Positions 1-64,000 of a stretch of 64,000 nucleotides of DNA are shown here, piece after piece. A model generated the notes under the pieces. That model was given only the letters and a program-made list of their open reading frames with translations. It ran no database searches and had not been told where the DNA came from. Numbering within the stretch: the first letter of the stretch is position 1; each line of letters starts with the position of its first letter. The position numbers and the translations under genes were made by a program. Source of the stretch: Erythrobacter sp. (lineage in GTDB: Bacteria > Pseudomonadota > Alphaproteobacteria > Sphingomonadales > Sphingomonadaceae); contig CP073261.1 of NCBI GenBank assembly GCA_019739335.1, positions 1,494,818 through 1,558,817 of the forward strand. The letters run 5' to 3'.

Positions 1-30
1 GTTACCTACGGCCCCGGCTCCGGTAACTAA
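1..30 (+). CDS. C-terminal end of an unidentified upstream gene (partial)
   Basis: The first 30 bases read VTYGPGSGN and then TAA in one plus-strand frame, and a strong terminator follows about 50 bases later. This suggests the tail of a gene that begins outside the window. Nine residues are too few to name a product. The frame choice rests mainly on the following terminator. Confidence 0.4.
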   Translation, partial: VTYGPGSGN

Positions 31-78
31 GGGCGTTCGGGCAACTGAGCCCTAACCTGCCACAACGGCACACAAACG

Positions 79-113
79 AAGGGCCGGGAGAGCAATCTCC
101 CGGCCCTTTGTGT
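79..113 (+). terminator. Intrinsic terminator of the left-edge gene
   Basis: A perfect 11-bp stem (GGGCCGGGAGA at 81-91 with its complement at 96-106) closes a GCAA tetraloop. It is flanked by AA on the left and followed by TTTGTGTT on the right. The T-rich side lies on the plus strand, so it most likely ends the gene entering from the left. It also separates that gene from the minus-strand desaturase-family gene ending at 149. Confidence 0.8.
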
Positions 114-148
114 TGGGCCTTGCTAGCTTCCTGGTCCTGACGGGGAGA

Positions 149-1060
149 TTACCGGGGCGGCTGCAAGTTTCCTTCTCTCCATCGCGCCCGAATCATGTCC
201 GAAGTTTCGCGGCTTCCATCGTGGCTCCAGCCCGGCTCCCGCCAGAGGTAGGACAACTTGTGCCGCCACGGCGCGCGCGCGATATCGCGGGCAATGGCCA
301 CCCATTCGTGGAACACCGCCTTCAGCACGTTGAAGCTGCCGAGCTGGTGAACGATCCCATACCGAATGCGGTCCGCATCGTCCTCGGGTGAGAATGTGCC
401 GAACACCCGGTCCCAGACGATAAAAGTTCCCGCGTAATTGCGATCGAGATAGCGCGCGTTCACCGCGTGATGGACTCGGTGGTGCGAGGGCGTGTTCATC
501 ACTGCTTCGAACCAGCGCGGCATCCTCCCGATCGCTTCGGTATGGATCCAGAACTGGTAGATCAGGTTGAACCCGCCACAGACCAGGATCATTCCCGGCT
601 CCAATCCCGCCAGCGCCAGCGGCAGCCGGAACACGAACGACAGCGCGACAAACCCCGTCCAGCTCTGCCGCAGCGCCGTCGAGAGGTTGTAGTGCTGACT
701 GGAATGGTGGTTGACGTGGCTCGCCCAGAACCAGCGCACCCGGTGCGCGCTGCGGTGGAAGCAATAATAGGCCAGATCGTCGAGCACGAAGCACAACGGC
801 CAGGCCCACCAGGCCCAGCCGATCTCGACCGGCGCGATGCTGTGAGCCCAGACCAGCAGTCCCGCCACCGCCCCGCCAGCGAATCCACTCGCCACCGTGC
901 TCCCCAGTCCGATGGCAAGCGAAGTCGCGGTGTCGCGCGATTCGTAGGCTGCCGGATTGCGCTTCCTTGCCCACAGCAGTTCGGCGACGATCAGTAACAC
1001 GAATACGGGAATGGCATAGGCGACAGGATCGAAAGGCATGTTGTCAGCTAGCATCCTCAT
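149..1060 (-). CDS. Sterol desaturase / fatty acid hydroxylase family membrane protein
   Basis: A 303-residue integral membrane di-iron enzyme of the fatty acid hydroxylase superfamily. The histidine clusters that bind the two irons are all visible: HRSAH (about 102-106), HVNHH (115-119), a lone His near 173, and HHRVHH (193-198). They lie between hydrophobic segments near residues 13-28, 48-72, 82-100 and 135-168. The family hydroxylates or desaturates lipids such as sterols, carotenoids or fatty acids; the substrate here cannot be read from sequence. Starts at 1060, 1054 and 1039 are all possible, and only the last avoids overlap with the gene upstream (stop at 1044). The two genes probably form a short operon. 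Confidence 0.85.
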   Translation of the reverse strand: MRMLADNMPFDPVAYAIPVFVLLIVAELLWARKRNPAAYESRDTATSLAIGLGSTVASGFAGGAVAGLLVWAHSIAPVEIGWAWWAWPLCFVLDDLAYYCFHRSAHRVRWFWASHVNHHSSQHYNLSTALRQSWTGFVALSFVFRLPLALAGLEPGMILVCGGFNLIYQFWIHTEAIGRMPRWFEAVMNTPSHHRVHHAVNARYLDRNYAGTFIVWDRVFGTFSPEDDADRIRYGIVHQLGSFNVLKAVFHEWVAIARDIARAPWRHKLSYLWREPGWSHDGSRETSDMIRARWREGNLQPPR

Positions 1061-1442
1061 GCTGCGCCGCCCAGTCTCCTGCCGAATCGCCGAGCCGCAG
1101 GGTGAACGCGCTTAGGCCGATATTCTTGCAAACGATGGTGAGCCTGCCGTCACTGGCCGATAGTCTGGCGGATGGGAGCAGCACCCGCGCTACGAACTGC
1201 CCGCCGTGGGGCGCAAGCAGCGCAATCCGGCCATCCCTGTCGCGCGCAATGGCTCCGCTCCCCTCGCTATCGAGCGCCAGAGCAATCGGTTCGAACCCAC
1301 CGGGAGCCAGCCGCAGCATCTCGCGCGCTTCGGCTTCCGAACCGAGCAGTCCACCTTTGGAAAAGCCGAGAAAATGCACCAGCAGAACCAGCGCCACCAC
1401 TGCGCCGAGCGATGCGGTAAACTGTGCAACCTGACCTGTCAT
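1044..1442 (-). CDS. Hypothetical protein with one N-terminal membrane segment
   Basis: I do not recognise this protein. It has one hydrophobic segment close to the N terminus (around residues 8-26, ending LVHFLGFSKGG), followed by an outward domain of about 100 residues rich in Ala, Leu and Gly that looks like beta strands. The frame is open back to 1493, but ATG at 1442 places the membrane segment as a signal anchor and is preferred. Its stop overlaps the likely start of the desaturase-family gene, so the two are probably co-transcribed. Confidence 0.55.
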   Translation of the reverse strand: MTGQVAQFTASLGAVVALVLLVHFLGFSKGGLLGSEAEAREMLRLAPGGFEPIALALDSEGSGAIARDRDGRIALLAPHGGQFVARVLLPSARLSASDGRLTIVCKNIGLSAFTLRLGDSAGDWAAQHEDAS

Positions 1443-1675
1443 TACCAACCCAATTCCTGCTCCCAAATATCTACCGAAAGCGCCGCTTCGCATTCAAATC
1501 GTGGGGCCAAACCGGCGCCAATAGGTAGCATTCTTAAATCATTCGCATCGGCCCGGATTTGCGTCTATAAGCCCGCAACTGGAGTGGCGGGCAAGTCCAT
1601 CGCTTCCGGTCGGCGGGAATATCGTCCGTATCGCCGGCTTGAGTGGCAGGACGCGGTCAAGGGTTTTTGGTTTAC

Positions 1676-2452
1676 ATGGGTTACGACAAAGGACGTCGCG
1701 GGCGGGGACGCGACAAGCGGGATGGTTTCGGAGAAGAAGGGTTCGATCCTTTCGGCGAACCCAAGCCGATGGAAAGCGGCGGCTGGCGCAGCGGCGGCAA
1801 TGATCGCTTTGGCGGTGGTGGCGGCGGTGATCGCTTCGGCGGCGGCGGCGGCAGCAGCTTCGGCGGTGGCAACCGCGGCGGTGGTGGCGGCTTCAGCGGC
1901 GGCCCGCGTGGCGGTGGCGCCGGCGGTGCTCCGCGCGGTCCGGGTGGCGGCGGTGGCGGCATGCCCGCGCAGGTCGTCGGCACCGGCCAGGGCAAGGTCA
2001 AGTTCTTCAACGCCGCGAAGGGCTTCGGCTTCATCCAGCGCGATGAAGGCGGGGAAGACGTGTTCGTCCACATCAGTCAGGTCGAGCGTGCCGGCCTGGA
2101 AGCGCTTGCCGAAGGGCAGGAGCTGCAATTCAATCTCGTCGATCGCGGCGGCAAGGTTTCGGCGGCCGATCTGCAGATCGTCGGCGATGTCATCGCTGCT
2201 CCTGCGAAGGCAGCACCGCAGCGCGAGCTGACCGGTGACAAGGCCGTGGGCACGGTCAAGTTCTTCAATGCGATGAAAGGGTTCGGCTTCATCACGCGCG
2301 ACGATGGCAAGGAAGACGCCTTCGTGCACATCAGCGCGGTGGAACGCTCGGGCCTGCAGGGCATCGAAGAGGGTGACCGCTTCGAGTTCGATCTCGAAGT
2401 CGATCGACGAGGCAAGTACTCGGCCGTTAACCTGGTTCCGGTTCAGGCCTGA
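1676..2452 (+). CDS. Double cold-shock-domain protein with Gly-rich N-terminal region
   Basis: A 258-residue nucleic-acid-binding protein. Residues about 40-100 form a low-complexity Gly/Arg/Phe region (RFGGGGGGDRFGGGGG type). Two cold-shock domains follow at about 104-170 and 190-258. Each begins with a KVKFFN or TVKFFN strand and carries the RNP1 motif KGFGFI and an RNP2-like motif (VFVHIS in the first, AFVHIS in the second). Tandem domains are common in alphaproteobacterial cold-shock proteins and act as RNA chaperones. The glycine-rich segment resembles that of RNA-binding proteins that form condensates, which is inference here. ATG at 1676 is chosen over an earlier in-frame start at 1643 because the acidic/basic N terminus begins there. 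Confidence 0.9.
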   Translation: MGYDKGRRGRGRDKRDGFGEEGFDPFGEPKPMESGGWRSGGNDRFGGGGGGDRFGGGGGSSFGGGNRGGGGGFSGGPRGGGAGGAPRGPGGGGGGMPAQVVGTGQGKVKFFNAAKGFGFIQRDEGGEDVFVHISQVERAGLEALAEGQELQFNLVDRGGKVSAADLQIVGDVIAAPAKAAPQRELTGDKAVGTVKFFNAMKGFGFITRDDGKEDAFVHISAVERSGLQGIEEGDRFEFDLEVDRRGKYSAVNLVPVQA

Positions 2453-2520
2453 AGGCCGCTCCCGGTGCAAGACCGGGTTTTGGGCGGCCGAGCGTTTGAC
2501 CGGCCGCCTGCTCCATCATA

Positions 2521-2577
2521 AGAGAGAAGCGTAAAGGCGGTCGGTCCCACGGGGCCTGGCCGCCCTTTCTCTTTTTG
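2521..2577 (+). terminator. Terminator between cold-shock gene and argD
   Basis: A long imperfect hairpin with arms around AAAGGCGG (2533-2540) and CCGCCCTTT (2560-2568), extended by AGAGA/TCTCT pairing and followed by CTTTTT. A second GGCGGCCG/CGGCCGCC inverted repeat lies just before it (about 2482-2507). Together these should end cold-shock transcripts before argD at 2597. Confidence 0.7.
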
Positions 2578-2596
2578 TCTGATGAAGGAATAACCG

Positions 2597-3790
2597 ATGT
2601 CGATACCTGCGCTGATGCCCGTCTATCCCCGGTGCGGCGTGCGGCCTGTGCGCGGCGAGCATTGCCACCTGATCGATGAGGACGGCACCCGCTATCTCGA
2701 TTTCGCTGCGGGCATCGCGGTCAACCTGCTTGGCCACAACCATGAAGGGCTGATCGGGGCGATCCAGCAGCAGGCGGCGAAGCTGATGCACGTTTCCAAT
2801 CTCTACGGCAGCCCGCAGGGCGAGGCACTGGCGCAGCGGCTGGTCGATCTGACCTTTGCCGATACGGTGTTCTTCACCAATTCGGGTGCCGAAGCGGTGG
2901 AATGCGCGATCAAGACCGCGCGCGCCTATCACCAGCATGTCGGCAATGACGACAAGTTCGAGCTGATTACCTTCAAGAACGCCTTCCACGGGAGGACGAT
3001 GGCCACGATCAGCGCTTCGAATCAGGAGAAGATGCACAAGGGTTTCATGCCGTTGCTGCCGGGCTTCAAATACGTCGATTTCGACGATCTGGAAGGCGCC
3101 AAGGCGGCCATCGGCCCGAACACGGCGGGCTTTCTGGTCGAGCCGGTGCAGGGCGAGGGCGGCATCCGCGCCGGTTCGCCCGAATTCATCAAGGGACTGC
3201 GCGAGCTGGCAGACAAGCACGACCTGATGCTGATCTTCGACGAAGTGCAGTGCGGCGTTGCCCGCACCGGCACGCTCTATGCCTACGAGCAGTACGGCGT
3301 GGAGCCCGACATCATGGCGACGGCGAAAGGCATCGGCGGCGGCTTCCCGATCGGCGCCTGCCTCGCCACCGAAAAGGCCGCGCGCGGCATGGTGGCGGGC
3401 ACCCACGGATCCACCTACGGCGGCAATCCACTGGCGATGGCTGCGGGCATGGCCGTGCTGGACGCAGTGGCGAACGAGGAATTCCTTGCCGAAGTCCGCA
3501 CCAAGGGCGAGCGGCTGCGCGGGCGGCTCGAACAGTTCATCGGCAATTACCCCGATCTGTTCGTCGAAGTGCGCGGCATGGGGCTGATGCTCGGCCTCAA
3601 GATGAAGGGTGAACCGCGTCCATTCATGATCCACCTGCGCGACAACCACCAACTGCTGACCGTTGCGGCGGGGGATTCGACGCTGCGGCTGCTGCCACCG
3701 CTGGTGATCGGCGATGCGGAGATGGACGAATTCTTCGACAAGCTGTCGGCAGCTGCGGCGAGTTACCAGCCTGAGCCGGTTCCGGCATGA
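2597..3790 (+). CDS. argD: Acetylornithine aminotransferase
   Basis: A 397-residue class III PLP-dependent aminotransferase of arginine biosynthesis, converting N-acetylglutamate semialdehyde to N-acetylornithine. The motifs fit: [15 protein letters not shown] for cofactor phosphate binding, [12 protein letters not shown] with the Asp that holds the pyridine nitrogen, and [14 protein letters not shown] with the PLP lysine at residue 244. [12 protein letters not shown] follows. It lies directly upstream of argF, overlapping by four bases, so the two are translationally coupled. Related enzymes also act on succinyl-diaminopimelate, so a dual lysine/arginine role is possible. Confidence 0.93.
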
Positions 3791-4719
3791 CCGCGCGGCA
3801 TTTCCTCGATCTGAGCGATGCGGGGGGAGACGCCATCGCGGCGATGCTGGGCGATGCGATCGATCGCAAGGCCGCGCGGCAGGGCCAGCCCAAGGGGCGC
3901 GCCGATGCCGATGCGCCTTTGGCAGGCCGGGTGCTGGCGATGGTGTTCGAAAAAAACTCCACCCGCACCCGCGTCAGCTTCGATATGGCGATGCGCCAGC
4001 TCGGGGGCTCTGCTCTGATCCTCGATGCGGGTACTTCGCAATTGGGGCGCGGCGAATCGATTGCCGATACCGCACGCGTACTCAGCCGCATGGCCGATGC
4101 GATCATGGTGCGCACCAGCGACCACGCCAAGATCGAGGAGATGGCGCGCCATGCCAGCGTGCCGGTGATCAACGGCCTGACCGATCGTTCGCACCCATGC
4201 CAGATCGTCGCCGACCTGCTGACCATGATCGAACACAAGAAGCCGCTGCCTGGACTGGAAGTGGCCTGGTTCGGTGATGGCAACAACGTGCTGCATTCGA
4301 TCCTTGAGGCAGCGGCGCTGATGAAGTTCAACGTCAGGATCGCTACGCCTGCGGGCTATGAGCCCGAGGCCGAATTCGTCGATATGTCGCGCGCTGCCGG
4401 TTGTGCTGTCGTGCTGACGCAGGACGCAGCGGCGGCTGCTTCCGGGGCCGATGTGTTGGTTACCGATACCTGGGTGTCGATGGGGCAGGCCGATTCGGCA
4501 GAAAAGCTCGCCGCGATGGAGCCCTATCGCGTCGATTCCGCACTAATGGCGCTGGCCAAGCCTGACGCGGTGTTCCTGCACTGCCTGCCCGCCCATGTCG
4601 GGGAAGAGGTGAGCGAGGGCGTGTTCGAGGGCCCGCAATCTGTTGTGTTCGACGAGGCGGAGAACCGCATTCACGCGCAGAAGTCGGTGCTGCTGTGGTG
4701 CTTCGGCTTGCTCGGATGA
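3787..4719 (+). CDS. argF: Ornithine carbamoyltransferase
   Basis: A 310-residue enzyme making citrulline from ornithine and carbamoyl phosphate. It shows the carbamoyl phosphate motif STRTR (58-62, in [11 protein letters not shown]), the HPCQ motif of [11 protein letters not shown], and the ornithine-side FLHCLPAH motif near the C terminus. The ATG overlaps the argD stop (ATGA). Only 22 bases separate it from hslO, so argD, argF and hslO probably share one transcript. Length and motifs are complete. Confidence 0.95.
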
Positions 4720-4741
4720 AAGCACTCCCCATATTCCGGGC

Positions 4742-5641
4742 ATGAACCGGATCGATCAAGACATTCACACCGACCGCCTGCTCGGCTTCACCCTGCCCGA
4801 CCGCGATTGCCGCGGGCGGATCGTACGGCTGGGGCCGGTGCTCGACGAGATTCTCGGCGCGCACGACTATCCGCCTGCGCTGACCCATTGCCTTGCCGAA
4901 GCGCTGGTGCTGACCGTGCTGATGGGCGGTCTGCTCAAGGATGAAAACGACCAGCTGACCCTGCAGGCGCAAAGTGTGGGAGGCGTGGCCAGCCTGCTGG
5001 TCTGCGATTATCGCAACGGCGAATTGCGGGGCTATATCGAGCATGATGCGGAGCGGGTCGGCGAACTGGGCGGAGCCAACGTGTCGTTGGCCAACCTGTT
5101 CGGCAAAGGCCACCTGGCGATCACCTTCGATATCGGCAGTCAGGGCAAGCGCTATCAGGGCATCGTGCCGCTGGAAGGTGATTCGCTGTCTGCTGCGGTG
5201 GAAGGCTATTTCGCGCAGAGTGAGCAGGTGCCCACGCGCATCCGCACCGCGATCCGCTCAGGCGCAGCAGGCAATTGCGCCGCCGGAATGCTGATCCAGC
5301 ACCTGCCCGATGGCGAGGAAGGCCGCGAGCGGTTGCATGCACGGCTCGATCACCCGGAGTGGGAGCACGTTGCGATTCTGGCCGACACCCTTCGCCACGA
5401 GGAACTGGCAGATCCGGATTTGTCGCTCGAAGATCTGGTCTGGCGTCTGTACCACGAAGAGCCTGAAGTGCTGGTGGTGCCGGGTGCGCGTATCAGGAAG
5501 GGGTGCCGCTGCACGGTGACCCATTTCGAAGAGGTACTGGCGCGCTTCCCGAAGGAAGAGCGCCGTGAAATGGCCAATGAAGCCGGGATAATCGTGGTCG
5601 ATTGCGCGTTCTGTTCGAAGGAGTTTGCCATTCAGGACTAG
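4742..5641 (+). CDS. hslO: Redox-regulated chaperone Hsp33
   Basis: A 299-residue cytosolic chaperone that binds unfolding proteins under oxidative stress. The C terminus carries the zinc-binding redox switch as CRC at 255-257 and CAFC at 288-291, the expected CxC...CxxC pattern. The N-terminal domain is full length. ATG at 4742 is chosen because the family normally starts shortly before the LLGFTLP-type strand; the open frame runs further upstream, inside argF. The arrangement argD-argF-hslO recurs in alphaproteobacteria as far as I recall, but no functional link is evident. Confidence 0.92.
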   Translation: MNRIDQDIHTDRLLGFTLPDRDCRGRIVRLGPVLDEILGAHDYPPALTHCLAEALVLTVLMGGLLKDENDQLTLQAQSVGGVASLLVCDYRNGELRGYIEHDAERVGELGGANVSLANLFGKGHLAITFDIGSQGKRYQGIVPLEGDSLSAAVEGYFAQSEQVPTRIRTAIRSGAAGNCAAGMLIQHLPDGEEGRERLHARLDHPEWEHVAILADTLRHEELADPDLSLEDLVWRLYHEEPEVLVVPGARIRKGCRCTVTHFEEVLARFPKEERREMANEAGIIVVDCAFCSKEFAIQD

Positions 5642-5717
5642 CAACCTCGGCAATATCACGACTCATCCCTCGAAAAGGGCAATTGGTCGTTCAGAATTGT
5701 TCTGCTATGGGAGACAA

Positions 5718-6140
5718 ATGCACGTGGGGAATTCGACAATGCGTTTGGCAATAGCTGAAAGACTGACCGGCGGACTGCTGGCGGCCGCCTTTCTGGTCGC
5801 ACCCGTTGCCGCGCAGGCTCCCGAACTGGCCATGCTCGATACCCTGACGCGCGGTAGCTGGACGCTGACCCTGCGCGAGGAAGGCACCAGTGAGCAGATC
5901 TGTGTGCGCACCGGGCGCGAATTCATCCAATTGCGCCACCGCCAGCCGGGATGTGAGCAGTTCGTGGTGCGTGACGAGGCCAATGTGGTGACAGTGCAAT
6001 ACACCTGCCGCGGTAACGGATATGGCCGCACTACGATCCGCAAGGAAGGCAACGCCCTGGTGCAGATCCGCAGCGAAGGCATTCGCGCGGGTGCGCCTTT
6101 TTCCATTGAAGGCGAAGCGCGACGCACCGGGAGCTGCTGA
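5718..6140 (+). CDS. DUF3617-like secreted protein
   Basis: A 140-residue protein with a signal peptide (hydrophobic core LLAAAFLVAPVAAQA, cleavage likely after AQA). The mature part is short and beta-rich, with LTRGSWTLTLREEG near its start and four cysteines (in EQICVRTG, PGCEQF, YTCRG and the last residue GSC) that could form two disulfides. This pattern fits the DUF3617 family of exported proteins of unknown function. ATG at 5718 has a GGGAGA just upstream; ATG at 5739 is also possible and gives a tidier signal peptide. Confidence 0.65.
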   Translation: MHVGNSTMRLAIAERLTGGLLAAAFLVAPVAAQAPELAMLDTLTRGSWTLTLREEGTSEQICVRTGREFIQLRHRQPGCEQFVVRDEANVVTVQYTCRGNGYGRTTIRKEGNALVQIRSEGIRAGAPFSIEGEARRTGSC

Positions 6141-6180
6141 CGGGCTTGCCCGCGCCGCCACACTTGCCTAGCGCCGCCCC

Positions 6181-6864
6181 ATGAACGCGCCGAACAAAAC
6201 CGCTATCGTTCTGCTCTCGGGCGGACTGGATTCGATGGTCTCGGCGGCGCTGGCGCTGGAGCAGGGCTTTGCGCTGAACGCGCTGACCATCGATTACGGC
6301 CAGCGGCACCGGCGTGAACTGCAATCGGCTCAGGCCATTGCGCAGCGGCTGGGTGTCGTGCGCCATGTCACCCTGCCGCTCGATTTGCGCGCCTTTGGCG
6401 GCTCAGCGCTGACGGCGGAAATCGACGTGCCCAAGGGCGGGGTGGGAGAGGATATCCCCGTCACCTATGTTCCGGCGCGCAACCTGCTATTCCTGGCGCT
6501 GACGACGGCCTTCGCGGAAAGCTGCGCTTCGGGCGACATCTTTATCGGAGTGAATGCGCTCGACTATTCGGGCTACCCCGATTGCAGACCCGAATTCATC
6601 GCCAGCTTTGCGGAGACCGCCCGGCTGGGGACGAAGCAGGGGATAGAGGGCAATCCCTTCATCATCCACACCCCGCTCCAGCACATGACCAAGGCCGATA
6701 TTGCCCGCGAATGCGCGCGACTGGGGCTCGATCCGGCGTGGAGCTGGTCGTGCTATGATCCGACGGGGGAGGGGCTGGCCTGCGGGCTGTGCGACTCTTG
6801 CCGTCTGCGGCGTAAGGGCTTTATCGAGGCGGGCGTCACGGACACCACGACCTACGCGGCCTAG
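6181..6864 (+). CDS. queC: 7-cyano-7-deazaguanine synthase
   Basis: A 227-residue ATP-dependent enzyme of the queuosine pathway that turns 7-carboxy-7-deazaguanine into preQ0. It has the PP-loop motif LLSGGLDSM at 11-19 and the C-terminal zinc site with cysteines at 191, 201, 204 and 207 (ACGLCDSC). The pathway supplies the deazaguanine base for tRNA queuosine. No other que gene lies in the window. ATG at 6181 directly precedes the conserved N-terminal strand. Confidence 0.94.
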   Translation: MNAPNKTAIVLLSGGLDSMVSAALALEQGFALNALTIDYGQRHRRELQSAQAIAQRLGVVRHVTLPLDLRAFGGSALTAEIDVPKGGVGEDIPVTYVPARNLLFLALTTAFAESCASGDIFIGVNALDYSGYPDCRPEFIASFAETARLGTKQGIEGNPFIIHTPLQHMTKADIARECARLGLDPAWSWSCYDPTGEGLACGLCDSCRLRRKGFIEAGVTDTTTYAA

Positions 6865-6873
6865 ATCCCCGCT

Positions 6874-7404
6874 CTAACCCCGCGCCACCACTCCGCAGGC
6901 AATCCTGCCACCAGCTGCGCCGGTAGGATCGGTCGCATAATCGTCGGCACTTTCATGCACCACAATGGCGGTACCGTCAGCGTCAAAGACCGCGGCCTCG
7001 ACACTTTCGCGGGTACCGCGCAGCACTGTGCTCATCGTGCCCGAACCGTCGGCGGCTATGGTGACATTGGGCAGGTCTCCCAGATGCGCGCCCTGCGGAT
7101 TGCGGGTGCCGTGTTCGTTGCCGCCGGGATTGAGATGCCCGCCTGCCGAGGTGAAATCGGCGGCGCTGCAATCGCCAGTGGTGTGGAGGTGAACCGCGCG
7201 CGTGCCTGCGGGCAGCCCGGTGAAGCTGGCGTTCAGCGTCACTTCGCCACCTAGCGAAAACATTCGCGCGGTGCCGACTTGCTGGCCCTGCCGATCGAGT
7301 ACCGATGCCTCTGCGATCTGCGTGGCTGCGGTTTCATAAGCGGTCTGGCAGCCTGCCAGCGCGATCAGGGCCAAGGGGGCGGCGAGGAGGGGGCGCAAAG
7401 CCAT
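6874..7404 (-). CDS. sodC: Cu,Zn superoxide dismutase, lipoprotein form
   Basis: A 176-residue SodC. The N terminus is a lipoprotein signal with lipobox LAGC, so the enzyme is probably membrane-anchored and faces the periplasm. Metal ligands are complete by motif: HLH, GGHLNP, NEHG, GAHLGD (His and Asp for zinc) and VVHESADD. The two cysteines of the conserved disulfide (GDC and IACG) and the active-site Arg before IACG are also present. ATG at 7404 is preferred over one seven codons upstream because it begins the signal peptide. It is convergent with queC, with stops about ten bases apart. Confidence 0.88.
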   Translation of the reverse strand: MALRPLLAAPLALIALAGCQTAYETAATQIAEASVLDRQGQQVGTARMFSLGGEVTLNASFTGLPAGTRAVHLHTTGDCSAADFTSAGGHLNPGGNEHGTRNPQGAHLGDLPNVTIAADGSGTMSTVLRGTRESVEAAVFDADGTAIVVHESADDYATDPTGAAGGRIACGVVARG

Positions 7405-7462
7405 GGGGAATGTCCTTTCGTGCATGCACCCGTCCTAACTCATAAGCGGCACGAAAGGTCCA

Positions 7463-7921
7463 TCAAATTTCGGGAACGATCCCGGCTACGGCCAGTGCTG
7501 CAATCAGTCCGGCAATTGCGGCGCGCGCTTCCACATCGGTGAAAGTGCCTCCTGAAGGAGCAGAGATCGCGGAGTTGCGCTGCCACCCACTGTCATAACG
7601 CGCCATGCTCCCTGCCGCCCTGTCGTAAACGGAAGTGCCCTCGCGCGGAGCAACGAATAGCCAGTTCCCGGCCTGCCGCAGCGCGATTGCGCCGGACTGG
7701 CCGCTCCAGTCGCCTGTTGGAGCGGTCCCGACGATCCAGCATTCGCCATCGGCAGGGCTGGCGGGGGGTGCGTCGGCCTCGCCCTCCGCTACCGGGTGCA
7801 GCAGCCCGTCAATCCGGGCGAGTGCCTCGTTCAATGTGAGTTCCTTCTGTGCCTGCGCCACGAAAAGTTGGGGCAGGGCGTAGCGCGGGGTGGCGGAAGC
7901 AAAAGCGATGGGATCAGTCAT
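7463..7921 (-). CDS. DUF2793 protein at the end of the GTA cluster
   Basis: A 152-residue DUF2793-type protein. The first 40 residues (LPQLFVAQAQKELTLNEALA) are the family hallmark, followed by a small beta-rich domain with a GECWIVG strand. DUF2793 genes lie at the tail end of phage and GTA clusters in sphingomonads; the function is unknown, though a fibre- or baseplate-associated role is plausible. GAGGA lies just upstream of ATG 7921, and the stop of the g15-like gene lies nine bases away, so it belongs to the same operon. Confidence 0.8.
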   Translation of the reverse strand: MTDPIAFASATPRYALPQLFVAQAQKELTLNEALARIDGLLHPVAEGEADAPPASPADGECWIVGTAPTGDWSGQSGAIALRQAGNWLFVAPREGTSVYDRAAGSMARYDSGWQRNSAISAPSGGTFTDVEARAAIAGLIAALAVAGIVPEI

Positions 7922-7929
7922 GGCGGTCC

Positions 7930-10113
7930 TCAAGCAATGGTGGTCAGGAAAAGCGGGAGCGAACGGGCGTGGGTGCCGATCTGGCGGACCCACAGCGCTT
8001 GGCCGGAATGGTCTGCGCGCAATTGGCCCATCACTGCCGCGCTGATCGTCAGCGCGGGGCTGAAGACTTCCCAGCGCATTACTGGCGCGTCCGGATCGCC
8101 CAGGCCAAGTTCCCACGCCTCGCGTTGTTCATTGAGCGGCACTTCAACGGTCGCGGGCCAGCCGAAGGCTCCCCGTGCACGGCGGATCCAGCACAGGGCA
8201 AGGCCACCGTCCGCCAATTCGGCGGCGCGCGGATGCACCGGAGTGAGCGGGCGCAAGGTTGTGCCGAACCCGATGATCGAAGCGAGCACCGGATGGCTGT
8301 CCGCAAGACCGATGGCAGCAATCGAAAGCGCTGAGTTAAGCTGGCTTTCGTCGAGCAACAAGGGTCGATCATCGAGCAGTACGAAGACCGCTCCGGCTGG
8401 TGTACCGGCAAGAGAGACGTGCTCGGTTCCGCCGCGCCCCCGCAGCAGGGTGGAAATTCGCCAGTTTGCCCCGCCCAGGTGAACGGCATGGGCGAACTGG
8501 AGCACCTCCTCGCCCACGAGCGCCCGGTTGGCGCCTTGCGCGAGGTCTTCGAGACTGCGGCTTTCGAGTACGAAGTCGGCCGATGCCAGCGTTACGACCA
8601 GTGCCGACTGGCGATCCACCAGCGCGGTGCGTATGGCCGCAAGCGGACCTTGCGTGATTCCGATCACGCTCCGCCGCGATCCACTCGCAGCGATGGGAGC
8701 AAGGCTGCCGCCATCCTCGGCATAGAGCGCTGCCCCGGTCCAGCCTGCGCTCGGAGAACTGGCGGCAGCATAGATCCGGCTCGAATCGGGCGAGCCCATG
8801 CCGTCCCACGGTAATTCGAAAGCCGCGAGCACCGTGGGGGTGGCGACAGCATCCACCGGGGTAAGCGACCGCCCCGGAACCGTCGCCACCGCCGCCCCGC
8901 GTCGTTGCGGCAGCCGTTGCAGTTCCAGCTCTACGCCATTCTCGCGCCACTCCCACGCATCAACCCGCCACTTGCCGGGCTTGCCGGGGACGGCGACGAC
9001 CTGGCCGGGGACGAGCGCCGGATCGATTTCGGCGATCCGCCAAGCGATACGCTCCTGCGCGAAATTCGCCCGTTCGGCGGCATGATCGGCTAGAGCCTTG
9101 GCATTGCTGGCCTGCAAGGCACCAGGAAAGTCGATGATCCGGCTGCGCCCCGGCGCTGCGCGGCCGCTGACACGCTGCAGGCCTGCCTGAAAATCGCGTT
9201 CGACATCGTAATAGCGCAGGCCCGCGGGGACGCGGTTGTCGTCGGCACGCTGGCGCTGGGCCTTGCCGGAAGCGCCGCCGAAGCTGTCCCCCGATGCATC
9301 GACCACCGCTTCGAGCAGGGTTAGCAGCGGCTCGCCCGCCGGATCGCCATCGCCGATGGTCAGGTTGCCGCCCGAGGCGTGGCTGGCAAGCGGATAGAGC
9401 AGATCGATCGCGGCGAGCGTCTCCGCCAGCGCGCCGCCCTCATCGGAAAAGCCTTCGAGCGCGGGCAAGGTGCGTTCGACCGTTACCTCCGCGCCCGCCG
9501 TAGCTGCCAGCTCGGTCAGGCTGACTTCGCCATCGTCGGCAATGATTTCGAACGTGAGCGCGGGAATGCGGTTGCCGAATTCGGCGAGCTGCAGTTCCTC
9601 GAACACGCAGTAGGCGAGGCCGCGAAAGCCGCTCGCTTCGCTGCCCTCGGCGCTGGCGATCAGCGGGTCGGGCTGCTGGTTCCCGGTGCCCTTGTAGAGC
9701 CGCAAAGTCCCGCCCACCTTCAGGTCGCCCGCCGCGCCGCGCAGCAGGTTGCCGTCCGCCCAGATCCGCCCCAGTCCGGCTATCGGGCGACTGGCGAGCG
9801 CCACTGCGATGGAAGCCGAATAGCTGTAGGTCACGGTGCTCGGCTGGCCCTTGCCGCCGCCCACCTTCTCTTTCGATTCTTGCAGTTCAGTCGCCCAGAC
9901 AATCGTGCCCGCCGCGCGCATCTTGCCGAAGTGACGGCCCACCGGCGCGCCATAGCTGGAGGTGGTGATCTTCAGTTCGGTCAGGCGCGGGCTTTCGCGG
10001 TCGGACGGGCCAAACAGTTCGGCGTCGATCCGGCTGCCGATCAGCGAACCGATGGTGCCGCCGATGGGGCCGCCGAAATAGGTGCCGACGGCGGAAAGGA
10101 CGAGCGTGGCCAT
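7930..10113 (-). CDS. GTA/phage baseplate tail protein, g15-like without TIM barrel
   Basis: A 727-residue phage tail protein corresponding to the C-terminal part of the RcGTA host-specificity or megatron protein g15. The N terminus has a glycine-zipper stretch (FGGPIGGTIGSLIGSRID) followed by the PVGRHFGKMRAAGTIVWATEL region typical of the putative phage tail domain. Long beta-rich baseplate domains follow. RcGTA g15 is about 1,300 residues and starts with a TIM-barrel-like domain; that part is missing here, while the g12 homologue in this cluster is larger by a similar amount. It follows the NlpC/P60 gene by 15 bases. Confidence 0.85.
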   Translation of the reverse strand: MATLVLSAVGTYFGGPIGGTIGSLIGSRIDAELFGPSDRESPRLTELKITTSSYGAPVGRHFGKMRAAGTIVWATELQESKEKVGGGKGQPSTVTYSYSASIAVALASRPIAGLGRIWADGNLLRGAAGDLKVGGTLRLYKGTGNQQPDPLIASAEGSEASGFRGLAYCVFEELQLAEFGNRIPALTFEIIADDGEVSLTELAATAGAEVTVERTLPALEGFSDEGGALAETLAAIDLLYPLASHASGGNLTIGDGDPAGEPLLTLLEAVVDASGDSFGGASGKAQRQRADDNRVPAGLRYYDVERDFQAGLQRVSGRAAPGRSRIIDFPGALQASNAKALADHAAERANFAQERIAWRIAEIDPALVPGQVVAVPGKPGKWRVDAWEWRENGVELELQRLPQRRGAAVATVPGRSLTPVDAVATPTVLAAFELPWDGMGSPDSSRIYAAASSPSAGWTGAALYAEDGGSLAPIAASGSRRSVIGITQGPLAAIRTALVDRQSALVVTLASADFVLESRSLEDLAQGANRALVGEEVLQFAHAVHLGGANWRISTLLRGRGGTEHVSLAGTPAGAVFVLLDDRPLLLDESQLNSALSIAAIGLADSHPVLASIIGFGTTLRPLTPVHPRAAELADGGLALCWIRRARGAFGWPATVEVPLNEQREAWELGLGDPDAPVMRWEVFSPALTISAAVMGQLRADHSGQALWVRQIGTHARSLPLFLTTIA

Positions 10114-10128
10114 GGGGAGTGGTCCAAT

Positions 10129-10533
10129 TCAGGTGAGCCGCCAGCGGCCGGAGATGCAATGCGGGGCGGGCAGGGGAGAAAGAACGACGCGCCCAAGACC
10201 GGCGTGGGCGTGGGCGATGGCTCGCCCATCGACGGCAATCGCCAGATGGAACTGGCCGGGCGAGGGCTTGAGCAGCAGCAGGTCGCCGGGCTGCACTTGC
10301 GTGGTGACGGGCGCAAATCCGGCCTCCGCCAGCAGGCCAAGGAAGGGCGACAGGCTGAGGTTGCGCAGGGCGTAGCGCGGGATTTCCGGCACCTCTTGCC
10401 CGCAGGCGACGAGCGAACAGGCGACCAGGCCGATGCAGTCCACCCCGCTCGCTGGATCGCGACCGTACAGGCGGAAGGGGGTCCCCAGCAGTGCCCGCGC
10501 CGCATCGGCGAGGGCGCGCGAATGGGCGTTCAT
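10129..10533 (-). CDS. GTA NlpC/P60 peptidase, g14-like
   Basis: A 134-residue NlpC/P60-type cysteine peptidase. The catalytic Cys is at 33 in SGVDCIGLV, with a likely catalytic His in PGQFHLAIAVDG and further His in AIAHAHAG. Its homologue in RcGTA (g14) is a tail-tip cell-wall peptidase that helps DNA entry into the recipient. The start overlaps the g13 stop by four bases, so translation is coupled. Length is near the minimum for the family, as usual in GTAs. Confidence 0.87.
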   Translation of the reverse strand: MNAHSRALADAARALLGTPFRLYGRDPASGVDCIGLVACSLVACGQEVPEIPRYALRNLSLSPFLGLLAEAGFAPVTTQVQPGDLLLLKPSPGQFHLAIAVDGRAIAHAHAGLGRVVLSPLPAPHCISGRWRLT

Positions 10534-11351
10534 CCCGAACTGGACGGGTAGCGCGCCAGCAGGTCGTTCCCCGGCAGGTGCGGTTCGCCGCGAAAGTTTA
10601 CGGCATTACCGAAGCGGCTGGCGCAGGTGGCGACAGTGTGGTCGCAGCCCTCGCGCAGGTAAGCGAGCTGGCCGGTTGCAATTCCGTCGACTAGCGGGCG
10701 GTCGAGGACCAGCGCGGCGCCGAGGTCATCGATCACCTGCATGGTCACTCCGGCGAGCGGACCGTCGACCCATTTAATCCAGCCGCCCTGCATTTCCCTC
10801 GCCGCCGGAGCACCCGCGAAGCCCACGCTGTTGGCGAACAGATCGATACTGGTCACTGCCAGCAGGTGCGTGAACCGCGCGGGATTTACCCCGCAGTCCG
10901 CATCGCAAAACACCGCGCGGCAGGTCGGGCTGGTGCGCGGCACCATGTCCAGTTCGAGGTTCGCCTTGGCTGAGCGCAACTCCGCTTCGAACGTCCCGTC
11001 CTGCTGTGCCACGTTGCCGAGTTCGCCGTGGAACAGCGTGGTCCGGTCAAGCGTCTCCCAGTCCACCAGCCCAATCGCAATTCGCGCCCGGGCATAGCGC
11101 CCTGCCTCCAGATCGGCGGCGGATATCGAATCGTGCGCCAGCACACCTTCCACCTCCACCGCATCGCGTTCGAGGCTGGCGGTGCGGCGGATGGCGGAGG
11201 GGATCATCCCCGGCGCGGCGCGGTAGGTCATGCCGCCGAAGGCCAGATCGCGATTGTGGCTGGTGAAACCCAGCGCCACACCGTCCCGTCGCTTGATGCT
11301 CCACCAGGTGGCCACGCCTTCGAGCGCGGTCGCAAGAAACACGTGGCTCAT
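10530..11351 (-). CDS. GTA tail hub protein, DUF2163, g13-like
   Basis: A 273-residue DUF2163 protein. The N-terminal part (ATWWSIKRRDGVALGFTSHNRDL) and the C-terminal block EGCDHTVATCASRFGNAVNFRGEPHLPG match the family. Four cysteines (CRAVFCDADCG and GCDHTVATC) could ligate an iron-sulfur cluster, as reported for the RcGTA hub. It forms the ring between distal tail protein and megatron. Coupled by four-base overlaps to g12 above and g14 below. Confidence 0.88.
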   Translation of the reverse strand: MSHVFLATALEGVATWWSIKRRDGVALGFTSHNRDLAFGGMTYRAAPGMIPSAIRRTASLERDAVEVEGVLAHDSISAADLEAGRYARARIAIGLVDWETLDRTTLFHGELGNVAQQDGTFEAELRSAKANLELDMVPRTSPTCRAVFCDADCGVNPARFTHLLAVTSIDLFANSVGFAGAPAAREMQGGWIKWVDGPLAGVTMQVIDDLGAALVLDRPLVDGIATGQLAYLREGCDHTVATCASRFGNAVNFRGEPHLPGNDLLARYPSSSG

Positions 11352-13681
11352 ACTTCCTCCCGCACTTCGATCAGCGGCACCGATGCCGCTTCCCCCGCCG
11401 CGAAAGTATTGCCAGTTATGTCCAGACGGTCCTCGGCAAAGCGCACCGGCACGTCGAACAGGAAGCCCGCCCGAACCTGTGCGCCTGCGGGGATCACGGC
11501 GTTGAAGACGATCCGGCCACCCGCTTCGAGCACCCAGTCGGTGCGTGGCGTGTCATTCACACTGACGAGAATCGTTTCGGCGCGGGGGCGGGTGATGAAG
11601 CGCACCTGCGGATCGCTGGTGCTGCCGTAGTTCTTGCGCAGCCGGAAGGTCGCCGCCAGCCCGTCGCTCACGCCGATCAGCTGGTCGGTCGCAGTCGGCG
11701 TCCCGGTCAACCCGTTGGAGCTGAAATCGTAAGGATCGGCCAGCCGGAACCCGCGCGCCGGGCCGCGTCGGGCGCGGAAGAACTCCAGCAGCACGCCCAG
11801 TTCTGCGTGGCTGCGGATGCCGGGGCCGACATCGTAATGAAGCCGTGCATCGCTCCACTGGCTGTTGCGCCGTTCATGGCCCGAAGCGGTGAGCGAGATC
11901 GCGGTCGAGAATTCGGGGCTGACCCCGGCATCGCGGCCCAGCGCCAGCGGATAGAGCACATCGTCGAAGGCTTGCACTTGGGTCTCCTCTTGCGGCAGGC
12001 GGACGTATCCATCGCGGGCGACCTGCGGCAGCGCCCAGACGTAGCGCTGCGTGATCCCCCGCCGCCCTGCTTCCTCGATCCCGCCGTCGATCCGCGCCCA
12101 GTAGACTTCGGCATCAACGGCATCGAGGACGAAGCCGGACAGGTAATCCTGCTGCTCCAGCGGATAGCCGAGCCGTGCCTGCACCTGCACATAGGCACTG
12201 CGGCGCAGGGCTTCGGCACCGCCGGTCAACCAGTCGTAATCTTCCAGTTGCAACCGGTCGTAAGCGGGCCAGGCCCATTGTTCCGGCATGTTGACGCGAC
12301 GCAGTTCGGGCATGGACGGATCGAGCACGGTGGGGGTAAAGACCAGCAACAACACTTCCGCCTGTCCTCCGGCAGCGGCGCGCACGCTGGCTGCCAGCGC
12401 AGCGGTCGATTCGGCGAGAATGGCTCCGGCGGCATCGAGCAAGGCCGCGCGCGCCGGTCCCATTGGCAGGCGCATGTCATCTATTCGCGGCGCCACGCTG
12501 ACGTAGGCAAGGAATGCCGTCCGGGCAGACGGGTCGTAGATGCAGGGTTCGAAAGTTCCGGGAACGATCCACCACCACGGTTCGCCGATCTGGAACAATA
12601 CCGGCAGCCCCGCTGCCTGTACCAGCGCGACGAATTTCGCCGCGACGCTCTGGAGCCAGGCACGCGCAGGCAGAGAGGCGGGGGACAGCAGGTTGGACGG
12701 CGGCACCCAGCCGGTACGTGCCGGCGTGCCGTCGAAGGTCCGCTGCTTCCATGCATCGGGGCAATGCGCTTCGAACAACTCGTAGGAAAGTGAGACAATC
12801 GGTTCGAATCCCAGCCGCGCGCACTCCGCCAGAAAGGCCGCGTGCCAGCTTTCGCACGGCTGGCAGAGCGCTCCGCCCGCATCTACCACCAGCGCATCGC
12901 CCGCTCTCGGCACCAGCCGGAAAAAGTGGCTCATCCCGACATAGTGGATCAGCCTGCCACGATAGCCGAGATGCAGCACATTGCGCAGCATCCTCGCAGG
13001 AGTGAGGTTGTAGCTGTCGTCGTAGGCCGTCGCCATGCCGATCCCGTGCGGCGGCACCAGCGCCTCGCCGATCACCAGCATCGCGTGCTGGCCGTCGGCG
13101 GCAATCGCGCTCAGTTCGACCCAGCCATTGACGCGCGCGGGCAGTAGCGCGGTGCTCGCCGGATCGTAACCCGTGGGGGCGAGCGAAATGAACATGCGGT
13201 CGATATCGGCGGGATGCACCGGCGCGCCGTCGGCCAGCCAGCCTTCGCGAAGGTCCGAGAAGTCTATGCTGATCGCGGCGTCGGTTGAAGTCCCAGCGGC
13301 GTAATTCCACAGCCGCACATACCAGACCCGCGCCGTCCCGGCAGCATCGCGCCCCTCGATGGTCAAAGTCGGCCCGTGCACGGCATCGAGCGGGAGCACG
13401 CCTTCCGAGCGCCAACGAAAGGCCAGGCTGGTGTTGGTGTAGTCCAGATTGGTGGCATAGGCGGTGAGCGGGTGATCGAAGCGATCCTCGCTGTCCCAGA
13501 TCAATCCCGCCAGTGCGTCGAGGTGATGGAATTCGCATTCCACCCGCAGCGCATCGGGTCCGGTCGAGACCACGCTGGCCATCATCGGGCGCGGGAAATC
13601 GACCGTCCAGAAGCGCGGATCGAACCGCTGGATAAAGTCGCTGTCCTGCCCCTCGCGGGCGGTGGCGAGCCAATAAGCCAT
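11348..13681 (-). CDS. GTA distal tail protein g12-like with large N-terminal TIM-barrel-like extension
   Basis: A 777-residue protein. The last ~200 residues (from about AFDDVLYPLALGRDAGVSPEFST) are the DUF2460 domain of distal tail protein g12, including EFFRARRGPARGFRLADPYD. RcGTA g12 is only that domain. The first ~570 residues contain a beta-rich N-terminal part and a region that looks like a glycoside-hydrolase-type TIM barrel (strands FEPIVSLSYELF, PVLFQIGEPWWW, EVLLLVFTPTV, RLQLEDYDWL). It could also be classed with non-contractile tail sheath-like proteins. ATG 13681 is chosen because earlier codons fall inside the tape-measure gene region and are Arg/Pro-rich. The catalytic status of the barrel is unknown. 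Confidence 0.8.
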   Translation of the reverse strand: MAYWLATAREGQDSDFIQRFDPRFWTVDFPRPMMASVVSTGPDALRVECEFHHLDALAGLIWDSEDRFDHPLTAYATNLDYTNTSLAFRWRSEGVLPLDAVHGPTLTIEGRDAAGTARVWYVRLWNYAAGTSTDAAISIDFSDLREGWLADGAPVHPADIDRMFISLAPTGYDPASTALLPARVNGWVELSAIAADGQHAMLVIGEALVPPHGIGMATAYDDSYNLTPARMLRNVLHLGYRGRLIHYVGMSHFFRLVPRAGDALVVDAGGALCQPCESWHAAFLAECARLGFEPIVSLSYELFEAHCPDAWKQRTFDGTPARTGWVPPSNLLSPASLPARAWLQSVAAKFVALVQAAGLPVLFQIGEPWWWIVPGTFEPCIYDPSARTAFLAYVSVAPRIDDMRLPMGPARAALLDAAGAILAESTAALAASVRAAAGGQAEVLLLVFTPTVLDPSMPELRRVNMPEQWAWPAYDRLQLEDYDWLTGGAEALRRSAYVQVQARLGYPLEQQDYLSGFVLDAVDAEVYWARIDGGIEEAGRRGITQRYVWALPQVARDGYVRLPQEETQVQAFDDVLYPLALGRDAGVSPEFSTAISLTASGHERRNSQWSDARLHYDVGPGIRSHAELGVLLEFFRARRGPARGFRLADPYDFSSNGLTGTPTATDQLIGVSDGLAATFRLRKNYGSTSDPQVRFITRPRAETILVSVNDTPRTDWVLEAGGRIVFNAVIPAGAQVRAGFLFDVPVRFAEDRLDITGNTFAAGEAASVPLIEVREEV

Positions 13682-13694
13682 GACCTGTCGTTCC

Positions 13695-14276
13695 TCAGAA
13701 TTCACGCATGGCGCGGGCGACCGCGCTGGCGATCTGGCGGCTGGATCTGCGCAGCATGACCGGGCCTTGCGTGCCGCGCGGGGCGGCCAGATTGATCGCC
13801 ACCCGCACTTCGCGACTGCCACCCACCTGCGCTGCCTCCACCCGTCCGGCACTGGTCGGCACGAACAGTTCCGGACCGCGCTCGCCGACCATAAATGCGC
13901 GTCCCGGCGAGACCGGCCCGCCGGTCGCGCGACCGGGAAGGCCGAACAGCGAGCCGAAAATTCCGTTCAGCAGTGAGCCGATGTTGGTCCCGCCGCCCAC
14001 AGGAGAGGCGCCGCCGAAAATCGAACCGATCCCCGATTGCAGCGCCTGTGCGGCGATTTCGCCCATCGTCCGCAGGGCAATCGCCTTCAGTTCATCGAAC
14101 CCCAGTTTGCCCCGGCGTATCGCTGAAAGCAGGCTGCGCTCGAGCACTTCGCCCGCCTGCGCAAACCCGCCAAGCAGCGAGGAATCGAGCGCAGAGCGCA
14201 TCGATTCCACGTCGGCGCGGAACCCAGCGGTGCTGGCGCGCACTTCGACCATCAGCGTTTCGATTTCATCGTCCAT
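13695..14276 (-). CDS. GTA tape measure protein, g11-like
   Basis: A 193-residue tape measure protein, close to the ~220 residues of RcGTA g11, implying a short tail. Residues 1-75 are helical and coiled-coil-like (DDEIETLMVEVRAST), the middle is glycine-rich and hydrophobic (SIFGGASPVGGGTNIGSLL), and GERGPELFVPTSAGRV is the conserved C-terminal signature of the lambda-type tape measure family. It overlaps the g10.1 chaperone gene by 11 bases. Confidence 0.87.
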   Translation of the reverse strand: MDDEIETLMVEVRASTAGFRADVESMRSALDSSLLGGFAQAGEVLERSLLSAIRRGKLGFDELKAIALRTMGEIAAQALQSGIGSIFGGASPVGGGTNIGSLLNGIFGSLFGLPGRATGGPVSPGRAFMVGERGPELFVPTSAGRVEAAQVGGSREVRVAINLAAPRGTQGPVMLRRSSRQIASAVARAMREF

Positions 14277-14466
14277 CGCGCTCGCGCTCCATCATCTGTT
14301 CGATTGTCTGGCGGTCGATGCCGCTCGTCGTCGCCTCAGGGTCGACAAACAGGATCGCTGCCAGTTCGGCGGGGGTGGCCTGCCAGAACCAGTCGGGCGG
14401 CCAGCTCAGCAGTCGCCCGCTCAGCCCCGCCAACCGTGCGGCAGAAGCGGTGAATCTTTCAGCCAC
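14266..14466 (-). CDS. GTA tail assembly chaperone, g10.1-like
   Basis: A 66-residue protein of the phage tail assembly chaperone family (TIGR02216-type). LSWPPDWFWQATPAELAAIL is the family core. Such proteins load the tape measure during tail assembly and are not part of the particle. It lies between the g10 and g11 homologues and overlaps both. Confidence 0.85.
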   Translation of the reverse strand: MAERFTASAARLAGLSGRLLSWPPDWFWQATPAELAAILFVDPEATTSGIDRQTIEQMMERERDGR

Positions 14467-14809
14467 GGCCCTGCAGCACTTGCGCCAACAGCACCCGCAG
14501 CGGAGCCATCGCCGCAGCCAGCCCTGCCTGCATCACCGCCTCGCCCACGTGCTCGCGAGCCACGCTCTCGCGCTCGGCGAGGCAATGCCAGAATAGCGCC
14601 GCGATCTCGGACAGGCGCAATTGTCCCTCGCTCGCGCGCTCCACCAGGGCGAACAGCGGGCCGAGTTCTTCCTCCGCCGCCACCAGCGCGGTGAAGGTCG
14701 GGCGCAGGGTGTATGGCCGTCCCGAAATCATGAAGGCGGCCTCGCCGCGCGCAGGGTTAGCCAGCCTTTTGTATGCACTACCGCCTTCGGCTACTTGAGC
14801 GCGACTCAT
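14459..14809 (-). CDS. GTA gp10-like protein
   Basis: A 116-residue member of the GTA gp10 family, which resembles the lambda gpG-type tail assembly chaperones. RGEAAFMISGRPYTLRPTFTALVAAEEELG is typical (an unbroken run of strand and helix around residues 22-51). It is followed by mostly helical sequence. The start overlaps the tail tube gene stop by four bases and its own stop overlaps the next gene by eight. Confidence 0.82.
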   Translation of the reverse strand: MSRAQVAEGGSAYKRLANPARGEAAFMISGRPYTLRPTFTALVAAEEELGPLFALVERASEGQLRLSEIAALFWHCLAERESVAREHVGEAVMQAGLAAAMAPLRVLLAQVLQGRG

Positions 14810-15213
14810 ACCGGCACCACTGCGCCCGAGCTTTCGAGCTGGAGCGTGTAGTTGCGCTCGCCATTGAAGTCCCCGGCATAGTCGAGCCGCTGGACGAGGA
14901 ACCGCCCGCGCAGCCGCTCGCCGTCCTCGAACGACAATTCGTAATCGGCAATCGTCCCGGCCAGGGCATGGGCGCGGATCGCGGCTTCGGCCTCGCTGCC
15001 GAGGAAGATCCCCGCCGCGCTGACCGAAACCGAGCGCACGCCAGCACCTGAAAGCAGGTCACGCCAGCCTCCCGATCCCTTGTGGGTGACGACAATCGCA
15101 TCGCCATTGATCGACATCTGCGTGGTGCGCAGGCCGGCGACAGTGGTGTACACGGGCGGCTGGGCGCCGTCTCCGATCTTGAGAAGGAAGGCGGAGCCTT
15201 TCTGGGCAGTCAT
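14806..15213 (-). CDS. GTA major tail protein, g9-like
   Basis: A 135-residue tail tube protein of the TP901-1 major tail family (TIGR02126-type). The N-terminal MTAQKGSAFLLKIGDG and the GLRTTQMSINGDAIVVT strand are typical, as is DYAGDFNGERNYTLQLESSG at the end. It is separated from the upstream g8-like gene by 154 bases filled with palindromic repeats, which is the only tail-gene gap of that size in the cluster. Confidence 0.88.
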   Translation of the reverse strand: MTAQKGSAFLLKIGDGAQPPVYTTVAGLRTTQMSINGDAIVVTHKGSGGWRDLLSGAGVRSVSVSAAGIFLGSEAEAAIRAHALAGTIADYELSFEDGERLRGRFLVQRLDYAGDFNGERNYTLQLESSGAVVPV

Positions 15214-15237
15214 GTGGGGTTCTCCTTGGAAAAAACT

Positions 15238-15363
15238 CCCCTCCCGCTGGCGGGAGGGGCTGGGGGTGGGCCTGAAACCGCGGGAGGCCGGACAGGCCCA
15301 CCCCGCTGCGACTAGGTTCGCCTTCGGCTCACCAAGTCTCGCTCCCTCCCGCTTGCGGGAGGG
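15238..15363. repeat. Composite palindromic repeat inside the GTA operon
   Basis: Two nearly identical palindromes, CCCCTCCCGC-TG-GCGGGAGGGG at 15238-15259 and CCCTCCCGC-TT-GCGGGAGGG at 15344-15363, bracket an inner inverted pair GGGTGGGCCTG (about 15264-15274) and CAGGCCCACCC (about 15293-15303). This is a REP-like or REPIN-like composite between g8 and g9. It could form strong hairpins in the GTA mRNA. There is no coding sequence in it. Confidence 0.75.
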
Positions 15364-15367
15364 GTTG

Positions 15368-15757
15368 TTACATTTCGAGCAACCGGAACCGGTACTCGAT
15401 CAGCACCGCACGGCGGTTGTGCGCGCGCTGTTCGGCGCGGGCGCGGAGGAACTGCGTGCTGGCAATGTGGAAGCCCGCCTGCGCGCGCGGCAGCGCCTCG
15501 ATGCGGGCCTCCACCAGCGCGATCAGCGATGCAGTTTCGCCCGCCTCCTCGCCGCGATGGTGCAGTTCCAGCGCCACGCGGACTTCGCGCCCGCGGCGCT
15601 CCTTGGTGCTCCAATCGACCGAAGCGCTGGCGGCAATGGCGAGCCACGGCGGCGCGGCGCGCGAAGGCGCTTCCTCGGTGATATCGTTGAGCAGATCGGC
15701 AAGTAGCGGGTCGCTCGCCAGCCATTCGACCAGCGCAGAGCGCAATTGGGTTTCCAT
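15368..15757 (-). CDS. GTA tail terminator, DUF3168, g8-like
   Basis: A 129-residue DUF3168 protein, the tail terminator at the head-tail junction. ETQLRSALVEWLASDPLLADLL is the family start, VDWSTKERRGREVRVALELH is the central strand pair, and HNRRAVLIEYRFRLLEM closes the domain. It lies three bases from the preceding small gene and ends just before the repeat block at 15344-15363. Confidence 0.87.
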   Translation of the reverse strand: METQLRSALVEWLASDPLLADLLNDITEEAPSRAAPPWLAIAASASVDWSTKERRGREVRVALELHHRGEEAGETASLIALVEARIEALPRAQAGFHIASTQFLRARAEQRAHNRRAVLIEYRFRLLEM

Positions 15758-15759
15758 CG

Positions 15760-15942
15760 TCAGTTATCCCTGCTGAACAGCGGCCAGAGCAGCCGCGCCT
15801 TGCGCCACCGGGCGGGGTCGGCGCGGCGGGCGCGCAATGCGCTTTCGGCGGCGGCCTGCGCCAGCACCTGTGCGCGGCGGGCAAGGCGTGCGGCAAAGCC
15901 GGTGCGGATTGTCGAGCGCGCCCGAATCATGCCGCTGCTCAT
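15760..15942 (-). CDS. Small GTA protein in the g7 position
   Basis: A 60-residue basic, Ala/Arg-rich helical protein starting MSSGMIRARSTIRTGFAARL. ATG at 15942 overlaps the stop of the g6 homologue as ATGA, the same coupling seen throughout this operon, which supports translation. RcGTA g7, the stopper or head-tail connector in this slot, is about 110 residues, so this is either a much reduced g7 or a different small protein. Its sequence alone does not identify a family. Confidence 0.6.
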   Translation of the reverse strand: MSSGMIRARSTIRTGFAARLARRAQVLAQAAAESALRARRADPARWRKARLLWPLFSRDN

Positions 15943-16487
15943 GCGAGCCGCATCCGCCGCCATGGCTGCCACAGTGCCGCCACCGCAGCGGGTGGGCCGC
16001 GTTCTGACCCGCCGTCATTGCGCTCGCGATAATGGTACGTGGCGAGGCGGATCACGCCGTGGCGAAGCCCGTCGGGCAGGCTCGCCCAGTCGGGCGCGAT
16101 CCCGGCAGCAAAGCGGACGACCACGCGGTTTTCGCTCACCGGACCGGTGATGCTGACCTGCCCGCAGCCGTCCGCCGCAATGTCGAACAGGTAGAATGTC
16201 GGATCAAGCGCGGACCGGGTGCCGTCCTGCGCCAGTGCCTCCAGCGCCGTCATTGCCCGCACCGGTGCGGTGGCCAGACTGTGCCAACCGCCCGTGGCGG
16301 GCAGCACTTCCTCGGCAATGGCTTCCAAAGGCATCTGCCCGGTAAAGCCCTCGCATGTGTCGATCGCCGCGCGCAGCAGCGCGAGCAGTGCGGCATCGTC
16401 GCGCGCGGTGGTGATCGCGAGCCAGGCCTTGATTTCGTCGAGCGCGTCCGGCGCGAGCACCGGCGGCGTCAGGATAGTGCGGTTCAT
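15939..16487 (-). CDS. GTA head-tail adaptor, g6-like
   Basis: A 182-residue protein of the phage head-tail connector family (TIGR02215-type). DEIKAWLAITTARDDAALLALLRAAIDTCEGFTG shows the two-helix N-terminal signature of gp6-like adaptors. The C-terminal PDGLRHGVIRLATYHYRER is equally typical. It begins a translationally coupled run down to DUF3168. A 150-base gap separates it from the capsid gene. Confidence 0.83.
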   Translation of the reverse strand: MNRTILTPPVLAPDALDEIKAWLAITTARDDAALLALLRAAIDTCEGFTGQMPLEAIAEEVLPATGGWHSLATAPVRAMTALEALAQDGTRSALDPTFYLFDIAADGCGQVSITGPVSENRVVVRFAAGIAPDWASLPDGLRHGVIRLATYHYRERNDGGSERGPPAAVAALWQPWRRMRLA

Positions 16488-16637
16488 GGAGGGTCCTCTC
16501 GCGATGCCCATTTAATGTGATCCCCTTCGGGCGGCGCAGCCGACCGCAAGGTCGACCGGCCGCCCGCAGGTGCCCCGCGGTGAAACGGAGGGAACAGCAC
16601 CGAGGACGTGAGCGCGGAGGCGCTCACGCAACACAAA

Positions 16638-17774
16638 CTACGCCTCGATCTTCAGCAGCTTGATCGCCGCAGAGTCGAGCACCTGCCCGCCCACGCGCTT
16701 GGTGGCGTAGAAATGCACGAACGGCTTGTTGGTGAAGGGATCGCGCAGGATCTGCGTCGCGCTACGTTCGGCGATGATATAGCCCGCGCGGAAGTTGCCG
16801 AAGGCGATCGGGAAAGCGCCGCCTGCCACATCGGGCATGTCCTCGGCCTCGACCACCGGATAGCCGAGCAGGCGATCGGGCTGGCCGTCCACCATGCCCG
16901 GCTGCCACAGGAAGGCCCCGTCGGCAGTCTTGAGCTTGCGCACTTCGCTGAGGGTAGCCGAATTCATCACCCAGCTTGCGCCCTGGCGATGGCCCGCCTT
17001 GAGCGTGTGGACCAGGTCGATCAGCCGACTTTCGGGGTTGGCATCGAAGCCCGCCGCATCGCCCGAGCCGATATATTGCAGCGAACCGAACGGCCGCGCC
17101 GCATCGCCTGCCAGCGAGGTGGGGGCGGCGAGGAAGCCGCGCGGCTGGTTCACCCCGTTGCCGCCGACGAAGGCTGCGCCTTCTGCACGCGCAAATTCCA
17201 TGGCGATTTCGCTCGCCAGCCAGCCTTCGAGATCGAAGGCCGCATCGTCGAGCATGGCCTGGCTCGCCGCCGGATTGGCGTAAAGCTCGCCAGAGGGCGG
17301 GGCGATCTCGGCAAATTCGGGCGTGTCGGTTTCGGGGCGTGCCGCCGTCTCGCCGACCCAGCCCGAAGCCACGCCGCCGGTGGTGACGAGCTTGCGATAG
17401 CCGCTGGTGCCGACCTGCACCACCTGCGCGAGGGCGCGGATGGGGGAGACGTCCTTCAGTTCGGCAGCGATCATCGCGTCGATTTCACGCGGCACGGCAT
17501 AGCCGCCGTCGCCCGGAGTAGCGCCGCTGATCGACTTGATCTCGCTCTCGCGGCCGTGGCGCAGGTAGCCGTCGACAAAGCCCTTCACTTCGGGACTGGT
17601 TTCGGCACTGCCGCCGATGGCCGGACGGGCAGCTGCCCGGCTGACCTTGTCGAGCCGCGCTTTCACTTCGTCCACGTCGGAACGCAGCACGGTAATCTTT
17701 TCGTCGGCAGCGTCCTGCCGGGCGACGATGTCGAAGCTTTCGGCGAGCTGGGGGGTATCAATGAGGGTATCCAT
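16638..17774 (-). CDS. HK97-type major capsid protein, g5-like
   Basis: A 378-residue HK97-fold capsid protein. The first ~100 residues contain a coiled coil (DEKITVLRSDVDEVKARLDKV) that acts as a scaffolding delta domain and is normally cut by the prohead protease. The mature protein probably starts near SISGATPGDGGYAVP. LASEIAMEFARAEGAAFVGG lies in the expected long-helix region, and GQVLDSAAIKLLKIEA ends the protein. Between its stop and the next gene lies a GTGAGCGC/GCGCTCAC inverted repeat near 16608-16627. Confidence 0.92.
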   Translation of the reverse strand: MDTLIDTPQLAESFDIVARQDAADEKITVLRSDVDEVKARLDKVSRAAARPAIGGSAETSPEVKGFVDGYLRHGRESEIKSISGATPGDGGYAVPREIDAMIAAELKDVSPIRALAQVVQVGTSGYRKLVTTGGVASGWVGETAARPETDTPEFAEIAPPSGELYANPAASQAMLDDAAFDLEGWLASEIAMEFARAEGAAFVGGNGVNQPRGFLAAPTSLAGDAARPFGSLQYIGSGDAAGFDANPESRLIDLVHTLKAGHRQGASWVMNSATLSEVRKLKTADGAFLWQPGMVDGQPDRLLGYPVVEAEDMPDVAGGAFPIAFGNFRAGYIIAERSATQILRDPFTNKPFVHFYATKRVGGQVLDSAAIKLLKIEA

Positions 17775-17818
17775 AGGGGACTTACCTTTCTTGGGGGAGG
17801 GGAGACAAAATGGAGGAT

Positions 17819-18211
17819 TCAGGATTGGACGAGGTGAACTCGCGCCCCATGCTGGAGCGGGTGGGTGACGAGGCTGACTTCGAGCAGTTCGATATCCTCC
17901 AGCACTCGTCCCGCAGGGGAATGGCGGAAGGCTCGCGCACGGTAGCCGAAGCTGAGGCCGTTCACCGCCTTGGCGAGTAAAGCGGACACGGCACGACTGC
18001 CCGAATTGTCGATCAGCGCAATCACCCGCAGCCCGCGCGCGTCTTCCTCCACCAGCTCCACCGTGCCGATCCGCTGATCGGGGCGGTGCTGCCAGTAGAG
18101 GGGTAGCGGCACTTTGCGCTCCGCCAGCGTGCGCGAGAAGGCGCCGGGGCGGATCGTGTCCTTCGCGCCGTCGGCAATGTCGAACAGCGCGGCGTATCCG
18201 GCGATCCTCAT
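17819..18211 (-). CDS. GTA prohead protease, g4-like
   Basis: A 130-residue HK97 family prohead protease. RIAGYAALFDIADGAKDTIRPGAF is the family start. LPLYWQHRPDQRIGTVE carries the catalytic His, and GLSFGYRARAF and LLEVSLVTHPLQHGARV carry the Ser-containing strand. At 130 residues it is at the short end for the family, as in other GTAs. The start overlaps the DUF6127 gene stop by four bases (ATGA on the minus strand). Confidence 0.87.
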   Translation of the reverse strand: MRIAGYAALFDIADGAKDTIRPGAFSRTLAERKVPLPLYWQHRPDQRIGTVELVEEDARGLRVIALIDNSGSRAVSALLAKAVNGLSFGYRARAFRHSPAGRVLEDIELLEVSLVTHPLQHGARVHLVQS

Positions 18212-18516
18212 CGCAGCAGTCCCGCGATATCGAGCCGCACGGCGATGCCGATCAGCAGCAGCGCACCGATCACTCGCACGAACCAGTCGACCACGGCTTT
18301 CCACGCGCTCGCCTTGGCGGTGCGCCAGGCACCGAGCAGGTCGCGCAATTCGTCGAGATCGTCCTGCGCATTGTCGTCGCCAAGACCGAGCCGGTCGAGC
18401 ACACGCCGCGCGCCCACTTCGCTGGCTTCCTCCACAATGGCACGCAGGGTAACCAGATCGGTTCCTGCACCTTGCGCCTGCGCGATCAGCGCGGCGAGCA
18501 TGTCTTCGCGGTTCAT
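18208..18516 (-). CDS. DUF6127-like protein in the g3.5 position
   Basis: A 102-residue protein with an acidic helical N-terminal domain (LGDDNAQDDLDELRDLLGAW) and one C-terminal membrane helix (VIGALLLIGIAVRL). This layout fits DUF6127 proteins found between portal and protease in alphaproteobacterial GTA clusters. The role is unknown. A GGAGG sequence lies seven bases upstream of its ATG, inside the end of the portal gene, and the two overlap by four bases. Confidence 0.72.
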   Translation of the reverse strand: MNREDMLAALIAQAQGAGTDLVTLRAIVEEASEVGARRVLDRLGLGDDNAQDDLDELRDLLGAWRTAKASAWKAVVDWFVRVIGALLLIGIAVRLDIAGLLR

Positions 18517-19670
18517 GGTTTTGCCTCCTCGCGAATGCCGAGCATCGCGCGCTTTTCTTCGGGCGACAGGAAATCGGCCGCACTTACCTGCGCCCACAAC
18601 CGCTCGCGATCCTCGGAGAGCGCGGGCACCCGGTCGAGATCGACGGCGAGGTCGAGACCGGGGAACGAGGGCTTGATCGCTTCCTCCAGCCCGTTCAGGA
18701 TCTTGCCGGCCAGCGGCAGCAGCGTCAGTCGCCACAGCGCCCGGTTGGCCTCGCGGTAATTGGCGTAGGTATTGTCCCCCGGCAGGCCGAGCAGCATCGG
18801 CGGCACCCCGAAAGCCAGCGCAATGTCGCGCGCGGCGGCCTCCTTCAGCGTGGCGAAATCCATGTCGGCGGGGGAGAGCGATAGGCTCTGCCATTTCAGC
18901 CCGCCTTCGAGCAGCATCGGCCGCCCGGCATTGCCGCCGCCCTGGTAGGCCGCCTGCAATTCGCCCTTCAGCCGTTCGAACTGGTCGGCAGTCAACCCAG
19001 CCGCCTCTGCCCCGCCATCATAGACCAGCGCGCCGCTGGGCCGCGCCGCGTTCTCCAGCAGCGCCCGGTTCCACGCGGCAGCCGCATTGTGGATCGCCAC
19101 CGCCTGATCGGCAGCCGAAAGGCATCCCGCGCCGTAGTGATCGTCCGCCGGGTGGAAGGCCTTGAGATGGACGAGGCATGGCCAGCCCTCGGCATCTTCG
19201 ACCGGCAGATCGAGTGCGCGGTCGTCGAGCTTGTAGCGGTAGCCGCGCGGCCAGCCGTCCACTCCGGGGATTACCGTCATCCGTTCGGGGCGCAGCGCGA
19301 ACAGTTCGATGGGGCGGCCAGCGGCATCGCGGGCGATCTGCACGAAGCCGTTGCCGTGCAGCAGCAGATGCGCCGCGAGCGTTTCGAGCAGGCTCTGCCC
19401 CGCGCTGGTCGCCTTGACCAAGGCCAGCGCCTTGGGATCGGCCTCGGCCAAGGGCGCAGAGCCCACCCCCTCGGCGACTATCCGCACCGCGCGCTGCGCC
19501 ACCGGGTTGTCGAGAAAGGCATGGCGCACTGCGCTGTTGTATTCGAACGGCGCCCGCGTCCCGCCATTGGCATAATGCCACCCCCAGGGCGACTGAAACG
19601 CGTGCGCCAAAGGCACACGAGTGCCCGCCCCGCCCTTGAAGGCGGAGCGCAGGGTGTTGAGGAATGTCAT
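18513..19670 (-). CDS. Phage/GTA portal protein, g3-like
   Basis: A 385-residue HK97-type portal protein. It begins MTFLNTLRSAFKGG and shows the core motifs HLLLHGNGFVQIARD, LVHLKAFHPADDHYGAGCLS and LGLPGDNTYANYREANRAL. ATG 19670 is chosen over a GTG at 19691, because a good ribosome binding site (AGAGAGG) lies just upstream at about 19677-19683 and the GTG falls inside the terminal repeat of the inserted element. That element ends three bases from this site, so the portal gene kept its start signals but was separated from terL. Confidence 0.92.
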   Translation of the reverse strand: MTFLNTLRSAFKGGAGTRVPLAHAFQSPWGWHYANGGTRAPFEYNSAVRHAFLDNPVAQRAVRIVAEGVGSAPLAEADPKALALVKATSAGQSLLETLAAHLLLHGNGFVQIARDAAGRPIELFALRPERMTVIPGVDGWPRGYRYKLDDRALDLPVEDAEGWPCLVHLKAFHPADDHYGAGCLSAADQAVAIHNAAAAWNRALLENAARPSGALVYDGGAEAAGLTADQFERLKGELQAAYQGGGNAGRPMLLEGGLKWQSLSLSPADMDFATLKEAAARDIALAFGVPPMLLGLPGDNTYANYREANRALWRLTLLPLAGKILNGLEEAIKPSFPGLDLAVDLDRVPALSEDRERLWAQVSAADFLSPEEKRAMLGIREEAKP

Positions 19671-19685
19671 TGGATTACCTCTCTT

Positions 19686-19774
19686 TGTCACCCCGGACTT
19701 GTTCCGGGGTGGTGCTTTTCTTCATGCCTCCCTCGAAGGGGAAGCACCGATCCCGGAATAAATCCGGGGTGACA
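19686..19774. repeat. Left inverted palindrome doublet
   Basis: The first copy reads TGTCACCCCGGACTTGTTCC and continues to 19723. The second is its approximate reverse complement ending GTGACA at 19774, with changes that give GGATTTATTCC in the core. Each copy is itself a palindrome around CCCCGGA/TCCGGGG, so the doublet can fold into a long two-branched hairpin, like a REPIN. Confidence 0.8.
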
Positions 19775-19817
19775 GAAGGGGGTGACGAACTCGGCGGCGT
19801 GGGGCAAAAACCGCCCG

Positions 19818-20135
19818 ATGCGCACCTTCGAACCGACGGTCTATCTGCTCGCAAACCGCTACCGCGGCGCTCTTTACACTGGCATGACCACCGACCCGCT
19901 CGGCCGCTTCTACCAGCATCGTAATAAGGTGGTGCCCGGCTATACCGAGCGGCGGAATATCGGGTTGCTCGTGTGGTTAGAGCGGCATGACGATATCGAG
20001 TTCGCCATACGGCGGGAGAAGACCGTCAAACGCTGGCCGCGCCGGTGGAAGTTCAATCTGATCGAGGCCGAGAACCCGGATTGGCGCGATCTGGCGCTGG
20101 ATTTCGGGTTCGATCCGCTGGTGAAGAAGAATTAG
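19818..20135 (+). CDS. GIY-YIG nuclease family protein
   Basis: A 105-residue single-domain GIY-YIG protein. TVYLLANRYRGALYTGMTTD contains the two signature strands (VYLL, LYTG in place of GIY-YIG), followed by DPLGRFYQHR with the catalytic Arg and a conserved KW/EF region (FAIRREKTVKRWPRRWKFNLI). ATG 19818 is chosen over an earlier one at 19782 because it begins the domain. It points opposite to the GTA operon and lies between two palindrome doublets. Small GIY-YIG proteins of this type are usually of unknown role; linkage to flanking palindromes suggests a function in spreading them. Confidence 0.85.
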   Translation: MRTFEPTVYLLANRYRGALYTGMTTDPLGRFYQHRNKVVPGYTERRNIGLLVWLERHDDIEFAIRREKTVKRWPRRWKFNLIEAENPDWRDLALDFGFDPLVKKN

Positions 20136-20176
20136 GCCTCTCGCCACCTTCGTGTCCCCTCGGGAGGTCCCCCATT

Positions 20177-20266
20177 TGTCACCCCGGACTTGTTCCGGGG
20201 TCGGGGCTCCTCATTTGACGGCGGTGTGGAAGAAAAGCACCACCCCGGAACAAGTCCGGGGTGACA
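20177..20266. repeat. Right inverted palindrome doublet
   Basis: Copy one starts TGTCACCCCGGACTTGTTCC at 20177. Copy two is the reverse complement of the left terminal repeat and fills 20229-20266. Three of the four core copies in the element are identical over the 25-base palindrome. Confidence 0.8.
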
Positions 20267-20273
20267 GGGCTGA

Positions 20274-21617
20274 TTAGTCAAGTCGCTTCACTGAGGGTTC
20301 CACCCCCCGCTTCCCCAGCATCAACTCGCTCAGCGCCCAGACCAGCGCATCCGCCCGATCCGGCGATCGTCCTGGCCCTTCGTAAGCACCCCCCGCCATA
20401 ATCCCGCACAACTGGTCCTCGAGCGCGGCGAACTGGCCCACATGCAGAACCCGCCCCGCCTCATACAGAGCCGCCACCGGCTCCGCCCGCGCAGCTTTCC
20501 CGCGGCTCGCGTGGACCAAACGGATCGGCATCGCGCAGTCAGCGGCGCGCAGGACGCTTTCGACCATCGCTCCGCCCTGGTTGGCCTCCGCCACCACCCG
20601 GTCGGCCTGCCACGCCTCCACCGAACCAGCCACCGCGCGCGCCCAGCGTTCGGGGCTGGCCTTGCTTACCGATGCGTCGGCGAGCACCAGTCCCATTCCT
20701 GACTCTGTCAGCGCGCAGACTACGATCCCGCATTCGTCGCCCCCTGCCGAAGCAGGCGGATCGACGGCGACGACCACCCGAACGGTGTCTTCCAAAGGTG
20801 CCGCAATCCGGCACCGCTCGATCAGCGAACGGGTCCACAGCGCACCCTCGATATCGGTAAGCAGTTCGCCGTCGAGTTCCTGCCTCCCCAGCGCGGTCTG
20901 CCCGAGCCGCTGGCTGATATTGCGCACGTAGCGCGGTGGCAGGTTTTCCGCATTGTCATATGTGCTGCCTCGCGTGATCGCGGCCGCACCGCTTTCGGAT
21001 TCAGTGAACAGCCGCTGCACCAGCGGCACCGCCCGCGGGGTGGTGGTGGCGAGCACTTGCGGGCGCTCGCCCAGCCGCAGGCCGAGGCAGAGATTGTCCC
21101 ACGCCGCGATTGCTCGATCGCGGGCATGGTCCCATTTTCCAATTTCGTCGCACCAGGCGTGGCTGTGCTGCGGGCCGCGCAACGATTCCGGCTCGGCGGC
21201 GGAGTAGAGCGTTGCCTGCGCGCCGCTCGGCCAGGTCAGCCGCCGCAACGAGGGTTCGAAATTCACTTGCTTCCGGCGACGCCGCATACACGCCAGAATG
21301 CCGCTCTCGCCCTCCACCATCACTGCACGGGCTTCCGCCAGCGAGCTGGAGACCAGCGCGATCCGCGCCTCGCCATCGGTCAGCGCCTGCCCGCAGACCC
21401 ATTCTGCCCCCGCGCGGCTCTTGCCGAAACCGCGTCCGGCGCAGATCAACCAGCTCGACCAGTCGCCCGGCGGCGGCAGCTGCTCGGGCCGCGCCCAGAC
21501 ATTCCAGTAGCCTTGCAGTCCGTTGCGTTCTGCAAGGCTTAACGTGCGCAGGCGCTGCTGGCGGCGCAGCGGCGGCTCTTCGAGCAGCCAGTCGCGCAGA
21601 TCAATGATCGAGCGCAT
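20274..21617 (-). CDS. Large terminase subunit, g2-like
   Basis: A 447-residue DNA-packaging ATPase/nuclease. Walker A is GRGFGKS at 61-67, a Walker B-like acidic pair lies in HAWCDEIGKW near 150, and the nuclease domain shows VAVDPPASAGGDECG with its first Asp and SPDRADALVWALSEL near the end. The ATG at 21617 lies inside the end of the small terminase gene. The C terminus (KRLD) stops seven bases from the GIY-YIG element, so no sequence appears lost. Confidence 0.92.
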   Translation of the reverse strand: MRSIIDLRDWLLEEPPLRRQQRLRTLSLAERNGLQGYWNVWARPEQLPPPGDWSSWLICAGRGFGKSRAGAEWVCGQALTDGEARIALVSSSLAEARAVMVEGESGILACMRRRRKQVNFEPSLRRLTWPSGAQATLYSAAEPESLRGPQHSHAWCDEIGKWDHARDRAIAAWDNLCLGLRLGERPQVLATTTPRAVPLVQRLFTESESGAAAITRGSTYDNAENLPPRYVRNISQRLGQTALGRQELDGELLTDIEGALWTRSLIERCRIAAPLEDTVRVVVAVDPPASAGGDECGIVVCALTESGMGLVLADASVSKASPERWARAVAGSVEAWQADRVVAEANQGGAMVESVLRAADCAMPIRLVHASRGKAARAEPVAALYEAGRVLHVGQFAALEDQLCGIMAGGAYEGPGRSPDRADALVWALSELMLGKRGVEPSVKRLD

Positions 21618-22056
21618 CGCTGTCCCTGGTAATCCCGAGCTCTGCCCGCAAGGCATCGGCAGCGAGCTGCCGGTTGCGCATGTCGTCGAGCTTTGCGGTG
21701 AGCGAGGCTAGAACCGTTTCCTCGTCTTCTTCCTCGTCGAGCGCGCGCTGCTGGCTCACCTCGTCACGGTGGGCGAGCAGCAGGCGGATGGCTGCGGCGT
21801 TGTCGTAACGGGTCTTGGAACTGGGCGGCTGGCCCTTGCGCAGCCGCGCCAGCAGTTCCAGTTCCAGATTGTCATAGCCTTCGCAGAGCGCCTTGCGCCA
21901 GGCGCGGGCGAAATCACGATCCTTGCGGCGGAAGGCATAGGCCTTGCTGGTGTTGATCCCGGCGGCGCGCGCCGAAGCGGTGATATTCGACGTGGCGGCC
22001 AGCTTTTCGAGAAACGCGGCGCACCATTCCGGGGCCGTGTCGATGTTGTCATCCAT
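21601..22056 (-). CDS. Small terminase-like protein, g1-like
   Basis: A 151-residue protein with an N-terminal DNA-binding-like helical domain (FLEKLAATSNITASARAAGINTSKAYAFRRKD, residues about 14-45), a central ARLRKGQPPSSKTRYDNAAAIRLLLAHR segment and an acidic C-terminal part (DEEEDEETVLASL). This is the usual form of the GTA g1 small terminase. ATG 22056 is preferred to an earlier one at 22095, which would lie inside the terminator hairpin. It is the first gene of the GTA operon. Confidence 0.8.
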   Translation of the reverse strand: MDDNIDTAPEWCAAFLEKLAATSNITASARAAGINTSKAYAFRRKDRDFARAWRKALCEGYDNLELELLARLRKGQPPSSKTRYDNAAAIRLLLAHRDEVSQQRALDEEEDEETVLASLTAKLDDMRNRQLAADALRAELGITRDSDALDH

Positions 22057-22093
22057 GTGATGCAATCCCAGGCGCGATCCGGGCCGGGCACGC

Positions 22094-22125
22094 AAAAGGG
22101 CGGCTCCCGATGTGGGGAACCGCCC
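22094..22125 (-). terminator. Terminator-like hairpin in the leader of the GTA operon
   Basis: On the minus strand an 11-bp stem (GGGCGGTTCCC paired to CGGGAGCCGCCC with one G-T pair) is followed directly by TTTT. It lies between a good promoter (22169-22197) and the small terminase ATG (22056), with no gene before it. It should end most transcripts before the GTA genes, unless read through. Confidence 0.65.
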
Positions 22126-22168
22126 GTTGCTCGGCTGTTGCCGATTCGGTTTATCGCGATGTTCCGTT

Positions 22169-22197
22169 TCTCTAACCTAACAGCGTCACAATGTCAA
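22169..22197 (-). promoter_or_regulatory. Candidate promoter of the GTA operon or its leader RNA
   Basis: Minus-strand TTGACA (22192-22197) and TAGAGA (22169-22174) are separated by exactly 17 bases. The region is AT-rich compared with its surroundings. A transcript starting near 22162 would run into the hairpin at 22125 after about 37 bases. A small stem (CGGCAACAGCCG, about 22128-22142) also lies in this leader. Confidence 0.5.
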
Positions 22198-22293
22198 TAA
22201 CAAAGTGCCATAACGGTTAGTTTGTAGGACTTGCACCTGTCATCGGGCTGCCCTAGGGGCCCGTCTTCCAGCCAATACGAAGGTTTTGCGCGC

Positions 22294-22947
22294 ATGATGG
22301 GCCTGATCCGCAGCCTCTACGAATGGACAATGGCCAAGGCCGCTCACCCCAAAGCGGAATGGTGGCTGGCATTCTTCTCTTTCATCGAGAGTTCGTTCTT
22401 CCCCATCCCGCCGCATCCGCTGCTGGGGCTGATGTGCCTGGCAGAGCCGAAGAGGGCGATCCGCTTTGCGCTGATCTGCACCGTCGCTTCGGTGCTGGGC
22501 GGGTTGTTCGGCTATGCGATCGGTTATTTCCTCTATGAGGCGGTGGGGGCGTGGCTGATCGGCGCGCTAGGGCTAAGCGAAAGCTTTCCGCCGGCCGCCT
22601 GCTACCTGCGTGAGTACGACTGGGAAGTGATCGTGGTGGCGGGCACCACCCCGGTGCCGTTCAAGCTGCTGACGATCACGGCAGGGTTCATCGAGATGAA
22701 CCTCCTCACCTTCACGCTGGCGGCGATTGCCGGGCGGGCGTTCATCTTCATGACCGTGGGGATCCTGTTCCGGCTGTTCGGCGCCCCGATCAAGGCGGTG
22801 ATCGACAAGTATCTCGGCACCGTGACCACCGTGTTCGTGGTGCTGCTGATCGGCGGCTTCGTACTGCTGACCCAGCTTGGCAGCGGCGAAGGCGAAAGCG
22901 ATCCGGCGGACAAGTGTGCGCAGGTGACCAGCCTCGAAGAGATTTGA
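22294..22947 (+). CDS. DedA/YqaA-family membrane protein
   Basis: A 217-residue membrane protein of the YqaA/DedA (SNARE-associated, VTT) family, thought to act as lipid transporters. The signature runs from EWWLAFFSFIESSFFPIPP through the first conserved loop to VAGTTPVPFKLLTITAG, the second re-entrant motif with its Pro and Lys. Five or so hydrophobic segments follow. The first of two tandem ATG codons is chosen. It is divergent from the GTA operon and convergent with the palmitoyltransferase gene. Confidence 0.85.
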   Translation: MMGLIRSLYEWTMAKAAHPKAEWWLAFFSFIESSFFPIPPHPLLGLMCLAEPKRAIRFALICTVASVLGGLFGYAIGYFLYEAVGAWLIGALGLSESFPPAACYLREYDWEVIVVAGTTPVPFKLLTITAGFIEMNLLTFTLAAIAGRAFIFMTVGILFRLFGAPIKAVIDKYLGTVTTVFVVLLIGGFVLLTQLGSGEGESDPADKCAQVTSLEEI

Positions 22948-23004
22948 CGCCGGTCGGATACCTCGAACCGGTTAGCCGCAGAGCCTTGGCCGCATTCGGG
23001 AAGA

Positions 23005-24255
23005 CTAGATAATCCCCACGGCCTTGCCCGCACGTTCGAACATGCCCAGGATCGTCCCCACCTGCTCCTCGGTATGCTCGGCGCAGAGCGAGCAGCGCAG
23101 CAGGGTCATGTTCGCAGGCGTCGCGGGCGGGCGGGCGAGGTTGACGTAGAGGCCTTCCTTCAGCAGCGCTTCCCACATCGCCGCGCCCTTTTCCAGGTCC
23201 GGCATGATGACGGCGACGATGGCGCTCTGCGGCGCATCGGTGCCGAGCTGGAAGCCGAGCGCCGATAGCCCGAGGTGCAGGCGCTTCGAATTCTCCCACA
23301 GATGGTCGCGCTTGTCCTTCGCGTCCATCAGCTTGCGGATCGAGGTGGCGGCGGTCGCCACGACGCTTGGCGGAAGTGAAGCAGTGAACACATAGGGGCG
23401 GCACACCAGCCGCAGGATCTCGAACTTGGGGTGGTTGGATACGCAGAAGCCGCCCACCGTGCCCACGCTCTTGGAGAAAGTGCCGATGATGAAATCGCAC
23501 TGGTCGATCACGCCTGCCGCTTCGCAGACGCCGCGCCCGTGTTCGCCGATGAAGCCCATCGAATGCGCCTCGTCCACCAGCACCATCGCGCCGTTGGCCT
23601 TGGCCACTTTCACCATTTCGGCGAGCGGAGCGATGTCGCCGAGCATCGAATAGACGCCTTCGAGAATCACCAGTTTGCCCGCGCCTTCGGGAATCCGCTT
23701 CAGGCGCTTTTCCATCGCTTCGATATCGTTGTGCTTGAACGGCACGACTTCGGCATTGCCCAGTGCGCAGCCGTCCCAGATGCTGGCGTGGCTATCGATA
23801 TCGAGGACGATGTAATCGCCCTTCCCGGCGATGGTGGAAATGATCCCCAGATTGGCCTGGTAGCCGGTGGAGAAGACCATCGCGTGATCCATCGCGTAGA
23901 ATTCGCGCAGGGCATCCTCACACTCGCGATGGCCCTGATAGGTGCCGTTCAACACCCGGCTGCCGGTGGTGCCCGCGCCGAAATCGGCCAGCGCCTGCTG
24001 CCCTGCGGCGATCACGTCGGGATCGAAAGTCATGCCCATGTAATTGTAGGTGCCGAGCAGGATCGTATCGCGCCCGTTGCACACCGCGCGGGTAGGGGAG
24101 AGCACTTTCTCCATCACCAGGGAGAACGGATCTTCCTGCCCGGTAGAGAGCAGGCCCTCGCGCATCTGGATGATCGGATCGAACTTGGAGAACAGGTCCC
24201 TTGTTCCCCCGTCAAGATCTTCGGGCCGGTCGGCCTGCATCACGCCTTCGCTCAT
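23005..24255 (-). CDS. spt: Serine palmitoyltransferase
   Basis: A 416-residue alpha-oxoamine synthase. It condenses serine with palmitoyl thioester, the first step of sphingolipid synthesis. The PLP lysine is K262 in TFSKSVGTVGG, VDEAHS (228-232) holds the cofactor Asp, and SHAS with His156 is the substrate-stacking residue. The length and N terminus fit the soluble sphingomonad enzyme better than 5-aminolevulinate synthase or glycine C-acetyltransferase. An acyl carrier protein gene lies seven bases upstream, a hallmark of bacterial sphingolipid operons. Confidence 0.9.
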   Translation of the reverse strand: MSEGVMQADRPEDLDGGTRDLFSKFDPIIQMREGLLSTGQEDPFSLVMEKVLSPTRAVCNGRDTILLGTYNYMGMTFDPDVIAAGQQALADFGAGTTGSRVLNGTYQGHRECEDALREFYAMDHAMVFSTGYQANLGIISTIAGKGDYIVLDIDSHASIWDGCALGNAEVVPFKHNDIEAMEKRLKRIPEGAGKLVILEGVYSMLGDIAPLAEMVKVAKANGAMVLVDEAHSMGFIGEHGRGVCEAAGVIDQCDFIIGTFSKSVGTVGGFCVSNHPKFEILRLVCRPYVFTASLPPSVVATAATSIRKLMDAKDKRDHLWENSKRLHLGLSALGFQLGTDAPQSAIVAVIMPDLEKGAAMWEALLKEGLYVNLARPPATPANMTLLRCSLCAEHTEEQVGTILGMFERAGKAVGII

Positions 24256-24262
24256 GCTGGCC

Positions 24263-24505
24263 TCACTTGCTCGCCGAAGCGGTGACCGCATCGACCAGTT
24301 GCCCGAAATTCTCGATTTCCGCCTGCTGGTTCATCGAGATGATGATGTCGAATTCGTCCTCGATCGCGGCGACGAAATCCATCACCGTCAGGCTGTCGAA
24401 TTCCAGGTCCCCGGCAAAAGTGGTGGCATCCGCAATGGCCACGCCCTTTTTGTTGAAGGGTTCGATGATGTCGCGGATTTTGCTGTCGGCGGCGGCACGG
24501 TCCAT
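24263..24505 (-). CDS. Acyl carrier protein linked to sphingolipid synthesis
   Basis: An 80-residue acyl carrier protein. The phosphopantetheine serine is S38 in LEFDSLTVMDF, followed by the acidic helix II region (AAIEDEFDIII). It directly precedes the palmitoyltransferase gene, so it probably supplies the palmitoyl-thioester for that reaction instead of serving general fatty acid synthesis. ATG 24505 has AGAGGA upstream; an earlier in-frame ATG at 24571 looks too far upstream. Confidence 0.88.
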   Translation of the reverse strand: MDRAAADSKIRDIIEPFNKKGVAIADATTFAGDLEFDSLTVMDFVAAIEDEFDIIISMNQQAEIENFGQLVDAVTASASK

Positions 24506-24607
24506 GAACGGTCCAATCCTCTTGGGTAAATTGATTGCCCTGCCCATAGGCGGTGCATGGCCCGCCCGCAAATTTTTCGAAATAGGGCTTAGGGTCAGGC
24601 CGGGGGG

Positions 24608-25000
24608 TCAGGCCGTGGCGGCCCGCGCCGCCGCGCTGTCCATCAATCCGCGCACGGCGGCCATGAATGGCCCGATGCTCACCGGCTTGGAGAGATAGCC
24701 TTCCGCACCCGATTCGCGAATCCGCTCCTCGTCACCCTTGCCGGCATAGGCGGTGACGGCCAGCACCGGCACGTCGGCCAGCGCGCTGTCGCCCTTGAGG
24801 GTGGCGATCAGGTCCAGCCCGGAGACATCTTGCAACTGGATATCCATCACCACCAGATTGGGAAAGAATGCGCGGGCGGCCGCGATGGCGAGATTACCGT
24901 CAGCCACGGGTTCGACCGAAAAACCCCCGGCGCGCAGCACGTCGCAGAAAAGTTTGCGGTTGAGATCGTTGTCCTCGACAACGAGGATTCTCTTCGTCAT
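24608..25000 (-). CDS. DivK-like single-domain response regulator
   Basis: A 130-residue receiver domain with no output domain. The phospho-acceptor is D53 in NLVVMDIQLQD, with the acidic pair in VVEDND, the Thr in LAVTAYA and the Lys in YLSKPVS. The N-terminal KRILVVEDNDLNRKLF strongly resembles DivK, the cell-cycle regulator of alphaproteobacteria. The C terminus has a short Ala-rich tail (AARAATA). Its partner kinases are not in the window, so DivK itself is likely but not certain. Confidence 0.8.
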   Translation of the reverse strand: MTKRILVVEDNDLNRKLFCDVLRAGGFSVEPVADGNLAIAAARAFFPNLVVMDIQLQDVSGLDLIATLKGDSALADVPVLAVTAYAGKGDEERIRESGAEGYLSKPVSIGPFMAAVRGLMDSAAARAATA

Positions 25001-25095
25001 TGCGCCCCCGAAGGCCTCGCTTGTAGCGATTTACCTATTTGTCTTCCTACCCCTTACCCTCGAATGTTACAATTGGCGAGGAATGTAAAATTTTG

Positions 25096-25347
25096 TTTAA
25101 CGATAGTTCTGCCCTTGCTCTCGCCGCACTCGGCTGGGTGCTCGAAGATCAGGATCGTGCGCAGCGGTTCCTCGATCTGACCGGGCTGACTCCGGAAGGC
25201 CTGCGGGCCGGAGTCGGCGATCCGGCAACGCATCGTGCAGTGTTCGATTTCCTCGCCGCACACGAACCCGACCTGATTGGTGCGGCAGAAGCATTGGACA
25301 TTGCTCCCGAGGTTTTGGTGCGCGCGCAGATGGAGCTGCGCGCATGA
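25096..25347 (+). CDS. DUF3572 protein
   Basis: An 83-residue helical protein of the DUF3572 family. LALAALGWVLEDQDRAQRFLDLTGL and AAHEPDLIGAAEALDI are typical. No ATG is in a suitable place; TTG 25096 with GAGGA about ten bases upstream fits the usual N terminus, while a TTG at 25039 would add 19 atypical residues. The next gene overlaps its stop by four bases (ATGA). The function of the family is unknown. Confidence 0.72.
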   Translation, partial: FNDSSALALAALGWVLEDQDRAQRFLDLTGLTPEGLRAGVGDPATHRAVFDFLAAHEPDLIGAAEALDIAPEVLVRAQMELRA

Positions 25348-25970
25348 GCCGCCCGCTGCTGGTAACCGATTGCGACGAAGTGCTGTTGCACATGGTCCGC
25401 CATTTCCGCGACTGGCTGGGGCGCGAGCACGCAATCGATTTCGCGCTCGAAGGCAATCCGTTCCTTCAGGCGATGCGGCGGCGCGGCAGTACCGAGCCAA
25501 TGGCCGAGAGCGAAGTCTGGCGGATGCTCGGCCTTTTCTTCGATACGCAGATGGATGCGCAGCAGCCGATCGCGGGCGCGCTCGAAGCGATCGCAGAAAT
25601 CAGCCGCCATGCCGACGTGGTGGTGCTGACCAATCTCACCGATGAACGCAACGAAGCGCGCGCCGCGCAATTGCGCAAGCATGGCGTGGATGTGCCCGTG
25701 TTCACCAACCAGGGGCCGAAGGGCGCGGCCTTGCGGCGGATCGTGGCGGAGCATGGCGCGGCCCGGATCGTATTCGTCGACGATATTGCCCAGCACCATC
25801 TGTCGGCCATGGAAGAAGCGCCCCATGTCCATCGCCTGCACCTGTGCGGCGAACCGGCGATTGCGCCGCATGTCCCTTGCGCACATGTTGCAGGCCATGC
25901 CCATGCGCGGATAGATGACTGGGCCTTGGCCCTCCCGTGGGTTCTCGAAAAGCTGCATTCCGGAGATTGA
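25344..25970 (+). CDS. HAD-like hydrolase
   Basis: A 208-residue HAD superfamily protein. LLVTDCDEVLLHMV carries the two-Asp motif I in the changed form DCDEV, VVVLTNLTDE is motif II, KGAALRRIVAEHG holds the motif III Lys, and ARIVFVDDIAQHH is motif IV with its double Asp. The substrate is unknown. It is coupled to the DUF3572 gene, and the RidA gene follows after one base. Confidence 0.78.
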   Translation: MSRPLLVTDCDEVLLHMVRHFRDWLGREHAIDFALEGNPFLQAMRRRGSTEPMAESEVWRMLGLFFDTQMDAQQPIAGALEAIAEISRHADVVVLTNLTDERNEARAAQLRKHGVDVPVFTNQGPKGAALRRIVAEHGAARIVFVDDIAQHHLSAMEEAPHVHRLHLCGEPAIAPHVPCAHVAGHAHARIDDWALALPWVLEKLHSGD

Positions 25971-25971
25971 A

Positions 25972-26433
25972 ATGTCGATTGAAGCCCGTCTGATCGCACT
26001 GGGTATCACCCTGCCTGAGGCCGCTGCACCGGTGGCCGCCTATTTCCCGGTGGTGGTGGCAGGGAACCTGGCCCATGTATCCGGGCAACTGCCCTTCATT
26101 GACGGCCAGCTCGTCACCGGGCGGCTGGGCGAAGACATATCGCTGGAGCAGGGACAAGCGGCGGCCCGCGCCTGCGCGCTGATGATCCTGGCGCAGGTCC
26201 GCGCGGCAGGCATCGCGCTCGACCGGGTGGAGCGGGTGGTCAAGCTGGGCGCCTTCGTCAATTCGACCGGGCACTTCACCGATCAGCCGAAGGTGGCGAA
26301 CGGTGCCAGCGAGCTGATGGTGGAAGTGTTCGGCGAAGCGGGCAAGCACGCCCGTGCTGCTGTCGGCGTCCCCGCGCTGCCGCTGGGTGCGGCGGTGGAA
26401 GTGGATGCCGTGATTGCGCTGACCGCTGGCTGA
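25972..26433 (+). CDS. RidA/YjgF-like protein
   Basis: A 153-residue RidA-family protein of the longer subgroup that starts with an extra helix (SIEARLIALGITLPEAAAPV). GNLAHVSGQLPFIDGQLVTG and the C-terminal LPLGAAVEVDAVIAL are typical. Canonical RidA deaminates reactive enamines and imines through an Arg in the C-terminal region; here that position cannot be assigned with certainty, so the activity is unproven. GGAG lies upstream of the ATG. Confidence 0.83.
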   Translation: MSIEARLIALGITLPEAAAPVAAYFPVVVAGNLAHVSGQLPFIDGQLVTGRLGEDISLEQGQAAARACALMILAQVRAAGIALDRVERVVKLGAFVNSTGHFTDQPKVANGASELMVEVFGEAGKHARAAVGVPALPLGAAVEVDAVIALTAG

Positions 26434-26437
26434 AGCC

Positions 26438-27190
26438 GTGGCTGGAGCGATTTCTGGCGCGACCGACTGGCTGACGCGGCAGGCCTATGCCCATCGCGGG
26501 CTGCACGACAGCGAGATTCCTGAGAACTCGCTTGCCGCCTTTGCCGCCGCCATCGAACGCGGCCTCGGGATCGAATGTGATCTTCGGGTGAGCGCCGACG
26601 GGCGGGCGATGGTGTTCCACGATGCCGATATCGAACGGCTCACCGGGCAGCCGGGGCTGACGCAGGAAAAGACCGTCGGCGAACTGACCGCCCTGACGCT
26701 GGGCGGTACATCGGAGACGATTCCCACGCTGCGTGATATGCTGGCCATGGTCGCAGGGCGCGTGCCGCTGCTGCTCGAACTCAAGACCGATCGTCGCGAA
26801 AGCGTCCACGCGCTGTGCCGCGCGGTGCGCCGCGATATCGACGGCTACACAGGCGAACTTGCGGTGATGAGCTTCGATCCGCGGATCGGCGAATGGTTCG
26901 CGCAGCGGATGCCTGATGTGGTGCGCGGGCTGGTGGTGACCGAGGAGAATTCGCGTACCGTGGCGGGCGGGGTCAAGCGACGCTTGTCTGTGCTCCATGC
27001 CAGGCCGCAGTTTCTGGCCTACGATATTCGTGACCTCCCCAGCCGCTTCGCCTCGCGGCAGGTGAAGGCGGGGCTGGCGCTGCTGACATGGACCGTGCGG
27101 AGCGCCGCGCAGGTTGAGACCGCCAAGGCCGCAGGAGCGACCCCCATAGCCGAAGGTCCGGGGGTGGCGGCGTGGGAGTCGCTCGCCTAG
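26438..27190 (+). CDS. Glycerophosphodiester phosphodiesterase family protein
   Basis: A 250-residue TIM-barrel GDPD protein. YAHRGLHD...ENSLAAF carries the first His and the Glu, IECDLRVSADG the metal-binding Glu and Asp, and VFHDADIERLTG the second His. LLELKTD holds the further catalytic Glu and Lys. It is cytoplasmic by sequence (no signal). It starts with GTG at 26438, four bases after the RidA stop. The family splits glycerophosphodiesters into alcohol and glycerol 3-phosphate. Confidence 0.88.
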   Translation: MAGAISGATDWLTRQAYAHRGLHDSEIPENSLAAFAAAIERGLGIECDLRVSADGRAMVFHDADIERLTGQPGLTQEKTVGELTALTLGGTSETIPTLRDMLAMVAGRVPLLLELKTDRRESVHALCRAVRRDIDGYTGELAVMSFDPRIGEWFAQRMPDVVRGLVVTEENSRTVAGGVKRRLSVLHARPQFLAYDIRDLPSRFASRQVKAGLALLTWTVRSAAQVETAKAAGATPIAEGPGVAAWESLA

Positions 27191-27200
27191 ATAGGTCCGC

Positions 27201-28352
27201 ATGGCCGACCAAGCGCTGACCGCCCGCATCCTGCCCGCCGTTGGCGCGATTCCGAAGGCGGACTGGGACCGGCTGGCCAGTGGCGCGAATCCCTTCGTCA
27301 GCCACGATTTCCTCACCATCATGGAGGAATCGGGCAGCGTCGACCGCTTGGGCGAGCAGGGCCACACCGGCTGGCAAAGCGCACCGCTGGTGCTGGAGGA
27401 TGAGACCGGCCGATTGCTCGCCGCCATGCCAAGCTATCTCAAGCTGCACAGCCAGGGCGAATATGTGTTCGACTACGCCTGGGCCGATGCCTGGCACCGC
27501 GCGGGCGGGCAGTACTACCCCAAGTTCCAGATCAGCGCTCCCTTCACCCCCGCCACTGGCCCGCGCCTGCTGCTCGCCGACCCCGTCTATGCTGGACCGC
27601 TGCTCCGGTCTGCCCAGCAACTGGTGGCGCAGAACGGCTGGTCGAGCGCGCACGCCACCTTTGTCGAACCGGAGCAGGTGCCGCTGTTCGAGGCGGCGGG
27701 CTGGCTGCGGCGGGAGGACATCCAGTTTCACTGGACCAATCACGGGTTCGCCAGCTTCGACGATTTTCTCAGCACCCTCACTTCGCGCAAACGCAAGGAC
27801 CTGCGCAAGGAACGGGCGGCGGCCAACGAAGGGGTGGAGGTGCGGGCGTTCACCGGCGGCGATATCCGGCCCGAACAATGGGACGCTTTCTGGCTGTTCT
27901 ACCAGGACACCGGATCACGCAAATGGGGTACGCCGTACCTGACCCGCCAAGCCTTCGACCTGTTCGGGGAACGGATGGGCGACCGGCTGTTGCTGCTGCT
28001 GGCCTTCGAGCATGGCAGACCAATTGCCGGGGCGCTCAATTTCATCGGCGGGGACGCGCTCTACGGGCGCTATTGGGGCTGTCTGGTCGACAAGCCCTTC
28101 TTGCATTTCGAGCTCTGCTACTATCGCGCGATCGATGCGGCGATTGAACTTGGTCTCAAGCGGGTGGAGGCGGGCGCACAAGGCGGGCACAAGCTGGCGC
28201 GCGGCTATGCTCCGGTGGCGACCCATTCGCTGCACTACATTGCCGATCCGGGCTTCCGGCAGGCCGTGGCACAATTCCTCGAAGCCGAGCGGCGCGGGGT
28301 GGCAATGGACCGGCTGCACCTGGAGCGGCGCACACCGTTCCGGAAAAACTAG
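27201..28352 (+). CDS. FemAB/GNAT-like N-acyltransferase (peptidogalycan-type family)
   Basis: A 383-residue protein of the FemAB-related family once called DUF482 or peptidogalycan biosynthesis protein. HDFLTIMEESGSV near residue 35, GEYVFDYAWADAWHRAGGQYYPKFQISAPFTP (about 90-121, family core) and KRVEAGAQGGHKLARGYAPV near 327 are characteristic. It has two GNAT-like folds by family. The real substrate is unknown despite the name. It follows the GDPD gene by ten bases and converges with a Sel1-like gene. Confidence 0.82.
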   Translation: MADQALTARILPAVGAIPKADWDRLASGANPFVSHDFLTIMEESGSVDRLGEQGHTGWQSAPLVLEDETGRLLAAMPSYLKLHSQGEYVFDYAWADAWHRAGGQYYPKFQISAPFTPATGPRLLLADPVYAGPLLRSAQQLVAQNGWSSAHATFVEPEQVPLFEAAGWLRREDIQFHWTNHGFASFDDFLSTLTSRKRKDLRKERAAANEGVEVRAFTGGDIRPEQWDAFWLFYQDTGSRKWGTPYLTRQAFDLFGERMGDRLLLLLAFEHGRPIAGALNFIGGDALYGRYWGCLVDKPFLHFELCYYRAIDAAIELGLKRVEAGAQGGHKLARGYAPVATHSLHYIADPGFRQAVAQFLEAERRGVAMDRLHLERRTPFRKN

Positions 28353-28681
28353 GCCGCGCGGCTTTCACCCTGCCGCAGCCATTCGCGGGCACGGCGCTGG
28401 GCTTCGGAGATTTCGCGCGCAGTCATTTCGTCGGAAATATCGGCCCGGCACCAGCTGGCGGCCTCGTGTCCGCCGGTCGCGGCGAGATTGAACCATTTGT
28501 GTGCCTCGATCAGGTCGCAGTTCACGCCGTGGCTGCCGGTCGAGTAAGCGACCCCGAGATCGTAATAGGCATTGGTATCCCCGTCGGCCGCAGCAGCAAG
28601 GCAGCGCGCCACCAGCATGTCGGCCCCGCTTACATCGGCGGGCGTGTGCTTGGCGAAAGTTTCGATCCTGGCCAGTTGCAT
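28349..28681 (-). CDS. Sel1-repeat protein
   Basis: A 110-residue helical protein with two Sel1-like repeats: YYDLGVAYSTGSHGVNCDLIEAHKWFNLAATGGHEAA matches the consensus A-x2-LG-x2-Y-x-G...A-x2-W-x2-A-A across residues about 39-75. No signal peptide. It probably mediates protein-protein contact. Its stop overlaps the stop of the acyltransferase gene on the other strand by four bases. Confidence 0.75.
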   Translation of the reverse strand: MQLARIETFAKHTPADVSGADMLVARCLAAAADGDTNAYYDLGVAYSTGSHGVNCDLIEAHKWFNLAATGGHEAASWCRADISDEMTAREISEAQRRAREWLRQGESRAA

Positions 28682-29007
28682 GATCCTGTTACCCCTGTTT
28701 TCGGCCCGGCGAACACGCCCGGCTTCCGTGGGGCCGATGTTTTGACGAACGTGGTCAAGAAATTGTTAACGCAGACGGCGGTTTCTGGGTTTGCCGGTCC
28801 GGCAAACCCGACGCTTGGTGTGTCATGCCGATGCACATTGCTGTTTCTTACACCTCTTGTTCCAGATTGCCGCTTGTGCGGCCAAACAGCCGCCCCTATA
28901 GGCGCGCCCGACCGATACGCCTTTGCGGCGCATGGTGACAGACCCGGTAAACGGGCGGCCGGTGCCGCAGCAGGGAAGGCCCAGTGTAGAGGGATCCGGA
29001 GCACCTG
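28682..29007. promoter_or_regulatory. 326-base intergenic region between divergent sel1-like gene and dksA
   Basis: No open frame with coding character is seen. The region holds a perfect 23-base palindrome at 28787-28809 (GGGTTTGCCGG-T-CCGGCAAACCC). AT-rich sequence lies around 28741-28775 and 28840-28862, where promoters for both directions could sit. The last part before dksA has a GGATCCGGAGC sequence with a Shine-Dalgarno-like GGAG at about 28996. Confidence 0.5.
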
Positions 29008-29466
29008 ATGGCTACTGCCACGCATGACGATATCGACATCCTGACCAAAGCCAAGCGAGCCCTGCCGCGCGATTACACGCCGGATGACGCCGAAGAGTAC
29101 ATGTCCGCCAAGCAGCTGAATTATTTCCGTGTTCTGCTACTCGAATGGAAAAAGTCGGTGGTTCAGGCGGCGGAGGGCACGCTGCAAAGCCTTCAGGACG
29201 GGCCGATCCGCGAACCCGATCTGAATGACCGTGCGTCGAGCGAAACCGACTGGGGAATCGAATTGCGCACTCGCGATCGCCAGCGCAAACTCATCGCCAA
29301 GATTGATGCCGCGCTGCGCCGGATCGACGAGGGCGAATACGGCTGGTGCCAGGTGACGGGAGAGCCGATCGGCGTCAACCGGCTGATCGCACGCCCCATT
29401 GCCACCATGACGGTGGAAGCACAGGCCGCGCACGAACGGCGCGAAAAGATTTCCCGCGACGACTGA
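29008..29466 (+). CDS. dksA: DksA/TraR-family transcription factor
   Basis: A 152-residue DksA. The N-terminal coiled-coil hairpin (YFRVLLLEWKKSVVQAAEGTL...) precedes the C-terminal block YGWCQVTGEPIGVNRLIARP. DksA binds RNA polymerase through its secondary channel and works with ppGpp in the stringent response. Of the usual four zinc cysteines only one is left (in GWCQVTG); the others are Thr, Met and Ala. This non-zinc form is common in alphaproteobacteria, so the gene is not thought to be defective. Confidence 0.92.
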   Translation: MATATHDDIDILTKAKRALPRDYTPDDAEEYMSAKQLNYFRVLLLEWKKSVVQAAEGTLQSLQDGPIREPDLNDRASSETDWGIELRTRDRQRKLIAKIDAALRRIDEGEYGWCQVTGEPIGVNRLIARPIATMTVEAQAAHERREKISRDD

Positions 29467-29608
29467 CCCGTTCCGGCACAGTTTTACATTTGGGCGGGTA
29501 AATTAACGCCTCGTTAGGCTTCTTCGGAGCAAATTCACGCCATAGCAAAGTCCGTGCTTCCGTCGCATTGCAGATTGGGGCCGGGAGCGCAGGATTTCGA
29601 GGACGACA

Positions 29609-29980
29609 GTGAACACGATGAGCAACGTCGATACCCGCCAGGTCGGTCGTGACAGTCTCTTCCTGTTGGCCCAAGTCCGCGTGGACGGGCAGGAGAAAGA
29701 GGCCCGCGTCAAGGTCCGGAACCTTTCGGCAGGCGGCATGATGGCCGAGGGCGATGTCAAGGTGATGCGCGGTGCGCATGTCTCCGTGGAGTTGCGCAAT
29801 ATCGGCTGGGTCGAAGGATCGGTGGCGTGGAAGCAGGACAACCGCTTCGGCATCGCTTTCGTCGACGAAATCGATCCCCGGCTGGTTCGCGCACCGGTGG
29901 CCACCGCGCCGAGCACTTTTGAACTGCGGCGCCTGCCTGCCGGCCTTAACGACGATCCGGCTTCGCTGCGCAAGCTCTGA
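29609..29980 (+). CDS. PilZ-domain protein
   Basis: A 123-residue PilZ protein. The c-di-GMP motifs are visible as RQVGR (RxxxR form) near the N terminus and NLSAGG (D/NxSxxG) in the strand, and VAWKQDNRFGIAFVD closes the barrel. It has no other domain. GTG 29609 has AGGA six bases upstream; the ATG three codons on is less well placed. Single PilZ proteins relay c-di-GMP levels to motility or polysaccharide machinery, but the partner is unknown. Confidence 0.83.
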   Translation: MNTMSNVDTRQVGRDSLFLLAQVRVDGQEKEARVKVRNLSAGGMMAEGDVKVMRGAHVSVELRNIGWVEGSVAWKQDNRFGIAFVDEIDPRLVRAPVATAPSTFELRRLPAGLNDDPASLRKL

Positions 29981-30039
29981 CAAGACTGCGACGCGCTTGC
30001 GGTTGATGAAGGCCGCGCCGGGGCCTATCGCTGACCACG

Positions 30040-31569
30040 ATGGACTTTCCGCACACCCTTACGCGCTTTGGCTGTCGCGCCGGCCTCGCTCTGGTGACGA
30101 CACTGCTGCTGGCGGGCTGCGGTTCGGGGAATGACGGAACGCTCGATGTCGCGCTGATCGGCACCCCCGAAGCGGTTTTTACCGAGGATCTGCGGCTTTC
30201 GGCGACCGCGCAGCACTTGCGCGCGGCAACCCAGAGCGGCCTTGTGGCTTTCGACGCGCAAGGCGAAGTCGTACCCGCACTCGCCGAAACCTGGCTGCCG
30301 ACCGAAGACGGAATGAGCTACGTCTTCCGCCTGCGAGACATTCCGTGGCCGGACGGCAGCCCGATGACCGCGCAGAGCGCCCGCAGCGCCTTGCTGGAGG
30401 CGATGGACGATCTTGCAGGTACATCACTCGCGCAGGATCTTGCACCCATTGCGGAAGTGCGGGCAATGGCAGGCAGGGTGATCGAAATCCGCCTCTCGGT
30501 GCCCGAACCCGATCTGCTGCAATTGCTCGCGCAGCCCGAACTGGCACTACGTCACAGTGGCGGGGCCACCGGGCCGATGACACTGGTGCAGGGCGTCGAG
30601 ACCAATGACGGTGAAGAGCGCAGCACAGCGCGGCTCGAATTCCGACCACCCATCGAACGCGGCTTGCCAATGGACGAGGACTGGCAGGAGGAAGTCCAGC
30701 CAGTAGAGATTACGGTGGCTTCCGCCGCCGAAGCTATCGCAATGTTCGATTCCGGAGAGGTCGAACTGGTGCTGGGCGGCGATCTGGGCAGTCTGCCGCT
30801 GGTAGAAACCGGGCCGCTGACTTCGGGCACGCTGCGGATCGATTCCACTATTGGACTGTTCGGCCTGCATGTGCGCCGCGCCGAGGGGCTGCTTGGCAAT
30901 GACGGGGTACGCGAGGCACTGGCAATGGCCATTGACCGGACCGCATTGCTCAGCCCCTTCAACATCGGCGGTTGGGCTGCAACGACGCGCCCGGTATCAC
31001 CCGGCCTGCCCGGTGATACCGGGCTCGTTCTGGAACGCTGGCAGGATACCGAGATTGCCGAATTGCGGGAGGAAGCGGCAGCAAGGGTTGCCGCCTGGCG
31101 CCGACAATTCGACGAAGGCGATCCGGCCGCGCCCGCCATTTTGACCGTGTCGATGGACGAAGGGCCGGGCTGGGATCTGCTCCTGCGCGGTCTGTCGCAG
31201 CAACTCGCGCAGATCGGCATAAGGCTCGAACGAGCGGAATCCTTGCGCGATGCCGATCTGGTGCTGGTCGACCGGATCGCCCGCTATCCCGCGCCGCGCT
31301 GGTTCCTCGGCCAGTTTCACTGCGGCCTGCGTCGGGGGCTGTGCAGCGAGGATGCTGACAGGCTGCTTGCGCAGGCAGCAGCGCAGGCCAATCCTGCCCT
31401 CCGCGCGACGATGATGGCGCAGGCCGAAGCGCGGCTGACGCTGGAGAATGTCTATATCCCGTTCGGCTCGCCGCTGCGCTGGTCGCTGGTGCGCGGTAAT
31501 GTCGATGGGTTCGAGGCGAATGCCTATGCCTTCCATCCCTTGCCGCCGATGGCGCAGCTCCCCAGATAA
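30040..31569 (+). CDS. ABC-type peptide/solute-binding lipoprotein
   Basis: A 509-residue family 5 solute-binding protein. The N terminus is a lipoprotein signal with lipobox LLAGC, so it should be anchored to the membrane. GLVAFDAQGEVVPALAETWLPTEDGMSYVFRLR is the family core, followed by WPDGSPMTAQSARSAL. The C-terminal ENVYIPFGSPLRW is also typical. No permease or ATPase genes lie next to it. Family members bind peptides, dipeptides, nickel or sugars; the ligand cannot be read here. Confidence 0.82.
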   Translation: MDFPHTLTRFGCRAGLALVTTLLLAGCGSGNDGTLDVALIGTPEAVFTEDLRLSATAQHLRAATQSGLVAFDAQGEVVPALAETWLPTEDGMSYVFRLRDIPWPDGSPMTAQSARSALLEAMDDLAGTSLAQDLAPIAEVRAMAGRVIEIRLSVPEPDLLQLLAQPELALRHSGGATGPMTLVQGVETNDGEERSTARLEFRPPIERGLPMDEDWQEEVQPVEITVASAAEAIAMFDSGEVELVLGGDLGSLPLVETGPLTSGTLRIDSTIGLFGLHVRRAEGLLGNDGVREALAMAIDRTALLSPFNIGGWAATTRPVSPGLPGDTGLVLERWQDTEIAELREEAAARVAAWRRQFDEGDPAAPAILTVSMDEGPGWDLLLRGLSQQLAQIGIRLERAESLRDADLVLVDRIARYPAPRWFLGQFHCGLRRGLCSEDADRLLAQAAAQANPALRATMMAQAEARLTLENVYIPFGSPLRWSLVRGNVDGFEANAYAFHPLPPMAQLPR

Positions 31570-31590
31570 GCGGGAAGGAGAACCGCTGCG

Positions 31591-32037
31591 ATGGCCGATT
31601 TGCGCAAACCCGTTCCAATCACTGGCGATCCGATGCGTCCGCGCCCGATGGGGCTGGACCTGCCGCTGGGCAACGATCCGCATTCGGCGCGCCGCCGCAT
31701 CGAGGCGATGGAGCAGGTGCTCGAACGCGCTTTCGTGATTCCCGGCATCAACCGCCCGGTGGGGCTCGATGCGATTGTCGGCCTGATTCCCGTGGTCGGC
31801 GATATCATCGCCATGGGTATGGGCGCCTACATCGTCTGGGAAGCGCGCAATCTCGGTATGTCCAAGTTCCAGTTGCTGCGCATGGCAGGCAATGTGGCGA
31901 TGGACAGTGCGGTAGGCGCGGTGCCGGTGGTGGGCGACCTGTTCGACTTCATGTTCCGTTCCAACAGCCGCAACCTGCGGATCGTGAAGAAGCATCTCGA
32001 CAAGCATCACCCGCATACCAAGGTAATCGAGCAGTAG
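31591..32037 (+). CDS. DUF4112 membrane protein
   Basis: A 148-residue DUF4112 protein. INRPVGLDAIVGLIPVVGDIIAMGMGAYIVWEA and SAVGAVPVVGDLFDFMFRSN hold the paired, almost repeated GxxPxxGD motifs of the family (near 66 and 111), each in a hydrophobic segment. Function unknown. It follows the solute-binding gene by 21 bases, but a shared role is not apparent. Confidence 0.85.
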   Translation: MADLRKPVPITGDPMRPRPMGLDLPLGNDPHSARRRIEAMEQVLERAFVIPGINRPVGLDAIVGLIPVVGDIIAMGMGAYIVWEARNLGMSKFQLLRMAGNVAMDSAVGAVPVVGDLFDFMFRSNSRNLRIVKKHLDKHHPHTKVIEQ

Positions 32038-32090
32038 GGGGTGATCGAGCAGTAGTTTCATTGGTCACGGCTTGCCGCTAAGGCTGCGGC

Positions 32091-32885
32091 ATGGCCAAAA
32101 GCAACGTTACCTATTCCTCCTACCTCGATCTCGAGCGCATCCTTTCGGCGCAGCATCCCGCGTCCGATGCGCATGACGAATTCCTGTTCATCATCGTCCA
32201 TCAGGCCAGCGAGCTGTGGCTCAAGCTGTGCCTGCACGAGCTGGAGGCGGCGCGTGAACTGGTGATCGCCGACGATCTTGGCCCCGCGTTCAAGATGCTC
32301 GCCCGCGTGGCGCAAGCGCAGCGACAGCTGATTTCGAGCTGGGACGTGCTTGCGACGATGACCCCGCACGATTACTCGCTGGTGCGCCCGCATCTGGGCA
32401 AGTCGAGCGGGTTCCAGTCGGCGCAGTACCGGCTGATGGAATTCATCCTCGGGGGGCGGAATCCTGATATGGTGACCATGCACGAGGCGGTGCCCGAAGT
32501 GGCGGCCAAGCTGCACGCCGAACTGGAAAGGCGGAGCCTCTACGACGAAGTACTGGCGCTGCTGGCGCGGCGCGGCTTCGCGATCCCCGACGAGGTGCTG
32601 GCGAGCGACCTGCGCGCGCCGCACGCCCTGAACGAAGCCGTGGTCGAGGCCTGGGCACAGGTTTACCGCGAACCGCGCCGCTATTGGGACCTTTACGAGC
32701 TGGCGGAGAAACTGGTCGATCTGGAATACCATTTCCAGCGCTGGCGCTTCGGCCACCTGAAAACGGTCGAACGGGTGATCGGCTTCAAGCGCGGCACCGG
32801 CGGCACGGCGGGGATTCCCTATCTCGAAAGCGTGCTCAAGCTGGGGTTCTTCCCCGAACTGCTGGCGGTGAGGACCGAGCTTTGA
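32091..32885 (+). CDS. kynA: Tryptophan 2,3-dioxygenase
   Basis: A 264-residue heme dioxygenase that opens the indole ring of tryptophan to N-formylkynurenine. TYSSYLDLERILSAQHP and HDEFLFIIVHQASELWLKL (with the active-site His) form the N-terminal signature. RPHLGKSSGFQSAQYRLMEF and GFKRGTGGTAGIPYLESVL follow, the last part binding the substrate carboxylate and amino groups. The kynureninase gene overlaps its stop by four bases. Confidence 0.93.
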   Translation: MAKSNVTYSSYLDLERILSAQHPASDAHDEFLFIIVHQASELWLKLCLHELEAARELVIADDLGPAFKMLARVAQAQRQLISSWDVLATMTPHDYSLVRPHLGKSSGFQSAQYRLMEFILGGRNPDMVTMHEAVPEVAAKLHAELERRSLYDEVLALLARRGFAIPDEVLASDLRAPHALNEAVVEAWAQVYREPRRYWDLYELAEKLVDLEYHFQRWRFGHLKTVERVIGFKRGTGGTAGIPYLESVLKLGFFPELLAVRTEL

Positions 32886-34105
32886 ACTGGGCCGAGGAAG
32901 CCGCGCGGCTCGACGCCGCCGATCCGCTGGCGCAGTGGCGAGGCGAATTCCGGCTCGACGAAGATCTCGCCTATCTCGACGGCAATTCGCTCGGCGCGCT
33001 GCCCAAGGCGACGCCGGAGCGGGTCGCGCAGGTGGTGCGCGGAGAATGGGGCGAGGGGCTGATCGCGAGTTGGAATGCTGCCGGCTGGATCGACCAGCCG
33101 CAACGCGTCGGCGCGAAGATCGCCCCGCTGATTGGCGCTACGCCCGACGAAGTGATCGCGGCGGACAGCGTTTCGGTCAACCTGTTCAAACTCATCAGCG
33201 CCGCGCTCGCGATGCTGCCGGGGCGCAAGGTTGTGCTCAGCGAGCCGGGCAATTTCCCCACCGATCTGTACATGATTGCAGGGCTCGAAGCGCAGGGCCT
33301 CGCCGAACGGCGGCTGGCCGCCCGAGAGGACTTGGCGGCGGCGCTGGATGAAGATGTGGCGCTGCTCCTCCTCACCCACGTGCATTACAAGACGGGCGAA
33401 ATGTTCGACATGGCCGCGCTGACCAAGGCGGCGCACGAGGCGGGCGCGCTGGTGCTGTGGGATCTGTCGCACTCGGCGGGCGCGGTGCCGGTGGACCTCA
33501 CTGCCGCACAGGCCGATTTTGCTGTCGGCTGCGGCTACAAGTATTTGAACGGCGGCCCCGGCGCCCCCGCCTTCGCCTATGTTGCGCAGCGCCACCACGC
33601 CGATCTGGTGCAGCCCCTCTCCGGCTGGATGGGCCACGCTGCACCCTTCGCCTTCGCCGATGACTACCAGCCCGCGCCCGGAGTAGCCCGCCTGCTCTGC
33701 GGCACCCCGCCGATCCTGGCGCTGAGCGCGCTGGAAGTGGGTGTGGAGCTGGTAGGGCGCATCGGCATTGCTCCGCTGGTGAAGAAATCACGAGTCTTGT
33801 CCGAATTTTTCCGTGCAGCAATGGCCGAGTTGGTACCCGAACTCGCCTGCATTTCCCCCGCCAACGCGACAGCGCGCGGGAGCCAACTCTCTTTCCGGCA
33901 TCCACACGCTTACGAGTTGTGTCAGGCCCTGATTGCTCGCAAGGTCGTGGGAGATTTTCGAGCCCCCGATGTGCTGCGCTTCGGATTTGCCCCCGCCTAT
34001 GTTCGCTTCATCGATTGCTGGCGTGCAGTGATTGAGTTGCGCAGCATTCTCGATAGCGAGGAATGGCTGAAGCCGGAATTTGCCGAGCGGGCGGCAGTAA
34101 CGTGA
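32882..34105 (+). CDS. kynU: Kynureninase
   Basis: A 407-residue PLP enzyme that splits kynurenine or 3-hydroxykynurenine into anthranilate derivatives and alanine. YLDGNSLGALP, WDLSHSAGAVPV (cofactor Asp) and GCGYKYLNGGPGAPAF with the PLP lysine are visible. It starts with TTG at 32882 in the four-base overlap with kynA (TTGA), a rare codon but well fixed by the junction. kynA and kynU are a coupled pair, but the formamidase gene kynB needed between them is not seen in the window. Confidence 0.92.
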   Translation: MNWAEEAARLDAADPLAQWRGEFRLDEDLAYLDGNSLGALPKATPERVAQVVRGEWGEGLIASWNAAGWIDQPQRVGAKIAPLIGATPDEVIAADSVSVNLFKLISAALAMLPGRKVVLSEPGNFPTDLYMIAGLEAQGLAERRLAAREDLAAALDEDVALLLLTHVHYKTGEMFDMAALTKAAHEAGALVLWDLSHSAGAVPVDLTAAQADFAVGCGYKYLNGGPGAPAFAYVAQRHHADLVQPLSGWMGHAAPFAFADDYQPAPGVARLLCGTPPILALSALEVGVELVGRIGIAPLVKKSRVLSEFFRAAMAELVPELACISPANATARGSQLSFRHPHAYELCQALIARKVVGDFRAPDVLRFGFAPAYVRFIDCWRAVIELRSILDSEEWLKPEFAERAAVT

Positions 34106-34145
34106 TAGAAAGCCATGCGGCGGGCCTCGGCAGTTACCTCGTGGC

Positions 34146-34859
34146 CTAACGCCGGGTGCAATTTACCGGTTGGAAGCGCGAAGCATCTTTCGCATAACCG
34201 CGACGGACGAAATCTTCGGCCAGGCGCAGGAGCCGGTCGCACGGCAGTTCCGCACCCATTTCGAGCGCCAGTTCCAGCGCCCGGGCAATATCGGGAGGAC
34301 GGGCAACCAGCGCGGCACCCGTCAGGGAGTTGGCTTGCCAGTGCCCCGGCGCCGCATAGCGCGCGGCCATCGCTTCGCGCCCTTCCGGGGATGCAACCAG
34401 TCGGGCAAACAACTCCCCCGCCCGATCGGGCAATTCGCCCGTCGCCAATAATGCGCTGACTCGCTGAGCGGCGATGGTGTGTTCCCCTTGCGTGAGCGCC
34501 GCCTGTGCACTTGCCGCCTGCGGCAGTGGATCGCGCCAGCTGCGCGCCGCTGCGACTTCGAGCGCGGCAGTTGCAGAAGCGGCATTGCTTTGCATCCCTT
34601 CGGCCAGCGCCAGCATGGTGAGGTGATTGGCCGGGAGCGGGCGATAGCGCAGCAATCGCTGCGCCTCGGCCAACGCGCGCTCGCCGTAGCCCTGAGCCAG
34701 TGCCTGTCGCGTGCGCTGTTCGCTGGCGAACCCGACGTATGCAGAGGGCACCAGCGATGCCAGTTCTCCGTCATACCGTGAACGGCGATCGACCTGCGCA
34801 ACAGTGGCGAGCAATGCGAGCAGAGTCAGCAGGGTGAACCAGATGGCCCGTCCAATCAC
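34146..34859 (-). CDS. Hypothetical membrane-anchored helical (TPR-like) protein
   Basis: A 237-residue protein starting GTG at 34859, which overlaps the ligase-family stop (TAGTG). The N terminus is a single membrane segment (IWFTLLTLLALLATVAQV). The rest is helical and Ala/Leu-rich with repeated helix pairs (LRYRPLPANHLTMLALAEGM...AAALEVAAARSWRDPLP) resembling TPR units. Coupling to the O-antigen ligase-family gene suggests it assists that membrane protein, for instance in polymer handling. I do not recognise a specific family. Confidence 0.6.
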   Translation of the reverse strand: MIGRAIWFTLLTLLALLATVAQVDRRSRYDGELASLVPSAYVGFASEQRTRQALAQGYGERALAEAQRLLRYRPLPANHLTMLALAEGMQSNAASATAALEVAAARSWRDPLPQAASAQAALTQGEHTIAAQRVSALLATGELPDRAGELFARLVASPEGREAMAARYAAPGHWQANSLTGAALVARPPDIARALELALEMGAELPCDRLLRLAEDFVRRGYAKDASRFQPVNCTRR

Positions 34860-36211
34860 TAAGCTGGCTCCCGCTGTCGCGCGACCAGCACTACCAGCAC
34901 CGCAGCCGCACATAACAGCGCCTGGTTGCGCAACGGGTAATCCAGCAGTGATTGCAGCGCGATGCAGCCTAGCCCCGTCCCGGCGCCGAAATGCAGCCAG
35001 CCATCGCCTTTAGCCGGGCCGCGCAGTACGGAGAACAGCACCCAAGCCAACCAGGCCCCGGCAAGAAGCAGCGCAATGATACCCCCTTCGATGGCGATCT
35101 CAAGCCAGTCGCTATGGGCCCGGCCTGCCTTTCTCGGAGACACGTACTCCAGCGATTCATGGAGCTGGAACACTTCGTCGAACGTGCCCATTCCGCTGCC
35201 CACCGGCCAATAGTTTCCGGTAGCGAAATAGGCGTCGTCCCACATCTCCACGCGATCGGTTTCCAGCCGATCAAACCGGTCGAGGCTTTCCGCTACCCGC
35301 CCGCCGGACAGCGCCGATACCCCCAGAATGGCTGCCAAAACGCCTGCGAGAGCGACGCCCGCCATGAATGTCTGCGGACTTATCGGAGCGGGATGGAGCG
35401 CCCGACCAACCCGCCTCTGCCAAGCCGCAAATGCCAGCCGCACCAGCACAAATGCGCCAGCCGGCACCAGTAGCACCATCGCGCTGCGCGACTGGGTCAA
35501 CACAACGCCAAATGCCAGCAGTGTCGCAGCCACACCCCGCGCCAGCAGCCACAACCTCCGCTGCGCCAGCGGCAGCGCGGCCAGCAGGATCAGCGAAAGG
35601 ACGAACAGCAGTCCGGTGGAATTGCGGTTCGCAAAAGTGGCGTAGAGGACATCGGGCGCGGGGGAGATCGGGTAGATCATGGCGGTGCTGTTGACCGATG
35701 CCAGCTGCACTGTTCCCAGGAGCATTGCCGCGAAGGCTGCGGCCGCCATTGTCAGCGCAAGCCGCGCTCGTTCTTCGCTCGCCAGCGTGCTGCCGATCGC
35801 GATGATCGCGGCGGGGGCAAACATGCCGAGGAATGCAACGAGCGAGCGTGCAGGATCGAGACTCAGCGGAGCCCAGGTCGCCGGGTCGATCCCTGCCAGG
35901 GCATGACTCTCCACCACGGGTGCTCGTCCCGGCAGTTCCTGCCATATTGTGGGCGGGAGCGGGATGATCTGCAGCAGTGGAAACGCCAGCGACAGGAGGA
36001 GCAGGGCAAGGAGCAATCGCGGTGCCTGCTCGACAAACGCCACCAGTCGTCCGGCATGGACGGCAAGCAGTGCTAGGGCGGCAAGCTGGATCGCCAGATT
36101 GTGCAGGCCATAGGCCACGCCGCCACCGCCAATGGCCAAGGCCAGTACGACCAGCGCTTGCAAGTGCAGCAAGGGAGCGACCAACATTTGCCTTGCAGTC
36201 GAGCCGACCAT
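34859..36211 (-). CDS. O-antigen ligase/polymerase family membrane protein
   Basis: A 450-residue multi-pass protein with about 12 hydrophobic segments. The Wzy_C-like region includes TFANRNSTGLLFVLSLILLA and LTQSRSAMVLLVPAG, and a large periplasmic loop contains WPVGSGMGTFDEVFQ and RAHSDWLEIAIEGG with the conserved His. Family members either ligate O-antigen to lipid A-core or polymerise exopolysaccharide. ATG 36211 is used; ATG 36187 has a closer AAGG and is nearly as good. The paired helical protein gene is coupled downstream. Confidence 0.85.
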   Translation of the reverse strand: MVGSTARQMLVAPLLHLQALVVLALAIGGGGVAYGLHNLAIQLAALALLAVHAGRLVAFVEQAPRLLLALLLLSLAFPLLQIIPLPPTIWQELPGRAPVVESHALAGIDPATWAPLSLDPARSLVAFLGMFAPAAIIAIGSTLASEERARLALTMAAAAFAAMLLGTVQLASVNSTAMIYPISPAPDVLYATFANRNSTGLLFVLSLILLAALPLAQRRLWLLARGVAATLLAFGVVLTQSRSAMVLLVPAGAFVLVRLAFAAWQRRVGRALHPAPISPQTFMAGVALAGVLAAILGVSALSGGRVAESLDRFDRLETDRVEMWDDAYFATGNYWPVGSGMGTFDEVFQLHESLEYVSPRKAGRAHSDWLEIAIEGGIIALLLAGAWLAWVLFSVLRGPAKGDGWLHFGAGTGLGCIALQSLLDYPLRNQALLCAAAVLVVLVARQREPA

Positions 36212-36310
36212 CAGCCGCGAAATGCAGGGACTGATTTGCCGGGACAGAAACGGCCCGCATTCTCAGTCGAAGCCATTCCAACTGCGACTATGTAGGATTT
36301 CGCGATTTGC

Positions 36311-36577
36311 TTAATTGGCACCAGGGGAGGCGTTATCTTCATCGACATCGCCTGCAATCACGAAGATCAGCCCGACAACAATGGCCCCGCCGAACAGCCA
36401 CCATAGGCCGCCGAAATCGTCATCGTCGTCATCAATCACGCCTTCTGCCATGCCAACCGGAACGGCGGCCCGGTCGAAACTGACGACAGCATCCGACGAA
36501 CGCGTATTGGCCTGAGCGGCGATCGGTGCGAAGGCCAGACCAGCAGCCGCAAAGGAGGCGAATATCTTTTTCAGCAT
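36311..36577 (-). CDS. Small exported protein with an acidic run and C-terminal membrane segment
   Basis: An 88-residue protein starting MLKKIFASFAAAGLAFAPIAAQA, a clean signal peptide. The mature part has a run of six Asp (IDDDDDDFGGLWW) just before one hydrophobic segment (WLFGGAIVVGLIFVIAGD), and an acidic end. I do not recognise a family. It is divergent from the lasso-cyclase-like gene. A link to that operon or to the ligase gene is possible but not shown. Confidence 0.65.
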   Translation of the reverse strand: MLKKIFASFAAAGLAFAPIAAQANTRSSDAVVSFDRAAVPVGMAEGVIDDDDDDFGGLWWLFGGAIVVGLIFVIAGDVDEDNASPGAN

Positions 36578-36705
36578 TGGCTGGCTCCCGTTCGAAGAAT
36601 GCAGCAGAAGTACGATACTCCACCGCCGCCTATCCCGCAACTGCGAATAAGGGGTAATACTTAATTGCTGATGACGCCTCCTCTCTGCGCGCTTATCGCC
36701 AAAGC

Positions 36706-38613
36706 ATGAGCGGAATAGCGGCAGTCTTCCATAGCGATGGACCGGCGGCGGACCTTTGCACGATCTCGGCAATGACTGCCACCCTGGCGCATCGTGGCCC
36801 GGATGGCACCCGTCATTGGCAGCAGGGCTGGCTGGCGCTGGGTCATTGCGCCTTTGACACCAGCGCCGAGGAACTGACATCACGCCAGCCACTCGCAAGC
36901 GCATGCGAAAGCCTCGTCCTGGTCCTGGACGGCTATCTCGCCAATTTCTATGACCTGCGGCACGATCTTACGGCGCGGAGCGCCCTCCTCCGCAACGCGT
37001 CCGATGCAGAACTGGTGCTGCACGCCTACCGCGTGTGGGGGGAGGCTTGCCTCGATCACCTAGACGGGGAGTTCGCCTTCATCATTTTCGACAAGACCCA
37101 GCAGCGGCTGTTCTGCGCATGCGATCATACCGGCCTGCGCCAGCTGCATTATCACTGGGATGGTCGGACATTCGTCGCTGCCACCGATATCGCCGGAGTG
37201 CTTGCCGCACTGCCTTTCGATCCGCCGCCCAACTTGCCCTATCTCGCAGAACATGTGGCCAATGCCTGGTTCACCAGCAATGAGACCCCGTGGCAGGGCC
37301 TAATGCGCCTTCCCGCCGCGCATTGCCTCACGCTGGACGTGAACGGGCCGCGCCTGCGCGAATACTGGCACTTGCCGACGGACGTCACTATTCGCCACAA
37401 GAGCGACGCGGAATACGCCGAACATTATCGCAGCGTGCTGACCGAATGTGTATCTGCCAGCGCCCGCACCCACGCGCCGCTCGCCTGCGATGTCAGCGGT
37501 GGGCTCGATTCCTCGGCCATCTTCTGCCTTGCCGACCGGCTCGCCCACGAAGGCCGATTGCCCGCGCCCGACTTGCTCGGCTTCACGCTGCGCGCGCCGA
37601 CGGGAACGCCGGCGGATGAGGCGGACTATGTCCGCGCGGTCGAACGGCAGACCGGGCGTACCGTTGAAGCGGTTGACCTTTTCTGTCCCGATCTCGACTG
37701 GTTCGCGGCGCAGGGCGCAGCCGACCGCCGCCTTCCTTTCCTGCCCAACACCGTGATGCTGCGCGATATTGCCGCTGCCGCCGCCGCACGGGGTTGCCGG
37801 GTAAATCTGGTCGGGCAGGGCGGCGACCAGTGGCTCGACGGACACCCGCACCACATCCGTCAGGCCTTGCGGATGGGCGATTGGCGGGCTCTGCGGCAGA
37901 ACCTGCGCGCCGACTGGAGCGGTATGGGCGCGGGCTGGACCATGAGGGAAATGGTGCGCCAGACTGTGACGGCCTGTCTGCCCGACTCTTTGCGCGGCAT
38001 ACTGCTCGCCAGGCGGGATCAGGAGAAACCGTTTGAGGGCGCGAACCCAAGCCTGCTCAGCCCGGCCATGCGGGATGCTCTGGCAGCTCGCCGCCAAAGC
38101 CAGATCGAGCGACGGGCAAGTGCCTCTCCCGATGCACGCCTGAAACTCGCCAAGCTTGAGTTTCCCTTTGCCAGGCTCGTTTATGACATGATGAACCTGC
38201 AAGCGTCACAAGTAGGCATCGAATATCGCTACCCGATGTTGTCACGCAAATTCATAGAGTTCAGCGCAGCGACGCCCGAACACATCCGCTGGCGCGGCGG
38301 GACCACCAAATACATTCATCGTCTGGCGCTACAGGGCATCTTGCCCGACAAGGTGCTCGAGCGCGAAAGTAAAGCGCACTTCAGCCAGACCTTTCACTTG
38401 CATCTCTCCCGGCTGGAAGCCGCTTGCACTGACGCACTTGAGGATGACATGTATAGCAAGCTCATTGTGCCGGACGAGCTCCGGCGAGAATTTACAATTG
38501 CGCGTGAAGACTCGATTGACCGGATGCCAATATGGACGCTATGGGGGAGCTTCGCATCCGCAGCATTTCTTGAAGCCCGAAATAGCGGACTGCACGGGGG
38601 TTTATCGCAATGA
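36706..38613 (+). CDS. Lasso-cyclase-like asparagine synthetase homologue
   Basis: A 635-residue protein with an N-terminal glutaminase-like (Ntn) domain and a C-terminal asparagine synthetase domain. SGGLDSS at 264-270 is an intact PP-loop for ATP. Residue 2, the catalytic Cys of active glutaminases, is Ser (MSGIAAVFHSDG), so ammonia release from glutamine is unlikely; lasso peptide cyclases show the same loss. They activate an Asp or Glu side chain of the precursor and close a macrolactam on Gly1. The gene overlaps the precursor-like gene by four bases. A polysaccharide-linked amidotransferase role is the alternative. Confidence 0.78.
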   Translation: MSGIAAVFHSDGPAADLCTISAMTATLAHRGPDGTRHWQQGWLALGHCAFDTSAEELTSRQPLASACESLVLVLDGYLANFYDLRHDLTARSALLRNASDAELVLHAYRVWGEACLDHLDGEFAFIIFDKTQQRLFCACDHTGLRQLHYHWDGRTFVAATDIAGVLAALPFDPPPNLPYLAEHVANAWFTSNETPWQGLMRLPAAHCLTLDVNGPRLREYWHLPTDVTIRHKSDAEYAEHYRSVLTECVSASARTHAPLACDVSGGLDSSAIFCLADRLAHEGRLPAPDLLGFTLRAPTGTPADEADYVRAVERQTGRTVEAVDLFCPDLDWFAAQGAADRRLPFLPNTVMLRDIAAAAAARGCRVNLVGQGGDQWLDGHPHHIRQALRMGDWRALRQNLRADWSGMGAGWTMREMVRQTVTACLPDSLRGILLARRDQEKPFEGANPSLLSPAMRDALAARRQSQIERRASASPDARLKLAKLEFPFARLVYDMMNLQASQVGIEYRYPMLSRKFIEFSAATPEHIRWRGGTTKYIHRLALQGILPDKVLERESKAHFSQTFHLHLSRLEAACTDALEDDMYSKLIVPDELRREFTIAREDSIDRMPIWTLWGSFASAAFLEARNSGLHGGLSQ

Positions 38614-38969
38614 ACAACAGCCAGAAAACCGGCAAGACAGTTTACGTTCGTCCCGCACTCACGGTGTTCGGATCTGTTCGTAACCTCACTGGCGGCAGCC
38701 TCGGCGATGTTGGCGACGGCGGAGTGCAAAGCATGGTCATGTCCGATCCGCGCGCGAAAGAAAACATCCAGCGCGTCGGCACTCATCCTGCGGGCTTCGG
38801 GCTTTACCGGTTCGACTATCGCCCGGAATACCGCGACGCACACGGCGCCGGTCGCCAGTTCGGGGTGATGGCGGACGAAGTGGAAGCGATCGTTCCGGCC
38901 GCCGTGATCCGCGATGCCAGCGGTTATGCCCGCGTCGATTACGCGCAACTTGGCATTGCACTCGCCTGA
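38610..38969 (+). CDS. Lasso-leader protein fused to a peptidase S74 domain (candidate RiPP precursor)
   Basis: A 119-residue protein. Residues 12-27 match the lasso leader consensus YxxPxLxxxGxxxxxT exactly (Y12, P15, L17, G21, T27). With T27 as the penultimate leader residue, the core would start at G29 and run GSLGDVGDGGVQSMVM, with Asp at position 8 for a Gly1-Asp8 ring. At residue 45 a peptidase S74 (intramolecular chaperone) domain begins: SDPRAKENI has the Ser/Lys pair of these self-cleaving domains, then QFGVMADEVEAIVPAAV and ARVDYAQLGIAL. Its start overlaps the cyclase-like gene as ATGA. Maturation is inference. Confidence 0.75.
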   Translation: MNNSQKTGKTVYVRPALTVFGSVRNLTGGSLGDVGDGGVQSMVMSDPRAKENIQRVGTHPAGFGLYRFDYRPEYRDAHGAGRQFGVMADEVEAIVPAAVIRDASGYARVDYAQLGIALA

Positions 38970-39012
38970 TTGAGCTTGTGGTACGGCGCTTCGGCGCACG
39001 CCGGGGGACGCA

Positions 39013-40143
39013 GTGACAATGGCAGGCGTCCTTGCCGAACATCACGATTATCTTGCGCTCAAGAACCGCCACGCGCTTTACGCGCGGGCTATTGCCCAAG
39101 TCGTCCGCTCCGGAGACGTGGTGGCCGATCTGGGCTGCGGCTTCGGCATTCTCGGCATCCAGTGCCTGCAAGCGGGTGCGGCCCATGTGATCGGGATCGA
39201 TCGTACCGACGCGATTGAGATTGCCCGCGAAACCGTGTCCCGCGAGGGACTGGGCGATCACTACACCTGCATTCGCGCCAGCAGCTTCCGCGCCGAACTG
39301 CCCGCACTCGTCGATGTCATCATTTGCGACCATGTCGGCTTTTTCGGCGTCGATTATGGCATAGTCGAAATGCTGGAGGACGCGCACCGCCGGATGCTCA
39401 AGCCGGGCGGGAAAGTGATGCCGCGCCGGATCGTGCTGCAAGTGGCGGGGGTCTCTTCCGCGAGATGCGGCGATCTGGCGCGGATGTGGAGCCAGCCGCC
39501 GGTGCCCCGCGAATATCACTGGCTGGACAGCTATGCCGCAAATGCCCGCCATGCAGTTGATCTGGGGGCGGGGGATGTCTGCTCGCCGCCGGTCACACTG
39601 GGCAGCGTTCCGCTGGGCGAGGATAATCCTGCCACCCTCCAATTCAGCGCCCGGATCGAAGTGTCGCACGATGGCCAGCTTCACGGACTGGCCGGGTGGT
39701 TCGACTGCGAATTGGCAGAAGGCGTGTGGATGACCAATTCGCCGCTTGCGGAAAATTCGATCAGGCGTTCGCAAGCATTCTTCCCGCTGACAACGACTTT
39801 GGCGGTGGAGAAGGGTGAGTTGATCGATGTCGCGTTCTCGATCCGCCACGATCACCCCATCATCACCTGGACTCTCACCGTTCCCCGCACGGGCGAGCGG
39901 CAGGTCATGTCCACCTGGAAAAGCACGATCCTGACGCAGGCCGATCTCGCCGTGCAGACAGGGCGCAATTTGCGCCCCAATGCTCTGGCCCGCGCCCGCA
40001 AGGCACTGCTGGCGCTGCTCGACGGGACACGCAATGCCGCCGAAATCGAAGCCCACCTGCTCACCGTCGAGCCGCCGCTGTTCCCCACCAGCGCAGAACT
40101 GCGCCGCTTCGTGAAAGCCGAGCTCGGCAGCGTGAGCGAATGA
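39013..40143 (+). CDS. PRMT-like SAM-dependent methyltransferase
   Basis: A 376-residue class I methyltransferase with a beta-barrel-like C-terminal half. Motif I is VADLGCGFGILGIQ (about 37-50), GIDRTD closes the ribose site, and VDVIICDHVGFFG lies where protein arginine methyltransferases have their double-Glu loop. The two Glu are not conserved, so Arg methylation is doubtful. The last 50 residues (LLALLDGTRNAAEIEAHLLT) resemble a small winged-helix domain. GTG 39013 or ATG 39019 are possible starts. The next gene overlaps by four bases. It may modify the S74-linked peptide. Confidence 0.72.
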   Translation: MTMAGVLAEHHDYLALKNRHALYARAIAQVVRSGDVVADLGCGFGILGIQCLQAGAAHVIGIDRTDAIEIARETVSREGLGDHYTCIRASSFRAELPALVDVIICDHVGFFGVDYGIVEMLEDAHRRMLKPGGKVMPRRIVLQVAGVSSARCGDLARMWSQPPVPREYHWLDSYAANARHAVDLGAGDVCSPPVTLGSVPLGEDNPATLQFSARIEVSHDGQLHGLAGWFDCELAEGVWMTNSPLAENSIRRSQAFFPLTTTLAVEKGELIDVAFSIRHDHPIITWTLTVPRTGERQVMSTWKSTILTQADLAVQTGRNLRPNALARARKALLALLDGTRNAAEIEAHLLTVEPPLFPTSAELRRFVKAELGSVSE

Positions 40144-41012
40144 GCCCGGGGCCGCGCCTGCAACAAGGCGAAGCGCGGGAGCAGGAAGAGCTGGCGAGCG
40201 CACCCTACGATCGCTGGCTCTCCCCCGATGGCTACACGGTGGCCGAATTCCATCGTACGCCCACCGGTTTCCTGCTGCGCTTCCCCGACCGCGCCGATTT
40301 CGCGATTGCCGCCGATGGAAGCAGCGCGACTTGTCACCCCGTGTCCGATTCCGATTCCAAGGCTATTGCCGCGCTGTTCGCCAATTCGGTCGCCCCGGTG
40401 ATCGGCAACCATCGTGGCGAGTTGAACCTGCACGGCAGCGCGGTGGTGGTGGATGGGAAGGCACTGGCATTCATGGGCCTCTCCCGCCGCGGCAAGACCA
40501 CGCTCGCGGGAGCTTTTGCCAAGGCCGGCTTTCCGTTCCTGACCGAGGACGTGCTGGCGCTGGAACCGCGTGACGGCGGCTATCTTGTCGCTCCGCAAGC
40601 TCCGGGATTGCGGGTTTTCGGCGATAGCGCGGCCTGGCTGCTGGGTGTTGCCGCAGAGGCGCACCCCGAAGATGAGAAGCACGAATTGTCGAGTAGCGCT
40701 GGCCTGCCTTCTGCCGACAAGGCTGTTCCCCTGATGGCGATCTGCATTCTCGGCCCGGGCGTTGCGGAATCCTTGCAGATGACTCCGCTCGGCGAGGCGG
40801 CGGCGCTGGCCGAAGTGCTGCGCCACGGTTTCATTCTCGACGTCGAGGACAAGGCGCGGCTGCACGCCCACTTTGGCAGGGTCGCGGCTTTGGCTGGGGC
40901 CGTGCCATGCTATCGGCTTGACTACCCCCGCCGGTTTGACCAGTTGGCAGGCGTGGTGGAGGCAATCGCCGACCACTTTGCAGAGAGCGAAGCAGCCGAT
41001 GGAACTGACTGA
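40140..41012 (+). CDS. HprK-like kinase of a RiPP-type cluster
   Basis: A 290-residue protein related to the catalytic domain of HPr kinase. Walker A is GLSRRGKT at 113-120, and FPFLTEDVLALEP (about 131-143) holds the acidic pair that follows the P-loop. It lacks the N-terminal domain of true HprK and there is no HPr gene nearby. Short HprK-like kinases occur in some lasso peptide clusters, where they phosphorylate the peptide. It is coupled to the methyltransferase gene upstream and overlaps the PqqD-like gene by 14 bases. Confidence 0.75.
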   Translation: MSPGPRLQQGEAREQEELASAPYDRWLSPDGYTVAEFHRTPTGFLLRFPDRADFAIAADGSSATCHPVSDSDSKAIAALFANSVAPVIGNHRGELNLHGSAVVVDGKALAFMGLSRRGKTTLAGAFAKAGFPFLTEDVLALEPRDGGYLVAPQAPGLRVFGDSAAWLLGVAAEAHPEDEKHELSSSAGLPSADKAVPLMAICILGPGVAESLQMTPLGEAAALAEVLRHGFILDVEDKARLHAHFGRVAALAGAVPCYRLDYPRRFDQLAGVVEAIADHFAESEAADGTD

Positions 41013-41280
41013 CCGGGTGCAGCAATCGAGCGAAGTCGTCGCCCGCGAAGTCGGCGGCGAGACCGTGCTGCTGCATCTCACCGAGGGGACCTATTTCGGC
41101 CTCAACCCGGTGGGCGGACGGATCTGGAGCTTCCTTGACGGGCAGGTCCGGACTCTCGGCGAAGTCTGCGCGATGCTGGTGGAGGAATACGAGGTCGACG
41201 AAAGCGAAGCCCGCGCCGATGTCCTCGCGCTAGCCAGCGATCTGTGCGCCAACGGACTGCTGGACACGGTGAAGGGCTGA
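40999..41280 (+). CDS. PqqD-like peptide-recognition protein (RRE)
   Basis: A 93-residue PqqD-family protein. LLHLTEGTYFGLNPVGGRIWSFLDG is the family core, followed by the helical part (VEEYEVDESEARADVLALASDL). Such proteins, called RiPP recognition elements or B1 proteins in lasso clusters, bind the leader of the precursor. It is the last gene of the coupled operon that starts with the cyclase-like gene. The usual partner, the transglutaminase-like B2 protease, is absent. Confidence 0.83.
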   Translation: MELTDRVQQSSEVVAREVGGETVLLHLTEGTYFGLNPVGGRIWSFLDGQVRTLGEVCAMLVEEYEVDESEARADVLALASDLCANGLLDTVKG

Positions 41281-41283
41281 CTT

Positions 41284-42408
41284 TCAGCGGCGCGTGACAA
41301 GCCGCCACGGCAAGGCTGCGAGCCTGCGCAGTTGCAGCATCGGCAGCGGCCACTTTTCCGCTTCGGGATATCGCTCACGCAGATGCGCGCCTGAGGGGAA
41401 CAAGTGATTGCCGATCAGTCGCAAGCGATCCCCGAATTGCGCCGTTGCCCGAAAATCGGCAATGATCCGCTGGTGCGCCGATGCGCGCGAGAGATAATGG
41501 CTGGCGGGTGTTTGTTCCGACGCCTGCGCGAAAGTGTCTTCGACTTCCGGCGGAATTGCAAAAGCGAAAATCGCGGCGGCCTGCCGCAAGTCGGAAAGGC
41601 ACAGTTTGGCAAGACCGGCGGACAGAGCCTTTTCGGCCAGACTTCGCCATTCGCTGCTCTCAAAATCAGCGGCTTGCAGGAAGGTATCGTGGCACCAGAT
41701 CAGCCGATAGCGCGACAGCACCCGCGCATTTCCGGCCAGATAGCCCAGTTCCCGGTGCTGTGCGTGGTTGACGCAGTTGTGGAGGAACAGGCTGACGGTA
41801 TCGGGAGCGAGCGCGGAGGGGGACAGGCGCGGAAGGGCCATCGGCTGGGCAAAGAACTGCTCCGCCCGCAACACCGTGTTCAGCGCCGGGGAACCCGTCA
41901 CTTCCCAGTGCAGGTCCACTGCGTGAGTGAAACCGTCCCCGGCAGTGCGTAACCAGGTTTCCTGCGCCAGTTGGCGGCCTTCGTTGCGGATGAATCCCTC
42001 GCGCGCCAGTACTTGCTGCGCTTTGGCCAGATCGCTCGCGCGCACCAGCACGTCCGAATCCCCGCGCCGCCGGATCGCCGGATCGGCGTAGACCGAATAG
42101 GCCAGTGCCGTTCCCTTCAGCACCAGCGAGGCCATTCCGGCGGCGGCCAGCCGTTCGATCAGTGCTGCCAGCACAGCATGATGCGAGGCCTCCCACAGCG
42201 ATTGCAAATGCGCTTCGGCGCGGATCGCGTGGCGCAAGCTATCGGGCCAACCGTGCATCAACTCTTCGCGCGCCAGCAGTAGTCCGGCGATGCCGTGATA
42301 GGAGACGCGCTGCGATACGTTCGCACTGTCAAACATAGCGGGCCACAGCGCCGCTTTCCCGGCGAGGCAATCGGTCAGGAAGCCATCGATATCGCTTTCG
42401 CCCGTCAT
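41284..42408 (-). CDS. Nucleotidyltransferase-family protein linked to the lasso-like operon
   Basis: A 374-residue protein of the NTP_transf_5-like nucleotidyltransferase family. [28 protein letters not shown] has the typical spaced acidic pair (DSD) in the second strand (about residues 98-125). A mostly helical C-terminal half follows. Members are frequent next to PqqD and HprK-like genes in RiPP and polysaccharide loci. It is convergent with the PqqD-like gene, with three bases between stops. ATG 42408 has AGGTG upstream. Its substrate is unknown. Confidence 0.72.
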
Positions 42409-42534
42409 TGCGCGCACCTAGCGCGATTGGCCCCCGCACTCCACCAGTTCGCGGTTGACCGCAGGCACGCCCGTTGCCATGCGCTACGTATTCCCGCGAG
42501 GCTCCACCGCCAGGCGCGGGCAGGGGCATGGCGC

Positions 42535-43419
42535 ATGAAATCCCGCAAAGGCATCATCCTGGCCGGTGGATCGGGCACGCGGCTCTACCCGCTGACGCGC
42601 GGTGTTTCGAAACAGCTGATGCCGGTGTTCGACAAGCCGATGATCTACTATCCGCTGTCCACACTGATGCTTGCGGGGATTCGCGAGATTCTCGTCATCA
42701 CTACGCCGGAGGATCAGGACCAGTTCCGCCGCGTGCTGGGCGACGGTTCCGACTTCGGGATTTCGCTTTCCTACGCCGTCCAGCCGCAGCCCGAAGGGCT
42801 GGCGCAGGCCTTCCACATCGGCGCGGATTTCCTCGGCGATCACCCCGTTGCCTTGGTGCTGGGGGACAATATCTTTTACGGCCACGGCCTCCCCGAACTG
42901 CTGGCGTGCGCCTCGGCGCGCGCGGTGGGGGCTAGCATTTTCGCCTATCGGGTGAACAACCCGCAAGATTATGGGGTCGTCTCGTTCGACGCGGACGGAA
43001 AGGCTGGGTCGCTGGAGGAAAAGCCCGCGCAGCCCAGATCGCACTATGCCGTCACCGGACTCTATTTCTACGACGAGACGGTGGTCGAACGCGCGCGCAA
43101 GTTGCAGCCCTCGCCGCGCGGCGAGCTGGAAATCACCGATCTCAACCGCCTCTATCTCGACGAAGGCGGGTTGGCAGTGGAGATCATGGGGCGCGGGTTT
43201 GCCTGGCTCGATACTGGCACCCACGGCTCGCTGCTCGATGCCGCCACCTACGTCCGCATCACCGAGGAACGGCAGGGACTGAAGATCTGCTGTCCGGAAG
43301 AAATCGCCTGGCGACAGGGCTTTATCGACGACACGCAGCTGGAAGCGATTGCCGCTCCCTTGCGCAAATCGGGCTATGGCGAATACCTGCTCGGCCTGCT
43401 GCGCGAAGGCGCGCGCTGA
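42535..43419 (+). CDS. rfbA: Glucose-1-phosphate thymidylyltransferase
   Basis: A 294-residue enzyme making dTDP-glucose, the first step of dTDP-L-rhamnose synthesis. [20 protein letters not shown] is the nucleotide-binding signature, [10 protein letters not shown] holds the metal-binding Asp, and [16 protein letters not shown] is typical of RmlA. The rfbC start overlaps its stop (TGATG). The four genes rfbACDB are consecutive. Confidence 0.95.
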
Positions 43420-43964
43420 TGCGGTTCGTTCCCACCGCCCTCGAAGGGCTGCTGCTGATCGAACCGCAGGTGTACGGCGATGACCGCGGGTTCTTTCTGG
43501 AAAGCTGGAGCGCAGAGAAATTCGCGGCGGCGGGGCTGGATGTGTCCTTCGTACAAGACAATCACTCGCGCTCGCAGAAGGGCGTTCTACGGGGGATGCA
43601 TTTCCAGAACCCCGGCGCGCAGGGCAAGCTGGTGCGGGTGGTATCGGGTGCGGTCTATGATGTGGCGGTGGACCTGCGCCGCTCCTCGCCGACATTCGGG
43701 CAATGGTCCGGGTTCGAGTTGTCGGCAGAGAACCGGCGGATGTTGTGGGTGCCACGCGGCTTCGCCCACGGCTTTCTGACGCTGGAGGATGACACCGATT
43801 TCCTCTACAAATGCGATGCCCCCTATGCGCCCGGTTCGGAGCATACGCTGGCCTGGGATGATCCCGATGTGGGAATCGACTGGCCGCTCGACGGTCTGGA
43901 TGTGCAGCTCGCGGCCAAGGATCGCGTGGGCAAGTGTCTTGCCGACGTGGAGACATTCGCGTGA
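43419..43964 (+). CDS. rfbC: dTDP-4-dehydrorhamnose 3,5-epimerase
   Basis: A 181-residue RmlC cupin. DDRGFFLESWS, QDNHSRSQKGVLRGMHFQ (with the catalytic His), DVAVDLRRSSPTFGQW and PRGFAHGFLTL are the conserved motifs. It acts on the dTDP-4-keto-6-deoxyglucose made by RfbB. It starts one base before the rfbA stop ends and overlaps rfbD by four bases. Confidence 0.95.
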   Translation: MRFVPTALEGLLLIEPQVYGDDRGFFLESWSAEKFAAAGLDVSFVQDNHSRSQKGVLRGMHFQNPGAQGKLVRVVSGAVYDVAVDLRRSSPTFGQWSGFELSAENRRMLWVPRGFAHGFLTLEDDTDFLYKCDAPYAPGSEHTLAWDDPDVGIDWPLDGLDVQLAAKDRVGKCLADVETFA

Positions 43965-44809
43965 AGGTGCTGGTGACCGGAGCCAAGGGCCAATTGGGCC
44001 GCGCCTTGCTGGCGACTGCGCCCGAAGGTGCGCACATTCACGCCGTCGATGTCGATGAGTGCGACCTGACCGATACCGAAGCGACCAAGGCACTGGTCGC
44101 CGGCCTGGCTCCCGATCTCATCATCAACGCCGCCGCCTATACCGCCGTCGACCGGGCCGAAACCGACGAATCCACAGCGCGGGCGATCAACGCCGACGCC
44201 GTTGCCGCGCTGGTACAGGCGCATTCCGGCAAGCTGGTGCATGTCTCGACCGATTTCGTCTTCGATAGCCGCTCCAGCCGTCCGTACAGGCCGGATGACC
44301 AGCGCGCACCGCTTTCCGCCTATGGCCGCACCAAGGCAGAGGGGGAGGATCACTTGCGCGTTTCCGACCTGCTGGTGCGCACCGCCTGGGTCCATGCCGC
44401 AGGCGGTGCGAATTTCGTGCGCACCATGCTGCGACTGATGCGCGAGCGCGACGAAGTGCGGGTGGTGGCAGACCAGATCGGTGCGCCGACATGGGCGACC
44501 GGCCTCGCGCGGACGATCTGGGGACTGGTGGACAAGCAAGCGCAGGGCATATTCCACCACTGCGATGCCGGAGTGGCAAGCTGGTACGATTTCGCTGTCG
44601 CGATTCAGGAGGAGGCACTCGCGCTGGGGATGCTCAGCCGTGCGGTGCCGGTGATCCCCATAACTAATGCCGATTACCCCACCCCCGCCGCGCGACCCGC
44701 CTTCTCGCTGCTCGATTGCAGCAAGACTCGCGCGCTGCTGGGCGACGGCCACACCCACTGGCGCGAGAATCTGCGGCTGATGCTGCGCGAGGAGGAGGCG
44801 CTTGGCTAA
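43961..44809 (+). CDS. rfbD: dTDP-4-dehydrorhamnose reductase
   Basis: A 282-residue SDR-family reductase that completes dTDP-L-rhamnose. VTGAKGQLGRAL is the NAD(P) motif, INAAAYTAVDRAE the conserved loop, VSTDFVFD the Thr/Ser strand, and YGRTK the catalytic Tyr-x3-Lys. It starts with GTG at 43961 in the overlap with rfbC. Confidence 0.94.
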   Translation: MKVLVTGAKGQLGRALLATAPEGAHIHAVDVDECDLTDTEATKALVAGLAPDLIINAAAYTAVDRAETDESTARAINADAVAALVQAHSGKLVHVSTDFVFDSRSSRPYRPDDQRAPLSAYGRTKAEGEDHLRVSDLLVRTAWVHAAGGANFVRTMLRLMRERDEVRVVADQIGAPTWATGLARTIWGLVDKQAQGIFHHCDAGVASWYDFAVAIQEEALALGMLSRAVPVIPITNADYPTPAARPAFSLLDCSKTRALLGDGHTHWRENLRLMLREEEALG

Positions 44810-45851
44810 CCTGCTCATTACCGGCGGCGCGGGCTTTATCGGCGGCAACTTCGTTCATTACTGGGCAGCGGAGCATCCCGACGACACGCTGGTGGTGCTC
44901 GACAGCCTGACCTACGCGGGCAATCGCTCGACCATTGCCGGGGTGCCCCAGGCCGAACTGGTGGTGGGCGATATCCGCGATACCGCGCTGGTCGAGCGCC
45001 TTTTGCGTGAGCGGGGCATTGAAACCATTGTCCACTTCGCCGCCGAAAGCCATGTCGATCGTTCGATCAGTGGGCCGGATGCCTTTATCGAGACCAACAT
45101 CCTCGGCACCAACAGTCTGCTGAAGGCCGCGCGCGCGGTGTGGCTGGAAGGAAGCGGCGTGCCGCACCGGTTCCACCATATCTCGACCGACGAGGTGTTC
45201 GGCTCGCTCGGCCCCAACGATCCGGCGTTCCACGAAGCCACGCCCTACGCGCCCAATTCACCCTATTCCGCGAGCAAGGCCGCGTCCGATCATCTGGTGC
45301 GGGCGTGGCATCACACCTTCGGGCTGCAGGTCACCACCAGCAATTGCTCGAACAATTACGGGCCGTACCAGTATCCCGAGAAGCTGATCCCGCTGTTCCT
45401 GCTCAACGCGCTGCACGGCCGCCCCCTGCCGATTTATGGCGACGGGATGAACGTGCGCGACTGGCTGCATGTCGAGGACCACTGCCGGGGAATCGCTGCC
45501 ACATTGGCGCGCGGCACGCCGGGCGAGACCTACAATATCGGCGGCGGCGCGGAATTGCCCAATCTGGCGGTGATCGACACGCTGTGTACTGAAGTGGACC
45601 GCGCCTTTGCCGGGATTGCCGGGCTGGCCGAACGGTTCCCGGACGCTCCCGCCGCGCAGGGCCGGTCGACGGCAGAGCTCAAGTCCTTCGTCACCGATCG
45701 TGCGGGGCATGATCGCCGCTATGCCATCGATGCTTCGCGCGCGCGAGCCGAACTGGGCTATGCGCCGCAGCATGGCTTTGCCGCCGGGCTGGCGCAGACC
45801 TTGTGCTGGTATCTTGAAAACGAGGTGTGGTGGCGGTCGCTATTGCGATAA
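44802..45851 (+). CDS. rfbB: dTDP-glucose 4,6-dehydratase
   Basis: A 349-residue RmlB. TGGAGFIGGNF is the NAD motif, STDEVFG holds the Thr-Asp-Glu of the active site and YSASKAASD the catalytic Tyr and Lys. The start is TTG at 44802 with AGGAGG nine bases upstream and an overlap with rfbD; no ATG fits. The 3' end overlaps the flippase gene on the other strand by 12 bases. Confidence 0.94.
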   Translation: MANLLITGGAGFIGGNFVHYWAAEHPDDTLVVLDSLTYAGNRSTIAGVPQAELVVGDIRDTALVERLLRERGIETIVHFAAESHVDRSISGPDAFIETNILGTNSLLKAARAVWLEGSGVPHRFHHISTDEVFGSLGPNDPAFHEATPYAPNSPYSASKAASDHLVRAWHHTFGLQVTTSNCSNNYGPYQYPEKLIPLFLLNALHGRPLPIYGDGMNVRDWLHVEDHCRGIAATLARGTPGETYNIGGGAELPNLAVIDTLCTEVDRAFAGIAGLAERFPDAPAAQGRSTAELKSFVTDRAGHDRRYAIDASRARAELGYAPQHGFAAGLAQTLCWYLENEVWWRSLLR

Positions 45852-47114
45852 CGCCATCCGCCGCGCGACCCAATGCAGGGCGATGAACTGGGCCAAATTG
45901 CGGATCAGCACTGCCGCCAACGCCCCCGCCGCTGCTCCGGCCAGCCCGTAAGGCGCGATCAGTGCGGCGGCCAGCCCCATTCCGGCCAACGTCGCGACCA
46001 CTTCAATCCCGGCCACCAACCCCTCGCGTTTCATCATCACCAGAGCGCCACCCACCGGACCGAAGCCCACATTCACCAGTTGCCCCAGCAACAGCAGTTG
46101 CAGCGCAAGTGCGCCCGAAACAAAGGTCTCGCCAAACAGGCCAAGCAAAGGGTCGGCGAGCAGGGCAATGCCGATAGCGGCAGGGAGGCATAACGCCAAA
46201 CCCAGCAAGCGCACGCTGCGCAGGATGCGGAAGATCTCGCCGCGGTCCTCACCCGCCGCTGCCTTGGCCAGATGCGGCGAGGCCATCAGCCCGAACGAGG
46301 CGTAAACGATGCCGAGCAGCAGCGCGATCTGGAACGCGGTGCGGTAAATCCCGGTATCGGCAACGCTGAGCCATGCGGTGACGATCACCAGCAGCAGCCA
46401 ATCGCCCAGCATCTGGATGATCTGTGGAGCGATGATCGCCGCACCACGCATGGTATCGGGTCGCTCAACGGCAGGGAGGGGATCGCCCGTGACCATCCGA
46501 TGCACGGCATAAAGCCCGACCCCGGTCGCCAGCAGCAACCCGCCGACGTAGAGCGCAGGCGGCAACAGCGGTCCCGAGTCTGCTCCGAAGAACCACACCA
46601 GCCCCAGCCCCAGCGCCGCGAGGCCCGAATAGAACACTCCCTCCAGCGATTGCGACAGCACCACGTCGCCGCGCGAACGCAGGAAAGCATTGGCCAGCTT
46701 GAGCAAAGGCAGCAGCAGCACGATCGGTGCGGACAACTGGAGGAAAGCGAGGGCCTCGGGCTGGTCGAGCACCCGATCGCTCAGAAGCGGGGCGAGCAAC
46801 ACCAACAGCACCAGCATCGCCACCCCGGCTCGGAGCACCAGTTTCTGCATGGCGCGGTAGATCGCCATTGCCCTGTCCGCCTGTCCGCCGCTCAGCAGCG
46901 GCCCGACTTCACGGACCAGCAGGATATCGAGCCCGAGGCTGACGAACATCGATACCGTGGTCGCGGTGGTCACGCCCAGCTGGTACAGGCCGACCGCATC
47001 GGCACCGAACATTCGCGCCACCAGCCAGACCAGGACGAAACTCGCCAGCGCTCCCGCCGCCCGCAGGCCGAGGCCGAGCAGCATGTCCCAGTGCAGGCCC
47101 CCGCCGATCCGCAT
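45840..47114 (-). CDS. Polysaccharide flippase (Wzx-like)
   Basis: A 424-residue membrane protein with about 12 helices of the MOP/polysaccharide flippase type. LGLGLRAAGALASFVLVWLVARMFGADAVGLYQL at the N terminus (residues about 13-46) and PHLAKAAAGEDRGEIFRIL in the middle are typical. It probably flips lipid-linked rhamnose-containing repeat units to the periplasm. It has the opposite direction to the rfb genes, converging with them. Confidence 0.85.
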   Translation of the reverse strand: MRIGGGLHWDMLLGLGLRAAGALASFVLVWLVARMFGADAVGLYQLGVTTATTVSMFVSLGLDILLVREVGPLLSGGQADRAMAIYRAMQKLVLRAGVAMLVLLVLLAPLLSDRVLDQPEALAFLQLSAPIVLLLPLLKLANAFLRSRGDVVLSQSLEGVFYSGLAALGLGLVWFFGADSGPLLPPALYVGGLLLATGVGLYAVHRMVTGDPLPAVERPDTMRGAAIIAPQIIQMLGDWLLLVIVTAWLSVADTGIYRTAFQIALLLGIVYASFGLMASPHLAKAAAGEDRGEIFRILRSVRLLGLALCLPAAIGIALLADPLLGLFGETFVSGALALQLLLLGQLVNVGFGPVGGALVMMKREGLVAGIEVVATLAGMGLAAALIAPYGLAGAAAGALAAVLIRNLAQFIALHWVARRMALSQ

Positions 47115-47175
47115 CGATATTCACCCCCGGCCACAACAGGCTTGCAGAGCGCGGCTTTGGGTGCTTTTCGCAGGC

Positions 47176-48006
47176 ATGGCAAGAACGGCAGCAACGGGCA
47201 TGAAAAAGCGGGTCGGCCGGATGATTCCCTATCCGCTGATCGAAGCGGGGCGTCGGCTGATCCATGCCGGGCCGCATCGCTGCCGGGTCTGCGGCGGGCG
47301 CGTTCGGCGATTGGGAGACAGCGGCTACGGTTTCGAAGTGCTCGAACGCCTGCAGGTGGTCGGCGGGCTGAAGCGGCGCGCGGATCGCTGCCCGATCTGC
47401 CATGCGACCTCGCGCGAGCGGCTGTTGTGGTTCTGGCTCACCCAGGGCGGCGCGGACTTCCGCTTTGCGCCGGACCTGCGGATTGCCCATTTCGCGCCCG
47501 AAAAGGGACTTTCGGCACGCCTACGCGCGGCAGCGGGGAAGAACTACACCGCCTACGATTTCGATCCTTCGCGCTACCGGCACCTTTCGGAAGTGCGGCC
47601 TGCCGACCTCTCCGACCTGCCTATCGAAAGCAGCAGCGTCGACCTGCTGGTCTGCAACCACGTGATCGAGCACGTGCCGGACGTGCCCCGCGCGCTCGGA
47701 GAAATATTCCGCGTACTGGCAGCGGACGGGGTGGCCGTGCTGCAGGTTCCCATTGCGCTCAAGCTGGAGACCATGATCGAACTGGGCAGCGCCAGCACTC
47801 CGGCAGAGCGGATCGCCTTGGCCGGACAAGACGATCACCTGCGGCTGTTCACCCAAGGCGATTATCAGCTTGCGCTGGAGGCGGCGGGATTCGCGGTGGA
47901 CCTGTTCGATTCCTTCGCAGAAAACGGTCAGGCAGCAACCGACTGGCAGCTCGATCCGTTCGAAAGCCTGTGGCTGTGCCGGAAGGCCAAGCCAGCAGCC
48001 GCCTGA
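47176..48006 (+). CDS. SAM-dependent methyltransferase with a cysteine-rich N terminus
   Basis: A 276-residue class I methyltransferase (Methyltransf_11-like). HRCRVCGGRVRR and RADRCPICHATSRERL look like two halves of a zinc ribbon in front of the fold. The SAM site is changed (RIAHFAPEKGLSARL replaces the usual glycine-rich loop), but LVCNHVIEHVPDVPRALGEIFRVL is a clear motif. Starts at 47176, 47200 and 47221 are possible. It probably methylates a sugar of the surface polysaccharide. It converges with ghsB. Confidence 0.75.
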   Translation: MARTAATGMKKRVGRMIPYPLIEAGRRLIHAGPHRCRVCGGRVRRLGDSGYGFEVLERLQVVGGLKRRADRCPICHATSRERLLWFWLTQGGADFRFAPDLRIAHFAPEKGLSARLRAAAGKNYTAYDFDPSRYRHLSEVRPADLSDLPIESSSVDLLVCNHVIEHVPDVPRALGEIFRVLAADGVAVLQVPIALKLETMIELGSASTPAERIALAGQDDHLRLFTQGDYQLALEAAGFAVDLFDSFAENGQAATDWQLDPFESLWLCRKAKPAAA

Positions 48007-48015
48007 CTCTCACCT

Positions 48016-50127
48016 TTACGCCACCGCGCCCTTCGCCGCCGACGCTCCGCGCCGTTTACCGAACAGATCGTAGGACACCACGGGTGCTGCCGGATTGGCC
48101 AGCAGTTCCCCGGCTGGTGTAAAGTCGCCAGCCGAGGCACCGGCAAACAGGCTTGCCTCACTGCCCCCGCTGCTCGTCCCGCTGTCACCCCCCGGCAAGG
48201 CGAAGCCGCCATGCTGGTGATTGGCCGTATTGACCAGATCGGTGTCTACGGCGCCCTGCCAAACCATCGAACGGCTGACATTGTTCGCGAACAGGCAATA
48301 GGAATCGAAATCACAGCCGGGGCGATCCGTCCGCATCAGGAACCCCTGATTGGCGAAGCTGTTGTGCGCGATCACCACATGGCTCATCAAGGTATTGTCG
48401 CGCCCAAGCTGGCTGGCGGAATAGGCGGCGGTGAAGTAGTCGCTGACCGTGGCGGTGATCGAAAAGGCATTGTTGAAGAACACGTAATCGAGGCTGTCGC
48501 CATTGGCGATCGGGGAGAGGAAAATGCACTGCACTTCCATGTCCACCCCGGTGTTGTCGTAAACGATCACGTTTTCGGAGGTGCCGGTGTCCTGCTGGTA
48601 CCAGTCGCCGTGCTTGTCGTGCAGCGAGACAATGGTGACGGTCGCATCCTTCACGTTCACCGGCGCGCTGCGCCCTGCCACGCCGTCGAAGCCAAGTCCC
48701 TTGTCACCTTCCAGCGATCCGGTGCAGGCGCGGCGATCGGGGTTGATCAGTAGGGTTGCGTTCCAGCCCGGCAGAGTGTTGAGCCATGCCACGACATCGG
48801 CGAACCAGTAGCCCTGGCCAGCGGTCCCGGCATAGTGATTGAACGAGCCGTTGCCGACATCGAAGGTGGCGCTGCTTGCACCCCATCGCGCGGTATAGAG
48901 CCCGCCACCGCCGCTGCTTTCGGTCCCGCCGCTGCGCGCCAGCGTGGCCGTCGCCTCCGCCCCGGAATAGGTGACGGTGAAAGCCGGGAAGTCGGTGTTC
49001 CATGTCAGGTTCGAATGATCGACCACGCTGGTCCCGACCACGCAGCGCGCGTTCGAGACCACATCCTGCGAAATCCGCGTAAAAGTGCACCCACGCACCA
49101 GATTGGCATTGCGGGCAGGCGTGTGGACTTCGGAGAACACGCATTCGGTGAACCACGGCTCGCCTTCCACCAGCCGCCCGAGAATCGCAGGCGGCCCGCC
49201 GCGCCAGAGCATATCGCGCCCGTCGGGATGCGAATTGGTGAGCGTCACCCCGTCCAGCCAGTGATTGACCCCGACAATCGAAGGCGCGTCGATTTCCAGC
49301 ACATGGCGGAAATCCACGGTGATATTCGCGCCGAGCAGATGCAGCGGCATCCGGTGCGCGGTCATGCGGGAGGCATTGTCGGTGGTATAGGCGCTCTTGC
49401 CCAAGGTGACCGGCTGGGTTGCGCTGATCGTGCAGTATCCGGGAATGGTCCAGGCATCGGGATTGCTGTCGCCGATATCGTAGGTGCCGGCCTCGATGAT
49501 GCAGATATGCGGATTTTTGGCCAGCTGCGCCTTCACATAGGTCGCGGCGGCGGTGATCGAGGGATAGCGCTGTCCGGCGATTGTCGGCTGCAATGGCGCG
49601 ACATCCACCGCCACGTCGTAAATCTGTGCGGAAGGGCAAAACAGGTACGGGCCGATCACCCGCTTTTGCATCGTCGGATCGATAGCCACGGCTTCGACAT
49701 AAAGCCGGGCGAGCCCCTGCGTTACGCCGCTGGCGGGAGGTTGGAGCCGTGCCCACCAGCCCAGGTAGGTCCGCTCGACACCGTTGGCATCGCTCAGCGT
49801 GTGATAGCTGGGGGCCAGCACTTCGACGCTTTCGCCCTCGTAGTGGAACACGACCTTCGCTAGCCCGAGATTGGCGATCAACGAACCCCCGTCATTCGCG
49901 GCCGCCGCCACGCCCACCACCAGCGAATCGGTGAAGAACTGCCCCGGCGGCACCAGCAGGCGACAAGCGGGTTTCGCCGTGGTGCGGACAGGATCAAGCG
50001 GCACAGAGGCGAAGCCGCTTCCGGCAGTGCCAATCCAGAGGGGCGATGGCGCGATCTGGGGCAGAGGCATCACCGCACTGGCCAGCGAGCGGTGGCCGAT
50101 CCCGAAGCCGTATCCAAAACCCGGCAT
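48016..50127 (-). CDS. ghsB: GTA head spike fibre protein, GhsB-like
   Basis: A 703-residue protein coupled to a spike base gene of the RCAP_Rcc01079 type (TGATG overlap), the arrangement of R. capsulatus ghsA-ghsB. The N-terminal 200 residues (MPGFGYGFGIGHRSLASAV...) include a conserved capsid-side part. The rest has many short strands with Asn, Gly and Val turns, consistent with a right-handed parallel beta-helix, and several His/Asp-rich segments. In R. capsulatus the spike binds the capsular polysaccharide of the recipient. No lyase motif can be named. Assignment rests mainly on its neighbour and architecture. Confidence 0.72.
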   Translation of the reverse strand: MPGFGYGFGIGHRSLASAVMPLPQIAPSPLWIGTAGSGFASVPLDPVRTTAKPACRLLVPPGQFFTDSLVVGVAAAANDGGSLIANLGLAKVVFHYEGESVEVLAPSYHTLSDANGVERTYLGWWARLQPPASGVTQGLARLYVEAVAIDPTMQKRVIGPYLFCPSAQIYDVAVDVAPLQPTIAGQRYPSITAAATYVKAQLAKNPHICIIEAGTYDIGDSNPDAWTIPGYCTISATQPVTLGKSAYTTDNASRMTAHRMPLHLLGANITVDFRHVLEIDAPSIVGVNHWLDGVTLTNSHPDGRDMLWRGGPPAILGRLVEGEPWFTECVFSEVHTPARNANLVRGCTFTRISQDVVSNARCVVGTSVVDHSNLTWNTDFPAFTVTYSGAEATATLARSGGTESSGGGGLYTARWGASSATFDVGNGSFNHYAGTAGQGYWFADVVAWLNTLPGWNATLLINPDRRACTGSLEGDKGLGFDGVAGRSAPVNVKDATVTIVSLHDKHGDWYQQDTGTSENVIVYDNTGVDMEVQCIFLSPIANGDSLDYVFFNNAFSITATVSDYFTAAYSASQLGRDNTLMSHVVIAHNSFANQGFLMRTDRPGCDFDSYCLFANNVSRSMVWQGAVDTDLVNTANHQHGGFALPGGDSGTSSGGSEASLFAGASAGDFTPAGELLANPAAPVVSYDLFGKRRGASAAKGAVA

Positions 50128-50396
50128 CAGGCGAGGCCAATAATGCTGGCAGCAGTGGTGCCCGTGGCGCGGATGGCGCGGACTCGCACTTCGAGCACCG
50201 ATCCCGATGCCAGATTGCGGAAGGTTACATCTGTCTCACCCTTGAGCGGCCTGAGCACAATGTCACCGCCTTCGCCGACGAAAATGGCTTTGGGCGAGCG
50301 AGCGAGATCGCCGTTGTCGCTGGGGAGGATGGCAAAGCAGTCTTCTGCCGGAGCCATCGGGCTATCGGCGGTGTTGCGGAAAGGATCGTCGATCAT
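50127..50396 (-). CDS. ghsA: GTA head spike base protein, RCAP_Rcc01079 family (GhsA)
   Basis: An 89-residue protein beginning MIDDPFRNTADSPMAPAEDC and continuing FAILPSDNGDLARSPKAIFVGEGGDI, with the C-terminal ATGTTAASIIGLA. This is the pattern of the GTA head spike base family named after R. capsulatus rcc01079. It anchors the fibre to the head vertices. A good ribosome binding site (AGGAG) lies five bases before the ATG. Its own promoter probably lies in 50397-50522. Located about 28 kb from the GTA structural cluster. Confidence 0.8.
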   Translation of the reverse strand: MIDDPFRNTADSPMAPAEDCFAILPSDNGDLARSPKAIFVGEGGDIVLRPLKGETDVTFRNLASGSVLEVRVRAIRATGTTAASIIGLA

Positions 50397-50522
50397 GGGG
50401 GCTCCTGTCGAATAGGCAAAACAAAACAGGAACGCGGGCTAGGCACCGGAACGGCTGTAGGAAAGGAAAAACTGCCGGAACGTCTTCCCAAGTAGAAACC
50501 ACAGGTTTATCGCCTTAAGCCG

Positions 50523-51680
50523 ATGGCGGCTTCCCCTCTCCTGCGTGCTTCAACCATCCACGCGAGGCTGGATGATTGCGGTAACCGCGGCCCCGGTTTC
50601 GATACTGTCCGGCTACTGGCGGCGAGCGCAGTGGTGCTGCACCATGCACTGGGAGTGGAATACGACATCGTCCGCAACGATGCGCTGTTCGCTTTCAGTG
50701 GCGGCTATACCCACACCGGGCTGCTGGCAGTGGCGGTGTTCTTCGCCATCAGCGGCTTCCTGGTGACGCCGGGGCTGGTGAAGAACGGAGACGTGATCGA
50801 ATATCTCAGCCGCCGGTTCATGCGGATCATGCCGTTGCTGGTCTTTGTGGTGATTGTCACCGCGCTGGTGATCGGGCCGCTGTTCACCACGCTGCCCGCC
50901 GGCGAGTATTTCGCACGGCCTGAAACCTGGCTCTACCTGCGCAATATAACAACTTCGCTCAGCTTGCCGTTACCTGGCGTGATCGATCTCGACGGCGGGA
51001 ACACCATCAACGATCCGCTCTGGACGTTGCGTTACGAATGGCTCTGCTATCTGCTGGTCGCTGCCGCCTCGCTGCTGGCGTTGTTGCGCCACCGTCTCGC
51101 ATTTCTGGCGCTATGGCTGGCAGCGATGAGCGTTTTGGCAATAGCTTACGGACCGACCATCGCAGACGAGCCACAGGGCAATCTGTATGTCCTACTGTAT
51201 CTGTTCGCCTATTTCGGTGCCGGGGCGCTGGTGTTTCTGTTCGGCGATGTGATCCGCTTTTCCCGTTCAACGCTGCTGACCGCGCTGATGTTGCTTGTTT
51301 TCGCGCTGGTTCTCGGCGCAGGCCACGTCTTCGCGCCGTTGCTCACGGCCTACGTCGCCATCGGCATTGGCCTGTTGCGGTTCCCATGGACAGCGAAGCT
51401 GGCGCGCGCCGATCTGTCCTATGGCGTTTACCTCACCCACAGCGTGATCCTGATGATACTGGTAAACCTCTATCCTTTCGCGCACTGGTGGGCCCTGTTC
51501 GCGCTAGGACTTGGCTGCTCCTGCCTGGTAGCGGCGTGCAGCTGGCACTTCATCGAAGCCCCGGCGCTGCGGCACAAATCCTGGCCTGCGCAGGCAGTGA
51601 AGCGCCTTCTCGCGCGGGTGCCCGGCCTTGGCGATTTCTCGCGACACGGGCAGTTGTTGCGTCCCAAGGTGAAGGAATGA
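50523..51680 (+). CDS. OafA/YrhL-type acyltransferase
   Basis: A 385-residue acyltransferase 3 family membrane protein with about ten helices. GPGFDTVRLLAASAVVLHHALG carries the conserved Arg and His, FFAISGFLVTPGLVKNGD the second motif, and YLSRRFMRIMP the RxxR-type site. Members add acetyl or other acyl groups to polysaccharides. It probably decorates the rhamnose-containing polysaccharide. It leads a likely three-gene transcript. Confidence 0.88.
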   Translation: MAASPLLRASTIHARLDDCGNRGPGFDTVRLLAASAVVLHHALGVEYDIVRNDALFAFSGGYTHTGLLAVAVFFAISGFLVTPGLVKNGDVIEYLSRRFMRIMPLLVFVVIVTALVIGPLFTTLPAGEYFARPETWLYLRNITTSLSLPLPGVIDLDGGNTINDPLWTLRYEWLCYLLVAAASLLALLRHRLAFLALWLAAMSVLAIAYGPTIADEPQGNLYVLLYLFAYFGAGALVFLFGDVIRFSRSTLLTALMLLVFALVLGAGHVFAPLLTAYVAIGIGLLRFPWTAKLARADLSYGVYLTHSVILMILVNLYPFAHWWALFALGLGCSCLVAACSWHFIEAPALRHKSWPAQAVKRLLARVPGLGDFSRHGQLLRPKVKE

Positions 51681-51765
51681 TCTCGCCCACCCGCTACGGG
51701 GCTTCCCATGCTGCGCCGCAGCACTTAAGGTCGCGCAACAAAGTCGCTAGGGTGACGGGGTAGCG

Positions 51766-53076
51766 ATGGCCAGCATTCCGCGAGATAACCCGTATCTATC
51801 GGCGTCATCCTTCCCGCGCGCTGGGTTTGGCGGTGTGCCCTGGTTGTTGCTGCTCGCCACCTCGATGGGCTATCTGCTGCTGTTCCCGCCGCAGGTGAGC
51901 GTGACGATCGGCCCCTTGATTCTCCCGGCCTATCGCGCCGCCCTGCTCGGGGCCGTCTTCATTATCCTGGCCGCATTGTTCAATGGGCGGCTACGGATTT
52001 GCCTGCCCGACCTGATGATCCTTGGCGCCGGCGTGTGGATGGCCTTCGCGCTCAGCGCAACGATGGGTTTCGAACGCGCGTCCGAGGGGGCGGGATCGCA
52101 GTTTGTCGATTGCGTGATCGGCTACTTCTTTGCTCGCACCACGCTGCGATCTCTGACCGATCTGCGTATGTTCCTGATCCTGCTTGCTCCTGGCCTGTTC
52201 CTGACTGGCGCATTGATCGCTGCCGAATCCCTGACCGGCGGCTACATCGTTCAGCCCTTGTTCGCCGCCCTGCTTGGGCAGGCTGATATGCTTGCTGCAA
52301 GCATCGGTTACAATTCCCGGCTGGGCTTGCTGCGCGCGCCCGGCCCCTTCCCGCATCCTATCCTGGCCGGGGTGTTTCTCGGCTCGTTCCTCACCTTGTA
52401 TTCCTTCTCGGCCATTCGCGGCTGGCCCAAGGTGGTCGGCTTCGTAGCCGCTTGCTGCGCTTTCTTCACGATTAGTTCGGCTGCCTTGCTGGTGCTGATG
52501 GCGGGGATTTTAACCACGCTGTACAACTGGGCGAGCGAGCGGGTGGCGATCCTCTCGTGGCGCAATTTCGTGATCGTCGGATCGATCCTGTTTTTCGTGC
52601 TGGAATTGGCGACTAAGTCGGGCACCTATTCGCTGCTGGTACGTTTCGCCTCGTTCAATTCGAGCAGTTCCTACTATCGCGTGCTGACATGGCGCTACGG
52701 TTCAGCCTCGGTGGTCGAGCACCCGGTGTTCGGGATCGGTTTCGCGGAGTATGAGCGGCCGGCATGGATGGTCATATCTTCGATCGACCATTACTGGCTG
52801 CTGCTGGCGATCCAGTACGGCATCATGACACCTCTCCTGGTCCTTGGCGCGGCCGCCTATGCGGTCGTCAAGCTCGGCGTGAGATCCAGTCAGTACTCGC
52901 TGGCCGACCGGCGGCTGCTGCGCGGCACTGCAGTCGCTCTCGCGGTGTTCGCGATGGGGGCGATCTCGGTTACGCTGTGGCAATCCACCCAGGTGTGGTT
53001 CTTCATGCTGTTGGGAATCGCCGTATCGTTGGCCATTGCCACCCCGTCTGCACGCGGCACCCAAACTGGACAATGA
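51766..53076 (+). CDS. Second O-antigen ligase/Wzy-type membrane protein
   Basis: A 436-residue protein with about ten hydrophobic segments and the O-antigen ligase-like motif VVEHPVFGIGFAEYERP followed by SIDHYWLLLAIQYG with the conserved His. It could be the polymerase of the locus, with the ligase-family protein at 34.9-36.2 kb as a second enzyme, or the reverse. The following methyltransferase gene overlaps by four bases (ATGA). Confidence 0.83.
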   Translation: MASIPRDNPYLSASSFPRAGFGGVPWLLLLATSMGYLLLFPPQVSVTIGPLILPAYRAALLGAVFIILAALFNGRLRICLPDLMILGAGVWMAFALSATMGFERASEGAGSQFVDCVIGYFFARTTLRSLTDLRMFLILLAPGLFLTGALIAAESLTGGYIVQPLFAALLGQADMLAASIGYNSRLGLLRAPGPFPHPILAGVFLGSFLTLYSFSAIRGWPKVVGFVAACCAFFTISSAALLVLMAGILTTLYNWASERVAILSWRNFVIVGSILFFVLELATKSGTYSLLVRFASFNSSSSYYRVLTWRYGSASVVEHPVFGIGFAEYERPAWMVISSIDHYWLLLAIQYGIMTPLLVLGAAAYAVVKLGVRSSQYSLADRRLLRGTAVALAVFAMGAISVTLWQSTQVWFFMLLGIAVSLAIATPSARGTQTGQ

Positions 53077-53876
53077 TAATGCGGCTCAAATCCCGTTTGC
53101 GCAAATTGCGGTCCGAAGGGAAGTTCGTCGCGCCGCTGACCCTGTTGGCGCAGGCCAATTACCAGCGGGTTAATCTGCGCGACTATTTCAACCGCCGGAA
53201 GCTGGACAATTCCCTGTCCGCCATAGCGCCGGACACGGCACCTGACCGGCAGGTGGACTTCGCGATGGAGGCGGCAGACCGCTTCCTGCGCCCGATGCAG
53301 AACCGCAGCGAACTTGTCCGACTGATGGAACGGGTGCGCGCCATGCAGCCCAGGCGCATTCTCGAAATCGGCACCGCACGCGGAGGCACGCTGTTCCTGT
53401 TCTGCCGCAATGCTGCCCCGGATGCGACGATTGTCAGCCTCGACCTGCCCTATGCCATCAACGGCGGCGGCTATCCCGAGTGGAAGGCGCCGATCTATCG
53501 CTCGTTCGCGCAAAGCGAGCAGCAACTGATCCTGCTGCGCCGCGATTCGCACCTGGCCGCCAGCCGCGACGAGGTTCTGCGGCAGGCGGGAAGCGAACCG
53601 TTCGACCTGATCATGATCGATGCAGATCACCGCTACGAAGGGGTGAAGCGCGATTTCGAACTCTATGCCCCGCTGGTGGCGCCCGGCGGCATCATCGTGA
53701 TGCACGATGTCCTGCCCAATCGCTACGATGCGGAAATCCAGGTGGATCGCTTCTGGGAGGAAGTGAAGGCGCGCTACGCCACCGAGGAGATTGTGGAAGA
53801 CCCGGCGCAGGGCAATATGGGTATCGGTATCGTCAGCAATTACCACGCGGCCCAGCCGCTCGAGGAACCGGCCTGA
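53073..53876 (+). CDS. Class I SAM methyltransferase (Methyltransf_24/CmcI-like)
   Basis: A 267-residue methyltransferase. RRILEIGTARGGTLFLFCRN is motif I and FDLIMIDADHRYEGVKRDFELYAPLVAPGG the acidic loop and helix (about residues 178-207), with IVMHDV as the metal-binding strand. This fits cephalosporin hydroxylase/CmcI-like or sugar O-methyltransferases. In this locus it probably methylates a sugar. Tandem ATG codons at 53073 and 53079; the first overlaps the upstream stop. Confidence 0.82.
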   Translation: MIMRLKSRLRKLRSEGKFVAPLTLLAQANYQRVNLRDYFNRRKLDNSLSAIAPDTAPDRQVDFAMEAADRFLRPMQNRSELVRLMERVRAMQPRRILEIGTARGGTLFLFCRNAAPDATIVSLDLPYAINGGGYPEWKAPIYRSFAQSEQQLILLRRDSHLAASRDEVLRQAGSEPFDLIMIDADHRYEGVKRDFELYAPLVAPGGIIVMHDVLPNRYDAEIQVDRFWEEVKARYATEEIVEDPAQGNMGIGIVSNYHAAQPLEEPA

Positions 53877-53885
53877 TCGATGCTG

Positions 53886-54707
53886 CTATCGTTGTCTCAG
53901 GGCATCGCGAACGGCCTTGAGCAACCCGATCGCGCGCTCGCGCAGCCATCGCAGCGGATAGGCGACGAAACGATCCGCCAAGAGCGCCGCACGGCTGCAC
54001 GGCAGCAGCGGCACTTCGGGGGCAATTGCAAACACGGCGGGCAAGTCTGCCCCGTCGAGCAGTGCGCCCTTGATCCGGTTGGCGACATTTTCGCCATGCA
54101 CCACTTGCAGCCAGACCGGCGGAGAAGTGATCTGCACCAGCTGCCACTTTGTCCCGAGATCACGGTGCTGGGCCGACCAGATGGTCTGCACCGGGCCGGA
54201 TGTGTCCTCGATCAGCGTGGTGAAAGGATTGCTGGGGTCATCGGCCGAGAACAGCCGCCCGTGCCGAAGCGCGATACCCTGCGGGAAATTGAGCACCGTG
54301 CCCGGCGCGTGCGCCTCTGCCGCCGCCCGCACACGCTTCAGAAAATCGCGCGATACGGCATCATCGTTGTCGAGCCGCGTGGACAGCACACGGCGGGCGG
54401 CGGGGTTCAGCCGTTCCACCACATCGCGCGCGACCATTTCCGCGCTGAAGCTTTCGACAAACCGCGCTTCGAACGGGAAGCTCTGCTGAGCGGCGCTGAT
54501 CCGTTCGCGGAATGCCTCCGGCGTGGCGGGATCGAAGTAGATCAGCCAATGGAAATCGCGCGTGGTCTGCGCGGCGATGCTGGGCAGGCAATAGGCCTCG
54601 AACAGCGCAAAGCGTCGCTCCAGCCAGCCGGGGGCATTACGGATCGCGCTTTCGCGCCCCGGACTGGCGATGTTGAAGCGGGTGAGCAGGAAATGCTGCG
54701 TCGGCAT
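53886..54707 (-). CDS. Rhamnosyltransferase-like glycosyltransferase
   Basis: A 273-residue protein of the putative rhamnosyltransferase family (PF11316 type). MPTQHFLLTRFNIASPGRES starts the domain. DFHWLIYFDPATP and STRLDNDDAVSRDFL contain a DxD-like acidic motif. With the rfbACDB genes nearby, dTDP-rhamnose as donor is likely, though the family assignment rests on sequence resemblance. It is the last gene of the minus-strand polysaccharide operon. Confidence 0.78.
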   Translation of the reverse strand: MPTQHFLLTRFNIASPGRESAIRNAPGWLERRFALFEAYCLPSIAAQTTRDFHWLIYFDPATPEAFRERISAAQQSFPFEARFVESFSAEMVARDVVERLNPAARRVLSTRLDNDDAVSRDFLKRVRAAAEAHAPGTVLNFPQGIALRHGRLFSADDPSNPFTTLIEDTSGPVQTIWSAQHRDLGTKWQLVQITSPPVWLQVVHGENVANRIKGALLDGADLPAVFAIAPEVPLLPCSRAALLADRFVAYPLRWLRERAIGLLKAVRDALRQR

Positions 54708-54709
54708 GG

Positions 54710-55678
54710 TCAGGGTGCTTCGCCGCGATCGAGTTTTGCCTTCAATCCGCGCACCGGGTCATAGCCATATAACCACAGCCCCGGTCGCGTCGCTACCAGC
54801 CGATGGCCGTCACCCAGCGCCGCCAGGCGTGGGCGCCACTTGGCGAGCAGCTTGCCCGCGAGATAGCGCTCGCACGAAGCCAGCCACAGCAGCCCCAAAC
54901 CGAGCGTGCGTTTGGGAGCGCTCCAGTGCTTGCGCAGGTATTCGGCAGTACCCGCCGCCATATACAGCAGGCGACGCGGCGCAAGATTCTCTCCATGCGC
55001 CAGTTCATGCTGCGCCCGCGCGGCGGGGATCGACCAGAGCTTGCCCCCGGCCTTGCCCATCCGAGCAAACAGATCGACCTCCTCGCAATAGAGGAAGAAC
55101 CGCTCGTCGAACCCTCCTGCCGCGTCCCATGCAGGCCGCGCAATCATCACGAACCCCCCGAGCAATACCTTGGCCCGCTCGTCCTGCGTCAGTTGCAGGC
55201 GATCGCGCCGCGCCAGTGTCCGCCCCAGCGCCGCCGAGGCATACTGTCGCAATGAGGGCACGATGATGGCATTGCCGGTATCGGGACGACCGGCGGCATC
55301 GAGTGAAATCCCGCCCCAGGCCACCGCATCGGGATAGCGGCGCGCGGCAGCCGCCAGCGCGTCGATCGCACCGGGCTCGCAATACATGTCCGGATTGAGC
55401 AGCAAAAGGAGCGGGGCGCGGGCGTGCATGGCGAGCAGATTGTTGCCGCGGGCAAAGCCAATATTTCCCTGAGACGGGACGATCCGGACCTGCGGAAACT
55501 GCTCTGCCACCAGATCTCCGGTGCCGTCCTGTCCGTTGTCCACCAGCAGCACTTCCACTGCGGTCTCGCGCGCTGCCGGCGCAATTGCTGCGATTGCGCG
55601 GGTGATGCAGCGACGTGAGTTGTAGGCGACGACCAGCACCGAAACCTGCGGTTCAGGGGGGGAAGAAGCGGCGCTCAT
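54710..55678 (-). CDS. Family 2 glycosyltransferase
   Basis: A 322-residue GT2 enzyme. VSVLVVAYNSRRCITRAI is the N-terminal strand, VLLVDNGQDGT the second, LLLLNPDMYCEPG the metal site, and GGFDERFFLYCEEVDLFARM the acceptor-loop motif with ED. It resembles rhamnosyltransferases of the WbbL type. The start overlaps the upstream family 4 gene stop (ATGA). Confidence 0.88.
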   Translation of the reverse strand: MSAASSPPEPQVSVLVVAYNSRRCITRAIAAIAPAARETAVEVLLVDNGQDGTGDLVAEQFPQVRIVPSQGNIGFARGNNLLAMHARAPLLLLLNPDMYCEPGAIDALAAAARRYPDAVAWGGISLDAAGRPDTGNAIIVPSLRQYASAALGRTLARRDRLQLTQDERAKVLLGGFVMIARPAWDAAGGFDERFFLYCEEVDLFARMGKAGGKLWSIPAARAQHELAHGENLAPRRLLYMAAGTAEYLRKHWSAPKRTLGLGLLWLASCERYLAGKLLAKWRPRLAALGDGHRLVATRPGLWLYGYDPVRGLKAKLDRGEAP

Positions 55679-56937
55679 ACCGCCTCACCTGCGCCGAGCG
55701 CAGCGCGGAGCGCAGCAGTATAGGCCTGCGCAATGGCCGGGCGGGTGAAGCGTTGAGCCTCGCCATTCGCCTGCCAATCTCCCAGCGCAGCCTTCAATTC
55801 GGCTTGCCGATCCAGCAAGTCCGCCATTGCCCGAGCCAATCCTGCAGCATCGCGGGGCGAGACTGGCATGGCAAAAGTGCAATCGTCGAAATAGCCTGCA
55901 ACCGCGCGATCTTCGGGATAAATGATGGGGCACCCGGCGAACAGCGCCTCGGTGAACACCAGCCCGAAGGTTTCCCGCTTTGAGGGCAGCACGAATCCGG
56001 CAGCGCGGTTCAGCCGTGCAGCCAAGGTGGCGCGATCCAGCGGTCCCTCAAGCCGAATGCCCCTTGTAGCGCCGATTATCTCGCGAGCCTGTGCCATGTC
56101 CGACTCGCTGCCGCCGCCCACGATCGACAGCGTCGCCGATCGTCCCTGCCGGTGCAACAATTCCATCGCCTGCACCAACAGCGCCAGGTTCTTGCGGCGG
56201 GCGCTGGCGAGATGGAATACACTCACCAACCCGCTGCCATCGGGATTGGGGCGGAGTATCTCATCGAGATCGGTCGGGCAGGGGATGACCGCCACAGGCC
56301 CGCTGCGTTTGCCCAGTTTCGCTTCCACTGCCGATAGCGACCATGGCGCGAAAGAAACAACCGTTGCTGCTTCGTGAAACACTTGGTGCAGCGCTGGCGA
56401 GAGATCGGGACGGGCGTGAAGAATCTTCGTGTCGGTATCGCCCTGGATTGTCACTGCATAGGGGATCCCCAGTGCGCCAGCCATGCGGCGGACGCAGAGG
56501 CCCTCCACCGTCAGCTTGTGGCCCACCAGCAAGTCCGGCACGGCGGATGCGCCGATGTCCGCGACAAGCGTATCGGCCAGTTGTTCGAGCATGGTGCGGT
56601 GGAACAGGCCCTTGCCAGGCGCGCAATAGATGATGGCTTGCGGCGGTCCCCCTACCTCGGCCTTCACCTGCGGCGGCACGCGCTCCACATCCAGCCGCGG
56701 CTTGCCCAAGCCTCCAAACACAGAGCTTAGAAAACGCGCCGGGTTCACTCCCCGGCGATTGAGCGAGATAACCCGGTTGTCGAAAGCGTCATCGGTCAGC
56801 CCAATCAAGGTACGTATCGCCTGCGTCTTTTTGCCAGCCACTGCGTCAGGATAGTCGGCCGACAGGTGTAGCACCGAAGGCTTGCGTCCGGCTGGCACGG
56901 TTTTCCTCTTGCTGCGCTTACCTTCCGGCAGCCTCAC
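55675..56937 (-). CDS. Family 4 glycosyltransferase
   Basis: A 420-residue GT-B enzyme. The donor site is VLPSKRETFGLVFTEALFAG with the E-x7-E pair (in RETFGLVFTEA). VFHLASARRKNLALLVQAMELL is also typical. It starts with GTG at 56937, overlapping the Wzc stop by four bases (GTGA). The donor sugar cannot be read. Confidence 0.87.
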   Translation of the reverse strand: MRLPEGKRSKRKTVPAGRKPSVLHLSADYPDAVAGKKTQAIRTLIGLTDDAFDNRVISLNRRGVNPARFLSSVFGGLGKPRLDVERVPPQVKAEVGGPPQAIIYCAPGKGLFHRTMLEQLADTLVADIGASAVPDLLVGHKLTVEGLCVRRMAGALGIPYAVTIQGDTDTKILHARPDLSPALHQVFHEAATVVSFAPWSLSAVEAKLGKRSGPVAVIPCPTDLDEILRPNPDGSGLVSVFHLASARRKNLALLVQAMELLHRQGRSATLSIVGGGSESDMAQAREIIGATRGIRLEGPLDRATLAARLNRAAGFVLPSKRETFGLVFTEALFAGCPIIYPEDRAVAGYFDDCTFAMPVSPRDAAGLARAMADLLDRQAELKAALGDWQANGEAQRFTRPAIAQAYTAALRAALGAGEAV

Positions 56938-59153
56938 GCTTTCGCTTCGTAGGAATAGTACTGGTACTGGTAGTTATAGCCCTGTCCCGCTTCAAGCGCG
57001 CGGAACTTGGTGACAATGGCACCGACGATGTGGGCGTTCATGTCGCGCAGGCGGCGTACCGCACTGCGGGTCACGCGACCATTGGCGCGATTGGCTTCAA
57101 CCACGAACACAACCGCATCGACAAAGCGCGATAGCAACGGCGCATCGGCGATGCCGATCACCGGCGAGCTGTCGATCAGCACGATATCGTAGGTCTCCCG
57201 CGCCTGCTTCAGCATTTCCGCCACCAAGGCGGAGGAGAGGATTTCCACCGGTTCGCGCGGGATCGCGGCGACTGGTAACACATCGAGATTGCCCTGCGTC
57301 GATTTCTTTACAGCCTGCGCCAGCGTCACCCGCCCGAACAGCACGTCGACCACGCCCACATCGGACTTGGCCATACCCAGATGGCGGGCGACCGAAGGAC
57401 GCCGGAGATCGAGATCGATCAACAGAACCTTGCGCCCGACCGACGCATATTTCTGCGCCACGGCTACGCAGGACGTCGTTTTGCCTTCGGCCGGCTGGCT
57501 GCTGGTGAACTGGATCACTTTCTGTTCGCCCGTTGAAAGGGCAAAATCGAGCGAAGCGCGGATCGAGGAATAGGCCTCGCTGAGCGGGCTGAACGGATCT
57601 TCCAGTTCCTCCGCCGCCTGTTCGGACACAAAGGGCGTCTGGCCGATAGCGGGCATCCCCAGCCGGTTTTCGACGTCGTCGATCGAATGCAGACGGTCAT
57701 CGAGGATTTCGCGCAACAGCGCGATCGCAGCTGCGAGGCCAATGCCGAGCACCAGTGCGACAATCAGATTGTTGAGCAGATTGGGCGACGAAGGCACTGT
57801 CGGCACAATCGCCGGATCAAGCGGTGTCACTTTGGAACTGCGCAGATTGGCCACTGCCGAAATCTGGTTGTAGCGCTCCATCAGCGCGGCAAGCTGGTCG
57901 CGCAGCGAGACGACTTCACGATCGAGCTGGCTGCGCTGGATCTGGAGATCCTGCTCATCCAGCGAGGCATCGGTGACCGACAACAGTTCCTGCTGCAAGC
58001 CAACTTCCTGTCGCTGGGCAACACGGTATTCGTTGCGGATGCCGGCCTTGATCTCTTCCGATGCCCGCGCAATCTGGCGCTCCAGTACAGAAATTTCCGA
58101 CTGCAATTCGCGCACTTCGGGATAGTCCTCGCGATATCGCTCCTGCAGATCGGCCAGCGCACTGCTGCGCTGCGCCAGTTGCGTTCGCAGCGTCTGAATC
58201 GTCGAATTCTGCTGCACTTCGGGCAATTGCGCTGCCGGGACATTGGCAATCGCGAGCCAGCGCTGCTCTGCGGCAATCCGCGCTGCGCGGGCATCCCCGA
58301 AAGCCTGGTTCACCTGCATAAGGTTGGCAGCGGCGAGAGTGGGGGCAGAGCCGCTCTCGCTCCCGTCTTCGGAAGCCATCTGCAACGGCTCGCCGATGAT
58401 GCGATTTGCGCGCGCATACTGGTTGGCACTGACCTCCGCCTCACCCAGTTGCCCGCGCACGTCGGCGATCTGTTCCTCAAGGAATTCGCGCGCATATGCG
58501 TTTGCCGCGATCGAGCGGTTGAGGTCGTCGGCGAGAAAATTCTCGGCATAGGAATTGGCGATCTGCGCCGCCAGCACCCGATCCCGCGAAGCGAAAGAGA
58601 TGCTGATAATCTGGGTGTTGGGCGGAATCTCGGTGCTCACGCCCGCGCGAACCATCGACACTGCGGCTTCCCGCCGCTGCTGCGCGAAGCTCTCCTCGTC
58701 CATCCCGGCGGGCGGGCCCTCGGTCACTAGGTCTCCCAGCAAGGTCGCGCTGTTCTGCAGATCGAGCGAATCGACCACGTTACGGGCCATCGAGCGGCTG
58801 GCGATGACTTGCGACAGCGTTTCCAGTTCGGTCGCGATCTGGTTGGTGGGCACGTAGGGATCGGCCAGTTCTTGCCCTTCGACCAATTGCCGGCCACCGG
58901 TGTTGAGATCGACCCGGACCGATGCCGTAGCCTGGAACACCGGGGTTGCCAGCAGGTAGAAGATGAAGCCGAGCAGCAGCGCAAAGGTGATGACCGTGAC
59001 CAGGATGAACCGCTGCCGCCACAGCATCGCGCGCAGTGCTTCGGCGCTGAGCACCTTGGCCGGAGCGGCATCGCGATAAGCTTCGCCACGATCAGGCAGG
59101 TAGCGATCGACGAACGACGGCGTCCTGGTCACAATGGGTGAGTTATCGTTCAT
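56934..59153 (-). CDS. Polysaccharide co-polymerase / tyrosine autokinase (Wzc-like)
   Basis: A 739-residue fused Wzz-kinase protein. Two membrane helices lie near residues 47-67 and about 460-480, with a periplasmic coiled-coil region between them. The cytoplasmic BY-kinase domain has Walker A TSSQPAEGKTTS, Walker A' VLLIDLDLRRPS and Walker B IVLIDSSPV. The C terminus is a Tyr cluster (GYNYQYQYYSYEA) used for autophosphorylation. It controls chain length and export together with the Wza-like gene upstream. ATG 59153 is used instead of a GTG four codons earlier. Confidence 0.92.
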   Translation of the reverse strand: MNDNSPIVTRTPSFVDRYLPDRGEAYRDAAPAKVLSAEALRAMLWRQRFILVTVITFALLLGFIFYLLATPVFQATASVRVDLNTGGRQLVEGQELADPYVPTNQIATELETLSQVIASRSMARNVVDSLDLQNSATLLGDLVTEGPPAGMDEESFAQQRREAAVSMVRAGVSTEIPPNTQIISISFASRDRVLAAQIANSYAENFLADDLNRSIAANAYAREFLEEQIADVRGQLGEAEVSANQYARANRIIGEPLQMASEDGSESGSAPTLAAANLMQVNQAFGDARAARIAAEQRWLAIANVPAAQLPEVQQNSTIQTLRTQLAQRSSALADLQERYREDYPEVRELQSEISVLERQIARASEEIKAGIRNEYRVAQRQEVGLQQELLSVTDASLDEQDLQIQRSQLDREVVSLRDQLAALMERYNQISAVANLRSSKVTPLDPAIVPTVPSSPNLLNNLIVALVLGIGLAAAIALLREILDDRLHSIDDVENRLGMPAIGQTPFVSEQAAEELEDPFSPLSEAYSSIRASLDFALSTGEQKVIQFTSSQPAEGKTTSCVAVAQKYASVGRKVLLIDLDLRRPSVARHLGMAKSDVGVVDVLFGRVTLAQAVKKSTQGNLDVLPVAAIPREPVEILSSALVAEMLKQARETYDIVLIDSSPVIGIADAPLLSRFVDAVVFVVEANRANGRVTRSAVRRLRDMNAHIVGAIVTKFRALEAGQGYNYQYQYYSYEAKA

Positions 59154-59168
59154 CGGAGCGGGCACGCC

Positions 59169-59870
59169 TCAAATTCGGGTAAACAGTGCGAATGCGGGCA
59201 GCGCGGTGAGGAAGTCCTGCCAGAATTGCGACAGGCGATCGGTTCCTACCACCACCCGGTCTCCGGGTTGCAGCACCGGATCGAGCATTGCGCCCGCCTG
59301 GAGTGCGGCATAATCGAACTTGGCGATTTCGATCCCGCCTTCGACCTGGCGGAATACGGCGATCTCTCCGCCCCTCGCCACGCGAGTCGGCCCCTCGGCC
59401 AGCGCAATCGAGCCAGACAATCTCGTGCCGGGCTGGAAGGGATACATCCCCGGTCGTTCCACTGCGCCTTCCACTGTCACGATATGCGATGCATATTCGA
59501 TCACATTGACCGTGACATCTGGCGAGCGGAGATAACGGTTGCCGAGCAGCCCCTCCAGGCGACCGGCGAACTGTCCAGGCGTAAGCCCCTGCGCCTGTAC
59601 CTGGCCCAGCAATGGCATGATGACCGATCCGTCAGCAGCAATGATCACACGTTCGAGTGACAGCTCCTGTTCGCGGAACACGGTTACAGATACAACGTCG
59701 GCGGGACGCAATGCATATTCGACATCGTTCAAGGCCGAAAATTGCTGCTGGTTCAGTCCCGCTGACGGCACCATTACTGCCGGACCCGGCGCAACCTGCA
59801 TGGCGGGCGCACAGGCGCCAAGCGCCGCCCCGGCGAGCCCGAGCATTGGAAGCCAGGCGCAAGCGCGCAC
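59169..59870 (-). CDS. Polysaccharide export lipoprotein (Wza-like)
   Basis: A lipoprotein of about 233 residues with lipobox LGAC and the poly_export domain (YALRPADVVSVTVFREQELSLERVIIAADGSVIMPLLG, residues about 53-91), followed by SLBB-like strands (HIVTVEGAVERPGMYPF). It probably forms the outer-membrane channel. GTG 59870 gives a short signal peptide (MRACAWLPMLGLAGAALGAC) and is preferred, as the ATGs at 59966 and 59960 lie within a likely promoter. A TTG near 59897 is another option. It leads the five-gene minus-strand operon. Confidence 0.83.
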   Translation of the reverse strand: MRACAWLPMLGLAGAALGACAPAMQVAPGPAVMVPSAGLNQQQFSALNDVEYALRPADVVSVTVFREQELSLERVIIAADGSVIMPLLGQVQAQGLTPGQFAGRLEGLLGNRYLRSPDVTVNVIEYASHIVTVEGAVERPGMYPFQPGTRLSGSIALAEGPTRVARGGEIAVFRQVEGGIEIAKFDYAALQAGAMLDPVLQPGDRVVVGTDRLSQFWQDFLTALPAFALFTRI

Positions 59871-60058
59871 AGGCCTTGGCGATGGAAGCCCCGTCTTCAA
59901 ATTTGCAACCCCCGTATATTTACCATGTTCTAGACGTAGATCGGCCACGTCACAATGCATTATCACGCGGGCATCATCGGCTAAGCAAGCTGGACTTACG
60001 TAATAGTCCCAGTATCAGATGGCTGTGGGCACTCGGGTAAAGGTACGGACGGTTGGCC

Positions 60059-60610
60059 ATGTCCTCGATCTTGATTGGCCTCGCCGTCCTCGGCTACGGG
60101 GTAACGGTCGGCGTCAGCTTGCTGGCGCTTCGGAAAGGCGCGAGTGGCGGGCGCCCGCGCATGGACAATCTGCATTGGCTGGCTTGCGCGATCTTTTTTT
60201 CATCGCTTGTGGTGATCCGCGCATTCGATCTCGAAGAACGCGTGCGAGCAACTCTGCGATCGTTCGCGCAGGACGAGAACCTCTATGCCGATCGCTTTGC
60301 ATGGCAGGCCCCGCTCGCCGCTATTGCGGCGCTGCTCGGCATCATCCTGGTGTGGTTGGCAGTCAGGAGCTTCCCCGGAAAGGGATCGCCACCGCGTTTG
60401 GCCGTATGGATTTCGCGGCAGGCAGTGCTGTTGTTCATACCGCTGTTCGCGATGCGGATAATTTCGCTGCACGCTGTCGACAGCCTGCTCTATTCGGGCC
60501 CGGTGCGCCTGAACTGGCTCCTTGAGGCAGGATTGACGCTGACTGCTTTGCTTGCCGCGGCGATGTACGTGAGGGGACTCGGCAAGCCGCGCTTTCGAGA
60601 TCGAGAATGA
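60059..60610 (+). CDS. Hypothetical membrane protein
   Basis: A 183-residue protein with about five hydrophobic segments (SILIGLAVLGYGVTVGVSLL, ACAIFFSSLVVI, PLAAIAALLGIILVWLAV, VLLFIPLFAMRIISL and LTLTALLAAAMYV). I do not recognise a family. It is divergent from the Wza-like gene and may belong to the polysaccharide locus by position, but nothing in its sequence shows this. TTG 60053 is an alternative start. Confidence 0.62.
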   Translation: MSSILIGLAVLGYGVTVGVSLLALRKGASGGRPRMDNLHWLACAIFFSSLVVIRAFDLEERVRATLRSFAQDENLYADRFAWQAPLAAIAALLGIILVWLAVRSFPGKGSPPRLAVWISRQAVLLFIPLFAMRIISLHAVDSLLYSGPVRLNWLLEAGLTLTALLAAAMYVRGLGKPRFRDRE

Positions 60611-60645
60611 CCCTCCTGACGCGAAGCCGATCAGAGGGGGGCAGC

Positions 60646-60679
60646 AAAAAGGGCGACCCCCTCGTGGGGAGCCGCCCTT
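60646..60679 (-). terminator. Terminator of the rplM-rpsI operon
   Basis: On the minus strand a hairpin GGGCGGCTCCCC-ACGA-GGGGGTCGCCC is followed by TTTTT. It lies about 50 bases after the rpsI stop and faces the end of the hypothetical membrane gene. It has the same stem pattern as the hairpin in the GTA leader. Confidence 0.85.
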
Positions 60680-60728
60680 CGCATTTCCCACCGTCGCGGG
60701 AACTCTTGAACTGAATCAGCGCCCCAAA

Positions 60729-61268
60729 TCAGCGCTTGCTGAACTGGAAGCTGCGGCGGGCCTTGGCCTTGCCGTACTTCTTGCGCTCCACCACGCGGCT
60801 GTCGCGGGTAAGGAAACCGGCGGCCTTGATGATGCTGCGCAGGGCAGGCTCGTAACGGGTCAGTGCCTGGCTGATGCCGTGCTTTACCGCACCGGCCTGG
60901 CCGGAGAGACCGCCACCGGCAACGGTGCAGACCACGTCATACTGGCCCTCACGTTCCGAAATGGTGAAAGGCTGGTTGATGACGAGGCGCAGCGTCGGGC
61001 GCGCGAAATAGACTTCCTGGTCGCGGCCGTTGACAGTCACCTTGCCGGTGCCGGGCTTGATCCAGACGCGAGCAGTGGCATCCTTGCGGCGGCCGGTCGC
61101 ATAGGCGCGGCCCTGTGCGTCGATTTCCTGCTCACGCAGCGGCATTGTCGGCGCGGCGGGAGCAACAGGGGCAGCGGCTTCAGCGGCTTCGGCGGCCACG
61201 GGCGCATCGCCGATCACGTCCTTGATATCGGCAAGGTCGTTGGCGGTGTTGTTTTCTTCGGTCGCCAT
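60729..61268 (-). CDS. rpsI: 30S ribosomal protein S9
   Basis: A 179-residue S9 protein. The C-terminal ~130 residues are standard, from [18 protein letters not shown] to the tail [17 protein letters not shown] that reaches the P-site tRNA. The first ~50 residues are an extension rich in Ala, Asp and Pro ([19 protein letters not shown]), typical of sphingomonads and related alphaproteobacteria. Its ATG overlaps the rplM stop. Confidence 0.97.
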
Positions 61269-61747
61269 TATGCGGACACCTTGTTCTTGCGGTTCATCGA
61301 GGCAACGTCGAGCACGGTCGGCTGCTGGCCGTCATGCGGGTGCTCGGTGCCGTTGTAGAGGTGCAGGTTGCGCATCTGCGCCCGGCCCAGCGGACCGCGC
61401 GGCACCATGCGCTCGACAGCCTTTTCCAGCACGCGCTCGGGGAAGCGACCGGCCAGAACCTTGTCTGCGGTTACGTCCTTGATGCCGCCGGCGTAGCCGG
61501 TGTGCTTGTAATAGTGCTTCTTGCCGGCCTTGTTGCCGGTGAACTGCACCTTGCCCGCGTTGATCACGACGACGTGGTCACCACAATCGACGTGCGGAGT
61601 GTAGCTCGGCTTGTGCTTGCCGCGGAGGAGATTGGCGATGATCGTGGCGAGGCGGCCGACAACCAGCCCCTCGGCATCGATAACATGCCAGTTCTTCTCG
61701 ACCTCGGCCGGCTTGATCGACCGTGTGGTCCTGGTCAGCGCCTTCAT
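61268..61747 (-). CDS. rplM: 50S ribosomal protein L13
   Basis: A 159-residue L13. [40 protein letters not shown] and the [20 protein letters not shown] segment near residue 113 are conserved. It leads the usual rplM-rpsI pair. The 153 bases upstream (61748-61900) hold no gene; the operon promoter is probably there. Confidence 0.97.
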
Positions 61748-61900
61748 GGCTGTTCGTTCCTGTGTTTCGTTTTGCGAAGTGCTTGCGCGGGCCTGCCGGA
61801 ATCATCCGCCAGACCCGGCGAAGGCGCGCATCTGTCGATTTGCACCCCGCAAGTCAAGCAAATCCGGGCGATTCGAGAGAGGTAAAATAATACCGTTCGA

Positions 61901-62665
61901 TTAGTGGCTGCCTGATGCGAGGGCCAGACTCCAGCTTTCGCTGGTAGCGCGGCGGGTGTTGTTCACTTCGGTCACGACCTCGCGCTGGGCCGACCGCATC
62001 AGCCCCGTCGCGTCGTCCAGTTCGGCCTCGAAGCGAGTAAGCACGCGCCCTTGGCTGCCATCGGGCAGCGCCACCTGCTGTTCCCGCTGACGTGGGCTGC
62101 CCGCAGGAGCAAACAGGTCGACCGGCAAATGGGCAACCAGTTCGCCACCCGCCGCGTGCAGTGCCGCCACGAAGCCTTCGAGCGTCGCCCGCTCATCCTG
62201 CGCCAGCTGCTGCCGGGACAGGGCGGCAAAGGCGCGTTCGACTGCCCGACCGACATTGGCCTGATCGCCCAGATCGCTGCCGGGCGAAAGGATGCGCCCG
62301 AACGGATCGAGCGCGATCGGGAACAGCCCGCTTTCGTCGCGACTGCGTTCAAGCTCGGCGAATTGCGCCAGCGGCGCGGGCGCGTACACCGCAACCTCGA
62401 CCTGCCGCCCGTGCAACATGAACCCCTGATCGAAACGGCGGAACTCGACGGCGAAACTGCGCGCGACGCGGAAGCTGCGGCCATCGACCAAGTCGCGGCT
62501 GACGATCCGGCTGTAGCGCATCGGGTCTGTGGGCGGGGCGATCAGGCCACCGGAGAATTGCTGGGCGCGCGCCTGCGCAGAAATGGTGGCAGGTGCCAGC
62601 GCAGCAGCCAGCGCCAGCCGCAGGGCCGCGCGCCGATCGATTGCTCTGCCCTCTTCGTCCGTCAT
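61901..62665 (-). CDS. Hypothetical exported protein
   Basis: A 254-residue protein beginning MTDEEGRAIDRRAALRLALAAALAPATISAQA, a signal with paired Arg in DRRAALR that resembles a Tat signal. The mature part is soluble, with no recognised domain. It contains beta-like strands around RSFAVEFRRFDQGFMLHG. The cutA gene overlaps its start by four bases (ATGA), so the two share a transcript. Confidence 0.65.
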   Translation of the reverse strand: MTDEEGRAIDRRAALRLALAAALAPATISAQARAQQFSGGLIAPPTDPMRYSRIVSRDLVDGRSFRVARSFAVEFRRFDQGFMLHGRQVEVAVYAPAPLAQFAELERSRDESGLFPIALDPFGRILSPGSDLGDQANVGRAVERAFAALSRQQLAQDERATLEGFVAALHAAGGELVAHLPVDLFAPAGSPRQREQQVALPDGSQGRVLTRFEAELDDATGLMRSAQREVVTEVNNTRRATSESWSLALASGSH

Positions 62666-63003
62666 TCCCGGCTCCCCTGCCGTGTCTGCCCCACCAGCCA
62701 GTCCAGCGTCACTTGCGGTGCCCGGTCGGCCTGCCAGCCGACAATCGCGGGGGCGTCGTAGGGATGCAATTGCGCCAGCCGCTCGCTCGCTTCCCCTAGC
62801 AGCAAGGCAGTGGTCTTGAACAGTACGCCAATTTCGCGCCCCTGCATCACTTCGCCCTGCCAGCGATAGATCGAGGTGACACAGGGCAACACATTGGCGC
62901 AGGCGACCAGCCTTTCCTCGACCAGAGTGACCGCCGCGGCGTGCGCGCTGGCTTCATCGCCGAAGGGGCACCAGATCAGCGCTGCCTCGGCAGCCTCGCT
63001 CAT
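62662..63003 (-). CDS. cutA: Divalent-cation tolerance protein CutA
   Basis: A 113-residue CutA1 protein, a trimeric ferredoxin-like fold. VEERLVACANVLPCVTSIYRWQGE is the family signature (residues about 28-51), and LHPYDAPAIVGWQAD closes the fold. Despite the name, the role in copper tolerance is unclear. It overlaps the heme A synthase stop by four bases and the exported protein gene downstream. Confidence 0.9.
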   Translation of the reverse strand: MSEAAEAALIWCPFGDEASAHAAAVTLVEERLVACANVLPCVTSIYRWQGEVMQGREIGVLFKTTALLLGEASERLAQLHPYDAPAIVGWQADRAPQVTLDWLVGQTRQGSRE

Positions 63004-64000
63004 GCGCGGCGCCCCAGCACGTGCGAACCCCAGGCAAAGCTCGCCACCAGCAGTGCGCCGACAAGCTGATGGGCCACGGCGATCCACAATTCGACGCCCG
63101 TCATCACGGTGGCAATGCCAAGGATGATCTGCACGCCGAAGGCCGAATGGATCGCCACCGAGGCACGCCGGTCGAGCGGGCGTAGCTTGCGCGCCATGAC
63201 CACCAACGCCGCCACGGCAACCCAGGCCCACCAGCGGTGGAGGAAATGCAGCCAGAAGGGATCGTGCAGGAAAGTCCACAGGACTCCGCGCGCCCAGCTC
63301 ACTTCGGGCACCAATTGCCCCTGCATCAGCGGCCACGAGTCCGACGCCAACCCCGCATTGAGGCCCGCGACCCAGGCGCCGAGCAGAAGTTGGACGAACA
63401 GCACTGCCCCGACCCAGCCGACCAATCCGGTCACTCCCGCCGAACGCGCATTGCCGGCGGCCAGCTGTCGCAGGTCGAGCGCGGTCCAGATCAGCCCTGC
63501 CAGCGTGAACAGCGCGGTGAGCAGGTGGATCGAGAGCCAGAAGTGCGAGACATCGGTCATTTCGCCGCCCAGCCCGGAGCGGACCATGAACCAGCCGAAC
63601 GCGCCCTGCATCCCGCCCAGCGCCAGCAGCGCAACAAGGCGCGGCTTGTAGCCGGTGGGGATCGCCTGCTTCATCCAGAACCATGCCAGCGGCAGCGCGA
63701 AGGCCAACCCCAGCAGCCGCCCGAGCAGGCGGTGGAACCACTCCCAGAGGTAGATGAACTTGAACGCCGCAAGGTCCATACCCGCCGGGCCGGTGACATT
63801 GCGGTATTCGCCGGTGGCCTTGTACAGATCGAACTCGGCCTGCCATGCAGCGTCGCTCAAGGGTGGCAATGCGCCGGTGACGGGTTTCCATTCGGTGATC
63901 GACAGTCCACTCTCGGTCAGCCGGGTGATTCCGCCCACCGCGACCATCACCAGCACCAGCGCGGCGACCGCGAACAGCCAGTTGGCGAGCGCCAGCGGAC
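63000..64000 (-). CDS. ctaA: Heme A synthase (partial, N terminus beyond the window)
   Basis: At least 332 residues of a COX15/CtaA-type heme A synthase. The open frame runs off the right edge (PLALANWLFAVAALVLVMVAVGGITRLTESG upstream, residue runs in the first membrane helix), so the true start lies beyond 64000. GGITRLTESGLSITEWKPVTG is the family hallmark. His residues in WEWFHRLLG, SHFWLSIHLL, FLHRWWAW and AVAHQL bind the hemes. It turns heme O into heme A for cytochrome oxidase. Confidence 0.93.
   Translation of the reverse strand, partial: PLALANWLFAVAALVLVMVAVGGITRLTESGLSITEWKPVTGALPPLSDAAWQAEFDLYKATGEYRNVTGPAGMDLAAFKFIYLWEWFHRLLGRLLGLAFALPLAWFWMKQAIPTGYKPRLVALLALGGMQGAFGWFMVRSGLGGEMTDVSHFWLSIHLLTALFTLAGLIWTALDLRQLAAGNARSAGVTGLVGWVGAVLFVQLLLGAWVAGLNAGLASDSWPLMQGQLVPEVSWARGVLWTFLHDPFWLHFLHRWWAWVAVAALVVMARKLRPLDRRASVAIHSAFGVQIILGIATVMTGVELWIAVAHQLVGALLVASFAWGSHVLGRRA

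Follow-up and report, generated by a model that had tools for sequence, protein, structure and literature searches.

Organisation of the precursor gene and its operon

The stretch of DNA analysed here, referred to as the window, comprises 64,000 nucleotides from Erythrobacter sp. and carries an operon organised around a short precursor gene. The features, in window coordinates, are as follows:

36706..38613, + strand: lasso-type cyclase C (Asn synthase / GATase_7 fold), 635 aa (Pfam Asn_synthase, E 9.6e-34; GATase_7, E 1.8e-26)
38610-38969, + strand: precursor ORF, 119 aa
38610..38693, + strand: leader, residues 1-28, YxxPxLxxxG...T with T at -2 (from the sequence; Y, P and T invariant in 22/22 fusions)
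38694..38741, + strand: predicted 16-residue core GSLGDVGDGGVQSMVM, with a putative Gly1-Asp8 ring (from D/E at core position 8 compared with shuffles)
38742..38966, + strand: Peptidase_S74 (intramolecular chaperone autocleavage, ICA) domain, residues 45-119 (from PF13884, the MyRF ICA profile match, AF2 block pLDDT, fold matches and dN/dS)
38742-38744, + strand: Ser45 codon
38757-38759, + strand: Lys50 codon
39013..40143, + strand: SAM methyltransferase with a PRMT-like C-terminal part, probable tailoring enzyme (Pfam Methyltransf_25, E 3.8e-9; PRMT_C, E 2e-6)
40140..41012, + strand: HPr-kinase-like protein of the lasso kinase type (weak match to NCBIfam HprK_rel_A, 29.7 bits against a cut-off of 200)
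40999..41280, + strand: B1, PqqD / RiPP recognition element (Pfam PqqD, E 1.7e-20; NCBIfam lasso_PqqD_Bac, 59.9 bits, below the cut-off of 80)
41284..42417, - strand: NTP_transf_5 nucleotidyltransferase-like gene (Pfam NTP_transf_5, E 1.6e-23), also found near the clusters of many relatives

The translated precursor ORF exhibits Y12, P15, L17, G21 and T27 at the positions expected of a lasso leader, G29 followed by D36 at core position 8, and S45 and K50, five residues apart, at the opening of an S74-type domain, all placed as the earlier note had read them. The Pfam Peptidase_S74 model (PF13884) matches residues 45-99 with an E-value of 4.3e-8 and 33.8 bits, above its curated cut-off of 22, and the NCBIfam lasso leader model aligns to residues 12-29 with 17.5 bits, slightly below its cut-off of 19. 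The joining of a lasso leader, a ring-competent core and an S74 domain within a single precursor is confirmed, and the predicted cut lies between Met44 and Ser45.

Several sequence hallmarks of a lasso system are found around this precursor. The leader pattern reads YxxPxLxxxGxxxxxT with Thr at position -2, the gene of an Asn synthase-type cyclase lies directly beside the precursor, whose ATG codon overlaps the cyclase stop codon (ATGA), and both a PqqD-like B1 and a Transglut_core3-type B2 are encoded, the former in the operon and the latter elsewhere in the genome. The top NCBIfam match of the cyclase is lass_lactam_cya (328.6 bits, below the cut-off of 525), and its N terminus reads MSG, lacking the Cys2 that characterises true glutaminases. 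The precursor is separated by 43 bases from the methyltransferase gene, which overlaps the HPr-kinase-like gene; the latter in turn overlaps the PqqD gene. Among related loci, the cyclase adjoining the precursor is a conserved arrangement, the HPr-kinase-like gene is conserved next to the precursor and B1, and the methyltransferase gene is present in many clusters and absent from some. The operon is flanked on one side by an O-antigen ligase-like gene (Pfam) and on the other by genes that we take to be dTDP-rhamnose genes.

Neither B2 nor a transporter was found in the window operon. The earlier note had stated that no protease is encoded here, which holds for the window as regards B2, but the genome does contain a B2 for the leader: its single PF13471 (Transglut_core3) protein (E 6.1e-17), located 1.3 Mb away and adjoining an ABC transporter. 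Since this B2-ABC pair stands elsewhere in the genome, and since B2-ABC pairs likewise lie apart from the fusion in genomes G544 and G501, leader removal and export are plausibly supplied in trans, in which case this B2 would serve the window precursor. For the C-terminal side of the core, lasso clusters are not known to encode a protease.

Distribution and conservation of the fusion

Relatives were sought with two S74 patterns, whose span excludes the leader, the core and the Ser/Lys pair, in genomes representing 84,980 species, and candidates were confirmed through tblastn against the whole window protein. The scan yielded 18 relatives, assigned to Aurantiacibacter, Erythrobacter, Novosphingobium, Mesorhizobium, Burkholderiales, Competibacter, Contendobacter, a Thiobacillaceae MAG and others (L059, located on the same contig as L021/G544, was counted once, and L138 and L140 are repeats of L061 and L060). 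A lasso leader was present in 18/18. The remaining S74 hits of the phylum and class samples served as a control: S74 was located at 45/52 loci, a few places being represented twice, and a loose leader pattern stood upstream of 1/45; this single leader-like string (L121) lies in a frame of >600 aa.

Matches occurred in 17 of 298 genomes sampled at family level, 27 of 396 at order level, 24 of 398 at phylum level, 21 of 385 at class level and 20 of 40 at genus level. The family and order samples held six full-length fusions, including that of the window, and in the genus sample the fusion was found in 9/40 genomes (three of them new) and a match to the leader part only in 11/40. No full-length fusion besides G000 and G041 was found in the phylum and class samples. 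Altogether, 25 intact fusions are known to us, that of the window included, plus one carrying a stop at the Ser codon (L067); they occur in Erythrobacteraceae, Sphingomonadaceae, Mesorhizobium, Burkholderiales, Competibacteraceae and others, mostly adjoining lasso genes. The fusion alignment has 22 rows, with L067 omitted for its stop. Unfused precursors number 21, and core statistics were computed on 18 after omission of the near-copies L031, L033 and L034.

The earlier note had asked whether Y/P/G/T, Gly29/Asp36 and Ser45/Lys50 are conserved as a set, and this is nearly the case. Y12, P15, T27, S45 and K50 are invariant in 22/22 aligned fusions, which all carry an acidic residue at core position 8 or 9, and L17, G21 and D36 are kept at 90% or more. 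Core position 1 is looser, with Gly in 15/22, Ala in 2, Ser in 1, Thr in 2 and Asn in 2. Thr or Asn as the first core residue is odd for lasso peptides, and its occurrence in 4/22 sequences counts against a uniform Gly1-Asp8 ring. The three further fusions from the genus sample also carry Asp8 and the Ser/Lys pair, so that across the 25 fusions the pair is kept in every one and the acidic residue stands at core position 8 in 23 and at position 9 in 2. The SDxxxK dyad that characterises Peptidase_S74 / ICA domains is present in the window protein; L076 has SC in place of SD. A double-glycine leader served by a peptidase-transporter was considered as a general rule and rejected: in 11/22 fusions, residue -1 is one of L, R, Q, M and N, while T(-2) is constant.

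The placement of the acidic residue exceeds chance. D/E occupies core position 8 in 20/22 fused and 16/18 unfused cores, and position 9 in the remaining four, whereas 20,000 within-core shuffles gave means of 1.6 (fused) and 1.5 (unfused) and maxima of 7 and 8. When positions 7-9 are taken together, the counts are 22/22 and 18/18 against shuffle means of 4.8 and 4.3 and a maximum of 13; as the core sequences are related rather than independent draws, the true odds are less extreme than these shuffles suggest.

At the 18 scanned loci, the cyclase adjoins the precursor in 16 (one split, one partial at a contig end), the kinase is present in 16, B1 in 15 and a B2 match in 12; the B2 matches are partly weak, down to 3e-6, and all these E-values are flattering, the cluster-gene profiles having been built from the same scanned loci together with genus and family loci. 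Among the 14 unfused loci fetched, 12 are clusters, with B2 in 12/12. Three fusions (L042, L043 and L073) have no cyclase, kinase or B1 within ~10 kb on either side.

These data also bear on whether the operon belongs to lasso biosynthesis at all. The operon might instead be a PqqD / HPr-kinase / NTP-transferase system that is related to lasso biosynthesis, belongs to exopolysaccharide regions and forms no ring; this would suit the location between an O-antigen ligase-like gene and the putative dTDP-rhamnose genes as well as the cyclase and B1 scores below the NCBIfam lasso cut-offs. We regard this as very improbable, given the invariant T(-2) in 22/22 fusions, the retention of D/E at core position 8 or 9, the B2 and ABC genes in many related clusters, and the fact that the best NCBIfam match of the cyclase is lass_lactam_cya.

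The S74 domain and its predicted cut site

The S74 domain is under purifying selection, with dN/dS values of 0.04-0.15 in 8/8 fusion pairs; compared with leader plus core, the S74 value is lower in six pairs, equal to two decimals in one and incomparable in one, the pairs sharing members and dS being close to saturation in several. If part of a phage gene had been joined to a lasso precursor by chance, or if the fusion were decaying, and S74 had no function, the similarity to phage-type domains and the stop in one copy (L067) would be accounted for. This reading is scarcely credible in view of these dN/dS values and of 25 intact copies, spread across several orders and located mostly within clusters.

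A profile built from the fusions revealed homology to known self-cleaving domains. The ICA domain of MyRF (7dc3) ranked first among solved structures (E 5.1e-5 and 6.3e-5), with Ser45 aligned to position 587 (Ala in the 7dc3 crystal chain) and Lys50 to K592; by our own count on this alignment, F68 and Y70 fall on MyRF Y615 and Y617. According to an excerpt of PMC8326128, MyRF is cut between P586 and S587, either S587A or K592A abolishes this cleavage, and the cut site is lined by Y615 and Y617. Likewise, an SDxxxK S74 domain of Bdellovibrio self-cleaves, and its S782A mutation stops cleavage (excerpt of PMC10769870). The AlphaFold model (AF2) of the window protein has block pLDDT values of 82-91 over residues 41-110 and is poor over the core. 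In Foldseek searches against the PDB, MyRF chains were the best, although weak, matches (E 0.04-0.05), and VIA Z was 4.4 for 7dc3, followed by the phage chaperones 3gw6 (2.7) and 3gud (2.6), which scored on a par with unrelated kinases (2.5). The S74 model also matched viral models with an intramolecular chaperone annotation, with a best E-value of 6.9e-9.

For cleavage, MyRF is described as requiring trimerisation through a C-terminal coiled coil (excerpt of PMC8326128). In the model of the window protein, a trimerising coiled coil of this type is absent: the protein ends nine residues past the last strand and has only a 4-residue helix; such a coiled coil lies outside the 58-position Pfam model. 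The missing coiled coil is the main weakness of a self-cleavage reading.

The position of the Ser residue was compared with the ends of unfused relatives. Counted from residue 1 up to the Ser, the core measures 16-19 residues in 17/22 fusions (range 16-30), and unfused cores measure 15-24 residues, with 16-17 in 13/18. Because these lengths agree, the S74 Ser stands about where a free precursor ends. The unfused FGSVRNLTGGS precursors (e.g., L007, L011 and L150) share with the fusions the leader and an Asp at core position 8 or 9, mostly the same operon (12/14 loci) and similar tails, such as MTMV and FMAMP, and they end at about the equivalent of Ser45. A search of the 600 bases following each unfused precursor recovered no S74 remnant (0/21, best 1.9 bits, against 121.8 bits for L067 as a control). 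In L067, a Sphingomonadales MAG, a TAG codon falls exactly at the Ser codon and an otherwise complete S74 frame continues behind it; this is a single case from a single assembly and may be an error, but its position coincides with the predicted cut.

If the S74 domain stayed attached, the product would be a protein bearing a lasso ring, with S74 acting as a scaffold, anchor or assembly module. Such an outcome would fit a short S74 domain devoid of the coiled coil that MyRF cleavage needs, the acceptance of C-terminal protein fusions by some lasso enzymes, and the orphan fusions outside clusters. We nevertheless find it unlikely, since Ser and Lys are invariant in 22/22 fusions, unfused relatives stop about where Ser begins, and the L067 stop falls precisely there.

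The residue preceding Ser is M in 10 of the 22 aligned fusions, P in 3, G in 2, A in 2, and R, E, H, V or T in one each. This variability argues against a protease specific for that residue, and hence against a reading in which S74 serves as a chaperone or follower, keeping the core in place for the cyclase, kinase or methyltransferase, and is removed by a host protease instead of by self-cleavage. The Ser/Lys conservation could indeed reflect the fold, and the 22-30 residues between core residue 1 and Ser in five of the 22 fusions may be exposed, but the dyad matches that of known self-cleavers, and we consider trimming by a host protease distinctly unlikely. S74 may also be translated separately from an internal ATG (Met44; a GGAG precedes Met42 in the window), a reading opposed by the non-Met residue before Ser in 12/22 fusions.

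In a tree with 23 other S74 domains, those of the fusions group together in a single clade (support 96/95), although only 78 columns were available and the scan patterns favoured the fusion subfamily. In the cyclase tree (30 rows), fused and unfused labels change three times; well-supported branches demand two of these changes, and shuffled labels average 9.6. Both trees fit a single S74 capture that would have been followed by spread and by loss or exchange. As no S74 remnant was found behind the 21 unfused precursors, the direction of change may have been either gain or loss.

Proposed maturation and relation to known systems

We consider it likely that the gene encodes a lasso precursor that has captured a phage-type, self-cleaving S74 domain as its C-terminal 75 residues, and that it matures by a predicted self-cut. 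The earlier reading, in which S74 self-cleavage frees the core, is supported at the level of sequence comparison. In the proposed scheme, B1 would bind the leader and B2, encoded elsewhere in the genome, would cut after Gly28; the cyclase would join Gly29 to Asp36; Ser45, activated by Lys50, would attack the Met44-Ser45 bond and free the C terminus of the 16-residue peptide; and the ABC transporter adjoining B2 would probably export it. Ring closure would most simply come first, because some lasso enzymes accept C-terminal protein fusions, as described for astexin-1 (excerpt of PMC8498205) and pandonodin (excerpt of PMC13352647). Counting against this scheme are the cyclase, B1 and leader scores, all below NCBIfam cut-offs, the weak PDB fold matches, the absence of nearby biosynthetic genes at L042, L043 and L073, and the 4/22 cores that start with Thr or Asn.

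A more tentative extension is that S74 might hold the core tail while the macrolactam closes around it, and might cut only after the knot has formed, thereby acting as a folding-coupled cutter. In MyRF, a ring of beta strands encloses the cut site, which runs through it like a cable. If true, this would be a RiPP precursor with a built-in maturation checkpoint, derived from phage-type proteins and spread across Pseudomonadota.

The window operon shares a leader, a ring-competent core, B1, B2 and an HPr-like kinase with kinase-bearing proteobacterial lasso clusters of split B1/B2, such as bsf of Bradymonas (excerpt of PMC10368454) and the SyanK type (excerpt of PMC8498205); cyclase C, part of the general lasso scheme in the former excerpt, is likewise present here. 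The same two excerpts describe no C-terminal precursor domain in such clusters, whereas here 75 residues of S74 follow the core, and they have the known lasso kinases modify a C-terminal Ser or Ser3, whereas none of the 22 fusions has a Ser immediately before the predicted cut. With the S74/ICA domains of phage endoNF (3gw6), the T5 fibre, MyRF (7dc3) and Bdellovibrio Bd3182, the precursor has in common SDxxxK and an expected cut before Ser, alongside the profile match to MyRF and the fold matches, which are weak in the PDB. Those domains, as far as the excerpts of PMC8326128 and PMC10769870 describe them, release trimeric fibres or a transcription factor, and the MyRF C terminus trimerises. 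In bottromycin, a precursor part behind the core is likewise removed, but by a separate amidohydrolase, PurAH (excerpt of PMC10885120), while the follower described here is predicted to cut itself off.

A lasso precursor or other RiPP core joined to S74 was not found in the literature searched, a scope outside which most subscription journals lie. Lasso biosynthesis itself is already known; what appears new is its combination with a predicted self-cleaving follower. If the scheme is correct, these would be the first lasso peptides with a C terminus made by a precursor-borne autoproteolytic chaperone and, within the literature searched, also the first such RiPPs. The role of S74 domains would thereby extend beyond phage fibres to natural-product biosynthesis, the timing of threading could be studied on a lasso precursor that is naturally fused at its C terminus, and the domain could possibly serve as a self-removing tag for lasso peptide production. 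Precursors of this type are easily missed, because the curated leader model just fails here and S74 genes outside the fusion family are mostly named as tail fibre proteins.

Such names were borne by 19/20 plasmid entries among the S74 matches listed.

Setting of the window operon and a putative internal start

The operon carrying the lasso precursor–S74 fusion and the region before the S74 part show the following features:

window 34862-47114, operon and flanks, with an O-antigen ligase-like gene on one side and polysaccharide-type genes on the other
window 38718-38741, GGAG-like motif upstream of Met42/Met44

From their translations, we take the genes of the latter flank to be for dTDP-rhamnose synthesis and a flippase. 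Because the flanks are of O-antigen ligase-like, dTDP-rhamnose and flippase types, the operon would sit within a surface polysaccharide region. With the GGAG-like motif, S74 alone could perhaps be translated internally in the window species.

Orphan fusions and a distant gene group

Three lasso-S74 fusions were orphans, with biosynthetic genes absent in about 10 kb:

L042 9788-10195
L043 9782-10174
L073 9995-10384

Those of L042 and L043 occupy the same position relative to the surrounding genes, presumably glycosidases and sugar transporters (judged by translation). Genome G501 carries, far from its fusion, a group that may belong to a second lasso cluster:

L108 8148-11875, leader protease (B2)–ABC transporter pair with B1-like (PqqD-like) and nucleotidyltransferase-like genes

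Variant precursors and a short S74 domain

Further loci carried these features:

L154 949-1360 (approximate), two adjacent unfused precursors that have Asp8 as well as multiple cysteines (CGSAG...C...C)
L067 8231-8233, TAG stop falling exactly on the S74 Ser codon in a Sphingomonadales MAG, beyond which the S74 frame continues intact
L105 1068-5589, Rhizobium sp. WSM1274 plasmid, row of three genes: caspase-family, S74-bearing 'tail fiber domain-containing protein' and isoprenylcysteine carboxylmethyltransferase

Given their cysteines and Asp8, the L154 precursors possibly contain disulfide-bearing lasso cores. The stop in L067 may represent a natural loss of the follower (the S74 part behind the core) or else an assembly error. 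The S74 domain of the L105 protein is short, and Rhizobium accounted for 65 of the 68 plasmid records with S74 matches.
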